64,000 nucleotides of DNA. Origin: Cordilura impudica. Taxonomy: Eukaryota; Arthropoda; Insecta; Diptera; Scathophagidae. Position numbers and translations under genes: made by a program. Where the stretch lies: contig OY821518.1 in assembly GCA_963682025.1 (NCBI GenBank), positions 125,884,800 through 125,948,799 on the forward strand. The letters are read 5' to 3'. Shown here piece by piece: positions 1-64,000 of this stretch; positions within the stretch are counted from its first letter, which is position 1; every line of letters starts with the position of its first letter. The notes under the pieces are model-generated. The model was not told the origin of the DNA. It worked only from the letters and a program-made list of their open reading frames with translations, and made no database searches.

Positions 1-472
1 GAATTGACAATCAAATCGTGAAAAGATTGGGAACGATCTTGAATGTTTTAAACTGCAAAGAAAATGTCAATTCTACAAAATATGGAGAATATGCATCGAA
101 AACTGCATCTCTTTTAGCAGAAATGTATCCACAGAAGAAGTTGACCCCGACCGCCCATAAAATATTGGCGCATGGCAAAGCTATAATTGAGTACCAGTCT
201 TTGTCAATTGGAGAGCTTTCTGAAGAAGCACAGGAGTCTCTTAACAAATTTTATAAAAAAAATATAGATTGCAGAACACATTCAAAGCATCAAGGGTAAG
301 GCAAAATGAGGACCTCTTCAACATGTTGGCAGCATCTTCCGATCCACTTATTTCTTCCCTGCGGCATGTGAAGTCACGAATAGAGTTAGAAAATAATTAT
401 AGTTTAGAAATGATTAGTCTTTTAGATATACCTTCTCTTACGAATTGTGATGAATATTTTACAGAAAATTGA
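1..472 (+). pseudogene. Transib transposase, C-terminal fragment, frameshifted
   Basis: Two overlapping frames join across an A-rich stretch near 255-270 and align end to end with residues ~539-690 of the intact Transib transposase at 44,509-46,581. Shared landmarks are the His pair (HKILAH, matching RAG1 H937/H942), the SEEAQE block with the likely catalytic Glu (RAG1 E962), a downstream NK pair, and NEDLFN followed by SSDPLISS. The single-base shift lies just after the catalytic block, so the copy cannot make a full protein. It belongs to a different subfamily from the two other copies, since most residues outside these motifs differ. Confidence 0.8.
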
Positions 473-790
473 AAAACTAAATTTAAAAAAGAAGTAATTT
501 TTTTTTAATTTGTTGGGTAATAATTTAAAACATAAAACCCTGAAGAAAAAAAATAAAAACAATCTAAAAATGTAAAAATAATTTTTTTAGTTACCTTAAA
601 ATTGATTTTTCTACAAATTTTAACTTTGATAACCCATATGTAGGCCCCTAGAAAGCGTAGCATCCTTTCCAAGCGCTCATTTCATAGGCTGAACAGTTAT
701 CTATCATATGCTGTTTAAACTGTTCAATTATGTTATTCGGTTCAAAAGATATGATTTTTGCAACGAAAAAACTCAAATGGCGCCACTGTG
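1..790 (+). mobile_element. Transib element, right-hand part (copy 3)
   Basis: The window opens inside a Transib (RAG1-like) DNA transposon. The C-terminal third of a decayed transposase lies at 1-472 on the plus strand. The element ends with ...GCCACTGTG at 790, the reverse complement of CACAGTGGC, which is how the two other Transib copies in this window begin. It is followed by CGTCG, which fits the GC-rich 5-bp target duplications known for Transib. The left end lies outside the window, so the duplication cannot be confirmed. About 300 bp of AT-rich 3' untranslated sequence separates the coding remnant from the terminus. Confidence 0.75.
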
Positions 791-795
791 CGTCG
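754..795 (+). repeat. Transib right terminus and putative target duplication
   Basis: Read inward from 790 on the minus strand: CACAGTGGCGCCATTTGAG, a T-run, then CAAAAATC starting 23 bp after the heptamer. The flanking bases 791-795 are CGTCG. The spacing of heptamer and A-run matches the other Transib ends at 29,323, 33,314, 43,756 and 47,596. Confidence 0.65.
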
Positions 796-816
796 CAGCC
801 AGCGACAGTAACCTTG

Positions 817-1415
817 TACATCAATCGAAAGGTCTCAAAGTGCTGTGTTCATAAAAAGCAACAAAACTTTTGATTATTATCCTCTTTGAAATCATAGGGT
901 GAAAATATTCAAAAAAAATAATCTAACCCATAAAAACAGTTTTTATTAAAACTCTTTCCTTATGCATATGAGTTGAATATCTCCGTGACTGCGTGATTAT
1001 TTTATAATTAATCTTTGATGACAACAAGTCTGTGTACCAAGTTTTAGATTGATTGGATCAGGGAAAGTGGGGTTTAAATCACTCCGTGACTGTGCGTGAC
1101 TATGTCAAAGTTAATTTTTTTTCACAACAAGCTGACCATGTTTCAGATCGATCGGATATGGGGAAATGGGTTTTAAATCACTCCGCGACTGTGCGGAGTC
1201 TGTAGTCACAACAAGACTATGGGCCAAGTTTCAGATCAATTGGATAAGGGGGAATGGGGTTGACCCACGACAGACAGAGAGTATGAGCTAAAAGAAAAGA
1301 GTTTTAAAAAGGAAACAATGCGGAAATATTCTCACACCATGACCTGAAAGAAGTCAATGGCTGCAATTTTTTGTGATTTGCGAGGGCTCGACTTTGAGAC
1401 CTTTCGATTGATGTA
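817..1415. repeat. 24-bp inverted repeat enclosing the first 124-bp-family element
   Basis: Bases 817-840 and 1392-1415 are exact reverse complements of each other (core ATCAATCGAAAGGTCTCAAA). They bracket about 550 bp that contains the repeat element at 918-1310. The two other members of that family, at 34.5 and 55.0 kb, are not bracketed this way. The arms therefore belong to an older host element or to a local inversion, not to the 124-bp family itself. Confidence 0.6.
918..1310 (+). repeat. 124-bp-repeat element, copy S1
   Basis: It shares its start (AATAATCTAACCCATAAAAA, then TTATTAAAACTCTTTCCTTA) and its end (GACAGACAGAGAGTATGAG, then TAAAAG and a GAGTTTTAAAA tail) with copies at 34,523 and 55,001. 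The interior holds three diverged units built on CTCCGTGACTGTGCGTGAC and a CCAAGTTTCAGATC...GGAT block. There is no coding capacity. The ends are weakly inverted relative to each other (AAAACTCTTTC versus its complement). The short GACA run resembles the GTCY cores of DINE-1-type elements, but the family is not one I recognise. Confidence 0.7.
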
Positions 1416-1839
1416 TAAGATAGGCTGTAGTTTTCAATGCAACACTGTCAAATTTGTACATTGTTTTTATTTGTGATTCTTTTATGCTTGGTATATGTTT
1501 AGTTCTCTTGGCGGTAAAACTAAAAATACATAAAATATTTCAATTCGTAGTAGAAATTTCGGATTTATGGTAAGTTAAACTATCGTTTATTTAAAATTTG
1601 CAATTTTACGATTATTTACGATTTTTTGTATATTTAGTCATAGTGAAAAAAAAGTGGAACCAGGAAAGGAAGAATCTACTGATAGAAGCTCGTTTGAGGC
1701 ATGAGCCAGGAGCTAAATCACCGCATTCGTTATCGAAATTTTTCGATCGAAATCATTTTTTTATTTCCCAAAATAAAACGCTGAGAATAATTTTTCTTTT
1801 TCACAGCTGAATAATTACGGCCTCTGATTAAGAAGAAAC

Positions 1840-2190
1840 GCGAATCGTGGTCGAGCGTTTGTCCGTCTTCTTCAAATAATAAACCAAAATATGGAATTTC
1901 GATTGATTTTACTCGATATCGAATGCGGTGATTTGGCCCCAGATTTCAGCTGCAGTTTATGGAAATTTAAAACCATCTCCCTTTAAGCGGCAAATAATTT
2001 TATTAATTTTAACAAACACCTTATATGCGAGACCAACTGTCACGCCAAAGCGATCGCCGACATATCTGAAACAACAATTATTGCTAAGTTTTCAAATTGT
2101 AATTTCTAATGCTTTTTGTAACGTAATTCCAATACGTCAAATTGTACGTGAATGCCACAAGGGTTTAATCGCAATCTGCGACTTCTTAAG
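1840..2190 (-). pseudogene. Harbinger (HARBI1-like) transposase fragment
   Basis: On the minus strand, 2070-1925 reads CFRYVGDRFGVTVG, then LAYKVFVKINKIICRLKG, a single in-frame stop after KFP, and TAAEIWGQ. This matches the helix-rich region upstream of the first catalytic Asp in PIF/Harbinger nucleases. Further stops occur upstream. The 3' flank at ~1840-1935 recurs in inverted orientation at 25,020-25,105. The pair marks a dispersed Harbinger-derived repeat of which both copies are heavily deleted. Confidence 0.45.
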
Positions 2191-2249
2191 ATTTAAAGTA
2201 TTAATTAGTTTTATTAAATTATTATATTTGGTAATAAATACCTGAAATT

Positions 2250-3104
2250 TATTTTTATTCATTCATGCTTGCGATAATTTTACAAAAATTAAAATTTTTG
2301 AAATTTTTCTCCTTGAATTTTAGCTAACTAATAAGCTATACGACGACGCTTTCTTTTGTTTATAACATTTTTGATCAAAGTGCTGCTTGAATTTTTACAA
2401 TCAGCTAATTTGAAAGCGGTTTTCGAAAGAATAGCGCAAGATTCTTTTCTGAATATTCATTTTAAAATAATGAATTTTACAAAAAGTTAAACACACAAAG
2501 AACAACAATCTAATCTGTACAAGGAAAAAACTTTTGCGCGTTCATAAATGTACTTAAATATAATTTCATTATTTGACAAAGCAGTACTGCCATAAAAGAT
2601 TGCTTTGCCTTGTAAATGAATTTATTTAAAAGCAATGCAAATTGCTTTTATGAACACGAATAAAGTAAATTGGGCCTAAAGCCCAAGGACTGAAATTAAA
2701 AAGTAAAAATTGTCTATCTTCTATAAACTGCAAACCAATATATGAAATTTAAATTTTATATTAATCTGTATTTCAATTTGATATATATGTATCTGAAATT
2801 ATTTATATTGTTTTCAGCTCGATGCCATGTACATTTTATTATTGTAGTACACTTACCTTTATAATTCTATAGTTTGATTGATGATTTAAAAATTTCTTGC
2901 AAATATTATAAAGAACGTTTAAGTAAACAACTGTTTTTCAGGCAAAACAAAATATTCTGTATAGAACGTTAAAAGATAAAATAAAATTTAATTATACGAA
3001 ATTATTAAAAATATTTTTATAATATATGTATGTACCTTAAACTAAACACTTAAATTTGTATATATTTTTGAGTAGTTAAATCATATGTTTAAAATAAAAA
3101 TAAA
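2250..3104. other. AT-rich 3' flank of MED15, no gene seen
   Basis: About 850 bp of very AT-rich sequence lies between the Harbinger scrap and the MED15 stop codon. It must contain the MED15 3' UTR. An AATAAA hexamer on the minus strand occurs near 2833-2840 and is one possible polyadenylation site. No other coding or repeat feature is evident. Confidence 0.4.
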
Positions 3105-5888
3105 TTACATGCCCATAAGAGCAGTAAATTCACATATAGGTTTTACAGCATTTGGTGAGCAAGCCTGACGTACAGACATTTCCCAAGTATCCAATAAATG
3201 TGACAGAGAATATAGTTTAGGTAATTTAGCAATACGAGACATTAATGCATTTTGCACGGCCCTTAGAAATGCAGTAGGCGAATAGTCTTGCTCTATAAGA
3301 GAGCAGTCCGGCGAAGCCCAAGGGTATTCCTCTTTAAAAAAAAGTGAAACAAAAATATTATTATGTCAACTAAGAGAGTTGGCAAAACATTTTAAATTTT
3401 TACCAGGTATATTGACGCTTATTGGTGGAACACAAGGTAATTTTTTATCATCCAGACAGCAAATTAGTTTAATCGATTTTGTATTATTCTGTGCCGTCGA
3501 ATCTAGAGTGACCTTGAACTTTTGATCTAAACGTGCTATTTCACCTTGTAAAACATGTGGAATTTCCATTTCGTTCGAATACGGCTTTTCGGCAATACGT
3601 GCCATTTTTGGAGGTGCTGGAGCACAGATATCAGTACCGAATAATAATTCCAAGCTAGGACGAAAAGTTCTATATAACGTATGATTGGCTATAGGACTTT
3701 GTAATGTAGTGTTGATGACTTCCATTAAGGGATTTGAAGATTTCTACAAATGTTATTAATGAATAAATATGTTATCTAAATCTAGTATCAATAGTAATAT
3801 CAATTTAATTATAAAATTGTCTAAGTTTTATATATATTTGCCCTTTTTATATATATATTAAAAAAAAAAAACTCACTCCAAAGGTTTGTCCAGAATATGA
3901 AACAATTCCCATTCGCTCTAACGCCTTTTCACACTTTAGCAGTGTTTCCAATGGTACTCTCTGCACCGGATTAGTTAAAATTTCCAATAACTTATTCATT
4001 TTTATATAATTTTCGACATTATTACCATCTTTGCCAAATTTGGCTCTCATCCTTTTTATGGGCTCTATATATTTTGTTAATTGTTTATATTTTTCAATGT
4101 AAAGTTGATCTTCTTGTGGATTAAATGGACTATTTTGTTGCACTTGTCCGGGAGTATTAAGAGGAGCACTTGGAGATTGGCGCATTTGTTGGCGTTGCTG
4201 GGGATTTTGCATTAAACCAGGCATTTGTGGACTGGAGGTAGGCACCAGAGCTGGACTGGGTATCATTTGCGGATTTGGTAGTGGTTGTCCAGGTCCGCCT
4301 GATTGATAAGGTTGTTGCAATTGTTGCTGTTGCTGCTGCTGTTGTTGTTGTTGTTGTTGATTATTTACAACCTGTTGTTGTAGTTGTTGTTGCTGTTGTA
4401 CATTGAGAGCATTGCCTGGTGAAGACACCGTACTAGGTGACGGACTTTGCCGTAAAAATTGTTGTTGTCCTACAACACCGCGACTAACGCCAAACATTTG
4501 CTGACCTTGACCCATTGCCATGTTGGGATTTTTTTGCATACCCGGTGGCATATTTAACATTTGATTCAGATTTCCTTTATATATTAAACCATTAGAAACA
4601 GGTAAGAATTTTTAATAAAATATTTATGCTGCATCACTAACCTTGTTGTCCAGCTGTATTCGACATACCACCTGGTTGTCCTTGTGGTCCAGCATTGCCA
4701 ACAATATTATTCGGATGCATAGGCCCACCAGATCCTACACCAACAGGTTGGTTTTGTTGCATATTTGGTGGTATGCCTTGCATACCTTGATTAAGGCCAG
4801 CATTCGGACCACCTACATTCATAGGACCAGAACCAACTTGATTCATACGAGCATTCATCATTTGATTAAGCTGTGGATGTTGCATACTCATTTGTTGCAT
4901 TTGTTGTTGTTGCATTTGGTTGGGTATTTGTTGGACATTCATGGCGTTCACATTGACTACGGGACCACCTTGCATTTGACCGCCAGCATTCATTTGCATT
5001 TGATTAGGCACACCAGAGCCGCTAGAACCTGGACCCATAGGTACACCAGGGCCCGGTCCACCCATTTGATTCATTTGACCAGACATACCTTGGGGACCAC
5101 CAGGACCACCAGATGGCCCACCCATTTGTTGGGCATTTCCAATTTGCTGATTCGGCCCTCCACTAGGGCCACCCATAACATTCATTTGTATGCCACCAGG
5201 ACCACCCATTTGTGGCATCATTTGTTGTTGACCCGGTCCACCACCTATAATATTACCTTGTTGTTGTACTGGACCAGCCGAACCCATACTCATTTGTGGT
5301 CTGATACCTTGCATTTGCTGCATTTGTTGTTGACCTGGCCTCTGCTGATTAAGAGTTTGCAAAAGATTTGACGCTGGTACGGGGCCACCAGGACCAGCAC
5401 CTTGTTGGGCATTTGGTCCACCAGGCATCGACATCATTTGGGGATTACGATTACCTTGGCTAGCTAAATTTTGCAAAGCATTTAAAGGATCTTGCATCAT
5501 ATTTTGTTGACCCATTTCAGCATTGGGTGGAGGAGCTTGTTGCGGTCTTCCTGTTAATGAGATGATAACAATATAAAGGATTGAATTTATTAACTATCCA
5601 ATCAATAGACACTTACTTTGCGAAAGATCCTTAAAGTGCATAAACAATTTTGCCACCAGACCCAAATATTCATCTTTGCTTTTGGATTTCTTGAATATGT
5701 GATTTTCCATAACACTAGCGTTCTTAATGCCATCTTGTCCAGTATTTTGCAACATTTCATTGCTAAAATAACAACAAAAAACATGTTCGATGTTAAAAAA
5801 TAGTCCCCCAAAAATTTATTACTCTACTTATGTACATTTTTGCAATAACATTTTGCCGAAATTTTTGTGATTGCCATTCTTCTGTCAT
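3105..5888 (-). CDS. MED15: Mediator complex subunit 15 (MED15/ARC105), six exons, complete
   Basis: This is a tail-module subunit of the nuclear Mediator complex that links activators to RNA polymerase II. Exons, in order: 5888-5836, 5762-5617, 5550-4642, 4574-3877, 3743-3404, 3331-3105. Every inferred junction has GT/AG, phases agree, and the 2373-nt total is 790 codons plus stop. Residues 1-70 form the KIX domain ([17 protein letters not shown]; later [19 protein letters not shown]). Residues 70-500 are Gln/Met/Gly/Pro-rich with a polyQ tract encoded around 4320-4390. The C-terminal half carries the conserved block ([20 protein letters not shown]), then [23 protein letters not shown] and the final [13 protein letters not shown]. 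Introns are short (~60-135 bp) and free of transposons. The start is the only Met before the KIX domain. No disrupting change was seen, so it is probably functional. Confidence 0.95.
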
Positions 5889-7330
5889 TTTCAAAGTATT
5901 TTCTTTAATTATTTATATATTTATTGCAAATTTTCCACGTATTTTATGTAGCTTTTATCACACTTTTGTAATAAATTAAAAAATTGCTGGAAATTTGCTA
6001 CTTGTAACAAAAATTGTTATATTTAATCATGCTGCCATAATGATGCCAGATAATCTTACTAATTTATTACACAATCAGAGTTGCCAACTTTAGAGAGATA
6101 AAAGCGGAAAAATAAAAAAGGGGTAAACCGCATAAATTTTAATAATAATATAAAAGGTAATACTATCGGGGTCGGAGGTGGCCTGTTGAAGTAACAACAG
6201 AAGCAAAAAAAAAAAATTAAAGGTAATAGATGTTGAATCTAAGCTTTGAATAATTTTCAAAATAAATAAAAAACCAAATTATCTTGTAACTTGATCTTTA
6301 TAAGGTTAACCTCACCCAAGGCTCATTGCCAATTCATCCAAAAACTGTTCACCTCATTTATTTATTCAAATCTTATATATAGAGTTGTTTTTAATATTTA
6401 TTTAATTTAATAGTAGTATTTAAAATACTTTTCATTTCTCTGAAGATGTTTTACAAATAAACTAGCTGAGTCCGGTCCGCGTTGCTGGCCCGAAGAAAAC
6501 ATCTGGATTTTATATTGCATCTAAATTTTAATACCGAGTGTCGGGCAAAAGTAAAGCACGAACTCCCTCGAAAATCCTTAAATACATTGCATTTAATAAT
6601 ATTATGAATATGACTGAAAAAAAATATACGTTTTCTTGAATATTTTAACACTAGCGCCACCTACAGGTGAAAAACTTTGTCAGCAACTTTAGTTTTATGT
6701 ATTGCGAATTTGAGTTAAATTGGACCGTAAATAAATTTTTTGGGAAAATCTCGACCCCAGCGCCACCTATCGGGTACAAAAAAAGTTATGCAAATCGGAG
6801 AACCAAAGGAACATATGGTATGAATACGAAGTCGCTAGCATTAGTGGTTCAAAAGTTATTAGAGTACCAACATACGCACCAACGTTTTTAGATATTAAGA
6901 TATAAATATCCTAAGGATCTATTGCATATTATTTCTTACATATCTAACAATATTTCTTTTAAAAACATGATTTCTCTCAAAATTTAAGTTATAAGTTACA
7001 AGTTCTTATATATGTATATGCAATTGTTTTTATTTATATAATGTTTTATTTAACGATAAAGAATAAGGTTTAATTACAAGTATATTTGCTTCACAAGTAT
7101 ATGTTTATTTTACACGTTTATGTTACATTTACAAAATTACTTCCACCGCTGACACTTCCAATTCCACAGATTACCATAAATATAAAATGAAAACAATCTA
7201 TATTTAATAATTTACAACACAAACAAAAAAAGGAGTTATATATTTATGCACGAAAGGAAACAAAACGCATTAAACTCCCTTTGGTCATAAAAAAATGACC
7301 GTTGACGACCAATGTGACATATATTGTCCT
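5889..7330. other. MED15 upstream region and unassigned repeat-like DNA
   Basis: The first few hundred bases must hold the MED15 promoter and 5' UTR; no clear TATA box was identified. Around 6650-6900 two related blocks carry (A)GCGCCACCTAYNGGGT-like text followed by runs such as AAAAACTTTG or AAAAAAGTTATGC. This suggests a decayed dispersed repeat. Short open frames here look accidental. The remainder (6900-7330) is AT-rich with nothing recognisable. Confidence 0.4.
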
Positions 7331-7334
7331 ATTT

Positions 7335-7560
7335 ATTATACCCTTCGCACCACTTTGCATAGGGTATATATCAGTTTGTCAATCCGTTTGTAACCCATCG
7401 AAACAAATTCAGGAGACCTCATAAATTGGCGGTGTCCATCTGTCTGTCTGTCTGTTGAAAATATTCTCCTGTCAGGTCGAGTGGATTGCACTACTTAAGC
7501 TTAAAATGTTCGTCATAATCTGCAGCAGTTTGGTATTGAACTCGGAGTCTCTAGAATGAC
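7335..7560 (+). repeat. DINE-1/Helentron-like fragment, subfamily 2
   Basis: A TTATACCCTTCGCACCAC...TGCATAGGGTATA hairpin opens the fragment. It is followed by AGTTTGTCAATCCGTTTGTA, ACCCATCGAAAC and a GTCTGTCTGTCTGT core. This combination is typical of non-autonomous Helentron (DINE-1) elements of flies. It lies directly upstream of a member of the main family at 7602. A second fragment of the same subfamily is at 16,262. Confidence 0.55.
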
Positions 7561-7601
7561 GTACGCAAAAATTTCGAAAAAATTTCATATAAAAAACTAA
7601 A

Positions 7602-8386
7602 ACAAGTAAGAAAATTATAGTCGGTCTAGACCGACTATACGATACCCTATACCATGCGTTTAGAGACCCTATCTCTTAGGCCCAACTAACTGGACATAGA
7701 AAATAAGCAAAAACCAAATTTGAGTGGGATTTTTATTAATTTTTTTGGCTGCAGATATGAAATAGTTCATATCGGATGCTATATCTATATAGGGACTTGG
7801 TCCAAAAATGGACCGATCCTGATCATGTTTGGTAAAGTCTCTTGTATTTTGCAAAAATATATACAAACAAAATTTGAGAAGAATCAGTGCAATATTTTTG
7901 TTTTTTAATAGATTTAAGTGAAGAGCGGAAGCAGCTCTATATGGGGTCAAAGGTATCATTTTTGGACTACTCATTAATGGATGTAATGAACGCATACAAA
8001 CCCAATTTGAGTAAGATCTATATGACAATTTGGATCTTATGGCAATTTATGTCGATTTCATATGGGTAATTTGTACGGGGGCTAGGTCTGAACATGGACC
8101 GATTCTCACCAATTTCAATAGCGTTCATCCTATGGCCGATGAAAGCTTATATGCCAAATTTCATCAAAATATTTGCGACCTGCAGTTTGATTACAAGGTT
8201 TACATGGACACACAGACGGACGGACGGATGGACGGACGGACGGACGGACATTGTTAAATCAACTCAGAAAGTGATTCTGATTCGATCGGTATAATAAAAG
8301 ATGGGTCTAGGTCAAATATTTTTGGTTGTTACAAACAGCAGCACAAAGTCATTATACCCAAACCACATAGTGGTATAGGGTATAAA
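7602..8386 (+). repeat. GTCC-core dispersed element, copy A1 (DINE-1/Helentron-like), near full length
   Basis: The element starts ACAAGTAAGAAAATTATAG, followed by a perfect 20-bp palindrome TAGTCGGTCTAGACCGACTA. It ends with a CACATAGTGGTATAGGGTATA block. A run of GGAC tetramers sits about 170 bp before the end. Internal text recurs in every copy (AAATTTGAGTGGGATTTTTA; GGCTGCAGATATGAAA; GTCGATTTCATAGGGGTCAT). Seven other copies occur at 28.6, 29.9, 56.1, 57.7, 60.2, 62.0 and 63.0 kb. There is no coding capacity. Palindromic subterminal sequence plus tetranucleotide core fits non-autonomous Helentrons. Confidence 0.75.
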
Positions 8387-8594
8387 TAGTGAAAAAAAAT
8401 GTTTATACATATATAGATATTTATCACATTTTTGTTTGGAAGAAAAATGTGCATGGATCGCTAAGCAAATGAACATTAATGTAATTGTATGTGTTTACAT
8501 TTATGCTCATTACATTTAATAATTGCTTTCAATTAAAAAAAGGTCGCAAATTTTTTTTAATTATTATTTTTGTTTTTAATGTGAAATACCAAAA

Positions 8595-9337
8595 TCAAAA
8601 TTCATTTCCAATGATTGTAGAAGATAAACTAATTTCGTTATTAAATTGTTTATATTGTGCAGCTTGCGATAGTTGATGATCCTGATCTGATAAATATGCC
8701 ATTTCAGATTGTGTTGAAAATTGTGTATCAATAGTCATGGACTCGGTATTGACATTAAATAAATTGTCTAATAGTGGATCAATATCTGTAGACTTCACAA
8801 CTATATCAGGTGCTGTAACTAATTGTTTTCCTTGCGGCTCTTGTTCCGATCCAGAAAAACTCTTATCGTCTATTTTCTCATAATTCGTATTACAAAATTC
8901 CAATGATTGTCTTTCATGTGGCTCCGGTTCACCAATATCATAATCAAGCAAGTCTAAAATATCAGAATCAACATCAGAATACGTTTGCTGTTCAGCTTCG
9001 TATCTTTCAAGCTGTTGTTTCCTTTTTCTATCTGAGGCCCACAAGTCTAATGATACAATATTATGCTTTTTTCGTATTTCCCACTCATTGCTTCTAATTT
9101 TTACTTTTTCCTCATCACTACAGAATTCGTGTGGCTTCATCATGTTAACTGATTTTGCAAGCATTTTCAATTTCTTTTTGTCGGTCCAATTTTGATAACG
9201 CCCTTTATCTTCGAAAGCCAAACGATATTCATTTACTGGATTCCACCTCCAAATATTCACACGGCATTCGCGTTTTAAACATAATTCTATTTGTTCTTCT
9301 TTTGTTATTACTCTCTCTAAATCCCCTTTGGTGGCTT
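8595..9337 (-). CDS. unknown gene fragment, copy 1 (duplicated with 11.7-12.4 kb)
   Basis: An open frame runs from a likely splice acceptor (TTATTAG then AAAGCCACC, at ~9337) to a stop at 8595. It encodes ITKEEQIELCLKRECRVNIW, then WRWNPVNEYRLAFEDKGRYQ, a basic NWTDKKKLKMLAKSVNMMKP segment, and a long acidic Ser/Gln-rich tail with DSDILDLLDYDIG. I do not recognise the family. No membrane segment or zinc-binding pattern is seen, and the composition suggests a nuclear or cytosolic regulatory protein. The exon that should precede it, open in copy 2, carries a stop here, so this copy may be broken. The ~220-residue frame is long for such AT-rich DNA and is conserved in copy 2, which supports coding use. 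Confidence 0.5.
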
Positions 9338-9519
9338 TCTAATAAAAAAGGAGATGAAAGGAAAAGCAATTTTAAATTTATTTATGAAAGACCTTCCTTG
9401 ATTCTTTTACAAAAAATGTTGTGAACACTTTATTTACTAATACGTACGAATTTATTTTCTTAAGATACTAATATTCTATTTAGTATTTCTTTAATACTAA
9501 TTGTAATTTATATCTTCCA

Positions 9520-9745
9520 TAATATTAATAGGCTAGGCGATTTCTTGTTACCGATGTTTTGTTCTACCGTTTTATCCCGATTTTGACCAAGCGTATATTA
9601 TTTGAAAGGTATTTCTTTTTAGCTGTTCACCAGATTTACAGATTTTAAAATTTTTTCCTTTAACTAAATTGCATTTAAAGTTGCTACTAACATAAAATTA
9701 TACATATGCTATATGTGTGTTTTTATTAAATTTGTTAATAGCTCT
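9520..9745 (+). repeat. dispersed repeat R, copy 1
   Basis: The segment beginning TATTAATAGGCTAGGCGATT and running through TATATTATTTGAAAGGTATT to GTGTTTTTATTAAATTTGTT recurs at 52,143-52,380 in the same orientation with about 90% identity. It has no coding capacity. Its borders are uncertain. The second copy continues into a CCTAGAAATTGCACTCGAAT motif that also occurs at ~24,826 and, inverted, at ~49,653. Confidence 0.55.
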
Positions 9746-10353
9746 GTTCGTTTACGTGATAATTTGTAATAATTTGTACAAATTACCACAAAATTTACTG
9801 GATCCTGTTGGTTTACTTTAAAACCAAGTAAAAGACAAAAAATGAGAGCGTAAAGTGACAGTTCCTTTTTTGAAAACTTGCTAGTTTTTGCTGGATATAT
9901 TTTTGCTAACATTTTTTACTGAATCTTCAAACATTATATTGTGAATATTGTTTTAAATCTTAATAAAATATGCATAAAAATACATAATTATATGTCATTT
10001 CTGCTTATTATTTATATAAACAAATTTTCAACATAAACTAACTTTCATATATCGTATCTTGCCACGACCAAATTACTCAAAAAAGCAATACAGAATATGT
10101 TTAAGAGTATTTTAATTTTGTAACATTTTTTACTCTACGATAAATAACATGATTTTAAAGAATACAAAAAGTTAAAAATTCATGTTGTTGACGTTAACAA
10201 AATCAATGATAGATATAGAATAAGTTCTGCCACTTGCTGTTAATGTTAAAAGAGTATTAAAATGAAGCATACTTCAAGGGCTTAATAAAAAATTTATATT
10301 TTTCTTCGGTGTTTTAAAATTCACGCAATTTTAGTTTTTTTTATTAAGCCCTC
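9746..10353. other. AT-rich spacer, nothing recognised
   Basis: No gene-like frame, no terminal repeats and no similarity to other parts of the window were noticed in this segment between repeat R and the MITE cluster. Confidence 0.4.
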
Positions 10354-10357
10354 TTAA

Positions 10358-10846
10358 GGTGCTATTACATGATGTGTTTTTTACATATGTACTGTCAAAT
10401 TTTCCCACAACAAAAGTTGTACACATCGTGTGATACATATGAAACATTGTTTATGTACAATACATGAGGAAAGTCACAAGTACATTTTTCAATTAGAACA
10501 GGTTCTATTTTTGCATGACAAACATATGAAAATACAACACTGCTTGTGGCGAAAGAAAAACAGAGTAAATTTTGAAGATTAATATTAAAAGAAATATAAA
10601 TTGCGTAGTATTAACAATTTAAAAATAAATAACTTTTTTTTTAACAATAAATTTTTGTAAATTCACAAATTAAATCAGCTGTTGTTTACATTTAGAGGTT
10701 ATGTCATACGGAAATACATATGCACGTGTGATAGCAAAAATTATGAATCGTATGTAAAAGACAATTTTGACAGACATGAGGAATTTCATATGGATAAAAA
10801 AAGTGACAGTACATATGTGTAAAAAACACTTCGTGTAATAGCACCT
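10358..10846. mobile_element. MITE of the GGTGCTATTACA family, copy 1
   Basis: Terminal inverted repeats read GGTGCTATTACATGATGTGT on the left. The right end read inward is GGTGCTATTACACGAAGTGT, followed by ACACATATGTACTGTCA. The left flank is TTAA and the right is a one-base variant (TTTA). The interior has no coding sequence. Internal blocks (ACAACACTGCTTGTGGCGAA; AAATCAGCTGTTGTTT) are shared with copies at 10,986 and 52,872. The TTAA flanks suggest mobilisation by a TTAA-targeting transposase, but the terminal bases are not the CCC of piggyBac. Confidence 0.65.
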
Positions 10847-10981
10847 TTAGAACAGGTTCTATTTTTGCATGACAAACATATGAAAATGCAACACTGCTTG
10901 TGGCGAAAGAAAAACATGACGATACATATGAAACATTGTTTATGTACAATACATGAGGAAAGTCACATGTACATTTTTCAA
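10847..10981. repeat. rearranged internal piece of the same MITE
   Basis: These 135 bp repeat two internal blocks of the MITE in swapped order: AGAACAGGTTCTATTTTTGC...GAAAGAAAAACATGAC, then GATACATATGAAACATTG...TTTTCAATT. They sit exactly between two complete copies. This looks like the product of recombination or template switching between neighbouring copies. Confidence 0.6.
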
Positions 10982-10985
10982 TTAA

Positions 10986-11465
10986 GGTGCTATTACATTA
11001 TGTGTTTTTTACATATGTATTGTCAAATTTTCCCACAACAAAAGTTGTACACATCGTGTGATACACATGAAACATTGTTTATGTACAATACATGAGGAAA
11101 GTCACAAGTACATTTTTCAATTAGAACAGGTTCTATTTTTGCATGACAAACATATGAAAATACAACACTGCTTGTGGCGAAAGAAAAATAGAGTAAATTA
11201 TTAAGATTAATATTGAAAGAAAATAAATAGTTTAATATTAATTAACAATTAAAAAATATATAACTTTTTTTTTTAACAATAAATTTTTGTAAATTCACAA
11301 ATTAAATCAGCTGTTGTTTTCATTTAGAAGTTATGTCATACGGAAATACATATGAACGTGTGATAGCAAAAATTATGAATCGTATTTAAAAGACAATTTT
11401 GACTGACATGAGGATAAAAAAGTGACAGTAAATATGTAAAAAAAACACATCATGTAATAGCACCT
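10986..11465. mobile_element. MITE of the GGTGCTATTACA family, copy 2
   Basis: The copy is flanked by TTAA on both sides (10,982-10,985 and 11,466-11,469). Its ends are GGTGCTATTACATTATGTGT and the complementary ATGTAATAGCACCT. It is close to copy 1 throughout but has its own small deletions near 11,400. It is non-coding. Confidence 0.7.
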
Positions 11466-11689
11466 TTAACCTCAAATCTTAACAGAAGTTAACAAAATTT
11501 ATAGAATAACAAGAAATAAGCAAAACCTTTATATTTTTTAGGGAGCATCAATGTCAAACCGAACAGCAGTTGGAGTTCTTTCTCATCTCCCATTTTAATG
11601 AAACTCACCATAATAAACAATGGTTTGCTATGAAACCGTTTCAGTTTCCAAAACTTGCAATATACAATTTTAGTGTTTGTTTTAATATA

Positions 11690-12380
11690 AAAAAATTACC
11701 TTTAAATTGGTATACATCTGAATCGTACTACGAAATTCGACTGGTTGTTTTTCCTGCGGCTTCGGTCCACCAATATCATAATCAAGCAAGTCTAAAATAT
11801 CACGATCAAAATTCCATTGCTCTTCAGCTTCATATATTTTAAGCTCTGTTTGCTTCTTTTTTCTATCGTTGGCCCACAAGTTTAATGATAAAATACTATC
11901 CTTTTTTCTTATTTCCCATTCATTTTGTCTAATTTTTACAATTTCTTCATCACTACGGAATTCGTGTGGCTTCATCATGTTAACTGATTTTGCAAGCATT
12001 TTCAATTTCTTTTTGTCGGTCCAATTTTGATAACGCCCTTTATCTTCGAAAGCCAAACGATATTCATTTACTGGGTTCCACCTCCACATATCCACACGGC
12101 ATTTATGTTTTAAACACAATTCTATTTGTTCTTTTTTTGTTATTACTTTCTCTAAATCCTCTTTTGTGGGTTTCTAATTAAAATGGAGAGGACAAGATAA
12201 TTTGAAATGAAATTATGGCTATCCTTAAATCTTCAAAAAATAAAAAAAAGTTGTAAACACTTTACTTACTAATAAGTTTTGCATATAATTTAAAAGATCA
12301 ATGTTTTCATCGTTTTCTGTTATTGTCTCTAACATATCAAATATTCTATTTTGAATTTTTTTTGTTAGTTTAATATTTTA
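11690..12380 (-). CDS. unknown gene fragment, copy 2, two exons visible
   Basis: Exon A (~12,380-12,270) reads LTKKIQNRIFDMLETITEND, then ENIDLLNYMQNLL. It ends at a GTAAGT donor in phase 0. Exon B starts at ~12,173 after TTAATTAG and reads KPTKEDLEKVITKKEQIELC, then WRWNPVNEYRLAFEDKGRYQ, and stays very similar to copy 1 down to the acidic LLDYDIGGPKP segment. It then diverges near 11,710, where a possible GT donor occurs. The shared intron position shows that the pair arose by DNA duplication, not retroposition. The family is unknown, and whether this is the working copy cannot be decided. Confidence 0.5.
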
Positions 12381-12383
12381 CAC

Positions 12384-12700
12384 CACTTGTTCGATTTTCT
12401 GCACAATGCTGCTATTAGTATTGAAAGTGCTGCCAAAGTTATTTAAATAAATTAAACATTAAGCTACACGCAAAAAAATTGTTTTACGTGGTACAGATTT
12501 TATTTTTGGAAAAAACGTTAAATATCAACAAAAAGGAACAAGTCTAGTTTACGGACACAAGCCAATTTTCTTATGGTGGAGTATGGATTTTTCATGTGAC
12601 TTGTGAATTTAAACTTCGCGGATTTACTGAATTAGGAAAATTTTTTTTTCAGGTTGGGATAACATCAGCTTAAAACATCAGCGCAAATTATGTCAATATC
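12384..12700. other. AT-rich spacer before the pogo-like element
   Basis: No feature is recognised apart from possible 5' sequence of the preceding minus-strand gene copy. Confidence 0.35.
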
Positions 12701-15700
12701 GGGTAAATGTTCTGGTTTTCGTCCACCTTCCAGTAGTCGGCCACTTTCATGTTTCGACTTGAATAATAAGAAATAAACATAAAAACGTGTGAATCCCGGT
12801 ATTAGAAAACCTTTATAAAATGTTATTGTAGCGTTAGAAAAATTTTCCCATGTGTACATGTGTTAGTAAGTTCACAAATTGAGTCTCAGTTGGTCGTCAT
12901 TTGCCAAAGAAGTAAAATCGCGATTTTTACTAAAATTTTATTAGTGGTACGAGATTTTTATTTGGTAAGTAAAAGTTTCTTATTAAATTGATTTGCATAT
13001 AGTGTTTTTTTTTTTTTTTAGATTGGAAGCATTAGTTTTAACTATAATTTTTAAAGATTAAAAGTTAATTTTTTTAAATTTTATTAGTAAAAATTGGCTT
13101 GGCCACAGTCTAGTACAGAGTTTTGCCTTAAATTTAGTTTTCGGCCGATGGTGGCCGACTACTGAAAAAACATAAAATGTTGAATATTGGCTTGAAATTT
13201 CCTAGGAACATTCTTCCAAGCATATCTTATCGAAAAAAAAAAATCTCTCGATTACTCCCAAAATTTCAGTTTCCGGCATAGGTAAAATGAAACTTATTTC
13301 AACTGGCCGACTTCTAATTTTTTTCGTTTCAATAGTCGGCTGCCTATTTTTGAGATTAATATATACACCATTTACCTTTAATTAATTAAAAAAATTAATA
13401 AATATTATTATTTTATGCATTACTTTTAGTAATGTCAGTAATACAAAAACGACAAATTCATCAATCTGACCATAAATCAATGGAAAAGGTTTTGGAGAAA
13501 ATAAGAAGTTCGAATTTAAGTATAAGAAAAGCTTCAAAAAAATATAGTGTTCCCAGAGCTACACTACAAGATAGATTAAAGGGTGAGATACCAAGTTTTC
13601 CTGGAAAAATGGGGCCTTCTTCAATTTTATCAAAGCCAGAAGAGAAAAAAATAGTTGAGTGATGCAAAAATATGGCCAAATGTGGATTTCCCTTAAAGCC
13701 TCACGATCTCTTAAACAGTTCAAAAAATTATAAAAGATGACAAGAGAAAAAATCCGTTTAAAGATGATAGGCCAGGTCGAACGTGGTACAATTCGTTTTT
13801 AAAAAGAAACCCTAAGTTGGTGCATAGGACGACCTTAGTAAATGACGGGCAATGATAACGAAAGAGTTCCTTCATTCGTGGTTCAAAGAACTTGAAACCT
13901 ATTTAAAAACAAACAACTTTGAAGACATTTTATTAGATCCTTCGCGAATCTTTATCCGAAAGGATACAGAAATGTGTATCAGGTAAACGCTGGAAACGAA
14001 AAGGAGACCATAATTGTCCTGCTAATATTTTCTGCAGCTGGAGATGTAATACCACCAATGGTTGTATATCCATATGTTGGGCCACCTCTAGAGATTGTTG
14101 AAAGTATGAATCCAGAATGGGTTCTAGGTAATTAAAAAAACTTTAAATATTAATTATAGCTATTAGATATATTATAGAAATATTTATGTTTTCGTATAGG
14201 ACTTTCGGAAAGTGGTTGGATGCGAGCAGATACATTTTTTTAATATATCGCTAATCATGTTCATACTTGGTTAACTAAAATGAATGTTGTCAGACCAGTA
14301 ATTATATTTTTAGATGGACATAAATCTCATCTCACAATGGAGCTTAGTGATTTTTGCTCTAATAATGGAATTATTTTATATGCACTTCCACCTAACACAA
14401 CCCACATTATGCAGCCAGCAGATGTTAGTGTCTTCAAACCGCTTAAAACCAATTGGAAAAAAACAGTAAGAGATTGGCAAAATGAGAACATTAATTGTTC
14501 TCTTTTAAAGAAAAACTTTTGTCCTTTATTGGAAAAAACTCTAAAGCAAACATCGCTTCCAGAAGCGATTAAGAACGGCTTTAAAAAATGTGGTCTTTAT
14601 CCTTTCGATATTAATGCTTTAGATTTTGATCAGTGCATTCAAAATACAATTGAGAATTTGAATCCAAACGTACTGACAGAGTCTTTTCACAAGAAGGCAT
14701 TCACAAGTTGAGATTGACCGATTTGCCATAGCAAAGGGGGTAATTGACGAATTAAAACTGAATTTGAATAACAAGGGTATTGACACTGATTTGATTATTA
14801 ACGAGCTATTGATAGCAGAGCAAAATGAAAAGATAATTGCAGAAAATATGGAAATACTACTTGAAGAGAATGAAGTTGGAATTGCTTTTTCTGAACCTTT
14901 AAATTGAGTTTTTTTAATTGCTGATGGTAATAATCAAGATAGTATTTCACTTCCTGATTTGAACATTCCAATTGGTACTTTTGATTTGAATGATGAAGGC
15001 AACCTAGTCCAATGTCAATCTCCAGCTATTTCAACAATATCTCTGCATTCTACCGTTAATGAAGCTGTCAAAATTTTAATGCCAAAGGAAGCAATTGCTA
15101 GCACTTCAAAAATTAATACTTATTTTCGCAGACTTTCCAATGTATCCACAGAGTCACAGTTATCTTTTTCGAGCAGAGCTCAATTACAATTAACAAGCCA
15201 AAGTATTTCACCTTCTTTACGGAAACACATTCATTATCCTAAGCCAATTAGTTTTAATGGCAAACGTAAAAAAACAAAATATACCTAGTGCGGGTTGGAG
15301 GCAAATATTCGACGAAAAACAAAAGAAAAAAAATTTGATACAAGAAAATATTGAAAAAAGAAAGAAATTACGAATTATGAAAAGAAAAAGATAAACTATT
15401 GCAGCAAAAGAATAAAAGATTGAGAAAATCGAAAATTATTCCAAAAAAAGTAGAAAAACAAATATGCTCTAACTGTTCTGAGGAGCTAACGAGTGATGTA
15501 GAAGATGATGACTTAAAAAATATAGGCTGTGATGAATGTCCCAATTGGTATCATTTAAAATGTACAAATTTAAATACTATGGCTTACGAAGAAGCCGCAA
15601 TACAGGATTTCAATAGTTGCAAATTGCAACAATAATTTAAGCCTGTGTTCAAAAATTTTTAAAAAATGCCAAAAACTGAATTAATTTTATGTTCCTTAAA

Positions 15701-16068
15701 TATTTTAAATTTCCATTGAATATTTTTAATTTATTTTTTGTATTATTTTTGTAATTAAATAAACGAAAACTTAAAAATCTTTTATTTTTGTTATTAATTT
15801 CATATTTTTTGATGACCCAACACGGTGGCTGAAAACTAAAAATTTAATGGCCGAATTATAATTTTTTGTGGCCGAATACTAAATATATCTAGGTGTTATA
15901 AATAAACTATTAATTCCTGAAATACGGTTGTGACTGAAAGAAATAATTTATTGTAATCGAAGCCAAATTTAATTATACACATATTAAAATTTGTGACTTC
16001 CAAAATTATTTATCAAAGAAAGAAAATTGTGTTTTTCTTAATTGGCCGAAAACCGGTACTTTTACCCT
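12701..16068 (+). mobile_element. decayed pogo/Tigger-like element (approximate bounds)
   Basis: The bounds come from a weak inverted pair: GGGTAAATGTTCTGGTTTTC at 12,701, and, read inward from 16,068, GGGTAAAAGTACCGGTTTTC. GGCCGA/GTCGGC motifs cluster inside both ends (12,735, 13,142, 13,305 and 15,838, 15,864, 15,883, 16,044), as expected for subterminal transposase sites. The interior encodes a psq-HTH, DDE and PHD-finger transposase in pieces. The exact target duplication is not clear. Confidence 0.5.
13432..15635 (+). pseudogene. pogo/Tigger-like transposase with C-terminal PHD finger, disrupted
   Basis: The N-terminal 13,432-13,662 piece is a pipsqueak-type helix-turn-helix (LSIRKASKKYSVPRATLQDR). 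A degraded middle (13,900-14,130) contains VNAGNEKETI and PPMVVYPY. An apparent intron runs from the GTAATT at ~14,128 to a TTTCGTATAG acceptor at 14,200. It is followed by LSESGWMRADTFF and the DDE_1 core (IIFLDGHKSHLTMELSDFCS; LPPNTTHIMQPADVSVFKPL). The end (15,399-15,635) has CSNC...GCDECPNWYHLKC, a PHD-type zinc finger seen on some pogo-like proteins. Several frameshifts and stops occur, and the first catalytic Asp region (normally NADET-like) is not preserved. It is inactive. Confidence 0.75.
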
Positions 16069-16261
16069 CTTCATTTTTTCAACAGTATTGTTGCTCGTTT
16101 TTGTAAACAACTAAAAGTGGTAAATGAAATTTTTGCTTCAACAGCGCTAAGGAAGTTGCAGAAGGTCTTTTTGGTGACCAGGCTATGCGATAAAAAATGT
16201 TTACAAGTCGTAGAAATACACGCAAGTCTCATTAATGCGTTTTGAAAATCAACGATTTGTA

Positions 16262-16436
16262 TATGCTCCCCATCACTGAGCAGAGTGTATATATAGGTTT
16301 GTCATTCCATTTGTAACGCATCGAAAAATGCATTTGCGACCCCATAAATTATATATATTATCGATCCTTATAACAACTCGAGTCGATATAGCGATGTCCG
16401 TCTGTCTGTTGAAATCACGCTCATTCACAAAATAAA
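16262..16436 (+). repeat. DINE-1/Helentron-like fragment, subfamily 2
   Basis: CACTGAGCAGAGTGTATATATAG, AGGTTTGTCATTCCATTTGT, CGACCCCATAAATTATATAT and GAGTCGATATAGCGATGTCC followed by GTCTGTCTGTTGAAATCACG form the typical block of this widespread fly repeat. It ends where the mariner fossil begins. Confidence 0.6.
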
Positions 16437-16439
16437 TAG

Positions 16440-16968
16440 TTCGACGAAGGTAGAAGAAGTGTTAAAGACAAAGAGCGCCCGGAAGAGAAAAACATCAACT
16501 GATGAATAACACACCAAGGAAATCATAGATTTGGTGCTGACCAATAGCCGATTAACAGTTAGAAATCTTGCTCAAACTGTTAACATTAGATAATTTTGGC
16601 CTCAAACGCGTCAACTCTAGATTGTTTTGTAAGAGAGTGTCATATTAATATCTCTTAAATAATGCTTGGCACTTGCATCTATGCCAACGACTTCAAACCA
16701 TGACCATTCAAGCCAATATCGTGGAAAAGTTCAAGAAAGATTTAAAAGATTACGTCAAACCCGTTCGAAAATCAGGGCCATGTTAATAGTTTTCTTCGAT
16801 TATCGTGGCATTATTAATTTCTTGCGCCGAGTCAAACAATTTTGGGCAGACAACTCTTGCTTTCTACACCACGATAGTTCACCGTATCACACTGCATTGA
16901 ATCTTCCAGATAATAAGGGGGTTACTTTGAAGGCGGTGGAATTGGAATTGATTTGGAAGAATAAATAA
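16440..16968 (+). pseudogene. mariner transposase fossil
   Basis: Two remnants of a mariner D,D34D transposase survive. The N-terminal part reads FDEGRRSVKDKERPGRKKTS. A central part around 16,740-16,900 reads RSKIRAMLIVFFDYRGI and then WADNSCFLHHDSSPYHTALN. The second catalytic Asp is kept in HHDSSPYH, but the region with the third Asp is missing. Internal deletions and stops make it inactive. Terminal repeats were not found. Confidence 0.7.
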
Positions 16969-17688
16969 TGTTTTTCAGTTTATAACAAAAGTCACCTATT
17001 TGAACACCAAACTGTTACCAAAGCGTATCTGTAACTTTAAATTAATAAAAGAAAGGTCACGAATTTTTACACATGTATTTTAGAAAGTACTTAATTTTTT
17101 CCATATTGCTTAAAACACCACCTCGAGTTTCATTTGAGTCAGCATTCATATGAGACCAAAAGGTAATATTTTTGTAAGGCATTCGGGCTTGGAATACCCA
17201 AAGTCACAGTAAGGAATCATAGTTTGCAGTGTTTGAGAGATTAAAAATTATGCGATATTTCCGAAAAAAATTAGTTTTGCCTAAAAATCTTGTCATTTTA
17301 GTTATGCTTTATATTATCTAGGAAAATGGTAGATTGACAGAGATTTATTTGGAAAAATATTAAACGTATTTAATAGGATATATATTTTAAATGCTAAGTC
17401 TCTAATCTGGGAGCTTTTCTAAAAAAATATATCATGAATTCATCAAAACATGATAAATTGGAAATTTCTCTACAAGATCAAATTTAGAGTTATGCTTACA
17501 TATTAAGAAAAATTTAATAATTTTTATTTTTATTAAAATCTACAGTTAATTTTATATTAATAACTACTTACATTTTTAAGAAAAGGTTTGTTTTATTATT
17601 TTTCTTTTATATTGGGTTTTTCGTATTTATTTCGATATAAAGTTAAAAAAGTGTGGCAATACCTGCTTAAGTTAATATGACACGTGGA
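16969..17688. other. AT-rich spacer, nothing recognised
   Basis: The sequence between the mariner fossil and the hAT target site shows no coding frame, repeat or terminus that could be assigned. Confidence 0.4.
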
Positions 17689-18199
17689 GTATAACCCAGT
17701 GTTGCCAGTTTAGTGGATTTTCCCTCTAGATTTAGGGGTTTTTTTCATTTGGGGGAAATTTTAGGGGGTGAAATTAGTTGGGGGAAAATTTAGGGGGCGA
17801 AAAAATATATATTGGGAATTTTTGGGGTATTTTTGAACAGTTGTTTTTTAGAAAAATATCTTCTTGGTCCATATAACAACAATAAATACACACTATAAAC
17901 AGCTTTAAGCTTTAGATCTGTTCATATTTTTTGTCAAATACAATAAGTGTTACCACATTGTTATAAATAATAATGGCTTGTCTGATGGATAATTGTAGGT
18001 ACCATTACAGGTGATTGGGGAGGAATGATCACTTGTTGGCTGTACCATGAACTATATCATATTAAATGCAGAAAAATTGGAGTGAATTTTTTCAATGATA
18101 CACAAATGGAATTCAAAGATATCCAGGAAAAGGTAACTAAATTACTATCTCTAGTCATGACAAACTATTTGATGATTATAAATCATTAGATAATTTAAA

Positions 18200-18680
18200 A
18201 TCTCCACTTTAAGCTTCACGAAAACGTCGTAAATCGTCACGAAATACTAATAAAAAAAATCTGCTAATCTCAATGCTATTACTTCGAGTTCATCAACAGT
18301 AACTTCTGATGCCTCAATAATTAATTGTAATGTTTATTCGCCGTTGGGCTTTGCTGATGTGCATTAAAACAACCTTTTCCTGCTACAAATACTTGTCCTG
18401 TAATAAATGCTGGTCAATGCGTTTCGCTGAAAGCTGTTGCTCCAAAAAAAAACTGTTTTTATCTCACGTTTAGCTATTGAAACTACTACTGCAGATGTTG
18501 ATGCCTATATTAAATCTAAGTTGGGCCCAAACGCAGAAATTTCGACAAATTTCGTTTTATCTCAACCAAGATCTCTCACATTCTTTAAAATTACTTTTTA
18601 TCATGATCTTTTTGACCCTATTATTAATACTAACTGTTGGCCTGGTTCGAGAATATAAATTCAGACAAAATTCTAACAAT
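18200..18680 (+). pseudogene. LINE ORF1-like fragment
   Basis: The reading KTVFISRLAIETTTADVDAY, then IKSKLGPNAEIS and LSQPRSLTFFKITFYHDLFD resembles the conserved block of ORF1/gag-like proteins of insect jockey-type LINEs, in which short PHD-like fingers precede such a domain. The frame is broken on both sides. It precedes the hAT N-terminal exon, so an alternative is that it is part of a composite hAT gene. The LINE reading is preferred but not certain. Confidence 0.4.
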
Positions 18681-19402
18681 ATTTTTTAGAGGTAATATAT
18701 ATTGGAGTAAAGTCAACGAAAATATAATCTAGTATTATTTAAATTTTAGATTGGCTACGGCCAGTTCAGGTAGACGCACATAGAGCATTCTGTAGTTACT
18801 GCAAAAGCATAATGTGGGTGCACAAAAAAGATCTTGTATTTTATTGGCGGCTATTTCCACTTAGGCGATGACAACTGTCGGGTTTGGGGTAGTTGGGGTT
18901 GTAAAGATGGTTCTAGCAGCTCCAAGAAAAGGCTATCATGTTGCACCTCAACAGTGCTAAAAAAGGGGTTAGTTAGTTTATAATTTTTTGCCAAATTGAG
19001 AAATTATAAAGGGGTTGTAGATGAGGAAGTTAGGGTTTAAGGTTTGAAATAAAAATAAAAGAGAGTTGAAATTAGTTCTAATTCAACAAGAGTATTTATT
19101 TGATAATTGATGCTCACCATTCGACTGATAAAATCCAAGTAAGTTTACAAAATTAATTTTGGCTTCAACAAGCACCGGTGCAACATAAAAACGAATGAAT
19201 TAAGCTAAATTTACTTCATTTTGAAATTTCTAAAGAGTTACTCAAATTTAACCAGTACAAATATTTTTTAGATATTGCAGTTCATTTATGTTATCGATAG
19301 AAAATATTTAATGTTAAGCAATCGATATTAAATTATGTAATACAAAAAAAAGAAAGTAATAATATTGTTCAAAGTAGTTTGGACATGGAGCCCTCCTTGC
19401 AG

Positions 19403-19933
19403 TTATGCAACAGTTGACTTCTGTTCTGATACGCAAAGCACATGTGCCAATGACCGAATAGCTTCATAGATGATTTTGGGGTCGGGAATCAATGCTGATG
19501 GTGGTTGTTGATGAATGGCACTTTGCTTTGGTTGAGGTTTGGCTCTTTGTTTTTGGCGCTTTCTGAGTTGCTGGGTAGTAACACCCTGTGATTGGTTGCG
19601 GTTATGGTTAACGGGATGCAGCAACGTATGATGGTACGAACTACATTTTCGACATGTGTCCCAAGATTGACATGCCCGTAGGTCATGGCTACGTGCCAAG
19701 CAGTTGACACAATAATGGTGAACATTAACCATGTGATTTCGCATGTTAGAGTTCATTTCCAGAAAGTTTTCACAAAGTCGTAGAGGGTGATACCGATGGC
19801 AAACCATGCACTTGTGGATGTCTGGATCCCGTCTACTTCTATTGCTGATGCTGTTTCGGCTGCGGTTGTTGCTGTTACGTGGTGCAGTCAATCTTCGGTT
19901 GTTCCTAGGAAAACAATAGTTCTGTTCCCCCAC
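19403..19933 (-). pseudogene. BEL/Pao gag, zinc-knuckle region
   Basis: The 176-residue frame contains the Pao-type knuckles CMVCHRYHPLRLCENFLEM, HHYCVNCLARSHDLRACQS and CRKCSSYHHTLLHP. A Gln/Arg-rich tail follows. In an intact element this would bind genomic RNA in virus-like particles. It ends at a stop instead of running on into protease and reverse transcriptase, so it is a fragment. Confidence 0.65.
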
Positions 19934-19973
19934 GATGTTGAAGCATGTTCAAGTATGTTGAACATTAGTCGAG

Positions 19974-20375
19974 TGCGTTCCACCAGAAAAATGTCAAGCT
20001 AAAGAGAGAGACATTTGCAGTTTCTCACGACAACTCACCATGCTTGAACTGCTTTTACTTTGCTAGAACAAATTTGTGTGAGTAAGATTCAACCATTTAC
20101 GAAAAGTGGAAGAAGCAGTTGCTTTGGTTTTTTGATTTTTGTCAAAAAGAATAAAATTTTGGTAAAAATAAATAAAATGGAAAAATTTGTTTTATATGAA
20201 AATTTATTGGAATCAAGCAGTGATTCAGAAGAAGAATTAATTATGAATCATGGTTTTTGCTTCAAGTCGTTCCACCAGAAAAATACAAAATGAGAGCGAA
20301 GAGCGTAAATATGAAATTACTCAATGCTTGAGCTTTGCTAGACTTTTAAAGGATATTGTTCTGGTGGAACAGACC
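19974..20375 (+). mobile_element. Harbinger-like non-autonomous element
   Basis: Inverted ends read GCGTTCCACCAGAAAAATG on the left and, inward from the right, CTGTTCCACCAGAACAAT. A short coding remnant, MEKFVLYENLLESSSDSEEE, resembles the N-terminus of PIF/Harbinger nucleases. The end motif GTTCCACCAGAAAAAT occurs again inside at 20,268, so two events may be stacked. It lies within BEL/Pao sequence. Confidence 0.5.
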
Positions 20376-20519
20376 TAATATATAGATTAGTGAATTATAA
20401 TTTATGGAGGGCAACTTTGGGAAAATTGTTAATTATTGGAATTGAGTAATAAAGTGTTAGAAAATATAGGAACTATAGATTTTTCAAGTGATCTTTCATC
20501 ATTTAAGAATGGGAGATAG

Positions 20520-22185
20520 CACAATTTTACTATGGTCAGGTTACTAGCCCAGACGATGTGCGTATTTCTGCAATGCGAGCGTTTTCATCAGCACCAGGAA
20601 AGGTTTTATCAATCCTACCTAAACGCCATTCGTGGGATGGTAACAAGTCGTCCATAACAATTACAAGGTCGCCAACTTGACAGTTTTGAGCAGAGTTTTT
20701 CCATTTATAGTGTTTATGTAGGGACTTCAGATACTCTTTCTTTCCATCGTATGGAGAACTGGTGATGGATAGCTTTCAACTTTTCCCATCGGTTTATGAC
20801 AGAGATATTCTAACAGGCCTGTTCGGGAAAAGCCATTAAAGGAGCACCTCTTAAAAAGTGTCCCGGGGTTAGTGCTGTCAAGTCAGATGGGTCCTCTGAT
20901 AGAGCGGATATTGGACGAGAATTGAGAACACCTTCAATTCGAGCTAATATGGTTGAAAATTCTTCGAAGTTGAATTTCTGAGCACCTGCTATTCGTTTGA
21001 AATGAAATTTGAAGCTCTTTACGGCAGCTTCGCATAAACCGCCAGGAGCGTGGGGTGGTATAAATCGCCATTCAGAGATTTAAGGGGACTTTTATTTGAC
21101 AGATTTTGAGAGGCTTGTAAACATTTGTATTCTTCGGGATAAAATGTTTCTTGAGCCAGAGTAATAAAGCGTATTTTTACAAATCTCATTTCTGCTTGTG
21201 TCAGGTTTATTGGCGTGTCATTTTGGGATTTTTGTGTTTCATTTTTCATGCAGTTCTTGTAAAATCTAAACATATAGCACACAACGCGTAAAGCTTTGCC
21301 ATAGGAAGAGAATCTACTTAGAATTTAATTGTTTTGAACTTCAGCGTGTAGAGCTTGGTTTTTTTTCTTAGAGATTTCTAATGGTTTCAAGGGATTTCTT
21401 TTTGGCCACTCTGTTAAGGGTTTAGCGAGCCATGATGGTCCATGCCACCAGAGAGAATTGTGTGCTAGACTTGCAACCTCGTATTCCAAGATCTGCAGGA
21501 TTATTGTGAGAGGGGACATGATGCCACTTTGCATCGGACACTAAGGTGTGAATTTTAGCTATTCTATTAGCGACATATGTTTCCCATGTCGAAGGGGGTT
21601 TTTAGAGCCACCCTAGTGTAATAGAAGAGTCAGTCCATAAATGAATCTCTTCAGCATTTAATTTTAAAGACGAAATGACATAATTAACGAGATTCGATAA
21701 GAGAACTGCACCATTTAGCTCTAGACGTGGTAGAGAAACTGTTTGGATGGGGGCAACTTAACTTTTTGCTACTAACAAATTAACGGAAGTATTATGGGAA
21801 CTATGTTGACACCGAATATAAACTGCGGCACAATATGCTGTTTTAGAAGCATCTGAGAAACCGTGCAATTGAATCTTGTTTGAGGGATTATATTGTATCC
21901 AGCGAGTGAATGAGATTTTTTCTACTTGAGAGAGATCTTGAACAAGCTCGTTTCCACTTTTGTAGAGATTCTTGTGGTACATCTTCATCCCATTCTAGGC
22001 TTTCTAGCCAGAGTTGTTGCATGAGTACTTTTGCCCTTATAACGATAGGTGTGAGCCATCCCGCAGGATCGAATAGCTGTGCCACTGATGACAGAATCTG
22101 ACGCTTAGTAATTTTTTCCGTTTGGTCAATCCATAGAAAGTAAGAGTATTGTTCAACGTAGTTTAGACAGATCTTATTATGCATA
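20520..22185 (-). pseudogene. BEL/Pao pol: RT end, RNase H and integrase, decayed
   Basis: From 22,185 downward the frame reads DQTEKITKRQILSSVAQLFD, then PAGWLTPIVIRAKVLMQQLW, the Pao-type LHGFSDASKTAYCAAVYIR, ELNGAVLLSNLVNYVIS and IHLWTDSS (RNase H region). The integrase zinc-binding and C-terminal part follow ([34 protein letters not shown]). Several frameshifts are present. The reverse-transcriptase palm with YVDD is absent, so the block begins in the middle of pol. Confidence 0.7.
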
Positions 22186-24244
22186 AGAATTCAAAATAAC
22201 ACGAAAGTTTTGTTTCCCAAAAAGGTGAACTGCTCATACCAGTTACAAATTTTTTTAAACCCACTTTAACAAATGCACGAAAAATTATAGAGCTAAGAAT
22301 TGCCGCATTTGTATTCCAACGTTGTTCTATCAACAGAACTGACCATCTAGCCGATGTAATAAAACAATTAGGAAAATAATCAAAAAGTCGAAAGATATTC
22401 GACTCCACAGAACTAAATGTACTGCTTTGATAAAAAACGTTATGGCACCAGCATTTTTACAAAAACTTTTGGAAGATTTAGGAGGCACTTATTACTCATT
22501 AATAACTGATGAAAGTACATCCTCCAACAACAGCAAAATACTTTCCATCAAAACAACACTAAATAGGTTGATGGAGATTGAAAGTGGAATATCTGAAGCT
22601 ATTACTAATTCTATACAAAATATGCTGTAATCAGACGGAATCGATATAATGAGATTACTTGGTATAAGAGTTGATGGTGCAAACGTGAAGGTTGGAAAAT
22701 ATAATTCTGTAAGCAGCAGATTAAATGATATGGTTCCACACTTGATAACAGTAAAATGTATATGTCATTATTGCATCTTGCGTGCGAAAATGTAATGAAG
22801 ACTTCAGAATTAGAATTTATAATTCGGGAAAAAATTGGTTGGTTTTGTCATAGCACCAAATGGCAAATTGAATATTCTGCTATCTACAGATTGATCGCAG
22901 ATAAAAATCCAGCAAAAATTTTTAGAGCAGTGGGAAACATTGGAGCTTCATTTCACATTGGCTTCTTTGCAGGATAAATGCCACACTGCCTCAATTTTAT
23001 CAAAATTGTATACCTATGAAAATAAACTGTATTTTATATTCATGAAAGACATTTTAAACCAGTTATAAAATTAAACAAACTGTTCCAAACTGTTGGCCTC
23101 TTAAAAATAATAATTCATCCAGATATTTAGGCAAATGAGGATAATTCAACAATTACCCAATTTAGTTTTATTGAATATTTAATGCCAACTGAATGCCTAA
23201 ATTTTGGGTATTACTTTACAAACTTTGCTGCATCAGTAACAATAAATAATATCATATTGGTAAAAGAAAATTGTAAATCGTTTGTTGTAGAAATATCTCA
23301 GCAAATAAACCAACGGCTTCCGGATTATAGACTTTATGGGAAAAATATTAACATTTTCCTTCGACAATGAGCAGAAAACAACGAAACCGGACCTAACTAG
23401 TATTGTAGTGCACTTCGAAATTATTTGCGAGTATATAGATGATACTGTTAATGAATGGAACAATTTGCATTATATAAAATGGAAGAATATATCATCCACA
23501 GAAAAATTTGCGCTTGAAGTGGAAAATAAAAAATCATGTGAGTCCGATCACAGGGGAGATGTATAAAAATCTTGTAATTAAAGATTTTTTATGTCACTTT
23601 TTTAAAATCAAACAGAAAGCGTCATCTATGTATCACTTATATCAAACAACTGCAGGGACTCTGGTTATACTTGTGGGGTTGTTGAATTATGTATATGTTA
23701 TACGTTTATATTGTGAAATTTTTGTCGTTTTACAGCAAAAGGTTGTTGAATTAGCTGAAACAATTTTATATCATAATTTTTCACCAATACCATAAGTCAC
23801 ACCGATTTGTCTTACGGCTCACAGCGTATTGTGAAATAAAAATTTACCCCCTCGCGTATAGATGTTTACACATCAAAAAGATGCAGGTGACCAACCAAAA
23901 TTTCGTAAATTAAGCAAATTGGCATCCTCGTTACTGGCTTTTCCTTTTTCAAATTTTAACAATGTTTAATATTGTAAAAAATAACTTATGGAATAGAATG
24001 AACATTTCAACGGTTGAAAGCATTTTAAAGGTAAGATACTCTTTAAATATCAGGTGCCATAGTTTTACACCACCACCTGAAATGATAAAGCTGTTTAATT
24101 CGGATAATATGTACAAAGCTAGCGAATATGATGTGGCAGTTCTAGATTTATTTGAAAATAACTGATTCCTTTTTGTAATGTATATATGTTTGTATATAGT
24201 TATTTACTTACTCTTACGAATTTAATAATTAATTTTGTTTCAAT

Positions 24245-24510
24245 GGTGCGTGGTAAAGAAGAAGAAGAAAGCATATATTTCAAAAATTCATAACTACACT
24301 GTATTTTTAATCGGACCGGTTTCTGGCATTTCAGCCTTCATCAGCGATTTATTGAACATTGTGATAATTGTTATGCTATAATTGAATAGATCGTTTCTAT
24401 ATGAAATTTTTCTACTTAGGGCGGCCGTGAGGTTTGAACCATGAACCTTCACATACACTCGTACTTGCACTTTTTGGTCAGCGCTTTAACACAATCACCT
24501 AAAATTTTTT
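24245..24510 (-). mobile_element. tRNA-derived SINE candidate
   Basis: Read on the minus strand from ~24,505, the sequence has a tRNA-like head (GTTAAAGCGCTGACC as A-box-like text, and a good B box, GGTTCAAACCTC, at ~24,440). The body is GATGAAGGCTGAAATGCCAG followed by AAACCGGTCCGATT. A GAA-rich tail lies at 24,259-24,270. This is the layout of a SINE transcribed by RNA polymerase III. It sits within the hAT 3' region. Target duplications were not identified. Confidence 0.45.
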
Positions 24511-24653
24511 TCGTATGTATGTATATACTAAATTACATACTCATAATTACTAACTAAAAAAGTAATTAACTAAAATTTAATTTTAGGGGATTTTTTGAAA
24601 CTCGCTTAAATTTATGGGGAACACAAAAAAGACCTGGCAACACGGCTATAACC

Positions 24654-25901
24654 ATACTCTTTGGAATAATAATTGTGCTGAATTGAAAAATAATTTTGGA
24701 CATAAACCAATAATTGGACATAAACCAATAACGACATTAATCGATATTTAAAAAATGTTGAATTTTGAATTGGCTAAAATTGCTTAGCATTCTTTAAGGG
24801 TTTTTATTAAATGAAAAAATAAAATTTCCTAGAACTTACACTCGCATTTCGAGGTCTGGGATCCGTTACTATAACTTAAACAGCACAACTAATTCACAAC
24901 ATGAAAGTTTTCACATATTTTTCTTAATTTTCTATTGATATAAAGAACTGGTCACAACTGGATTCGCGAACTTTTAAATAATCGGATTTTGTCGATGTTT
25001 ATATCCAGGGGACTAATCAACGCATTCGATATCGAGTAAAATCAATAAAAATTCCATATTGTGGTTTATTATTTAAATAAGACGGACAAAGGTCAGACCT
25101 CGTTTCACTCTTACTCTTAACTAACATGTAATAATTCGTTAACTGTGACAGACTAAATTATTCTTATGCCCATTTTCTCAATAGGCGATTATCTTTTATC
25201 ACAACGAGAAACTGCCGATTAAAGAAATTTGGTTTTCTCAATGTCTGGTTTGCTTCTATTTTGTCGCAAAGCTAACCGGCACTCATCCGCCAATTATTTA
25301 TTCATCGTACAGATATATTATTCTCCCAACTTTCATATCAATTTTGAGAGGCATTGCCAACTGAAAATAATTCTCCCAACTTTCATACGTATTTTGGGTG
25401 GCATTGCCAACTGAAAATAATGTTTTTGTCGGTACACTGAGAAAACCAAAATTGTTAACCGGCAATTTATCGGTCCAATAAATTTATGTCCTGGTTAAGT
25501 AACAGACAGTTTGACGATACATTGAGAAAACCGGCATTAGTGTTTTATGTTGGAAAATAAAGAAATAATGTCGATAAAGAATGCGACGATTAGACTCCAG
25601 TTCAATTTCGTCATAGCTTTTCAAAACATCTCCAACTTTTCTTAGTTGAGTTTCAATATTTGCCCCTTTCACGTTATTTCTATTTTTTCCCCTTTTCTTT
25701 TGTAATTTTTTGCTTATTATACTTTTATTTATTTTTTTTCAGGGACGGAAAATAATTATTTTTATCTTTCGGAAGAAAAGGTTAGGTTAAAATTCTCTAT
25801 CTATTTAAGGGAATTTTTAACCATTATCGTAAGAGATATAGTATTTTGGTCACCGCAACCAATATTAATGAGAAATATTTTTTTTTGGTTATGAATAACT
25901 A
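24654..25901. other. spacer with small repeats
   Basis: The CCTAGAACTTACACTCGCAT motif at ~24,830 is shared with repeat R ends. Positions 25,020-25,105 are the inverted counterpart of 1840-1935 (GCATTCGATATCGAGTAAAA). At ~25,320-25,420 a 50-bp unit containing ATTCTCCCAACTTTCATA and GGCATTGCCAACTGAAAATA is repeated twice in tandem. AGAAAACC and CGGCA motifs recur around 25,150-25,530. No gene is seen. Confidence 0.45.
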
Positions 25902-27186
25902 AAGGGTGATTTTTTAAGAGCTATAGGAAAGTTTTCAAAAAAAAAAAAACACATAAAATTCAGAAAAATGTATGAAATCTTTATTTTAATCGATAGTACG
26001 GTCCATATAATTTAATGTTTGAAGATTATTTCATGCAAATGTTGACCGTGACTGCGCCTCAAATGGTCCATCCGCTTAGTCCAATTTTGGCATACTCTTT
26101 CCAACATTTCGGTCGGTATCTCACGAATAAATGTTTCAATGTTGTCTTCCAATGCGTCAATTGAAGCGGGATTGTGTGTATAGACATGAGCTTTAACATA
26201 GCCCCACAAAAAATAGTCTAAAGGCGTTAAATCGCACGATCTAGGCGGCCAATTGACCGGTCCCGAACTTGAAATAAAATGTTCACCGAACTCGCCTCTC
26301 AATAAGTCCATTGTTGCGCGTGCTGTGTGGCATATGGCACCGTCTTGTTGAATCCACATGTCATGCAAGTCAAGCTCTTGCATTTTGGGCAAAAAAAAGT
26401 TGGATATCATCTCTCGGTAGCGCTCACCATTCACAGTTACGTTTCGATTCGCATCATCTTTGAAGAAGTACGGTCCAATAATGCCACCAGCCCATAAACC
26501 GCACCAAACTGTGACTTTTTCTGGATGCATTGGTAGCTCTTATGCTTCTGGCTGATATTCACTCCAAAATCGACAATTCTGCTTATTTACGTACCCATTG
26601 AGCTAAAAATGAGCTTCGTCGCTGAACACAATTTTTCGGTAAAAAAGTGGATCTTCGGCCAACTTTCCAAGAGCCCATTCACCAAAAATTCTACGTTGCG
26701 GTAGGTCGTTCGGCTTCAATTCTTGCACCAGCTGTATTTTGAAAGGCTTCACACCTAAATCCTTCCGCAAAATTTTCCACGTTGTTGAGTAACAGAGGCC
26801 CAATTGCTGCGAACGGCGACGAATCGATAATTGATGGTCATCATTAACACTGGCCGGTAAGGCTGCGACATTTTCTTCAGTTCGCACTCTACGTAAGCGT
26901 GTTGGTGGTTTAATGTCCAACAATGTAAATTTAGTCACAATAGCCCGAATAGCCGTTTCAGTGGGTCGATAAACTGACCATAAAATGGAAGAAGCGCGCG
27001 ATGAACTTTCTTAACAGAGCACGCATTTTGATAATAAAATTCAATAACTTGCAAGCGTTGTTCGTTTGTAAGACGGTTAAATTATAGACCAAACTGAAGA
27101 TGTTTGATAATGAACAAAACACGAAACGTGCGTCAGCTGTTTAAACCAGTGTTGCCAAAAAGATAGTAGCTAAAAAAATCACCCTT
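25902..27186 (-). mobile_element. rosa-type (DD41D) mariner, copy 1, complete ends
   Basis: The inverted ends start AAGGGTGATTTTTTAAGAGC on the left and AAGGGTGATTTTTTTAGCTA on the right. A TA target duplication lies on both sides (25,900-25,901; 27,187-27,188). The 1285-bp length is normal for the family. The minus-strand transposase is disrupted. The flanks outside the element show a related GGTTATGAATAACT / GGTTACCAGTAACC sequence. Confidence 0.85.
26012..27100 (-). pseudogene. DD41D mariner transposase, two stops and a frameshift
   Basis: The helix-turn-helix region (NEQRLQVIEFYYQNACSVKK) is followed by a one-base shift near 26,965. Then come RRRSQQLGLCYSTTWKILRK and IVFSDEAHF, with the first Asp. 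Two in-frame stops fall between 26,535 and 26,602. The second half carries MWIQQDGAICHTA (second Asp) and SCDLTPLDYFLW (third Asp). The spacing between second and third Asp is 41 residues, which identifies the rosa group of the Tc1/mariner superfamily. All three acidic residues remain, so decay is recent. Confidence 0.85.
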
Positions 27187-27189
27187 TAT

Positions 27190-27862
27190 TATAACAACTA
27201 AAAAATTTTTTGGTTACCAGTAACCATTATTGAAAGTAATTTTATTTTTTGGTTATCGCTACCCGGATACATATTGTATTCTTGATGCAGTGGGTGCATT
27301 TCTAAGGTGTTTGAACGATAAGGAAATAATATTTAATTAAAAAGTTGATTAAAAATTAAACTTTAAGAAGTTTAATTAGTAGTTCAATAATAATAATAAA
27401 TAAATTAAATAATAATAAATTTTAAGTACAGTCACGTATATTTTCAACAAAATGAGACAATCAAAATCAGCTTTGCAACTGTCAAAAATTTCTCCACCTA
27501 TCAAAGGCGAAGTAAAAGGTGTAGACGCTTCGTTGACAATGTCACCCAAAATAGTCGGCAAAAGTGGTAACTTGGAAACACTAGACCCCTGGCTTCCTAC
27601 AGGGTACATATATATTGATGAAGCAAATACTACAACTACAATGACCACATAAACAACAACAATTACAGCATTTTCATACAAAATTTAGAATAAGAATAAT
27701 AACAATAACATAAAAAAGTTTTTTTTGCATCCTTCGAGATTTTAAATAGCAAGTTGTTCAGGATATCAGTGAATTATTTTCAATAAAATGACCAACCCAG
27801 CTGACGAATTGAGGACTTGGTCGTGATTTCCACATAGGAACAGACGGACATTGATATATCAA
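27190..27862. other. AT-rich spacer with an unsupported small frame
   Basis: A 66-codon frame on the plus strand (27,452-27,652; MRQSKSALQLSKISPP...) has no recognisable domain. An overlapping minus frame with a hydrophobic stretch is equally long. Neither is supported. Confidence 0.3.
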
Positions 27863-28600
27863 CTCCGTTTGTTTATTATTTATTATTTATTTTTTTATTT
27901 AATGAATACAACATGATCCTTACAGACAAGCAGCTTATTACTAAAATTACAACAAATTATTTTATCAAGTTTTAAGCCCACTAGTAGAAATACTTAAATC
28001 TAATTCATTGCAAAGATTATTAAATAATCTCAATGATTTGGTTAAAGGTTCATCACGGCCATATTCAGTTCCATGAAACTCAATATGTAAATAATTGCTT
28101 CTTCTCCATGAAATTTGAGGAACGAAATATTTAAATAGATGTAGATCAGGACAAAAATGTTACTAAGGATATTTTCCTTTGAAATTCAAGAGATTTCATC
28201 TGTGCTCAGAAGATGTGAGAGGAGTTGAGAAATGTAGAAACGAAAAAGTGAACTTTAAAAATTTGATTTGAATTTTTTCCAATATTATATTGAGATAACA
28301 AAACACGATGACATCTATGAAAACTCATACATCAACATTTATCAACATTAAAAGGAAAGCCATTTCGTTCAGATCACGAAACTACTCTATTCATGTCATT
28401 CTGAAGATCAACAATGCCCATTTTGTTATAAATAGGGTTAAAAATTTTTGAGAACATCCGCATACAAATGATATTTTGAATATATTCAAGAATCAAGAAT
28501 ATATGTATATTTTTTGGAATCCAAATTTTTTTTTTTTTATCAAAATTCCTCTTCACACTGGTGTTATTGGTATAAAAAATTTCCATTTAAATTTATAATT
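27863..28600 (-). mobile_element. LINE 3' end (jockey/CR1-like), decayed
   Basis: The minus-strand reading FVPQISWRRSNYLHIEFHGT, then EYGRDEPLTKSLRLFNNLCN is the conserved C-terminal block of insect non-LTR reverse-transcriptase proteins. It corresponds to LHRTNYGTNKPIARCLKLFN in the LINE at 61-62 kb. An (AATA)n-like tail lies at 27,866-27,905. The 5' part is truncated, as usual for LINE copies. Confidence 0.6.
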
Positions 28601-28627
28601 CAGTAAACTCATAAGCAGACTAATTTG

Positions 28628-29041
28628 TTATACCCTATACCACTATGTGGTATAATGAGTTTGTGATGATGTTTGTAACCACCAAATATATTGGACATAG
28701 CCCCACCTTTTCTTATCACTTTTGAGTTGACTGAGTGATGTCCGTCTGTGTGTCTGTCTGTCTGTATGTATGTTATGGTCGCAAATATTTTGTCGGCCAA
28801 AGGACGATCGTATGTTCATACCTAGTCCCCATACAAATAACTGCTATGAAATCGACTTAAATTGCCTTAAGATCCAGATATGAACTTTTTCTGCAGATCG
28901 TAAATTGATAACAATGCCACTCAAACTTGGTTTATTCATGTTTTCTATATTTAATTATGAACTCAGCAAAGTTGGAGCGAAAAGCATTTCGCGCAACTCA
29001 TGGTATAGGGTATAAACCGACTATAAATTTCTTACATGTTT
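28628..29041 (-). repeat. GTCC-core element, copy A2, internally deleted
   Basis: It begins TTATACCCTATACCACTATG, carries GTCCGTCTGTGTGTCTGTC at ~28,740, and ends with GGTATAGGGTATAAACCGAC and TTTCTTACATG. It is about half the length of A1, with the central part lost. Confidence 0.65.
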
Positions 29042-29879
29042 TATAAAATATTTATGAAATGAACTACTTACTTTTTCGAACGAAGTATTTACTTGTATAT
29101 ATGAATATGAAACTTAAACTTTTTAATTTTTGTTTTTTTTTTTTTAAATTTGTAAGTCTACACTCAGACTTGCTAGACTTGGGGATATTTCCTCAAAAAT
29201 TGTTAATGAAAGGGACACAATTTTTCGATTCGTGGTAGGTTATATATATAAAAAAAAATACGGATTAATTGGGGATATTCAGAAACTAAAAAAATTAATA
29301 AATTACTTTGTCACAACCGCTGCACAGTGGACCATATTTTGAGAAGGCGGCCAAAAATCATTTTTTTTTTGTTACCGATTTTAAAGTTATGTTATTCATT
29401 TGAAAGTAAATACTAGTAAACCTCGGGAGCCAACAAATTGCGACTTTATCTCAACTATATCACAGCGAACAGGGTCTTCGAAAATGGGCTTTCTCAGTAT
29501 TTTGCTAAAATTAAAAATTTCTTTGTAAATTTTTATTTTTGAATGACTGTAACTTTTTCGATTTAAAAGATTTTGAAGTGAAATAAATTTTGTATAATTT
29601 TGTGGCTTCCATACTATTAATGTTAGAAATATAAGTCGTTCCGAAATTAAAAAAAATAAAAATTTTAAAGAAGGTCAAAATTTTCCGAAAATCTCCTACT
29701 TAATAGAGCATAACTCCTGCCAGTCAAAAGCAGTCAGAAAAAATTTTGCACTCTTCTATAGTCCGAACCCTCCCCTATACTCCTATACCCCATTATATAC
29801 CCGCCAGTTTCCGCCCGTGTGCACCAGAACAATTTTTCTGACCCAAGGTTAGATATTTTCTGCAAAATTTATGAATACA

Positions 29880-30025
29880 AAAGTTGTCCACTATGTGGTT
29901 ACGATATATTAAGTTTGAGGTGATGTTTGCAACTGCCAAAAATATTGAACCTTTATCCATCTTTTATTATACGGATCGACTCAAAAACACTTTCTGAGTC
30001 GATTAAACGATGTCCGTCCGTCCGT
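29880..30025 (-). repeat. GTCC-core element fragment, copy A3
   Basis: CACTATGTGGTTACGATATA, TGATGTTTGCAACTGCCAAA, ACGGATCGACTC and GATGTCCGTCCGTCCGTCTG match the first ~140 bp of minus-oriented copies such as A8. It lies inside Transib copy 2, so it inserted after that Transib. Confidence 0.6.
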
Positions 30026-30255
30026 CTGAGTGTTATGAATACAAAAGTTGGTCGTACCGGTGCACCGCGGTGTATTTTTTTGCGTGTCGGTAGAGTTGTC
30101 AGGAGTTGTTATATACTTATAAAAAAAGGGTTGAGATATAATGCACTTAATTGTTACAGGTACTTTTACATAGGTACCTTTCAAAAACATTAATATTCTG
30201 AATTAGAGTTATATAGTTTAAATACCTGACAAAATGGGAAACAATTTAAATAACA

Positions 30256-30603
30256 GGTAAATGGCAAAAAAAAAAAAAAACTATTGCGACATAGCCCTTT
30301 AAGATATGAGCAGGTATGCTTCACCTTTTTAAAGGGGTTAGGGTGTGGGTTTTTTATGCTTCTAAAAGTGGTAATAAAAGTGGTAATAATGAAGATACTA
30401 TCCAGCGGATAGCGAAATATTGAATAAATAAAAAACAACAACAAAAATTCCAAAATTGGCCTCAAGCTCAATAAATTAATAACAATTGGTAAAAAAAAAA
30501 ACTATTGCAACATAGCCCTTTAAGATATGAGCAGGTATGCTTCACCTTTTAAAAGGGGTTCGGGTATGGGTTTTTTATGCTTCTAAAAGTGGTAGTGAAA
30601 GAT
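30256..30603 (+). repeat. direct repeat inside Transib copy 2
   Basis: A ~110-bp block (AGCCCTTTAAGATATGAGCA followed by GGTATGCTTCACC and GGGTTTTTTATGCTTCTAAA) occurs at ~30,275-30,385 and again at ~30,500-30,600. It is upstream of the transposase, where the 5' untranslated region would be. Confidence 0.65.
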
Positions 30604-30624
30604 AAAAATTTTTATGTTACATAA

Positions 30625-32635
30625 TTGCAAGAAAGAGTATTTATAATAATGTTTCCACAATTATTATTCATTACAATTTGTGCAATGACTAAGTACTGTT
30701 ACAGAGATCTGGCAGATATTTATTTTCAACGAAATGATGTAGACGATGTAATTTTGCACATAGTGAGCAACGACTTCTTTAAGAATTGTAACCTAGAAGA
30801 CATTGAAATGCACAAAGGAAAAATTACTAATTTTGCATCGAATTTGAAAAGACGGTACATTGAATGCTCTCATAGCAAGGCAAAGATGTACAAACGTTAC
30901 CAAGACTGGTTAATAAAGGAACTTATTTTTGAGAGTGCATCTACAACTGCCAACGAAAGTGGAAAAAAGGGTCGACCAGCAAAACCAATTGACGGATGTA
31001 GTGAAAGATCTCGAAGGCGCAAGCTGGAGAATATCAATGAAGAAATTTCTCAAAGAATTATTAAGGATTAATTTTTGCACCAAATTCAACCAACCCAAAA
31101 TAAAAAAAAATAAAATTGTGCGCCCAAAGCGCACAAAGAGGATTTTGAAAAGCATTCCTACACCAATTGCAGATAAGAAATTTACGCCGGAAGAAGCGTT
31201 CGCCCTATTTTTGGACTTGAAATTGACCAAAAATCAATATAAGGAATTGCGGAAGCAAACCAATGAAAAGAATTGTGGGATTTTTCCAGAGTATCGAGAT
31301 TTAGTTTCTGCCAAAAAAGAATGCTTACCTTCACAATCTGCTATTAGTGTCACTTCAACATCAGCAGAAATAAAATTGCAAGATCTCCTGCAGAACGATT
31401 GCTAAATACTCTTGATACTGATAATTTAACAAAAATTGGTAATGGCAGCATTACTTTAATTTCTAAATGAGGATGTGATGGATCCCCTGGTCAGAAACAA
31501 TACAAGCAATTTAATGCCGAAAATTAATCAGATGCTAATTTATTTATGGTATCTTTCGTTGCATTGCGCTTAACAAAAAGGTATAGCGTCTTAGAGCCGT
31601 CAACTAGTAGAGCAACAGAAATCGATATATGGAAAAATGAAATTCCTTCTTCAACAAAGTATTGCAGACCAATAAAATTTGCATTCAAAAAGGAAACCAA
31701 AGATGTCATAACTGAAGAAGTTCAAAAAATAAAAGATCAAATTAAGGAACTTCAACCAGTAATATTTAAATTTGATGACCAAGACATTGAAGTACATTTT
31801 GAAATGTGTCTCACAATGATTGATGGAAAAGTTGCACAAGCTTTAACTGGAACAAAGTCAACGTCAAGCTGCATTATATGCCAAAAGACATCAAGTCAAT
31901 TAAGCCAACCCCCACCAGAAGACGATAGTTTTAAGGAAGCCTACGAATTTGGAATGTCCCCTCTTCATGCTAGAATACGTTTCATAGAGCATATTCGTAA
32001 ATTGGGTTATGATTTGGAATTTGGTCCGTTAGGCGAAACAGTGAGAAAAAACAAAGAAAATGAAGAAAAAAGAAATCGACCAACCAAAAGAAGGGGAAGG
32101 AAACACAAATGATGGAAATACTGCAAGGAGATTTTTTTCCGATCCGGAAACTGCAGCATCTATCACAGGTGTAGATCATGAATTAATAAGACGATTCAAA
32201 ATCATATTACAAGTTCTAGCATGCAGCAGAAAGATAAATGCAAAAAAATTTGGAGAGTACGCCAATAAAACAGCTATACTTTATAATGAAATATTATCTT
32301 GGAGATATATGCCATCCACAGTTCATAAAATTTTGTACCATGGGGAACAAATAATTCAAAACAATATGCTACCAATAGGAGATCTATCTGAAGAAGCGCA
32401 AGAAAAAAGGAACAAAGACTACAGAATCTTTCGCGAGCACAACACAAGGAAAATGTCCAAATGTTGTACTAATGAAGACCTTATCACTATTTTGTTATGC
32501 ACTTCAGATCCATATATGTCCAACATTCGTCAAAAATGGAAAACTACCTCTATTGAGTTAGACGAAGAAGCTAAACAACTTCTAGAATATGAAAATCAAG
32601 GCTATTTAGAAGAAATTTTTACTAAAATTGGTTGA
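30625..32635 (+). pseudogene. RAG1-like Transib transposase, copy 2, decayed
   Basis: It aligns along its whole length with the intact protein at 44,509-46,581. Matched segments include YRDLADIYFQRNDVDDVI, KRILKSIPTP, FTPEEAFALFLDLKLT, CDGSPGQKQYKQ (first Asp), TMIDGKVAQAL (second Asp), CIIC, VHKILYHG and LSEEAQEKRNKDYR (Glu). There are frameshifts near 31,070-31,100, 31,395 and 32,050-32,090, and in-frame stops at ~31,468 and ~31,525. Catalytic and zinc-ligand residues are kept, so the lesions look like neutral decay after insertion. Confidence 0.85.
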
Positions 32636-33629
32636 TTTAAAGTACTTTTTCATTACACTAACAGTAAGTTACACTTATTTTTATATAGTTAAAAAATTTT
32701 CTTGATTTAAAAATTCATATATTTTGTAAATTTACAATAAAAATTGTTATATTTCATAAATTTACCATAAAAATTTATATAGAAATATTTAAAAAGACAA
32801 TAAAAAAAAATTTAACTAAAGCAAAAACATACGAGTTTTTCATTGAAACTTCTCTATCTTGAATCAATATAAGGTAACTTTTACGTTCGCTGCTTAATAA
32901 ATTATATTTTAACTCGGGATCTTTCAAAAAAAAAAAACAACCTGTGGCCCTTGTGCACATTAGGACTAAAAAGTTTACGGGGGCCAAAGTTTGGCATTTT
33001 TTGAAAAAATTAACTTAAAAAATTGTTAAAAAGTATTAGTTGTAAAATTAACTGAAAAAATAACACATTATATTAAAAAAAAAAACCTTTTTTTACCTTT
33101 TAACACTTCACTTTTGTACTAAAATTCAACTACAAATGAAAATGTATTTTAAACCCTCCTTAACTTTTTTTATTTTCGATCGACAATTACGTTTTATAGC
33201 AAAACTTAGAGGCTAAAGTCTCACCTACCAAACAAAAAAAACCGCAAATCAAAATTCCAATCCAATCAAAAGTTATAGATTTTTGACCGCCTTCTCGTCA
33301 AATGGTCCACTGTGCGCTGGCCAAATCAATTAATAATATACAGTGGGTGGCAATACATTGTAAAAGTACAGAATTTAAAATTTTACAATTTTGTTTTTTA
33401 ATAATTCGCGTTAAGTTTTATTATTGTGCATTTTTTTTATATTTATTTTAGTGATGACAAAACACTGAAAACTTTTAAAATTTAGTAACAGAGTTGATTA
33501 AAACCATAAGAATAGAAGATGGCATGAAAGAAAGTATATAAATTCTTAACCGTTATTTAAATATTTAAATTTAACACAATTGTATTTTTTAAATGTTTTA
33601 ATCTTGTAATTAATTATTATAAAATAAGG

Positions 33630-34531
33630 GCAGGAATAAAGTTTTGTAAAGATTTAAACACCACGAGAATAAAAGATGATTTTACAGCTGGTCTTACGCT
33701 AAAGAAAATTTGTGATGATTTTACAGCTGGTCTTACGCTAAAGAAAATTTGTGAATAAATCCATAATTATTAAGAAATATCGTGAATGAGGTGACGCCTC
33801 AATACTTATGCGTCAGGCCTCATAAAACGAGTCAAAGACAGGATAATTTAATAGCAAGAAATTTAAAAAAATGTCCAAAAATGCTACGTAAAGACGTCAT
33901 TAACTAAAAATATGTACTCGAACTGTTTCCCGTCCAGCAATTGAGGCTAATCTTGGTTGCTATCGTTCCATGAATAAACCACTGATATTAGAGAAAAATC
34001 GTTTGGCCCGCATAAATTTTACTAAAAGACACATGAACTGGTCAAGACGGAATCGGAATTGGAATACTTCTTTCAGATGAGTCCAAGTATAATTTAAGAG
34101 ACCATGATGGAAGAACGTTTGTATGGCGACCAAAGGGGAAAAGGTTACACCCAAAATATATGTAAATAAGACTGTTAAGATTGGCGTTAGAAATATTATG
34201 GTATGGGGTTGCTTTTCGGGCTATTCATGTAGTAAGAGATACTCTAACTGGAATTGAATACAGGCAAATTCTAAATGACGTAATGTATTCATACGCGGAG
34301 AAAAATATGCCACCGGTCTGGAAGTTCCAATTTGATAATCACCCAATATACGAATGGCTACAATATAATGCAGTTAGTGTTTTGGAATGGCCAGTCCAGT
34401 CACCAGATCTCAATCACATAGAAAATCTATGGATCTCAGTTAATTCAGAGTGGAAAAAAATGTCAATGGAAATCGTCAACAATGTGATTGACTCCACACT
34501 TCGGCGTTGTGAATCAATACTAATAATCTAA
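33630..34531 (+). pseudogene. Tc1-like transposase, decayed
   Basis: A direct repeat (FTAGLTLKKICDDFTAGLTL) shows a small local duplication in the N-terminal region. Recognisable parts are DGRTFVWRPKGKRLHPKY, IMVWGCFSGY and, at 34,290-34,450, WKFQFDNHPIYEWLQ, VLEWPVQSPDLNHIENLW and a final LRRCES. FDN carries the second Asp and NHIENLW the Glu of D,D34E. Multiple shifts disrupt the rest. Confidence 0.75.
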
Positions 34532-35636
34532 CCTATAAAAACAAAGTTTTTATTAAAACTCTTTCTTTCCTTATGCATATGAGTTTTGAATATCTCCATG
34601 ACTGTGCGTGACTGTGTGTGACTATCTTAAAAGTAATCTTTGGCCACAACAAGTCAAAGTTAATCTTTTTTCACAGCAAGTCTATCGACCAAGATTTAGA
34701 TCGATCGGATAAGGGAAAATGGGTTTTAAATCACTTCGTGACTGTGCGTGAAAATGCGTGACTGCGCGTAACTGTGTCGAAGTTGATCTTTCTTTACAGC
34801 AAGTATATCGACCAAGTTTCAGATCGATCGGATGAAGGTAAATGACATTTAGATCACTCCGTGACTGTGCGTGACCATGCGTGACTGTGCGTGACTAAGT
34901 CAAAGTTAATCTTTTTTTCAGAGCAAGTGTGTGGACCAAGTTTGAGATCGATCGGATGAGGGAAAATGACATTTAGATCACTCCGTGACTGTGCGTGACC
35001 ATGCGTGACTGCGCGTGACTGAGTCAAAGTTAATCTTTTTTTCAGAGCAAGTGTATGGACCAAGTTTGAGATCGATCGGATGAGGGAAAATGACATTTAG
35101 ATCACTCCGTGACTGTGCATGACCATGCGTGACTGCGCGTGACTGATTCAAAGTTAATCTTTTTTTCAGAGCAAGTGTATGGACCAAGCTTGAGATCGAT
35201 CGGATGAGGGCAAATGACATTTAGATTACTCCGTGACTGTGCGTGACCATGCGTGACTGCGCGTGACTGATTCAAAGTTAATCTTTTTTTCAGAGCAAGT
35301 GTATGGACCAAGTTTGAGATCGATCGGATGAGGGAAAATGACATTTAGATCACTCCGTGAGTGTGCGTGACCATGCGTGACTGCGCGTGACTGAGTCAAA
35401 GTCAATCTTTTTTTCAGAGCAAGTGTATGGACCAAGTTTGAGATCGATCGGATGAGGGCAAATGACATTTAGATCACTCCGTGACTGTGCGTGACTACCC
35501 CAAAATTAATCTGTAGTCACGACAAGACTATGGGCCAAGTTTCAGATCAATTAGATAAGAGGGAATGGCGTCCACCCATGGCTGACAGACAGACAGACAG
35601 AGAGTATGAGTTAAAAGAAAGAGTTTAAAAATAATG
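34523..35636 (+). repeat. 124-bp-repeat element, copy S2, with a homogenised array
   Basis: The longest member of the family. It starts AATAATCTAACCTATAAAAA and ends with ACAGACAGACAGAGAGTATG followed by GAGTTTAAAA. Positions ~34,849-35,473 hold five nearly identical 124-bp units, each with ACTCCGTGACTGTGCGTGAC, CATGCGTGACTGCGCGTGAC and GATCGATCGGATGAGGG. Flanking units are diverged. It interrupts Tc1 copy 1. The open frames spaced every 124 bp on the minus strand are products of the repeat, not genes. Confidence 0.8.
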
Positions 35637-35909
35637 TATGTATACCCAACAAAATATTAAAACCAAAAATAGTTGGAAAGTTTTCAATTATTGTATAGTA
35701 AAGGTTTCCATTGTTTTGTCAAAAGCATAAAAATGAATACTTTTAAGTTTTGTTATTTTTTTTCCCTTTTTTTTAAAGACTAAATACATACAAATTTTAA
35801 AATTAATAAAAGAGTTTTTAGTTTTATAAATCAATTTTTTGCTCTTAGCCGTTCAAGTTGTCAAAAATATGTTTTGTTAGAAGTTTTCATTGTATTGGCA
35901 CTCACTGTA

Positions 35910-38502
35910 TTTATGATCTTAAATTTGAGCAAGAAAACTCATAAATCATAGAACTAAATGAAAATTGTTATTATTACTAAAAAAAAAAAAATAACGAGAC
36001 AAGAATGCTGAAGCATTTTCCCCAAAATACATATAAATATTTTACAATAATACAAATTATTTTTATTTTTTTATTTTTCTTAATGAGTTTATAACTAAAT
36101 TTATTTTTACTAAATAAAGGGAAAATTCAATTATTAAAAGAAAACGCTGTGGTATTCTAAATGCTAAAAGTATATGAAATTTTTAAGCGAGTATTATTAG
36201 ACTTAATTCAAGGATGAAGTTTCCTTGTTGAGGTTTATCTAGCCGTATGAGTTATAAGGAAATCCATACGTATGAGTACCAAAGATCATACTTATGTATA
36301 TCAAAGTTTAAATAACAATAAAAAAAATATTTATTTCTTTAAATATTATAACAAGTTATTATTTTAAATTAAGAAAATAATATTAATGTTTAAGAGAATC
36401 TAAACTAAAAATGCAAGCAAGTGAAGAGAATTTATAAGAGAATATCTCTGTCTCTAAAAATTTTTTAACTTTGCTATAAACGTAAACTTAAAAGCATACA
36501 ATTTCAGCATTTTCTACTCATTCGCGTATCATCTGTTGTCTAAAGCGTATCGCTAGTTAAGTTAACTATAAAAACTGAAAAAGAAAACACTAAAAAGACA
36601 CACACGCGCCTATTTTAAGTTTGTCTTTTTTTTTTTTATATAAATTTCTATAAAATTGCAATGCTACAAATATATAAATACTTATGTACACACTTATATA
36701 CAAGAAAATATATATACATATATATAACAAAAAACCTTCTGTCAACAAATTGTTATCGTTTTTAAATAACAAATATTACTGACTTTGTGTAATAGCAAAA
36801 ATCAAAAAATAAATAAAAAGAAACGAGAAGAAAAGCTGAGAGTATGGTTTAACAGCTCTAAAAAATTATTTAAATTAAAAAACGCTCTTTTAAAATATAA
36901 AAATAAAATACGTTTATTTCTATTTTATAAGTTATATGATTGTTATATGCTTTTTAAAGTGTTTTATTTCTATTTTCGTTTTTGAATTTGTATTTCACCG
37001 CGTCAGTGTATAAAATGTAAAAAATAAAGTTTTAAATTTCAAAACAAAAAAGTATTGCTGACGTTTTATAATAAATATTATAAAAAAAGGGTTAAGTTTG
37101 TTGCTTAAACTTAAATGATGGTGAAGATAGTAAAAGTATTTTTTCCATTGAAATTAAAAAAAGAGAATATTAAATAAAAAAAAATCACATATTGAATAAA
37201 TAAATAATAAATAAATAATGAAAATAATATTTTAATAAAATTAAAAAATAAATTAAATATATAAATTCAAGTGTCTTTAACAAATTTTAAAAATTTCTGT
37301 ATAAAAATAAAATAACGTACAATAACAAATACAAAATGTAAGTAATAAACAAGATGTATCAAATAGTGTAATTAAGAAGAAGCACGAAAAATACAATTTA
37401 AAAACAAAAAACACCTTGAAAGAAAATTCTATAAAAAAAATAAAATGATCACCCAACTTAGACCCCCACCCCACCCTCTTAGCACTCACTCACTCTCTTT
37501 AGAAATCAACTGTCATTAACAAAACAAGAGAGTGCAGTCATTAAAGACAGTGATGTCTATGTTTTTAAAGTCAATAAAGCCAGACAAGCAAATCAAAGAA
37601 GCATATTTTTTTATAACAGTTATTTTATAAATATTTTAAATAAAAAAACTTTGTTTTCATTTGTATGAAAAATAAAATTTTATAAATGGTTGAACAGGCT
37701 ATTTTGGTCCGGATTCACTCTATGCGGTTGTTTTCATAGTTTCAATGTTTCATTGAAAATAACCGCATAGAGTGAATCCGGACAAAAATATCAACCATTT
37801 ATAATATTTCTAAGACTTGGTCGTTAATTTAACAATAAATAAAATTTTACGTTTAATTAAACATTTTATTTAAGATTTATAAAATTGAAATTTCATATTA
37901 TTATTTTTAAGGACAGCGTAACTTTTAAAAATCATAATTTCTAGACAAAAAAAAATTACAATAATAATTGAAATTTATAATAAATTTAAACGTCAATTTT
38001 ATTTTTGTTACTGCGGGTTGTTTTTCTAAAAAAAATCTAAAAGTGTCAAAACTAGTTATAAAAGTTTTTGAAGAGATTATCTAAAGCGCTTTAAAGTCAT
38101 GCTAGAGTAAGTTATAAAATAACTAAAAATTAATGTTTAAAAATTATTTTATTATATCTTTTTAAATTTTATTTCAAATATCTTTACATATTAAACCTAT
38201 TAAGACGCTTTTTGTGTAATTAAAAATCACTTAAATTGAAAATTATTGTCATCGCTGGTAGTCATTGAAGGTTTTTTTTTGTAACAATGAGTTAAAGAGC
38301 CCCTAGCTGAAAGAGAGATTTTAAAGCTCACTTTAAAATCACTTGTGTTGCCAAAACAATTATTATTCATAATCCCAGGAAAAAAAGCTGAAATTTCCCC
38401 AAAAACAATTTAGTTTGCAAAAAAAAAAAAATTTAATTAAAAAAATAGATTTATGCCATTTGGTTTAAATATAATTGTAAAACTATATCCATTATTCTAA
38501 AA
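35910..38502. other. AT-rich unique DNA
   Basis: About 2.6 kb with long A/T runs and no convincing gene. A pyrimidine-rich patch on the plus strand (GACCCCCACCCCACCCTCTT at ~37,462) and a CACTCACTCACTCTC run stand out in composition. The hairpin at 37,681-37,803 is listed separately. It could be intergenic or intronic. Confidence 0.4.
37681..37803. repeat. long near-perfect hairpin
   Basis: The left arm 37,681-37,729 and right arm 37,761-37,803 are reverse complements except for a small bulge (CAGGC). The central 21 bp (start CCGGATTCACTCTATGCGG) is perfect. The inner part also pairs (GTTTTCA with TGAAAAT), leaving a short loop around CAATGTTTC. Either a very short MITE or a transcribed hairpin RNA is possible. 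No TA or TTAA duplication is obvious. Confidence 0.7.
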
Positions 38503-38504
38503 TA

Positions 38505-39692
38505 AAGGGTCCGCCAAATAACTTTTTTTTTAAAATGCTATAAAAAAAAAACTACTGAATATTATCTCAAATTTCTTTTTTTATTTGAAAGTACAATCCT
38601 TCCGGTTAATAATGGAAAATAATTTCATTCAAATGGCTGCCTCGGCTGGCCATGCAGTAGCCTACACGATCGGTCCAATTTTAAAGCACTTTATCTGGCT
38701 TGTTGGCGTAACACTTATCTTTGAGGGCACTCCACAAATAATAGTTCAACGGTGTCAAATCGCAGCTCCGAGGTGGCTAAACGACATCAGCTCTGCGTTT
38801 GATAATGCGATCTTCAAAAACAGGGCGCAAAACATCAAGTGTAGCTTCGGTTGCGTGGCACGTAGCGCCGTTCTGTTGAAACCAAGTGTTGCCAATATCC
38901 TCCTCTTCCATTTTTGTGAACAAAAATTCGTTAAACATGGCCCGATAACGATCGCCATTGACTGTAACGGACACTCCTTGCTCATTTTCGAAGAAAAATG
39001 GCCCAATTATGCCTCTGGACCAAAATCCGCACCAAACAGTGACTCGTTTTGGGTGTATCGGCTTTTCAATGTACGCGTGCGGGTTTTCTGTGCCCCAAAT
39101 GCGACAATTTTGCTTGTTTACATATTCGCCAAGATCAAAATGAGCTTCATCTGAAAAGATGATTTTTTTTGGCAAAATCGGCATCTTCTGTTAGTCGATC
39201 GCAGGCCCACTTAGCGAAGCGAAGACGCATTGGATGTTCAGTTGGCTTCAACTCCTGAACCAATTGGACTTTGTATGGCGTTATACCAAGGTCTTTATGC
39301 AAAATTCGTCTCAATGATGCCTCCGAAATGTTCAATTCTTGAGAACGACGGTGAATTGATGTTGATGGCGCTTCACGCACACTTTCTGCCACAGCAGCAA
39401 TATTCTCGGGTGTACGCACTGTTTTTGGCTTTTCACGCTTTGGTTTATCGATAAGGATGCCAGTTTCTTTCACTTTTTTTACAAGATAACGAACATACGG
39501 AGCTGCCGGTGCTTCTCTTCTTCCAAAATCCGTACGCAATTTTCGCACACAGCGTTGTTCAAGCGTACACACAACCATATTCGTTCAGCGGAAGGATAAA
39601 ACTAATTATCTGTCAAATCAGACATGAGCTAAGTGTTACCATTCACGAAATAAGCACTAGTTGAAAAAAAAAACGTTAGATGGCGGACCCTT
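38505..39692 (-). mobile_element. rosa-type (DD41D) mariner, copy 2, complete ends
   Basis: The ends are AAGGGTCCGCCAAATAAC and, inward from the right, AAGGGTCCGCCATCTAACG. TA flanks both (38,503-38,504; 39,693-39,694). The 1188-bp element carries a broken minus-strand transposase with a deletion in its last part. It is a different subfamily from copy 1. Confidence 0.85.
38605..39578 (-). pseudogene. DD41D mariner transposase, copy 2, catalytically dead
   Basis: The frame starts MVVCTLEQRCVRKLR and runs through RRSQELNISEASLRRILHKD. A one-base shift in an A8 run at ~39,165 is followed by IIFSDEAHFDLG (first Asp). The second Asp is Asn (FQQNGATCH) and the third is Asn (DLTPLNYYLW), 41 residues apart. 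A stop precedes PPRSC, and part of the C-terminal region is deleted before GSHLNEIIFHY. Both losses fit G-to-A changes. Confidence 0.85.
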
Positions 39693-39694
39693 TA

Positions 39695-40675
39695 TATAAA
39701 TAATACTCCTAATACCCAAAAACTTTTCAAGGTTCATTATATCTACATTTTGTTCTATATAAATCTTATGATCCCCAGAAAAACAAGCAATTCCTTAAAA
39801 ATGGCACCTCTGCAAATGACAAATAAAAAAGTGCGTGATTTTATTTTGCTTTTATTATTGTTCAAAAATGAATAAACGAGACAAAACCAACAAGTGCAAG
39901 GTGCATGTAAATTTAAAATGAGAGTATTCAAAACACTCATTTTAATGGGGTGTGTGTGCTTGTGTGTGTGTGTGAGAGTAAAAACATGTAAGCCAATTTA
40001 ATATTAAGTAAATAATCTTTTTTTTTAAATGTATTTAAATATAATTATCTTATAAATAACTCTCTCTTGAAAAATACAATAATAACAACTATGCAATAAC
40101 TATTGACATATTTTACGTTTATTTTTTCATAAATTATATTTAAATAAACAAAAATTTGAATATTTATTAAAGAGATTGATAAACGGTCGATTTTTTCCCC
40201 CCATTTATAATATGGTTTCTATTTTGTTTTGTTGCCATTTACCTTAGTTCGAAAAAAACATGCAATATTGTTGTTCTTTTTACATAAATCCCCCTGCCCA
40301 CTTTTTATAGTATATAGTTTCATTTTTTTTTATTAGTTGTTTTGTTTATTGTCACTTTGGTTGTCTTTTTTTTACTATATACTTTCCAAACTACAAACAC
40401 AATTTACTTTGCGACATTCATATGTATGTATGTATGTATATACATACATAGATGTATATATACTCGTAAATATACATTTTGCTCCCGTGGCTTACTGTTA
40501 TTTTAGATAGACTTTGCAATTTGGCGCTTTTGTGGTTATTAACACGATTTTATTATATTTTGTAAAAAAAAAAAACTTTTGGACTTTACGAAAGAATAAT
40601 TTAAAAAATTAAATATTTCATAAGTAGGCCCAGTAAATATTGCTTATTAAAAGCTATTGATTTTGCTATTTTGAC
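39695..40675. other. AT-rich spacer with simple repeats
   Basis: Holds a (GT)n run at ~39,950-39,975 and a (GTAT)n/(ATAC)n stretch at ~40,420-40,465. No gene or element end is seen. Confidence 0.45.
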
Positions 40676-40948
40676 ATGCAGTGACAATACAATGGAAACT
40701 TTTAAGAAAGTATATTTTTGACAACTGAACGTTGAAGATCAAAAAATTTAATCATAAAATTAGGAACTATTTTATTAATTTAAAAATTTGTGTATTCTAT
40801 TTATTTAAAAAGATAAAAATATTAACATTAAATAGTTCAACTTCAGAATTGATTTATATGCTGCAAAACAATGGAAAACTTTACTATACAATAATTGAAA
40901 ACTTTCCCTCTATTTTTGGTTTCAATATTTTGTTGGGTATCCATTGTT

Positions 40949-41620
40949 TTAGTACTGCTTCACAGCGCCGAGGCATGGCGTCAGATTAATTATTGATGAT
41001 ATCCATTGAAATTTTTTGCCACTCTGAATTAACTGTCTCGTTTGTGTAATTTCGTGTTCGTATTTTTCGATCTCCAGTTTCCAATAGATTTTCTTTGAGA
41101 TTGAGCTCTGTTGATTGGAACTTCCAGACCAGGGCATATTTTCCTCCTCGTATGGATGCATTATGTCATGTAGAGTTTGCCTGTATCCAATTCCAGTATC
41201 TTTTACTATATGAAGCGGACCCATTTCTGAAAAGAAACGCCATACCATAGTGTTGCCACCGCCAAACTTAACATATTTATTTGTATATTTTGGGTCTAGT
41301 CTTTTTTCCTTGGTCGTCGCACAAACGTCTTTCCATCATGGCCTCTTAAATCAAATTTGGCCACATCTGACAGGAGAATATTATTGCAATTCCGTCTTCA
41401 CCAGTTCATGTGTTTTTTAGCAAAATTCATGCGAGCCAGACAAACCATTTTTCTCTGATATCAATGCATTCTTCATAGAATGATAACAATCAAGATCAGC
41501 CTCATTTGCTCGAGTTCGAGTACATAATTGTATTTTCAGATTGTTAATGACCTCTTTAGGAAGCATTTTTAGACATTTTTTAAATTCTCTCGCTATTAAA
41601 TTCTCCTGCCTATGCCTCAT
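40949..41620 (-). pseudogene. Tc1-like transposase, copy 3, decayed
   Basis: Pieces include MRHRQENLIAREFKKCLKML, LCTRTRANEADLDCYHSMKN and MVWRFFSEMGPLHIVKDTGI. The D,D34E core is largely deleted: text passes from EEENMPWSGSSNQQS to the C-terminal part. Stops and shifts are present. It is nonfunctional. Confidence 0.7.
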
Positions 41621-41754
41621 TTTATTAGGCCTGCCGCATAAATCACATCATTCACGATACTTCTTAACCCTTATCCTGTATTTAAAAAAAATGACGCATA
41701 CTGTATTTGTGGGTCAATTTTGCCCAATATAAATTTATTTGTATTTGAATTTTA

Positions 41755-43498
41755 TTAAGCAGTTTGACAGTTTTTACAAGTAATTATGGTATCAGAATGA
41801 TTTTTACAGACAAAATTTGCACACTTGGAACACTTATTTGAATATTTATTACTGTCTGAGCGATTGGGACATACATAGCAACGGCCCCTCTTAAGGTTTG
41901 TCTTTTTCAGTTCGCTTGTAGCATCAGGTTGTAAACTGCGAACGACTACTTTGGCTGAATTGCTGTGGGGAATATGCTCTCGACGAGATATTTCCGATTG
42001 AACAATTGATGTGGCTAATTCTTCTAAAAATATTCGACGTCGCAAATTCTTTTTCTTATTCCAGTCGTTATTTATTGAAGTAAAGACAACATAGGCATTA
42101 TAAGCTGTTATGTCTAACATGTTATAGAATAAAGTTTGAGGCCATCGATTACATCTGCGCTTGCAAGTGTAATTTCTGACCAATTGATCAAGCGTATCAA
42201 CTCCTGATTTCGTCTCATTATAGTAGTGTATAATTTCCGGTTTCATCTTGTCGCCATTAGTGTGGTGTAATGTGCATAGTAAAATAACAAAACGATTTTT
42301 CTTCGGCACAAATGCGACAATGGTTGTCTTGTTTTCTTTATCGAAAAAGAATTGAGAAAAATTTTCTGGTTTATCTTTCATGTTCAATATTTTTGGCGGA
42401 AGGAACGTTTTGTTTTTTCGGACTGTGCCAACCATAGTAAGCTTTCGTTTGAGTAGTTCATTTCCCAGTTCGTAGGAAGTAAAAAAATTGTCGCATGTGA
42501 CATTTCGACCTTTCAAATCCTTTACTAAATCTAAAACAACCCGACGACCTTGATCTTTTTCCGACTTGCAGTTTGGAGCTTTACCTGTGTATACTTGCAA
42601 CGACCATGCATAATTTGTTTTTGAGTCACAGAGAGCCCAGATTTTTATTCTATATTTTCCGGGTTTGAGGGTATATATTGCTTGAAAGGGCAATGTACGG
42701 TCGTACATTCGCCTGGATTATACATTTTTCTCAAATTTCTTTCCCAGCGGTCCCAAAAGTCTCTTATAGGGGCTAGTTCGTCACGCGCTCGTCTTTCATT
42801 TCTGTCTGACCTTTCATCAAATCGCAGAACTCGGGATATATTCTGAAATCGTCGAAAGCTCATGGTTGCCTTGAATATTGGCCTGCCTTTTCTATCATCC
42901 CGCAAACTTTCTAAAGCCTCACCATGAGATCGAAATACACCAGCTAAAAGGGAAGCCCCACATATGCTTTTGTTGAAGTACCATCTACGGGAATCCAGTT
43001 TTCTTGAAAAACGGAACGTCCTAAAATTTATAATAATATTAACCGAAATGCGCCAGCGAATGTAAAAAAGCATTACCTTCTAAATTTGTCATATCTATTA
43101 TAATCTTTAGTAGTTCACTTGCCATAAACAAATCGAATGACGATACAATGTCACTTATTCTTGCGACTGCATAATGGGTCGGACCAGGAGCACTATCCAT
43201 AACATTTTCGGCAGCACGTCTTCCGATTTCAGTTTGCTTCGGTGGGTGCTTCGGTGGAGAGAAAACTTGATAACACTGGAGTTTCGTTACTAATGCTGGA
43301 TCCATTTAGACTAGAAGCACTTTCTCCATCTGATCTATTCAATTCATAAGTTGAACCAGTATCAGATATAACAAAATCTTCCTTTTCGCTTGAAGAATCA
43401 CTTGGAGTTGCATCATAATCAGATTGATCTAACAGATCTTCAATTTCTTTAGTATTCAAACGAGACATACCGCGAATATTCACTTCTAAAACACACAC
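41755..43498 (-). pseudogene. piggyBac transposase, copy A
   Basis: Starts near MSRLNTKEIEDLLDQSDYDA with an acidic N-terminus. After a shift it reads through ARISDIVSSFDLFMASELLK to a short intron (43,076-43,021, GTAATG...TTTTAG), then GRSVFQENWIPVDG. The core has VTCDNFFTSYELG (second catalytic Asp) and SGVDTLDQLVRNYTCKRRC (third). It ends in the Cys-rich domain (CYVCPNRSD, CSKCANFVCKNH, CKNC). About 28 bp holding the first catalytic Asp block (DEQL in copy B) is deleted near 42,700, and another base is missing just downstream. It cannot be active. Confidence 0.85.
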
Positions 43499-43750
43499 GT
43501 TGATTACTTTTTTGCAAATGAAATAGAATAGTTAAAAATTACTATGATTCTCTTCAGTTTACTCGTTTCCATATATTTTCCCGTTACAATTCTTTTGCAC
43601 ACACTCATGGTGAAATTAATGTAGGTGTTGTTGGAACTCTGAGCAACAAACAAAGTCATTTGGTTGTGTGGCTCCATAGAGCTCGCTTAATTCACACGTA
43701 TTGCTACTCACGTATTGTTGTTACTCTTACTCTTAGGGTCGAAAATTCGG

Positions 43751-43792
43751 TGGCGCACAGTGGCTGAAAATCATTTTTCATTGGCCAAAATT
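43751..43792 (+). repeat. Transib copy 1 left terminus and target duplication
   Basis: TGGCG, then the RSS-like heptamer CACAGTG, then a 23-bp spacer, then CAAAATTC. The spacer contains TTTTTCATTGGC. The layout is the same as at the other end. Confidence 0.85.
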
Positions 43793-46700
43793 CTGTAACT
43801 TTTGAACCGATCAAAATATTTTAGTACTGTTTTTTTTAATAGATAGATAGATAGTTGATCTTGACTCAGTGTGAATTTCATTTAAATTGATTGAGTACTT
43901 TTTAAGGAATTCTAGGTCAAAGTTTAACTTTTGATTTTTTTTAACTTTTAGCGTGATATATGTTTTTTTTTATTTATTTTTATTTATTAGAAAGTGTCAT
44001 ATTTGGAGTTAAATAATTATTATAAACATTTTTTGTAATAATGAAATTTTTTTAATGCTTACACTCAAAAAAATTTTTACACTCAAAAAAATTTTTACAC
44101 GCAACAAAATAGTAAAATTCACTAGAAATTTAACTAGTATTACTAAAAAATTAAAAATGTTTGCTATCAAATTTGCAATTTGCTTACACTCAAGGAATAT
44201 TATTATTACTACAGAAAAATTTATTAGTGTTTGCTGCCTAATTTGTTACACTAGCTAAATAAATCTGCTAAACATTAGCGCAATGATTCTAATTTTTTTT
44301 TTAATTTTGATATGAAAATATGGGTTCTTATTTTTTGAATCTTTCTTATCTATTAAAACATTGCATTCATATGTGGGAAACCTTTTAAGAATAAAAACTG
44401 CAATAGATTTAAATAGCATTTGTAACAATGGTAGGTTCTGTTTATTATTATTTTTTACTAATACTATGTTTTTCGTACTTAAATAACAATGAAAGGCAAT
44501 TATAATTATTATTCATTAGACTCAAATATTGATTGCAAATATTCCATATTTTGTTCTGTGCTATTTCTGTTCTTTAGTAGTTTTTTGGCTTCTTCATCTA
44601 AATCCCGATGTTCCACTTTCCATTGATTTCGAATACTGGAGATGAACGGATCTGACGTTGCCAATAATATATTAAATAGATCTTCATTTGTGGAATTTCG
44701 TGACATTTTTCTAGTATTGTGCTGTCTATAAAATCTGTAATCCTTGTTCCTTTTTTCCTGAGCCTCCTCTGATAGATCTCCAAGTGGCACCAAATGATAT
44801 TTAATGACATCTTCTCCATGATAAAGGATTTTGTGGACTGTTGCAGACATATTTCTCCATGGGTAGTTGGTTGTATATATTTTTGCAGTTTCCTTAGCAT
44901 AATCTCCAAATTTTCTAGAGTCAATTTCTTCATTGCACGCAAGTACTTCTAGGATTATTTTAAATCTGAAAATAAGGTTTAAATCCACTCCTGTTATTTC
45001 AGATGCTGTTTCTGGATCTGAAAAGAATCTTCTTGCGGTATTGCCATCATTTGTATTGCCTGACCCTTGTTTTGGCTGATCTATAATCAATCCAAATTTG
45101 CGATATTCATCTTGAACATGTTTCTTTTTTGAACTTCTTAACTCTTTGTTGGTTTCGTTGTTTCTTATTGAAGGCCCGAAATCCAAATCATAACTGATTT
45201 TTAGTATGTGTTCCATAAGTCGTATTCTTGCATGTAGTGGTGATAATCCAAATTCGAAGGCATCGGTATTATCGAATGATTTTGTCGGGACTTGGTTTAA
45301 TTGGCTTGATGTTGCTTGGCATATAATGCAGCTGGATGCAGCCTTCGTGTTAGTCAAAGCCTGACCTACTTTTCCATCTATCATTGTCAGCACTAATTGG
45401 TAGCTTACTTCAATTTGCTGCCCATCTAACTGTAATTGTAATGGCTGTAGTGTTGCTATTTGGGCCTTGATATCACTAACTTCTTTGTTAATGGCATCAT
45501 GACTTTCTTTTTTCAATTCAAATTTGATTGGCCTGCAGTATTTCGTAGAAGATGGTGTCTCATTTTTCCAAATATCCATTGTTTGCATTGTACTACTCGA
45601 AGGCTCCGAATCTTCCAAAATCTTTTTCAATCGCAATGGTACAAATGATACCATGAACATATCTGAGTCCGAAATATTTTCACATACAACTTGTTTGTAT
45701 TGTTTTTGACCCGAAGAACCATCAAATCCCCATTTACAAAATAGAATTAACTTTGTGTTTCCATATTTCTTTAACTCAGTTCCTGTTATTGATTGTAGCA
45801 AGCGTTTGGCTGTGTGATCAAGTAAAGATTGTAGTTGTACTTCTGCCGAAATTGGTGTGATTGTAATAGTGTCCTTTGATGGCAAACAGTCTATTTTAGC
45901 AGCTGTTATGTGATGATATGCTGGATACATATTTGAGCCTTTTTCAATCGCACGCAATCTGAGCTGAATATATTGGTGTTTTGTTAATTTCAAATCCAGA
46001 AATAATGCTAATGCCTCCTCATTTGTGAACTGTTTTGCATCGCTCGGAGTTGGTATACTTTTAAGAATTCGCTTTGTTCTCACTGGACTAGCATTACAAG
46101 TTTTTTCAATGATATCCACTTTTGTTAATTGGTTTTGTGCTCGTAATTGATGTAGAAAAGATTCTTTTATATTTGTAGAACCAATTTCCTCGTTAAAATT
46201 TTTAAGTTTCCGCCTCTTAGATCTATCGCTGCAGTTGTCCAATGATTTGCGTGGTCTTCCAGCCTTATCTAGCTTTGCTGTTTCTCCACCAACATTAAGT
46301 TGGCCTTCTAACCAGTTTGCACTTTTATTATAAAACTTTTGTTTACAGTAGTTAACTTCTTTCAATCGTTTTTTTAGTACTTTGACGAAATTAGATAATT
46401 GCTCTTGTATTTCGGTACTAGACGAATTTAAGTTTAATTTTATTTTAACGTAACTAAGAACATCTTCCTGGTTTTTGTTTCGAAAATACTCTTCGGCCAG
46501 TTCTTTATAACTAAAGTTCTCCATATTTTTCTCAATATTTTTATTTGCGTCTGTTATCACTTTTTTATCACTTTTTATCACTTGCGAATATACGTCCGTA
46601 CACTTGAAGTATTAACTTATTATTGAGTAATCCCTTATAGAATCCGTCATTTTATACATTTTTAGGTACATGTTATTCACACATTGATCTTTAATTTCAT

Positions 46701-47596
46701 AGCAGGTAGTACTTAAATTGAACAAAACTGCACTTGTTATCCAGACTTCAATATCAGGTAAAACTAATTAGTTTCTCGCCAATATGGGGTGGTTTTTTAT
46801 CTTTAGTGGTTTAGTGCCGCGATTATTGACAAACTTATAAAATTGTTTATGACTTTGGTTGACCCTTAAATTTGACAACAGGTAAATTAAGAAAGAGATC
46901 ATTTGTTTACTGTAGAACCTATTGTGATCATTTTATGACTTATTTTTTTGCTGATCAAAACAAAGCCAATAAACCCTTTCGCAGGTATTTTATTTAATTA
47001 TTTTACTTTTACGTAGTCTAAAGTAAAAAAACAAAATTTTTTTTAGAGTAATTTTTTTAGAGTAATTTCATTAAAATGAAAAAAGTGTTCTACCGGGGGC
47101 TCGTGGGGGGTGCAAAAGTATATATAGGGTTAAACAGGATACATTCGCCTTTCTCCGGGTGGTATACGTTTCTTGTTCCCTTACTTCCTTTAGAAGTTCT
47201 ATTCCACTAAAGTTTAAATTTGAGAAAAATATAGTGGTTTCATAAATATTTCATAACGCCCCTAATATCAAACGTTAGAACTGTGACTACTTACAAAAAC
47301 TAAAGACTATAATCCTACTAACATTATAAAAAAGACCGCAGGCCAATATCGATGATAGCTTGCGAGTAGTAACCATTCATTTTTGATAAAAAACAAAAAA
47401 AAACACCTTTTGCTGAATTAAAAAAAACAGTTGAGTTTGACAGCATGCCACGCCCACAATTATCAATAGTTTAACCTAATTTTTTGGCTACCTTAATCTG
47501 GATATATAAGCTACAAAAAGGAGTAAAAATTTTAAAAATCGATGACAAAAAAAAATTTGACTTTTGGCCAATGAAATCAAAATTTGAGCCACAGTG
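43756..47596 (-). mobile_element. intact Transib element (copy 1)
   Basis: The ends are CACAGTGGCTGAAAATCA and, inward from the right, CACTGTGGCTCAAATTTTG. Both reach the identical block TTCATTGGCCAAAA at bases 22-35 of the element with no gap. The target duplication TGGCG lies at 43,751-43,755 and 47,597-47,601. The duplicated piggyBac segment at 49,161-49,174 (CGGTGGCGGTCTGT) is the same site without the insertion. The 3841-bp element has one full-length transposase gene, about 1 kb of 5' sequence and 750 bp of 3' sequence. It may still be autonomous. Confidence 0.93.
44509..46581 (-). CDS. Transib transposase, RAG1-like, full length (690 aa)
   Basis: A cut-and-paste transposase of the RAG1/Transib group, expected to nick and hairpin DNA at CAC-ending termini. 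Against the RAG1 core it shows: a Lys/Arg-rich region at residues 105-130; D287 in CKWGFDGSSGQKQYKQ (RAG1 D600); D402 in LTMIDGKVGQAL (D708); C418 and C421 in SCIICQAT (C727/C730); H583 and H588 in TVHKILYHG (H937/H942); and E609 in LSEEAQEKRNKDYR (E962, aligned through the following NK pair). DGNTARRFF corresponds to the RAG1 NGNFARKL segment. The frame has no stop or shift, and the length suits the family. It begins at the first Met of the frame; Met-21 (MENFSYKELAEEYF) is an equally good start because similarity to copy 2 begins there. Confidence 0.93.
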   Translation of the reverse strand: MIKSDKKVITDANKNIEKNMENFSYKELAEEYFRNKNQEDVLSYVKIKLNLNSSSTEIQEQLSNFVKVLKKRLKEVNYCKQKFYNKSANWLEGQLNVGGETAKLDKAGRPRKSLDNCSDRSKRRKLKNFNEEIGSTNIKESFLHQLRAQNQLTKVDIIEKTCNASPVRTKRILKSIPTPSDAKQFTNEEALALFLDLKLTKHQYIQLRLRAIEKGSNMYPAYHHITAAKIDCLPSKDTITITPISAEVQLQSLLDHTAKRLLQSITGTELKKYGNTKLILFCKWGFDGSSGQKQYKQVVCENISDSDMFMVSFVPLRLKKILEDSEPSSSTMQTMDIWKNETPSSTKYCRPIKFELKKESHDAINKEVSDIKAQIATLQPLQLQLDGQQIEVSYQLVLTMIDGKVGQALTNTKAASSCIICQATSSQLNQVPTKSFDNTDAFEFGLSPLHARIRLMEHILKISYDLDFGPSIRNNETNKELRSSKKKHVQDEYRKFGLIIDQPKQGSGNTNDGNTARRFFSDPETASEITGVDLNLIFRFKIILEVLACNEEIDSRKFGDYAKETAKIYTTNYPWRNMSATVHKILYHGEDVIKYHLVPLGDLSEEAQEKRNKDYRFYRQHNTRKMSRNSTNEDLFNILLATSDPFISSIRNQWKVEHRDLDEEAKKLLKNRNSTEQNMEYLQSIFESNE

Positions 47597-47601
47597 TGGC
47601 G
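47560..47601 (-). repeat. Transib copy 1 right terminus and target duplication
   Basis: Read inward on the minus strand: heptamer CACTGTG, a 23-bp spacer ending TTTCATTGGC, then CAAAAGTC. The duplicated target TGGCG follows at 47,597-47,601. Confidence 0.85.
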
Positions 47602-47942
47602 GTCTGTCTCTCTCTCTCACTTATACTATCATTTTATTCCCGTTACATCTCTACTGTTCTCTGTTGAAGAAATACAAAGCACAAATATTTTGATATAAAC
47701 GTGCCAAATTCGCTAATATAGCAAAATATGATAAAAAAACTTCGTATTATATTTGTATTGGGCAATATTGACCCATAAATACAGAATACAGAATAGGCCC
47801 TAACCAAAAAGTGCCTTTAATGAAATGAGGCCTTACAGAACAAATTTAGGCCAAAAAAATAATTTTCAGAAAATTTCACGAATCAATGTTAAGAACTTCC
47901 AAAATTATTAGGAAACAAAAATGGTTTGGGCAATTTTGACCC

Positions 47943-48890
47943 ATCTAAAACAACCCGACGACCTTGATCTTTTTCCGACTTGCAGTTTGGAGCTTTACCT
48001 GTGTATACTTGCAACGACCATGCATAATTTGTTTTTGAGTCACAGAGAGCCCAGATTTTTATTCCATATTTTCCGGGTTTAGAGGGTATATATTGCTTGG
48101 AAGGGCAACGTCCACGGTATGTAACTAGCTGTTCATCTACGGTCGTATATTCGCCTGGATTATAAATTTTTCTCAAATTTCTTTCCCAGCGGTCCCAAAA
48201 GTCTCTTTCATTTCTGTCTGACCTTTCATCAAATCGCAGAGCTCGGGATATATTCTGAAATCGTCGAAAGCTCATGGTTGCCTTGAATATTGGCCTGCCT
48301 CTTCTATCATCAAACAAACTTTCTAAAGCCTCACCATGAGATCGAAATACACCAGCTAAAAGGAGAAGCCCCAAATATGCTTTTGTTGAAATACCATCTA
48401 CGGGAATCCAGTTTTCTTGAAAAACGGAACGTCCTAAAATTTATAATAATATTAACCGAAATGCGCCAGCGAATGTAAAAAAGCATTACCTTCTAAATTT
48501 GTCATATCTATTATAATCTTTAGTAGTTCCACTTGCCATAAACAAATCGAATGACGATACAATGTCACTTATTCTTGCGATTGCATAATGGGTCGGACCA
48601 GGAGCACTATCCATAACATTTTCGGCAGCATGTCTTCCTATTTCATTCTGCTTCGGTGGGTGCTTCGGTGGAGAGAAAACTTGATGACACTGGAGTTTCG
48701 TTACTAATGCTGTATCCATTTAGACTAGAAGCACTTTCTCCATCTGATCTATTCAATTCATAAGTTGAACCAGTATCAGATATAACAAAATCTTCTTTTC
48801 GCTTGAAGAATCACTTGGAGTTGCATCATAATCAGATTGATCTAACAGATCTTCTATTTATTTAGTATTCAGACGAGACATACCGCGAAT
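47943..48890 (-). pseudogene. piggyBac transposase, copy B, lacks its C-terminal half
   Basis: It repeats the N-terminal and middle parts of copy A, with the intron. It keeps the first catalytic Asp block (TTVDEQLVTYRGR) that copy A has lost. It stops at RRVVLD, where the sequence joins piggyBac right-end DNA (GGGCAATTTTGACCC) at 47,942/47,943, so the second and third Asp and the Cys-rich domain are absent. A one-base insertion near 48,530, a change in the acidic N-terminus and a 27-bp deletion (ARDELAPIR in copy A) add to the damage. Confidence 0.8.
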
Positions 48891-49807
48891 ATTCACTTCT
48901 AAAACACACACGTTGATTACTTTTTTGCAAATGAAATAGAATAGTGGAAACTACCTTGATTCTCTTCAGTTTATTCGTTTCCATATATTTTCCCGTTACA
49001 ATTCTTTTGCACACACTCATGGTGCAATTACATGTAGGTGTTGTTGGAGCTCTGAGCAACAAACAAAGTCATTTGGTTGTGTGGCTCCATAGAGCTCGCT
49101 TAATTCACACGTATTGCTACTCACGTATTGTTGTTACTCTTACTCTTAGGGTTGAAAATGCGGTGGCGGTCTGTCTCTCTCTCTCTCTCACTTATACTAT
49201 AATTTTATTCCCGTTACATCTCTACTGTTCTCTGTTGAAGAAATACAAAGCACAAATATTGTGATATAAACGTGCCAAATTCGCTATTATAGCAAAATAT
49301 GATAAAAAACTTCGTATTATATTTGTATTGGGCAATATTGACCCATAAATACAGAATACGTAATTTTTCTTGTAGGCCCTAACCAAAAAGGGCCTTTAAT
49401 TAAATGAGGCCTTACAGAACAAATTTAGGCCAAAAAAATAATTTTCAGAAAATTTCAAGAATCAATGTTAAGAACTTCCAAAATTATTAGGAAACAAAAA
49501 TGGTTTGGGCAATTTTGACCCGTTAATACAGGATAAGGGTTAATAATTTTTGAAATTATGAATTTATTCACAAATATTCTTTTGCTTATTATTCTGGTTT
49601 CTATCTCTTCACAAAACTTTATTCTTGCCATTGTTTTATAATTATTAATTACTAGCAGAAATTCGAGTGCAAATTCTAGGCAACTTTATTTTTTCATTCA
49701 ATTTTTTTCTTTCAAATAAAATATATTAAGTTTCATTATAAATATTTGTTGAACACACACAATATTTATAATTGGGTTTGTTAATTAATAATTTTATAAA
49801 AGCTTAA

Positions 49808-50996
49808 GGCCCATTTACATAATACGACTCAGTCAGTAAAAATCCGATGAAATTCATCGGACTGTCATAAAGACGTACCGACATTCTTTCTGCAAACTTA
49901 GGCGATTTAAATCATCACACTCAAGTCTTATGAAAACAGGGCTCTAATTCCCGCAGTCGTGATCGAAATAATTTCGATAGTTCGAAATTTTCTGATGATG
50001 ACACTCGTTAAGAATCGAAACGATTTTATGTTTCAGTGTTATAAAAAAAAATCTTAAGAAGTTACACAACACTGTACAAATGTAAAGGACTAATGAAAAA
50101 AAGGCAAACAAAAACATATGTTTAATTTTTCAACAACTACAAGCAAATTTTCAAAGTGGAAAAATATTTTAAAAACTAATTTAGACAAAAAAACAAAAAA
50201 ATGGATTCAAGTTTCTTTTTTCATTCGTTATCATCCGACTCTGACGAAGAGCAAGATTTGAATAAAATTAGAAAGAAAATTCGTGATTCCACGATTTGGA
50301 GTCCTTAGATGCAGGCCCAGAAAAATTTAACTTGGTCGTCGACTTCTACCAAAGTCTGTTGGCTGTTGCTTTGCCTTGTGCGCAATTTGGCAAAATACCT
50401 TTGGCCAAGTCCGAGTGCTCTGCCATAAACTCAGCAAGTGCCTGCTTTTGCGTTGAATTTATTATTTTATTTATTTATTTTTGACCTAAAACTATTCATC
50501 AACTCGATAGATAATTTGCCATCGACTAAAATGTCGTACGGTTGCGTTTGAGTACTCGCTCGTTATTGAGTAACATCATTCGAAATTTCGATACTTGTTA
50601 CTCGATAACGGCTGAGAGCATCCCAAAAGAAAAAAATTCGCACGTTCGTGTAGAATTTCGATCGCTATCGACTCCGAGAATTAGAGCCCAGCTGTTTAGA
50701 ATAACAAACAAATTTATTCTGAAATTTATATTTTTTTCCACTGTCTTTTTTTTTGTTTACTTTTTTTTTAATATTATCAGAAAAGAAAGAAATGACAAGT
50801 TTTAAGAAATGTTTCTAAAAATTAAAAACGCCATCGGGCTTCGAAAATAAAATCATACAGACCGTCAATTTCATAAGATAAGCTTTTTATATGATACGAC
50901 TTAGTGTGCAATGATTTTCTTTACAAACTGTATTTATTTTTCATAATACTCGACTTTTTGACAGGTCGTATTACAAAGTGTGATGGTGTAAACTAC
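49808..50996. mobile_element. outer MITE around a Harbinger derivative
   Basis: Weak inverted ends read CATTTACATAATACGACTCA on the left and CACACTTTGTAATACGACCT inward from the right. The interior on both sides of 49,937-50,692 is non-coding. Bounds and class are tentative. Confidence 0.35.
49937..50692 (+). mobile_element. Harbinger-derived element with remnants of both genes
   Basis: Inverted ends are GGGCTCTAATTCCCGCAGTC and, inward from the right, GGGCTCTAATTCTCGGAGTC. At 50,201 a plus-strand frame opens MDSSFFFHSLSSDSDEEQDL then NKIRKKIRDS, typical of the Harbinger nuclease N-terminus; it then stops. On the minus strand at ~50,450-50,330, KQALAEFMAEHSDLAKGILP then NCAQGKATANRLW resembles the MYB/zeste-like second protein of these elements. 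The bulk of both genes has been deleted. No 3-bp duplication was identified. Confidence 0.55.
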
Positions 50997-50999
50997 CAA

Positions 51000-52142
51000 T
51001 TTTTGCCAATTCAAACTTCAATAGAGGACTTTTGATATACAATTTTTGCAACCATATTAACAAATTTAATTAATACACACACAGCATTGTATAGTTTTGT
51101 GTTATATGTGTGTGTTATAGCAACTTTAAATGATTATTACTCCAAAAAAATGTACCAGAAGGTGCGCATCTGTAAAGATGGTATACATCTGCAAATAAAT
51201 ACCTTCCAAATGGTATATTCTTTGTCAAAATCGGTTGATAGCTGAAAACGTAGAAGGAGTCACTAGAAATTACCTTGCCTATTAATAAGATTGATAAGAT
51301 TAATTAGATAAGATTAAAACATTAAAAAATTCAATTGTTTTTTAAACAGTTGAAAGAAAACGTCAGAAGCTGTCAACATTTAAATAACGAACAAGATTAT
51401 ACATAAATCAAGAAGTTTAAAAGTTTCCATTGTTTTGGCATCACTAAAATTTTTTTTCCTATTTTTCTTTCTAATTATAGTTTTTGTAACAAATTTGTTA
51501 TTTTTCTGTAAAGAACACAACAAAGAGTGTTTTCGCAAAAAAATACATAATTTTAGGACTTATCACGAAATTATTACAAAATAAAATTGGCAAATTCAGA
51601 AATTTGTAAAAGTTCCCTAGAATATTTTTTTTTTAATTTTTCAAGCTTCAATTTTTGGCGGAACGCTTTGTATTCCTTCTCTAAGGAATACAAATTTTTA
51701 TTAAGTCTTTTGGGAAATTGTCTGGCAAATACCATCAAACTTCAAACAAGATCAGAGAAAGTGGTCAGTATCAGTCGAGTAGTGCTATACCGAAGCCACA
51801 ATTTTGTTCGGAATGGTCTAATATTTTTAATGAGCAGTCTAGGAATATAGTGATTAAAGACAGTGTAAAAATTAAATTTTTTCCAAAATTTCTAATAATT
51901 TTCGAGTAGATGTTTTCACACGCCAACATTTTCGTCGGAATGTTTTGAAATTTTGAGAACACAATCTCCACATGTATTCATAATGAAATACTAATTAGTG
52001 GTTTTTGAAGTGTTCCTAAAAAATTTTTAGGAAATATACATTAAACATATGTATAGGAAGAACATATTTTCATACATTTGGAAAGTGACTGATCTTTTTC
52101 CAGTTGTAGTTAGCTCACTCCACAGTTTTTATCAGAATCTAT
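51000..52142. other. AT-rich spacer with Tc1-like scraps
   Basis: Around 51,415-51,460, AAGTTTCCATTGTTTTGGCA resembles Tc1 terminal regions elsewhere in the window. Frames at 51,587-51,970 on both strands have no recognisable domain and are treated as chance. Nothing else is seen. Confidence 0.35.
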
Positions 52143-52510
52143 AATATTAATAGGCTCGGCGATTTCTTGTGACCGATGTTTTGTTCTATGGTTTTATCCC
52201 GATTTGGCCAACCGTATATTATTTGAAAGGTATTTCTTTTTAACCGTTTTGCAGATTTACAGATTTTTTAATTTTTTCCTTTATTTTCAGTAAATTGCAT
52301 TTAAAGTTGCTACTAACACATGCATAAAATTATACATATGCTATGTGTGTTTTATTAAATTTGTTAATGTGTTTGTTAATGAGTTTGTTATCTTCATGCA
52401 CAATAATAATAAACCATAAATGTGTTGGTTTGTGAATTGGCTAAGTTGAAAATTAAAGCTGCCTAGAAATTGCACTCGAATTTCGAGCGCTGGAATCTGC
52501 TAGTACTTCA
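52143..52510 (+). repeat. dispersed repeat R, copy 2
   Basis: Matches 9520-9745 (GGCGATTTCTTGTGACCGAT; TATTTGAAAGGTATTTCTTT) and extends further to GCACTCGAATTTCGAGCGCT and GGAATCTGCTAGTACT. The last motif recurs at ~24,830 and inverted at ~49,655, which suggests a family end. Confidence 0.5.
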
Positions 52511-52871
52511 TTATTATAGGAAAGTAGTCTCTTGATATAACTGACTAAAAAAATATATAAAATTTTACTATTTTCGTACATATTTTTTTTTGTAAAATAA
52601 TGGCAAACATCTTTGGAGTGCATATTTTCATATGGAAAGTGGTCGAGATTTTTGTAAAAGTTTCCAATGTATTGTCAGCCACTGTACTTGTATTTACGCT
52701 CTTCATTGACTCTGTACTATTTAATTTCACAAAATTATCACTTATACTACGTCTAAGTATTAATAAAGAGTTTCCCAAAATGCACGCAAGATTTTAATTA
52801 AACGGAAAACACATTTTGGTTTTCTTTACAATGTCATTCTTTTATTGAATCATAAGGTACCTAGGCTAAAG

Positions 52872-53350
52872 TCGCGTTCACACAACGTGTTTTGCTTGTG
52901 TTTTTCTTAGTTTTTTTGCACGTGTAATTTGTACACATAGTGTGAACCCTTTCAAACATTGTTTATGTACAACACATTTTGCAAGACATATGTAAATTTT
53001 TCAATTAGAGCAGGTTCTATTTTGGCAAGACAAATATATGCAAATACAACACTGCTTGTGGCGAAAGAAAAAAAGAGTAAATATTGAAAGAAAAATAAAT
53101 TGTTTAATATTAATTAACAATTAAAAAATATATAAAATATATAACTTTATTTTTAACAATAAATTTTTGTAAATTCACATATTAAATCAGCTGTTGTTTA
53201 CATTTAGAGGTTATGTCATACGGAAATACATATGTACGTTTGAATTATGAATCGTATGTAAGACGCTAATTTTGACACACACACGGAATTACGTATGGAT
53301 CGTAAAACTGAATTTACATATGGAAAATACACATAGTGTAAACACACCTC
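52872..53350. mobile_element. MITE related to the 10.4-11.5 kb pair, copy 3
   Basis: Internal blocks (CAATTAGAGCAGGTTCTATT; ACAACACTGCTTGTGGCGAA; AAATCAGCTGTTGTTTACAT; AGGTTATGTCATACGGAAAT) match the 10-kb copies. The ends differ: CGTTCACACAACGTGTTTTG and, inward from the right, GTGTTTACACTATGTGTATT. The family therefore has at least two terminal variants. Confidence 0.55.
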
Positions 53351-54800
53351 AAGTAAATGGCTTTCTCCCTCAATTTCCTCCTTCAATACACAGGGGTTTT
53401 CGGCTTGTTGGCATAGGCCTTTGACTTCTAATTACCCCATACACTGAAATCAAATGATGTTAAATCACACAATCTATGGAGCCAATTCTGATCACCGAAA
53501 CGAGAGAATACACGACCAGGAAATGTGCCATGCTGTTTGGCATGTGGCACCGTTTTGTTCAAACCACATGTCGTCCACATAAATGTCATCCAGTTTAGGC
53601 AGATTGAACTCTGTTATAATGTCGCGATATCGACCACCAGTAACAATCACTTCGATAAATATATATTGGTTCTCTGAATCCCAAATGCGGCAATTTTAAC
53701 GTTTGACGAGCCCATCAAGGTGAAAATGTGCCTTTTCGCTCAGGATAATTTTATTCGAAAAATCAGCATCCACTTGTTGATGTTCAATAATCCATATAAT
53801 TAACTCCCTTCGCTGTCCATGGTCATTGGGCTTCAGTTTTTGTGTCAATTGTACTTTATAAGCATGGAGTCTCAGATCTTCAGTGAATATACGCAGGTAA
53901 AGAGCTTTTTGAAATATTTATCTCTTGCCCATAACACCAATATTTGTACACACTGTTTCGATATTGATGACCAGTGTGTTAGGCCGAGGCCACGCAATGA
54001 GCGGCAAAGCGGCGAGCGGCAGAGCGATGAGCGGAAAAAAATTAAAACATATGAAATACTACTGAAGTGGCCACACAATGAGCGGCATGTGAGAGGCATT
54101 TCTGAGCGTCTAAGCGGCGCCGCTCAGGAATAGAAATTGTTCTAATTTTTAGTTGCTTTCTGAGCGGCAAAGAATAAAAATGGCAAAAAAATGGCTTTTC
54201 TTTGTTCTGTCAATCTGTAGCGCGATTCAGTAACTTCTTTTAACGATAATTGAATCGTTAAAAAAAGAAAACAACAAAATTATCGATATTGGTATTCAGT
54301 AAAATTTTTAAACGATATTCGCTATTGTTAAAGTCAACTGTTGTTATCTTAACGACAACCATTTTTGTGTTGTTTTTCAATCGATAAAAAGTTAAAAAGG
54401 TTGAAATAAATAAAAATCATAAAATAGTGAAAATATGTTGCTTTTATTATAAAAACTTTTTATATAAATACTAAATCATAACATTGACAATGGTATTTTG
54501 ACAACAAACCGCTCAGATTTTACGCTCAGTAATAAGCCACTTGCCGCTCAGACTCGCCGCTCTGCCACTCACCGCTCTGCCGCTTGCCGCTTTGCCGCTC
54601 ATTGCGTGCTCTCGTCACAATTGGCGAAGTTAGATCAATATTCCGATTATATTTTTTACATCATTTTTGAACTGTAGCCGCAAAACTTTCATTATTTTTT
54701 AATTATTGTTCAAGAATGAAAACGAGTTGTTCCATCGTGTATTGTTCCACTTTTACTAATCCTAAACTGTCAGCTGTCAAACGGTCTTTTTCATTTGGTC
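53351..54800 (-). pseudogene. DD41D mariner, copy 3, degraded and split
   Basis: The minus-strand pieces KIILSEKAHFHLDGLVKR, NCRIWDSENQYIF and DDMWFEQNGATCQTAWH follow the rosa transposase layout. The first Asp (normally SDEAHF) is changed here to SEKAHF, and the second is Asn (EQNGATC). Coding text stops at ~53,980, where a MITE lies. Weak N-terminal text appears to resume after 54,617. No terminal repeats were found. Confidence 0.55.
53981..54616. mobile_element. GC-rich long-TIR MITE
   Basis: Both ends carry CACGCAATGAGCGGCAAAGC followed by GGCRAGCGGCAGAGCG and related AGCGGCRAG tandem units, giving inverted repeats of more than 50 bp in otherwise AT-rich DNA. The middle contains a second inverted arrangement (TTTAACGATAATTGAATCG and TTTAAACGATATTCGC) next to two ATTCAGTAA motifs, suggesting another element nested within. 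There is no coding capacity. It interrupts the third rosa copy. Confidence 0.65.
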
Positions 54801-55000
54801 GCCGGCACTTTTCTGCACAAATGGCTGCAAATTCAAATCTTGTGTGAATTTTGGGTCACCATTTATAATAACAACCATCGCAATTTCCTTTGCTCCATAC
54901 AATTTTTTCAAAAAATTTGCCCTTTCATAAAAAAGTATGGTTTCTTAGAAATATAGCATTACCTAAAAAAAAAAAAAAATTTAAATTAAATTTTCTTTAA

Positions 55001-55670
55001 ATAATCTACCCCATAAAAACAAAGTTTTTATTAAAACTCTTTCCTTATGCATATGAGTTTTCAATATCTCCGTGACTGTGCGTGACTGTGTGTGACTAGC
55101 TTAAAATTAATCTTTGGCCACAACAAGTCTATGGACAAAGTTTCAGATCCATCGGATGAGGGGAAGTGGGGTTTTAATCTCTCCGTGACTGTGCGTGACT
55201 ATGTCGAAGTTAATATTTTTTCACAACAAGTCTATCGACCAAGTTTTAGATCGATCGGATAAAGGAAAATGGGTTTTAAATCACTCCGTGACTGCGCGTG
55301 ACTATGTCGAAGTTGATCTTTCTTTACAGCAAGTATATCGACCAAGTTTCAGATCGGTCGGATGAGGGTAAATGACATTTAGATAACTCCTTGACTGTGC
55401 GTGACCATGCGTGACTGTGCGTGACTAAGTCAATGTTAATCTTTTTTCACAGCAAGTTTATGGACCAAGTTTCAGATCGATCGTATGAGGGGAAATGACA
55501 TTTAGATCACTCCGTGACTGCGCGTGACTGTGCGTGACTACCCCAAAAATAATCCGTAGTCACGACAAGACTATGGGCTAAGTTTCAGATCAATTGGATA
55601 CGGGATATCAATTGAATACGGGATACAGACAAACAGACAGAGAGTATGAGTTAAAAGAGAGTTTAAAAAA
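55001..55670 (+). repeat. 124-bp-repeat element, copy S3
   Basis: Begins ATAATCTACCCCATAAAAAC then TTATTAAAACTCTTTCCTTA, and ends ACAGACAGAGAGTATGAGTT then AAAAGAGAGTTTAAAA. It holds about five diverged units of the CTCCGTGACTGYGCGTGAC / GATCGATCGGAT type and no homogenised array. Confidence 0.75.
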
Positions 55671-56130
55671 TTTAATTTTCTTAATAAAGTACCGTTACTT
55701 ATGAAATTTTTCTATCTGAAACTGTTTGAAATTCTCTTTTAAACATTCATCCGTGTCTACACACCAAAATTTTTGTACTGAAATTTAAGATTTGTTTATT
55801 TTACTTTATGAATTTATCTATTTATTTTATCATTTTATTTAATTAAATTTAACTTTATTTCAATTTATTATCTTTCTTAACACAAACGAACATAAAAATG
55901 AAAGAAAACGTAAAATAACTTCACTTTGAAAATTAAGAAGCAAGAAACAAAGGAGAATTTCAGAGTACATGAACGTATGTACCCCCTGCCATTCTTCCCT
56001 CCCGTCTCACCTATAAACTTAAGACTTTCAGCAAGGAAACTTTCATGTGTAACCGACACTTAAGAAAGTACCTTTTCTTAAAAAATTACTTTTTCTTAAA
56101 AAGTAAATTTTCTTAAAAACGTATTTTCAC
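55671..56130. other. AT-rich spacer
   Basis: Contains three TTTTCTTAAAAA-type tandem motifs near 56,070-56,115. No gene is seen; a 60-codon minus frame at 55,877-56,059 has no support. Confidence 0.35.
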
Positions 56131-56765
56131 CATTATACCCCATACCACTATGTGGTCATTATACCCTGACCATACAACCTGACGTTGACCCCTTTTATGC
56201 CTGTCCGTCTGTCCGATTGTCTGTGTATCCATATAAACCTTGCAATCATGACTATATTTTGATTAAATTTAGTATGTACACTTTCATTGGCCGTAGGAAG
56301 AAGGATATTGAAATTGATGCAAAGCGCTGCATGTTCAGACCTAGTTCCCATACAAAGATACCCTATGAGATCGACTTAAATTGCCATCAATTGCGGTCAA
56401 ATTTGATTTGTGTGTACGTTACAGCCATTATATATTAGTCCAAAAATAAACCCTGGAAGACAATCCTTTGTCATGGCCCTCATATAGAGCCGCTTCTCGA
56501 TCTTCACTTAAATCTATCAAAAAACAAAACTACTACGCAGATTTGGTTTGTACATGTTTTTGCAAAAAATAAGTGGTCCAGATCGGTCCATTTTTCGACC
56601 TAGTCCCAAATAAATGTAGCATCCGATATGAAATTTTTCATATCTGCAGCCAACAAAAATTAATAACAATGCCAGACAAATTTGGTTTATGCTTATTTTC
56701 TAAATATTTCTATATTAGTTGGATATAAACACATGGTATATGGTATCGTTTTTCATTAGACCGCT
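56131..56765 (-). repeat. GTCC-core element, copy A4
   Basis: Starts ATTATACCCCATACCACTAT, carries GTCCGTCTGTCCGATTGTCT, and continues with internal family text (AGATCGACTTAAATTGCCAT; TTTTTCATATCTGCAGCCAA) to GGTATATGGTATCGTTTTTC. It is diverged from A1 and A8. Confidence 0.65.
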
Positions 56766-56839
56766 AGTCACCTTTCAGCTAGTTTATATATAATTTAAAA
56801 GGTTCTGGCCATTAAATATTTTACTAGGTCTAAAGATGT

Positions 56840-57612
56840 TAAATTTTGCATAGTAAAATTTTAAATTCTGTGGTTTTCTGGAATAACCGCGTATGTCCAT
56901 TTTTGCCAGTTTTGAGTTAACGATGCCAAATATATTAATTTTTAACGCTTTTTACATGTGTTTAATTTAAAAAAAAAAAAAATATTGACCATTTCTGAGT
57001 TTCTTCTTTAAAGAACGACGTAACTTAAATGTTTATTAAATTAATTTGCAGCACTAACGACGTATGTCAACCTACGTTTGATCGCTGACAAATTATTTTA
57101 TCAGAAAACGACACATAGCGACATACGTTGTTATTAATGAAAAAAAATGCAAAATAATTTTGGATTAGTTTTCAGTTTATAACAACTGGTAAAAACTAGT
57201 GTGTTTATTTCTGTTATTTTTTGTCACTATTATTCTTGAAACGTTGTTATATTCTCATCCTAATTCCCGTTAACTTTTTGTTGACGAACAAAAAAATCCA
57301 TTTTTCAAGCAACAAAAACTTATGCCTACATGAGGGGTAGTTTTCTTTTTCAAAGAAAACGACGTTTGTCGATATAAATTGCTTTATCTGCACACACTTT
57401 AAGTGTAATTTACATCTGAAGATTTTTGACTCAAAATTTTATATAAAGTATTTATTGCCCATATCTACAGGGTTGTTAAATAAAAAAACTCTAAAATCTT
57501 TATATCGAGCCCATAATTTCAAATATAACGTTTTTTGGCTCCCCTGAACATTTTGATTTTATGTCATACGCGGTTATTCTAGAATACCACAAAATTGTGA
57601 GCTGAACAAAAT
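56840..57612. mobile_element. MITE with AATAACCGCGTATG ends
   Basis: The left end has TCTGTGGTTTTCTGGAATAA then CCGCGTATGTCC. The right end read inward has TTTGTGGTATTCTAGAATAA then CCGCGTATGACA. The ~770-bp interior is non-coding but contains several related short motifs (CGACGTATGTC, GACATACGTTG, CGACGTTTGTCG), as if transposase sites were repeated inside. The class is not recognised. Confidence 0.6.
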
Positions 57613-57664
57613 TTCGGGCTAATAGAATTTTTGGCGTAAGCCTAGATATTCAAATTGAGTGTTA

Positions 57665-58392
57665 AACAAGTAAGAAAATTATATAAGCATAAACCAAATT
57701 TGAGTGGGATTTTTATTAATTTTTTCGGATGCAGATATGAAAAAGTTCATATCGGATGCTATATCTATATGGGGACTAGGCCCAAAAATGGACCGATCCT
57801 GACCATGTTTGGTAAAGTCTCTTGTATTTTGCAAAAATATATACAAACAAAATTTAAGAAGAATCAGTGCAATATTTTTGTTTTTGATAGATTTAAGTGT
57901 AGATCGGGAAGCAGCTCAATGTGGGCCCTATGACTAAGAGTTGTCCAATAGGGATCATTTTTGGACTACTGATTAATGGAAGTAATATATACGTACAAAC
58001 CCAATTTGACTAAAATTTTTAAGATAATTTGGATCTTATGGCAATTTAGGTCGATTTCATAGGGGTCATTTGTATCGGGGCTAGGTCTGAACATGGACCG
58101 ATTCTCACCAATTTCAATAGCGTTCATCCCATGGCCGATAAAAGATTAAATACCAAATTTCATCAAAATATATTCACATGTGCGACCTGCAGTTTGATTA
58201 AAAGCTTTACATGGACACACAGACGGACGGACGGACGGACGGACGGACGGACGGACATCGTTAAATCGAATCAGATAGTGATTCTGATTCGATCGGTATA
58301 ATTAAAGATGGGTGTGGGTCAAATATTTTTGTTTGTTACAAACAGCAGCACAAAGTCATTATACCCAAACCACATAGTGGTATAAGGTATAA
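57665..58392 (+). repeat. GTCC-core element, copy A5
   Basis: Begins CAAGTAAGAAAATTATA but lacks the 20-bp palindrome block seen in A1. It carries eight GGAC tetramers near 58,225-58,255 and ends CATAGTGGTATAAGGTATAA. Otherwise it is collinear with A1. Confidence 0.7.
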
Positions 58393-58815
58393 AAATGTAA
58401 GTAAGAAAATTTCAATGATTATTTAACATAAATAAAAAGAGGGGGAAAAATATAACCAAAAAAACTCGTAGTATAGTTTTATTCAAATATTTTTAAAATA
58501 TAACACTGAATTGTGTCTTAATATGGTTCCATCATAATTAAAATCTCAAAAAGCACTTGTTACAAAATAGACAAAGCTGTTGCTCAATTTTTACTTAGAC
58601 ATCAATAATAATAAAGCAATTATTGATTGTTGGTGATATTTTACATGGTCGAGAAAAAGAAAAACTTCTGTTAGCGCTTTTAATTCGTATCGTATATCGT
58701 TTTTTACTGATAAAATGTTAGCAGCAATGGTTATTGTAGGTAGATTGTTTTTTTCATATACATATACGTTGTTGTTGTTTTTTTTATATATGTACAACTA
58801 TTATTTACATATTTG

Positions 58816-59181
58816 TTAAGAGCTTGTTAAAACTGTTGTCAAACGTTGACGTTCATGTACATACATACTATATACTTTTGCTAGTTTATTTTGTAGTTCG
58901 TTTTTTTTTGCCGCTTCTGCTTTTAAAGCAACAACCACAACAACAATGGTTAAAATAACAATAACAACGAACACATTTATTACTTGCTGCTCTACTTTTT
59001 TTGTTTTGTTATTGTTTTTGCATTTTGTATATACATTATCTAAAATACCCGTTGTTGCCTGGGCACCGTTTAACGACAGGTAATTACTATTAAAATCAGC
59101 ATGTACTATAGTTATGATATAAACGAATTTTCTAACGTCTGCTACGAGAATATTCGACATTTTACCGATTTGCGGAATCAC
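58816..59181 (-). CDS. possible small single-pass membrane protein, unknown
   Basis: The 121-codon frame has a likely start at MSNILVADVRKF (8th codon) or the upstream MIPQIG. It contains a strongly hydrophobic VINVFVVIVILTIVVVVVAL segment flanked by basic residues (KTKKVEQQ before, KAEAAKK after) and a short polar tail. I do not recognise a family. It overlaps no repeat seen elsewhere in the window. Part of the hydrophobic run comes from AAC/CAA-type simple sequence on the other strand, which weakens the case. It could also be a decayed exon. Confidence 0.25.
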   Translation of the reverse strand: MIPQIGKMSNILVADVRKFVYIITIVHADFNSNYLSLNGAQATTGILDNVYTKCKNNNKTKKVEQQVINVFVVIVILTIVVVVVALKAEAAKKNELQNKLAKVYSMYVHERQRLTTVLTSS

Positions 59182-59259
59182 TCTTTGGTGTGTTCTCTAT
59201 CGAAAGATAACAAATTTGTTACAAAAATACAATTAAAAAAAAAATAGATAAATGAAAAA

Positions 59260-61008
59260 AAAGTATTTTTTTTTAGTAATGACAAAACAATGAAAACTTT
59301 TAGACTTTTATAGCAGAGTTGATTAAAACCATAAAAATAGAAGATGGCATGAAAGAAAGTCTATACAATCTTAACCGTTATATAAATATTTATAATTTCT
59401 GACATCTTCATTCAACTGTTTTTTAAACACAATTGTATTTTTAAATGTCTTAATCTTATAATTAATTATGATAAAATAAGGACAAGAATAAAGTTTTGTG
59501 AAGAGTTAAACACGAGAATAAAAGTTGATTTTACTGCTGGTCTTAAGTAAAAGAAAATTTGTGAGAAATATTCTGCTAACAAATCCAAAATTTTAAAAAT
59601 TATCAAGAAATATCGTGAAAGAAGTACGGTAACGACTCAACATTTAGGCGGTAGGCCCCATAAAATGAGTCAAAGACAGGATAATTTAATAGCAAGAAAT
59701 TTACAAAATTTTTCAAAAATGATACCTAAAGAGGTAAATAACAATCTGAAACTAAGAATATGTACTCGTTCTATGAAGAAACCACAGATATCCGAGAAAA
59801 ATCGTCTAGCTCGAATACTGTTCATTGCTGATGGAAGAACGTTTGTAAGGTGACCAAAGTGCTTTTCCGGCCATGGAATTGGTCCAATTCATGTAGTAAA
59901 AGATACTCTAACTTGAATTGGATGCAGGCAAATTCTGGAACTCGAATATAACAATGACCCAAAACACATCTGCAAAGTTGTAACCGAAGGGCTACAGTCT
60001 AATGCAGTAAGTGTATTGGAATGGCCAGCGCAGTCATCAGATCTCAATCTCAAAGAAAATCTGTTAGAAATTGGAGATCGTAAAATATAAACACCACATT
60101 GCACAAACGAGACAGTTAATTCAAAGTGGTAAAAAATTTCAATGGATATTATCAACAATTTAACTAAAAAACAAGGAAGAAAATTATAGTCGGTCTAGCC
60201 CGACTATACGATACCCTATACCATGCGTTTAGAGACCCTATTTCTCAGGCCCAACTAACTGGATATAGAAAATAAGCATAAACCAAATTTGAGTGGCATT
60301 TTTATTAATTTTTTTGGCTGCAGATATGAAAAAGTTCATATCGGATGATATGTCTATATGGGGACTAGGTCCAAAAAAGAACCGATCCTGACCATATTTG
60401 GTAAAGTCACTTACACTTTGAAAAAATATATACAAACCAAATTTGAGAAAAATCTGTGCAATATTTTTGTTTTTTGATAGATTTAAGTGAAGATCGGGAA
60501 GTGAAGATGGGGCCTATGACTATGAATTTCCTATAGGCATAATTTTTGGACTACTCATTAATGGATGTAATAAACACATACAAACCCAATTTGAATGAGA
60601 TCTATATGATAATTTGGAACTTAAGGCAATTTATATCGATTTCATAGGGGTCATTTGTATGGGGACTAGGTCCGAACATGGACCGATTCTCACCAATTTC
60701 AACAGAGTTTATCTCATGGCCGATAAAAGATCAAATACTAAATTTCATCAAAATATGTTCATATTTGCGATCTGTAGTTTGATTACAAGCTTTACATGGA
60801 CACACAGACGGACGGACATCGTTAAATCGAATCAGATAGTGATTCTGATTCGATCGGTATAATTAAAGATGGGTGTAGGTCAAATATTTTTGGTTGTTAC
60901 AAACAGCAGCACAAAGTCTTTATACCCAAACCACATAGTGGTATAGGGTATAATAATGGATACCCAACAAATTATTGAAACCAAAAAATGAGTGAAAGTT
61001 TTCTATTA
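59260..61008 (+). mobile_element. Tc1-like element, copy 4, with Helentron-like insertion
   Basis: The left part is collinear with Tc1 copy 1 (GATTAAAACCATAAAAATAG; AATAAAGTTTTGTGAAGAGT). Transposase remnants read MSQRQDNLIARNLQNFSKMI, KLRICTRSMKKPQISEKNRL and VLEWPAQSSDLNLKENLL; the Glu of SPDLNPIENLW has shifted context and other motifs are missing. GTCC-core copy A6 splits it at ~60,170. Afterwards ATGGATACCCAACAAATTAT resumes the Tc1 3' region. Confidence 0.6.
60172..60951 (+). repeat. GTCC-core element, copy A6
   Basis: Near full length: GAAGAAAATTATAGTCGGTC, a palindrome with one changed base (TCTAGCCCGACTA), the shared interior, a short GGACGGAC core, and the CATAGTGGTATAGGGTATAA end. 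Confidence 0.7.
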
Positions 61009-61009
61009 T

Positions 61010-62842
61010 TTTAAAGATGTAATTTATACTGATTTTGAAAAAACATTTGTCAGTCACTCAATTTTATTGTCTAAATTTCAAATATATGGTATAAATGTTG
61101 AATTATTGCTATTTAAAAAAAAATGTAAATAATATGTTGATAGCTTAAGGTAAAACTTGGCACATCATATTCTAGTTATGAAATAAATGCGTTCTCAGGT
61201 ATTCCACAAGGTACTCATTGGGGCCCATTAATCTTTATTAATGATTTGCTAAATTGTCTAATGTATTGTATACCTTTAATGTTTGCGGATCATTTAAAAG
61301 TTTTTTGCTGATGTTTCAAAATGATTTGATAGCACTGGAAAATTAGTGTGTTTTAAATAAATTTATTTTTAATATTGGAAAATGTTGTACTATTTCTTTC
61401 ACACATTGTCATAAGCCAATTGTATACAACTACACTATTGGCGACAATGTTCTTAAATAAGATAAAGGATCTCAGAGTTATTTTTGATGCTAAATTGCAT
61501 TTTGGTAGACACATTGATTATACTTCTTCTAAAGCCTACTCAATGTTAGGTTTTATTAGAAGAAACTCTTGTAACTTGAAATACCCCATCACTCTGAAGT
61601 CTTTAAATGTTTCATTTGTCAGAAGTAACTTAGAATTTTGTTCTCTAATATGGAACCCTACTCATTCTAATAGAATTGAAAAAATTTAAAAACTTTTTAC
61701 GAAATATGCTTTAAAAAAAATGGGGGTGATGATAACGCTTCTTATGAAAGTAGGTCTACAATCTCTAAAAGATCATAGATCATCTTTTTCTAAAATTTTT
61801 GTTTTTAATATTTTATCAAATGAGATTAAATGTGACTATTTATCTAATCTTGTGAATATATATAGTGCGCCTCGTGTTTTGCGTCATGAACGGCTGTTTT
61901 GTGAGGATTTGCACAGAACAAATTATGGGACAAATAAACCAATTGCAAGATGCTTAAAACTTTTTAATAGTTTCTACTATTATTGGATTATTTAAATGAA
62001 AATAATTATACCCTATACCACTATGTGGTTTGGGTATAATGACTTTGTGCTGCTGTTTGTAACTACCAAAAATATTTGACCTAGAACCTATCTTTTATTA
62101 TACCGATCGACTCAGAATCACGTTCTGAGTTGATTTAGCGATGTCCGTCCGTCCGTCCATCTGTGTGTCCATGTAAACCTTGTAATCAAACTACAGGTCG
62201 CAAATATGAATATATTTTAATGAAATTTGGCATATAAGCTTTTATCGGCCATAGAATGAAGGCTATTGGTGAAATTCGATTTATGTTCAGATCTAGTCCC
62301 CATACAAATGATCCCTATGAAATCGACTTAAATTGCCATAAGGTCCAAATTATCATATAGTTAGATCTCGGTCAAATTGGGTTTGTGTGTGTTTATTACA
62401 TATATTTATCATTTCTCCAAAAATAAACCCCATATGGCAAGTTTTTGTCATAACCCCCGTATAAAGCCGCTTCCCGATTTTCACTTAAATCTATCAAAAA
62501 ACAAAAATATTTCATTAATTTTTCTCAAATTTGGTTTGTATATATATTTTCAAAATGTAAGTGACTTTACCAAATATGGTCAGGATCGGTGCATGTTTCG
62601 ACCCAGTCCCCATATAAATATAGCAACCGATATGAACTTTTTCATATCTGCAGCCAAAAAAATTTATAACAATGCCACTCAAAATTGGTTTATAGAGTCC
62701 TAAACTCACTTGTTTTATATTAAACTTATTTAAAATATTAAATTAAGATACGATATCAGCTTTATTATAATAATTTCATATTAGTCTGTAAAATGTAAAT
62801 TAGTAGACTTAATAAATAAATAAATAAATAAATAAATAAAGA
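61010..62842 (+). mobile_element. LINE (jockey/CR1-like) 3' half with (TAAA)n tail
   Basis: Reverse-transcriptase text starts at YTDFEKTFVSHSILLSK. It continues with FSGIPQGTHWGPLIFINDLL and a damaged catalytic box, FADHLK, where YADD is expected. The C-terminal region is DLRVIFDAKLHFGRHIDYTS, LEFCSLIWNPTHSNRIEKI, then LHRTNYGTNKPIARCLKLFN. Copy A7 (62,003-62,712) interrupts the 3' UTR. The tail AATAAATAAATAAATAAATA at ~62,813-62,840 marks the 3' end. Frameshifts show it is inactive. Confidence 0.7.
62003..62712 (-). repeat. GTCC-core element, copy A7
   Basis: Starts TATACCCTATACCACTATGT, has GATGTCCGTCCGTCCATCTG, and is collinear with A8 until TAACAATGCCACTCAAAATT. It then ends abruptly without the palindrome block. 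It lies inside the LINE 3' UTR. Confidence 0.7.
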
Positions 62843-62844
62843 AA

Positions 62845-63890
62845 ATATTTGAAAGTTTTCAATTGTTGTATAGCAAAGTTTTCCTTTGACAACTTCCGCT
62901 TTTTTTGGTTTCAATATTTGGTTGGGTATCCATTTGTCAATAGCATAAAAATTGATACTTTTAAGTTTCGTCATTATACCCTATACCACTATGTGGTTTG
63001 GGTATAATGACTTTGTGCTGCTGTTTGTAACAACCAAAAATATTTGACCTACACCCATCTTTAATTATACCGATCGAATCAGAATCACTTTCTGATTCGA
63101 TTTAACGATGTCCGTCCGTCCGTCCGTCCGTCCGTCTGTGTGTCCATGTAAAGCTTGTAATCAAACTGCAGTTCGCAAATATGAATATATTTTGATGAAA
63201 TTTGGTATGTAAACTATTATCGGCCATGGGATGAACGCTATTGAAATTGGTGAGAATCGGTCCATGTTCAGACCTAGCCCCCATACAAATTACCCCTATG
63301 AAATTGACATAAATTGCCATAAGATCCAAATTGTCATATAGATCTTACTCAAATTGGGTTTGTATGCGTTCATTACATCCATTAATGAGTAGTCCAAAAA
63401 TGATCCCTTTGGCCCCATATAGAGCTGCTTCCCGATCTTCACTTAAATCTATTAAAAAACAAAAATATTGCACTGATTCTTCTCAAATTTTGTTTGTATA
63501 TATTTTTGCAAAATAAAAGAGACTTTGCCAAACATGATCAGGATCGGTCCATTTTTGGACCTAGTCCCCATATAGATATATCATCCGATATGAACTTTTT
63601 CATATCTGCAGCCAAAAAAAATTAATAAAAATCCCACTCAAATTTGGTTTTTGCTTATTTTCTATGTCCAGTTAGTTGGGCCTAAGAGATAGAGTTTCTA
63701 AACGCATGGTATAGGGTATCGTATAGTCGGTCTAGACCGACTATAATTTTCTTACTTGTTTTTAGTTAAGCTATTTTATGTTAGTATTTTTTTTGAAAAA
63801 TAAATAAAACATACGAATTCTTAAATTAATAAAAGAGTTTTTAATTTTGTCAAAAATATATTATTGTTGTATTGTCACTCACTGTATTTT
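62845..63890 (+). mobile_element. Tc1 terminal fragments around copy A8
   Basis: The 62,860-62,972 segment mixes Tc1 3' sequences in both orientations (GAAAGTTTTCAATTGTTGTA; then the inverse of GATACCCAACCAAATATTG). The 63,764-63,890 segment ends with GTATTGTCACTCACTGTA, a Tc1 terminus followed by TA. The element has been rearranged and split by A8. Confidence 0.5.
62973..63762 (-). repeat. GTCC-core element, copy A8, full length
   Basis: The mirror of A1: ATTATACCCTATACCACTAT start, GTCCGTCCGTCCGTCCGTCC core at ~63,110, and an end made of the perfect palindrome TAGTCGGTCTAGACCGACTA then ATTTTCTTACTTG. It is the best reference copy for the family together with A1. Confidence 0.75.
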
Positions 63891-64000
63891 GAAAAATATA
63901 TTGCCGAGGTTACTAGCTAAGAGAATCTTGATAGTAAAAATAACAACTAAAAATATCCTTACAGTAGTAAGTGAGTTTTTGGTAAGCATTCAACTTGTAT

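Follow-up and report, generated by a model that had tools for sequence, protein, structure and literature searches.

Transib transposases are relatives of RAG1, the enzyme that shuffles antibody genes. To our knowledge, recent natural activity of these transposon relatives of RAG1 has been documented for few families, Transib1 among them. The transposase of Helicoverpa zea, HzTransib, whose catalytic residues are numbered D126, D225 and E436, is reported to cleave in vitro (PMC6941560), and Transib1 is described as having spread through Drosophila melanogaster from 2013 to 2016 (PMC12230796, PMC12974806). For the hopper and transib2 elements of D. melanogaster a target motif, CCANTGG, has been given (PMC3276498), and RAG is reported to insert in vitro into 5-bp GC-rich targets (PMC11844651).

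Here we describe an element of the fly Cordilura impudica that lies in a stretch of 64,000 nucleotides (the window; Table 1). We hold with high confidence that it is a complete Transib with a perfect TGGCG duplication, carrying one RAG1-like transposase gene predicted to act by cut and paste and having near-identical copies across the genome. New here are a CGNCG-like target and insertions that abut other Transib-type heptamers. The many natural insertion sites of the family allow one to ask directly whether recognition of signal-like heptamers guides the choice of targets by RAG-type transposases.

Several features assign the element, as a new member, to the Transib superfamily: its terminal inverted repeats open with CAC, in an RSS-like heptamer, it has the 5-bp target-site duplication of the superfamily, and its transposase core is homologous to Transib and RAG1. 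Matching inverted ends and a perfect duplication had been proposed in an earlier note on this DNA, and both are borne out, the two 38-bp ends being 79% complementary, with TGGCG on either side. Read inward, the two heptamers differ at the central base (CACAGTG on the left, CACTGTG on the right). A 15-bp block common to both ends stands at the same distance from each, so that the 12/23 asymmetry of the vertebrate RAG signals (RSS) has no counterpart here.

That the TGGCG repeat is not a chance match follows from an unoccupied site nearby: the flanks of the element, once joined, match a tandem duplicate (48670-49521) at 815 of 855 columns, and this duplicate holds one TGGCG and no element. The tandem duplication itself (42529-43755 versus 47943-49168) is 92% identical. 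Because the flanking duplicates diverge by approximately 5-8% and the Transib copies by approximately 0.1%, the insertion is likely to be much younger than the flanking duplication. A piggyBac-type coding sequence (DDE_Tnp_1_7) is also present inside the tandemly duplicated DNA, at 41755-42708 and 47889-48374.

Table 1. Features of the Transib element and its surroundings, in window coordinates
Feature	Position	Strand	Remarks
Transib element, 3,841 bp	43756..47596	- (strand of gene)	Ends, duplication, empty-site paralogue, 36 further copies
Target-site duplication TGGCG, left copy	43751..43755	.	Single copy at 49164-49168 in empty site
Target-site duplication TGGCG, right copy	47597..47601	.	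Single copy in empty site
Left terminal inverted repeat	43756..43793	+	Inward heptamer CACAGTG; block common to other end at positions 21-35
Right terminal inverted repeat	47559..47596	-	Inward heptamer CACTGTG; same block at positions 21-35
Transposase gene, 671 codons from ATG plus stop	44509..46524	-	690 codons if read from upstream GTG at 46581
Codon of predicted catalytic Asp D268 (D287 in earlier note)	45721..45723	-	Aligned with HzTransib D126; 122/122 proteins
Codon of predicted catalytic Asp D383 (earlier D402)	45376..45378	-	Aligned with HzTransib D225; 119/121
Codon of predicted catalytic Glu E590 (earlier E609)	44755..44757	-	Aligned with HzTransib E436; 120/120
CxxC pair C399/C402 (earlier C418/C421), predicted zinc ligands	45319..45330	-	121/121
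HxxxxH pair H564/H569 (earlier H583/H588), predicted zinc ligands	44818..44835	-	120/120
Tandem duplicate of flanking DNA, holds unoccupied target site	47943..49521	.	Single TGGCG at 49164-49168
Older, decayed Transib of another family, CGCTG both sides	29323..33314	+	Right end resembles neighbour's end at young copies L025, L056

The lesion-free frame of 690 codons reported earlier is indeed open on the minus strand, from a GTG at 46581 to 44509. An ATG at codon 20 (46524), kept in all 37 copies examined, is likely to be the start of the gene and gives a protein of 671 residues, the count used in Table 1. Counterparts of the catalytic Asp and Glu and of the Cys and His residues of RAG1 had also been claimed; all of them are conserved, at 119/121 to 122/122, in an alignment of 122 proteins (the window protein, that of copy L013 and 120 homologues), where a denominator below 122 is the number of proteins with a residue at that column. 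By alignment, the predicted triad matches the catalytic residues of HzTransib. The CxxC and HxxxxH positions likewise agree with those of the superfamily, and we take their role as zinc ligands to be that of the corresponding RAG1 residues.

At E<=0.001 the protein has 795 homologues; among the 120 matches listed, those with an organism name are from insects. The Pfam version scanned gave neither a RAG1 nor a PF26100 match to the window protein, and PF26100 is precomputed on many of its homologues; Rfam at gathering thresholds gave zero matches in the window. Frames of at least 60 amino acids that start with ATG number three in the element (671, 111 and 67 amino acids). None of them is a RAG2-like gene, a search that covers unspliced genes and would miss one broken by introns. 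The element thus differs from RAG1/RAG2 and from RAG-like transposons such as ProtoRAG in having no second unspliced frame above 111 amino acids.

Comparisons of sequence, profile and structure all rank Transib first and RAG1 second, in agreement with the earlier identification, and the two checks that had been proposed for it gave concordant results: in the profile search the protein falls within the RAG1/Transib clade, and the structure predicted for it superposes on the hairpin-forming complex of HzTransib at 1.9 A across 472 residues, an overlay that speaks for convergence of D268, D383 and E590. The sequence match to HzTransib (PDB 6pqn/6pqx) has E=1.5e-115; identity between the two is 42%, and the window protein has approximately 140-160 residues ahead of the part covered by the solved HzTransib chain. 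Structure matches to the P element, hAT, Tn5 and ISCth4 are far below that to Transib and are consistent with a general transposase fold. By analogy, the transposase would pair the two CAC(A/T)GTG ends, cut both through hairpin formation, as described for HzTransib and RAG, and insert them with a 5-bp stagger into a GC-rich target. Cleavage by HzTransib is a reported in vitro result, whereas the activity of the window transposase is predicted.

A search of the whole genome (1.486 Gb in 855 contigs) for copies yielded 859 exact right ends and, with as many as three mismatches allowed, 2,840 left ends; the reversed pattern gave zero in each case. Near-identical copies occur on all five large chromosomes. 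In addition to the window copy, we extracted the 36 best-scoring copies, 37 having been scored among 2,785 first-look candidates; being picked by score, these lean towards young and intact copies. Both ends are complete in 34 of the 36, and among all 37 copies a full-length frame is present in 33, 15 of which encode an identical protein, and a frame cut short in four. A perfect 5-bp duplication is found at 32 of the 37 copies, the window copy included, and is lacking at five. To see how ends are paired, we took the first 100 perfect left ends listed on chromosome C1 (1-142 Mb). A listed right end is the partner of 84 of them, at 3,780-3,900 bp in 77 cases and, in one internally deleted element, at 1,530 bp; the remaining 16 have no listed partner. 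In this part of C1 the family is therefore mostly full-length with few short derivatives. If the ratio of 77 pairs to 96 right ends holds for all 859, the genome would have some 700 copies with both ends perfect.

The target of the family is CGNCG-like, 19 of the 32 perfect duplications being exactly CGNCG. In having 5-bp duplications and a palindromic target motif it resembles hopper and transib2, of the same superfamily, but the CCANTGG described for those elements is a different motif. In six of the 37 copies the duplication adjoins another CACAGTG. All six of these neighbours, when examined by tblastn, match the transposase and are divergent Transibs; at their far ends the same 5 bp are present in three and, with one mismatch, in two, whereas for one neighbour no far end was located. 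At L056, going by the end sequences of its neighbours, the copy is flanked by two distinct older Transibs, and CGACG stands at both junctions.

Genome-wide, 32 of the 859 right ends adjoin a CACAGTG heptamer (compared with 6 of the 37 copies examined first), as do 25 left ends, the latter a bare count. The gap is CGNCG at all 57 of these junctions, L056 being counted on both sides. Beyond the six neighbours and the two ends at L056, the abutting heptamers are presumably Transib ends as well. Sites of the form CGNCGCACAGTG number 12,355 in the genome, versus 28 for the reversed pattern, so the genome likely holds thousands of Transib ends, and those of many families are likely to make up a large part of it.

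Preference for CGNCG would not by itself account for these figures. At a density of 0.77 per kb (145,876 bases sampled), the genome would contain approximately 1.15 million CGNCG sites. If neighbouring sites are taken to number 11,800 and CGNCG sites 0.65-1.25 million, 4-8 of the 859 right ends would be expected to abut a heptamer, compared with the 32 seen. A matched control is provided by the flank itself. CAC follows the 5-bp gap at 50 of the 859 right ends, of which 32 have the complete heptamer CACAGTG and 18 depart from it (CGNCG is the gap at 8 of the 18), whereas 12,355 of the 36,938 CGNCGCAC sites in the genome have it. Heptamer-bearing sites are thus preferred over other CGNCGCAC sites; the odds ratio is 8.0-8.3 (p ~1e-9) whether 0, 540 or 900 young copies are subtracted from the background. 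The excess thus follows the full heptamer rather than a CAC flank alone. The odds ratio could be inflated if Transib-flanked sites are concentrated in intergenic DNA that tolerates insertion. Among the open-licence papers on targets that were listed, no title or abstract opening mentions insertion at the duplications of resident Transibs.

Two causes of this excess may be considered. One is recognition of the target, in which the transposase complex, or a dimer resident at an old end, captures a CGNCG beside CACAGTG, so that the ends of the element would be joined across it. If this occurs, homing to the ends of kin would build tandem chains of Transibs with one common target duplication, RSS-like recognition would serve the choice of target, and such an activity could have been the starting point for the way in which RAG deals with paired signals. 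We consider recognition doubtful. Older duplications are sites that a Transib has accepted once already and that keep one native flank, which alone could yield the excess; moreover, a single CGNCG with heptamers on both sides, all families taken together, occurs at 124 sites versus 26-59 expected, an enrichment of approximately 2-5-fold, and the young family's left end is involved in 25 of the 124. We favour the plainer cause, that the excess reflects sites already taken once as good targets: duplications left beside older Transib ends would serve as ready-made targets, used more often than matched CGNCGCAC sites.

The count of near-identical copies that the earlier note had put forward as a check also bears on its suggestion that the element was mobile until recently, which is well supported. 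Mean pairwise divergence among the 36 best-scoring copies besides the window is 0.126% (630 pairs), and the window copy averages 0.199% from the others. Selection of the best copies is not the sole source of this similarity, since six other loci, five sampled as 1.2-kb pieces, showed 9 mismatches in approximately 9,000 aligned columns. Together with the 859 right ends, the mostly full-length pairs, the intact frames and the duplications, these values suggest that the family has probably burst recently and is likely to be a candidate active system. It resembles in this respect Transib1 of D. melanogaster and D. simulans, another fly Transib described as having near-identical full-length copies, 5-bp duplications and a recent spread. 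By published description, the basis of this comparison, Transib1 is shorter (3,030 bp, versus 3,841 bp here) and its spread was dated from population samples, whereas that of the present family is deduced from divergence.

Similar copies might also result if a long-dead family were kept alike by gene conversion, or if the assembly contained duplicates. Such an origin would suit the two composite loci among the 36 fetched, and the presence of small contigs (C218, for example) among the 855; against this, 32 of the 37 copies have different flanks and each its own 5-bp duplication, and only three substitution sites are common to two or more copies, all others being private. We regard this origin as very improbable, and a single recent rise in copy number as the better account. 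The composite loci are L022 (C1:58430865-58439418), where a near-complete copy is joined to an inverted one, and L036 (C2:126966080-126972371), where a copy is joined to an internal piece of another; the 5-bp duplication is missing at both. At L031, one extra C separates the duplication CGACG from the left heptamer. The insertion site of L018 (C2:55602603-55606450) resembles by eye a sequence derived from tRNA-Ser, but a tRNA finder applied to 32 copies, with their flanks joined, reported zero tRNAs.

Relative to the majority base of each column, the coding sequences carry 24 replacements, 7 silent substitutions and 1 stop, one common, non-private site being left out. Replacements are 24 of the 31 non-stop coding substitutions, or 77%, compared with 78% expected in the absence of selection, and the copies thus appear to drift after insertion, as would be expected of a family that has just spread by means of a trans-acting transposase. 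An open frame and conserved predicted catalytic residues would also suit a RAG1-like protein domesticated by the host. That reading is the least probable of all, given this accrual of replacements, the enclosure of the gene by complete ends that are flanked by a duplication and matched by an empty site, and the recurrence of those ends hundreds of times in the genome.

The window copy is not the best kept of the family, as it differs from the majority of the 37 copies by five substitutions, three of them replacements, and by a 6-bp in-frame deletion that removes two codons. One replacement has placed Phe beside the first catalytic Asp, a position occupied by Cys in 104 of the 122 aligned proteins and by Phe in 8; HzTransib also has Phe there. 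Such small changes might impair the transposase. The description of this copy as apparently intact consequently holds for the reading frame and not for activity. We also considered whether the burst descends from the window copy, and dropped this idea on finding that, at the positions peculiar to the window, the nearest homologue (P0001) sides with the other copies.

The window holds two further Transibs and a host gene. The older element of another family (Table 1) has a frame broken into several pieces, one of which (32060-32635) matches PF12940 at 18.1 bits, under the cut-off of 25. Positions 1-790 are the right part of a third, older Transib, which is cut by the window edge and ends in CACTGTG followed by CGTCG. 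The host gene is MED15, at 3105-5888 on the minus strand, with six exons that, spliced by reading, give an open frame; its identity is 85% to Calliphora vicina and 75-76% to Haematobia irritans and Musca autumnalis.
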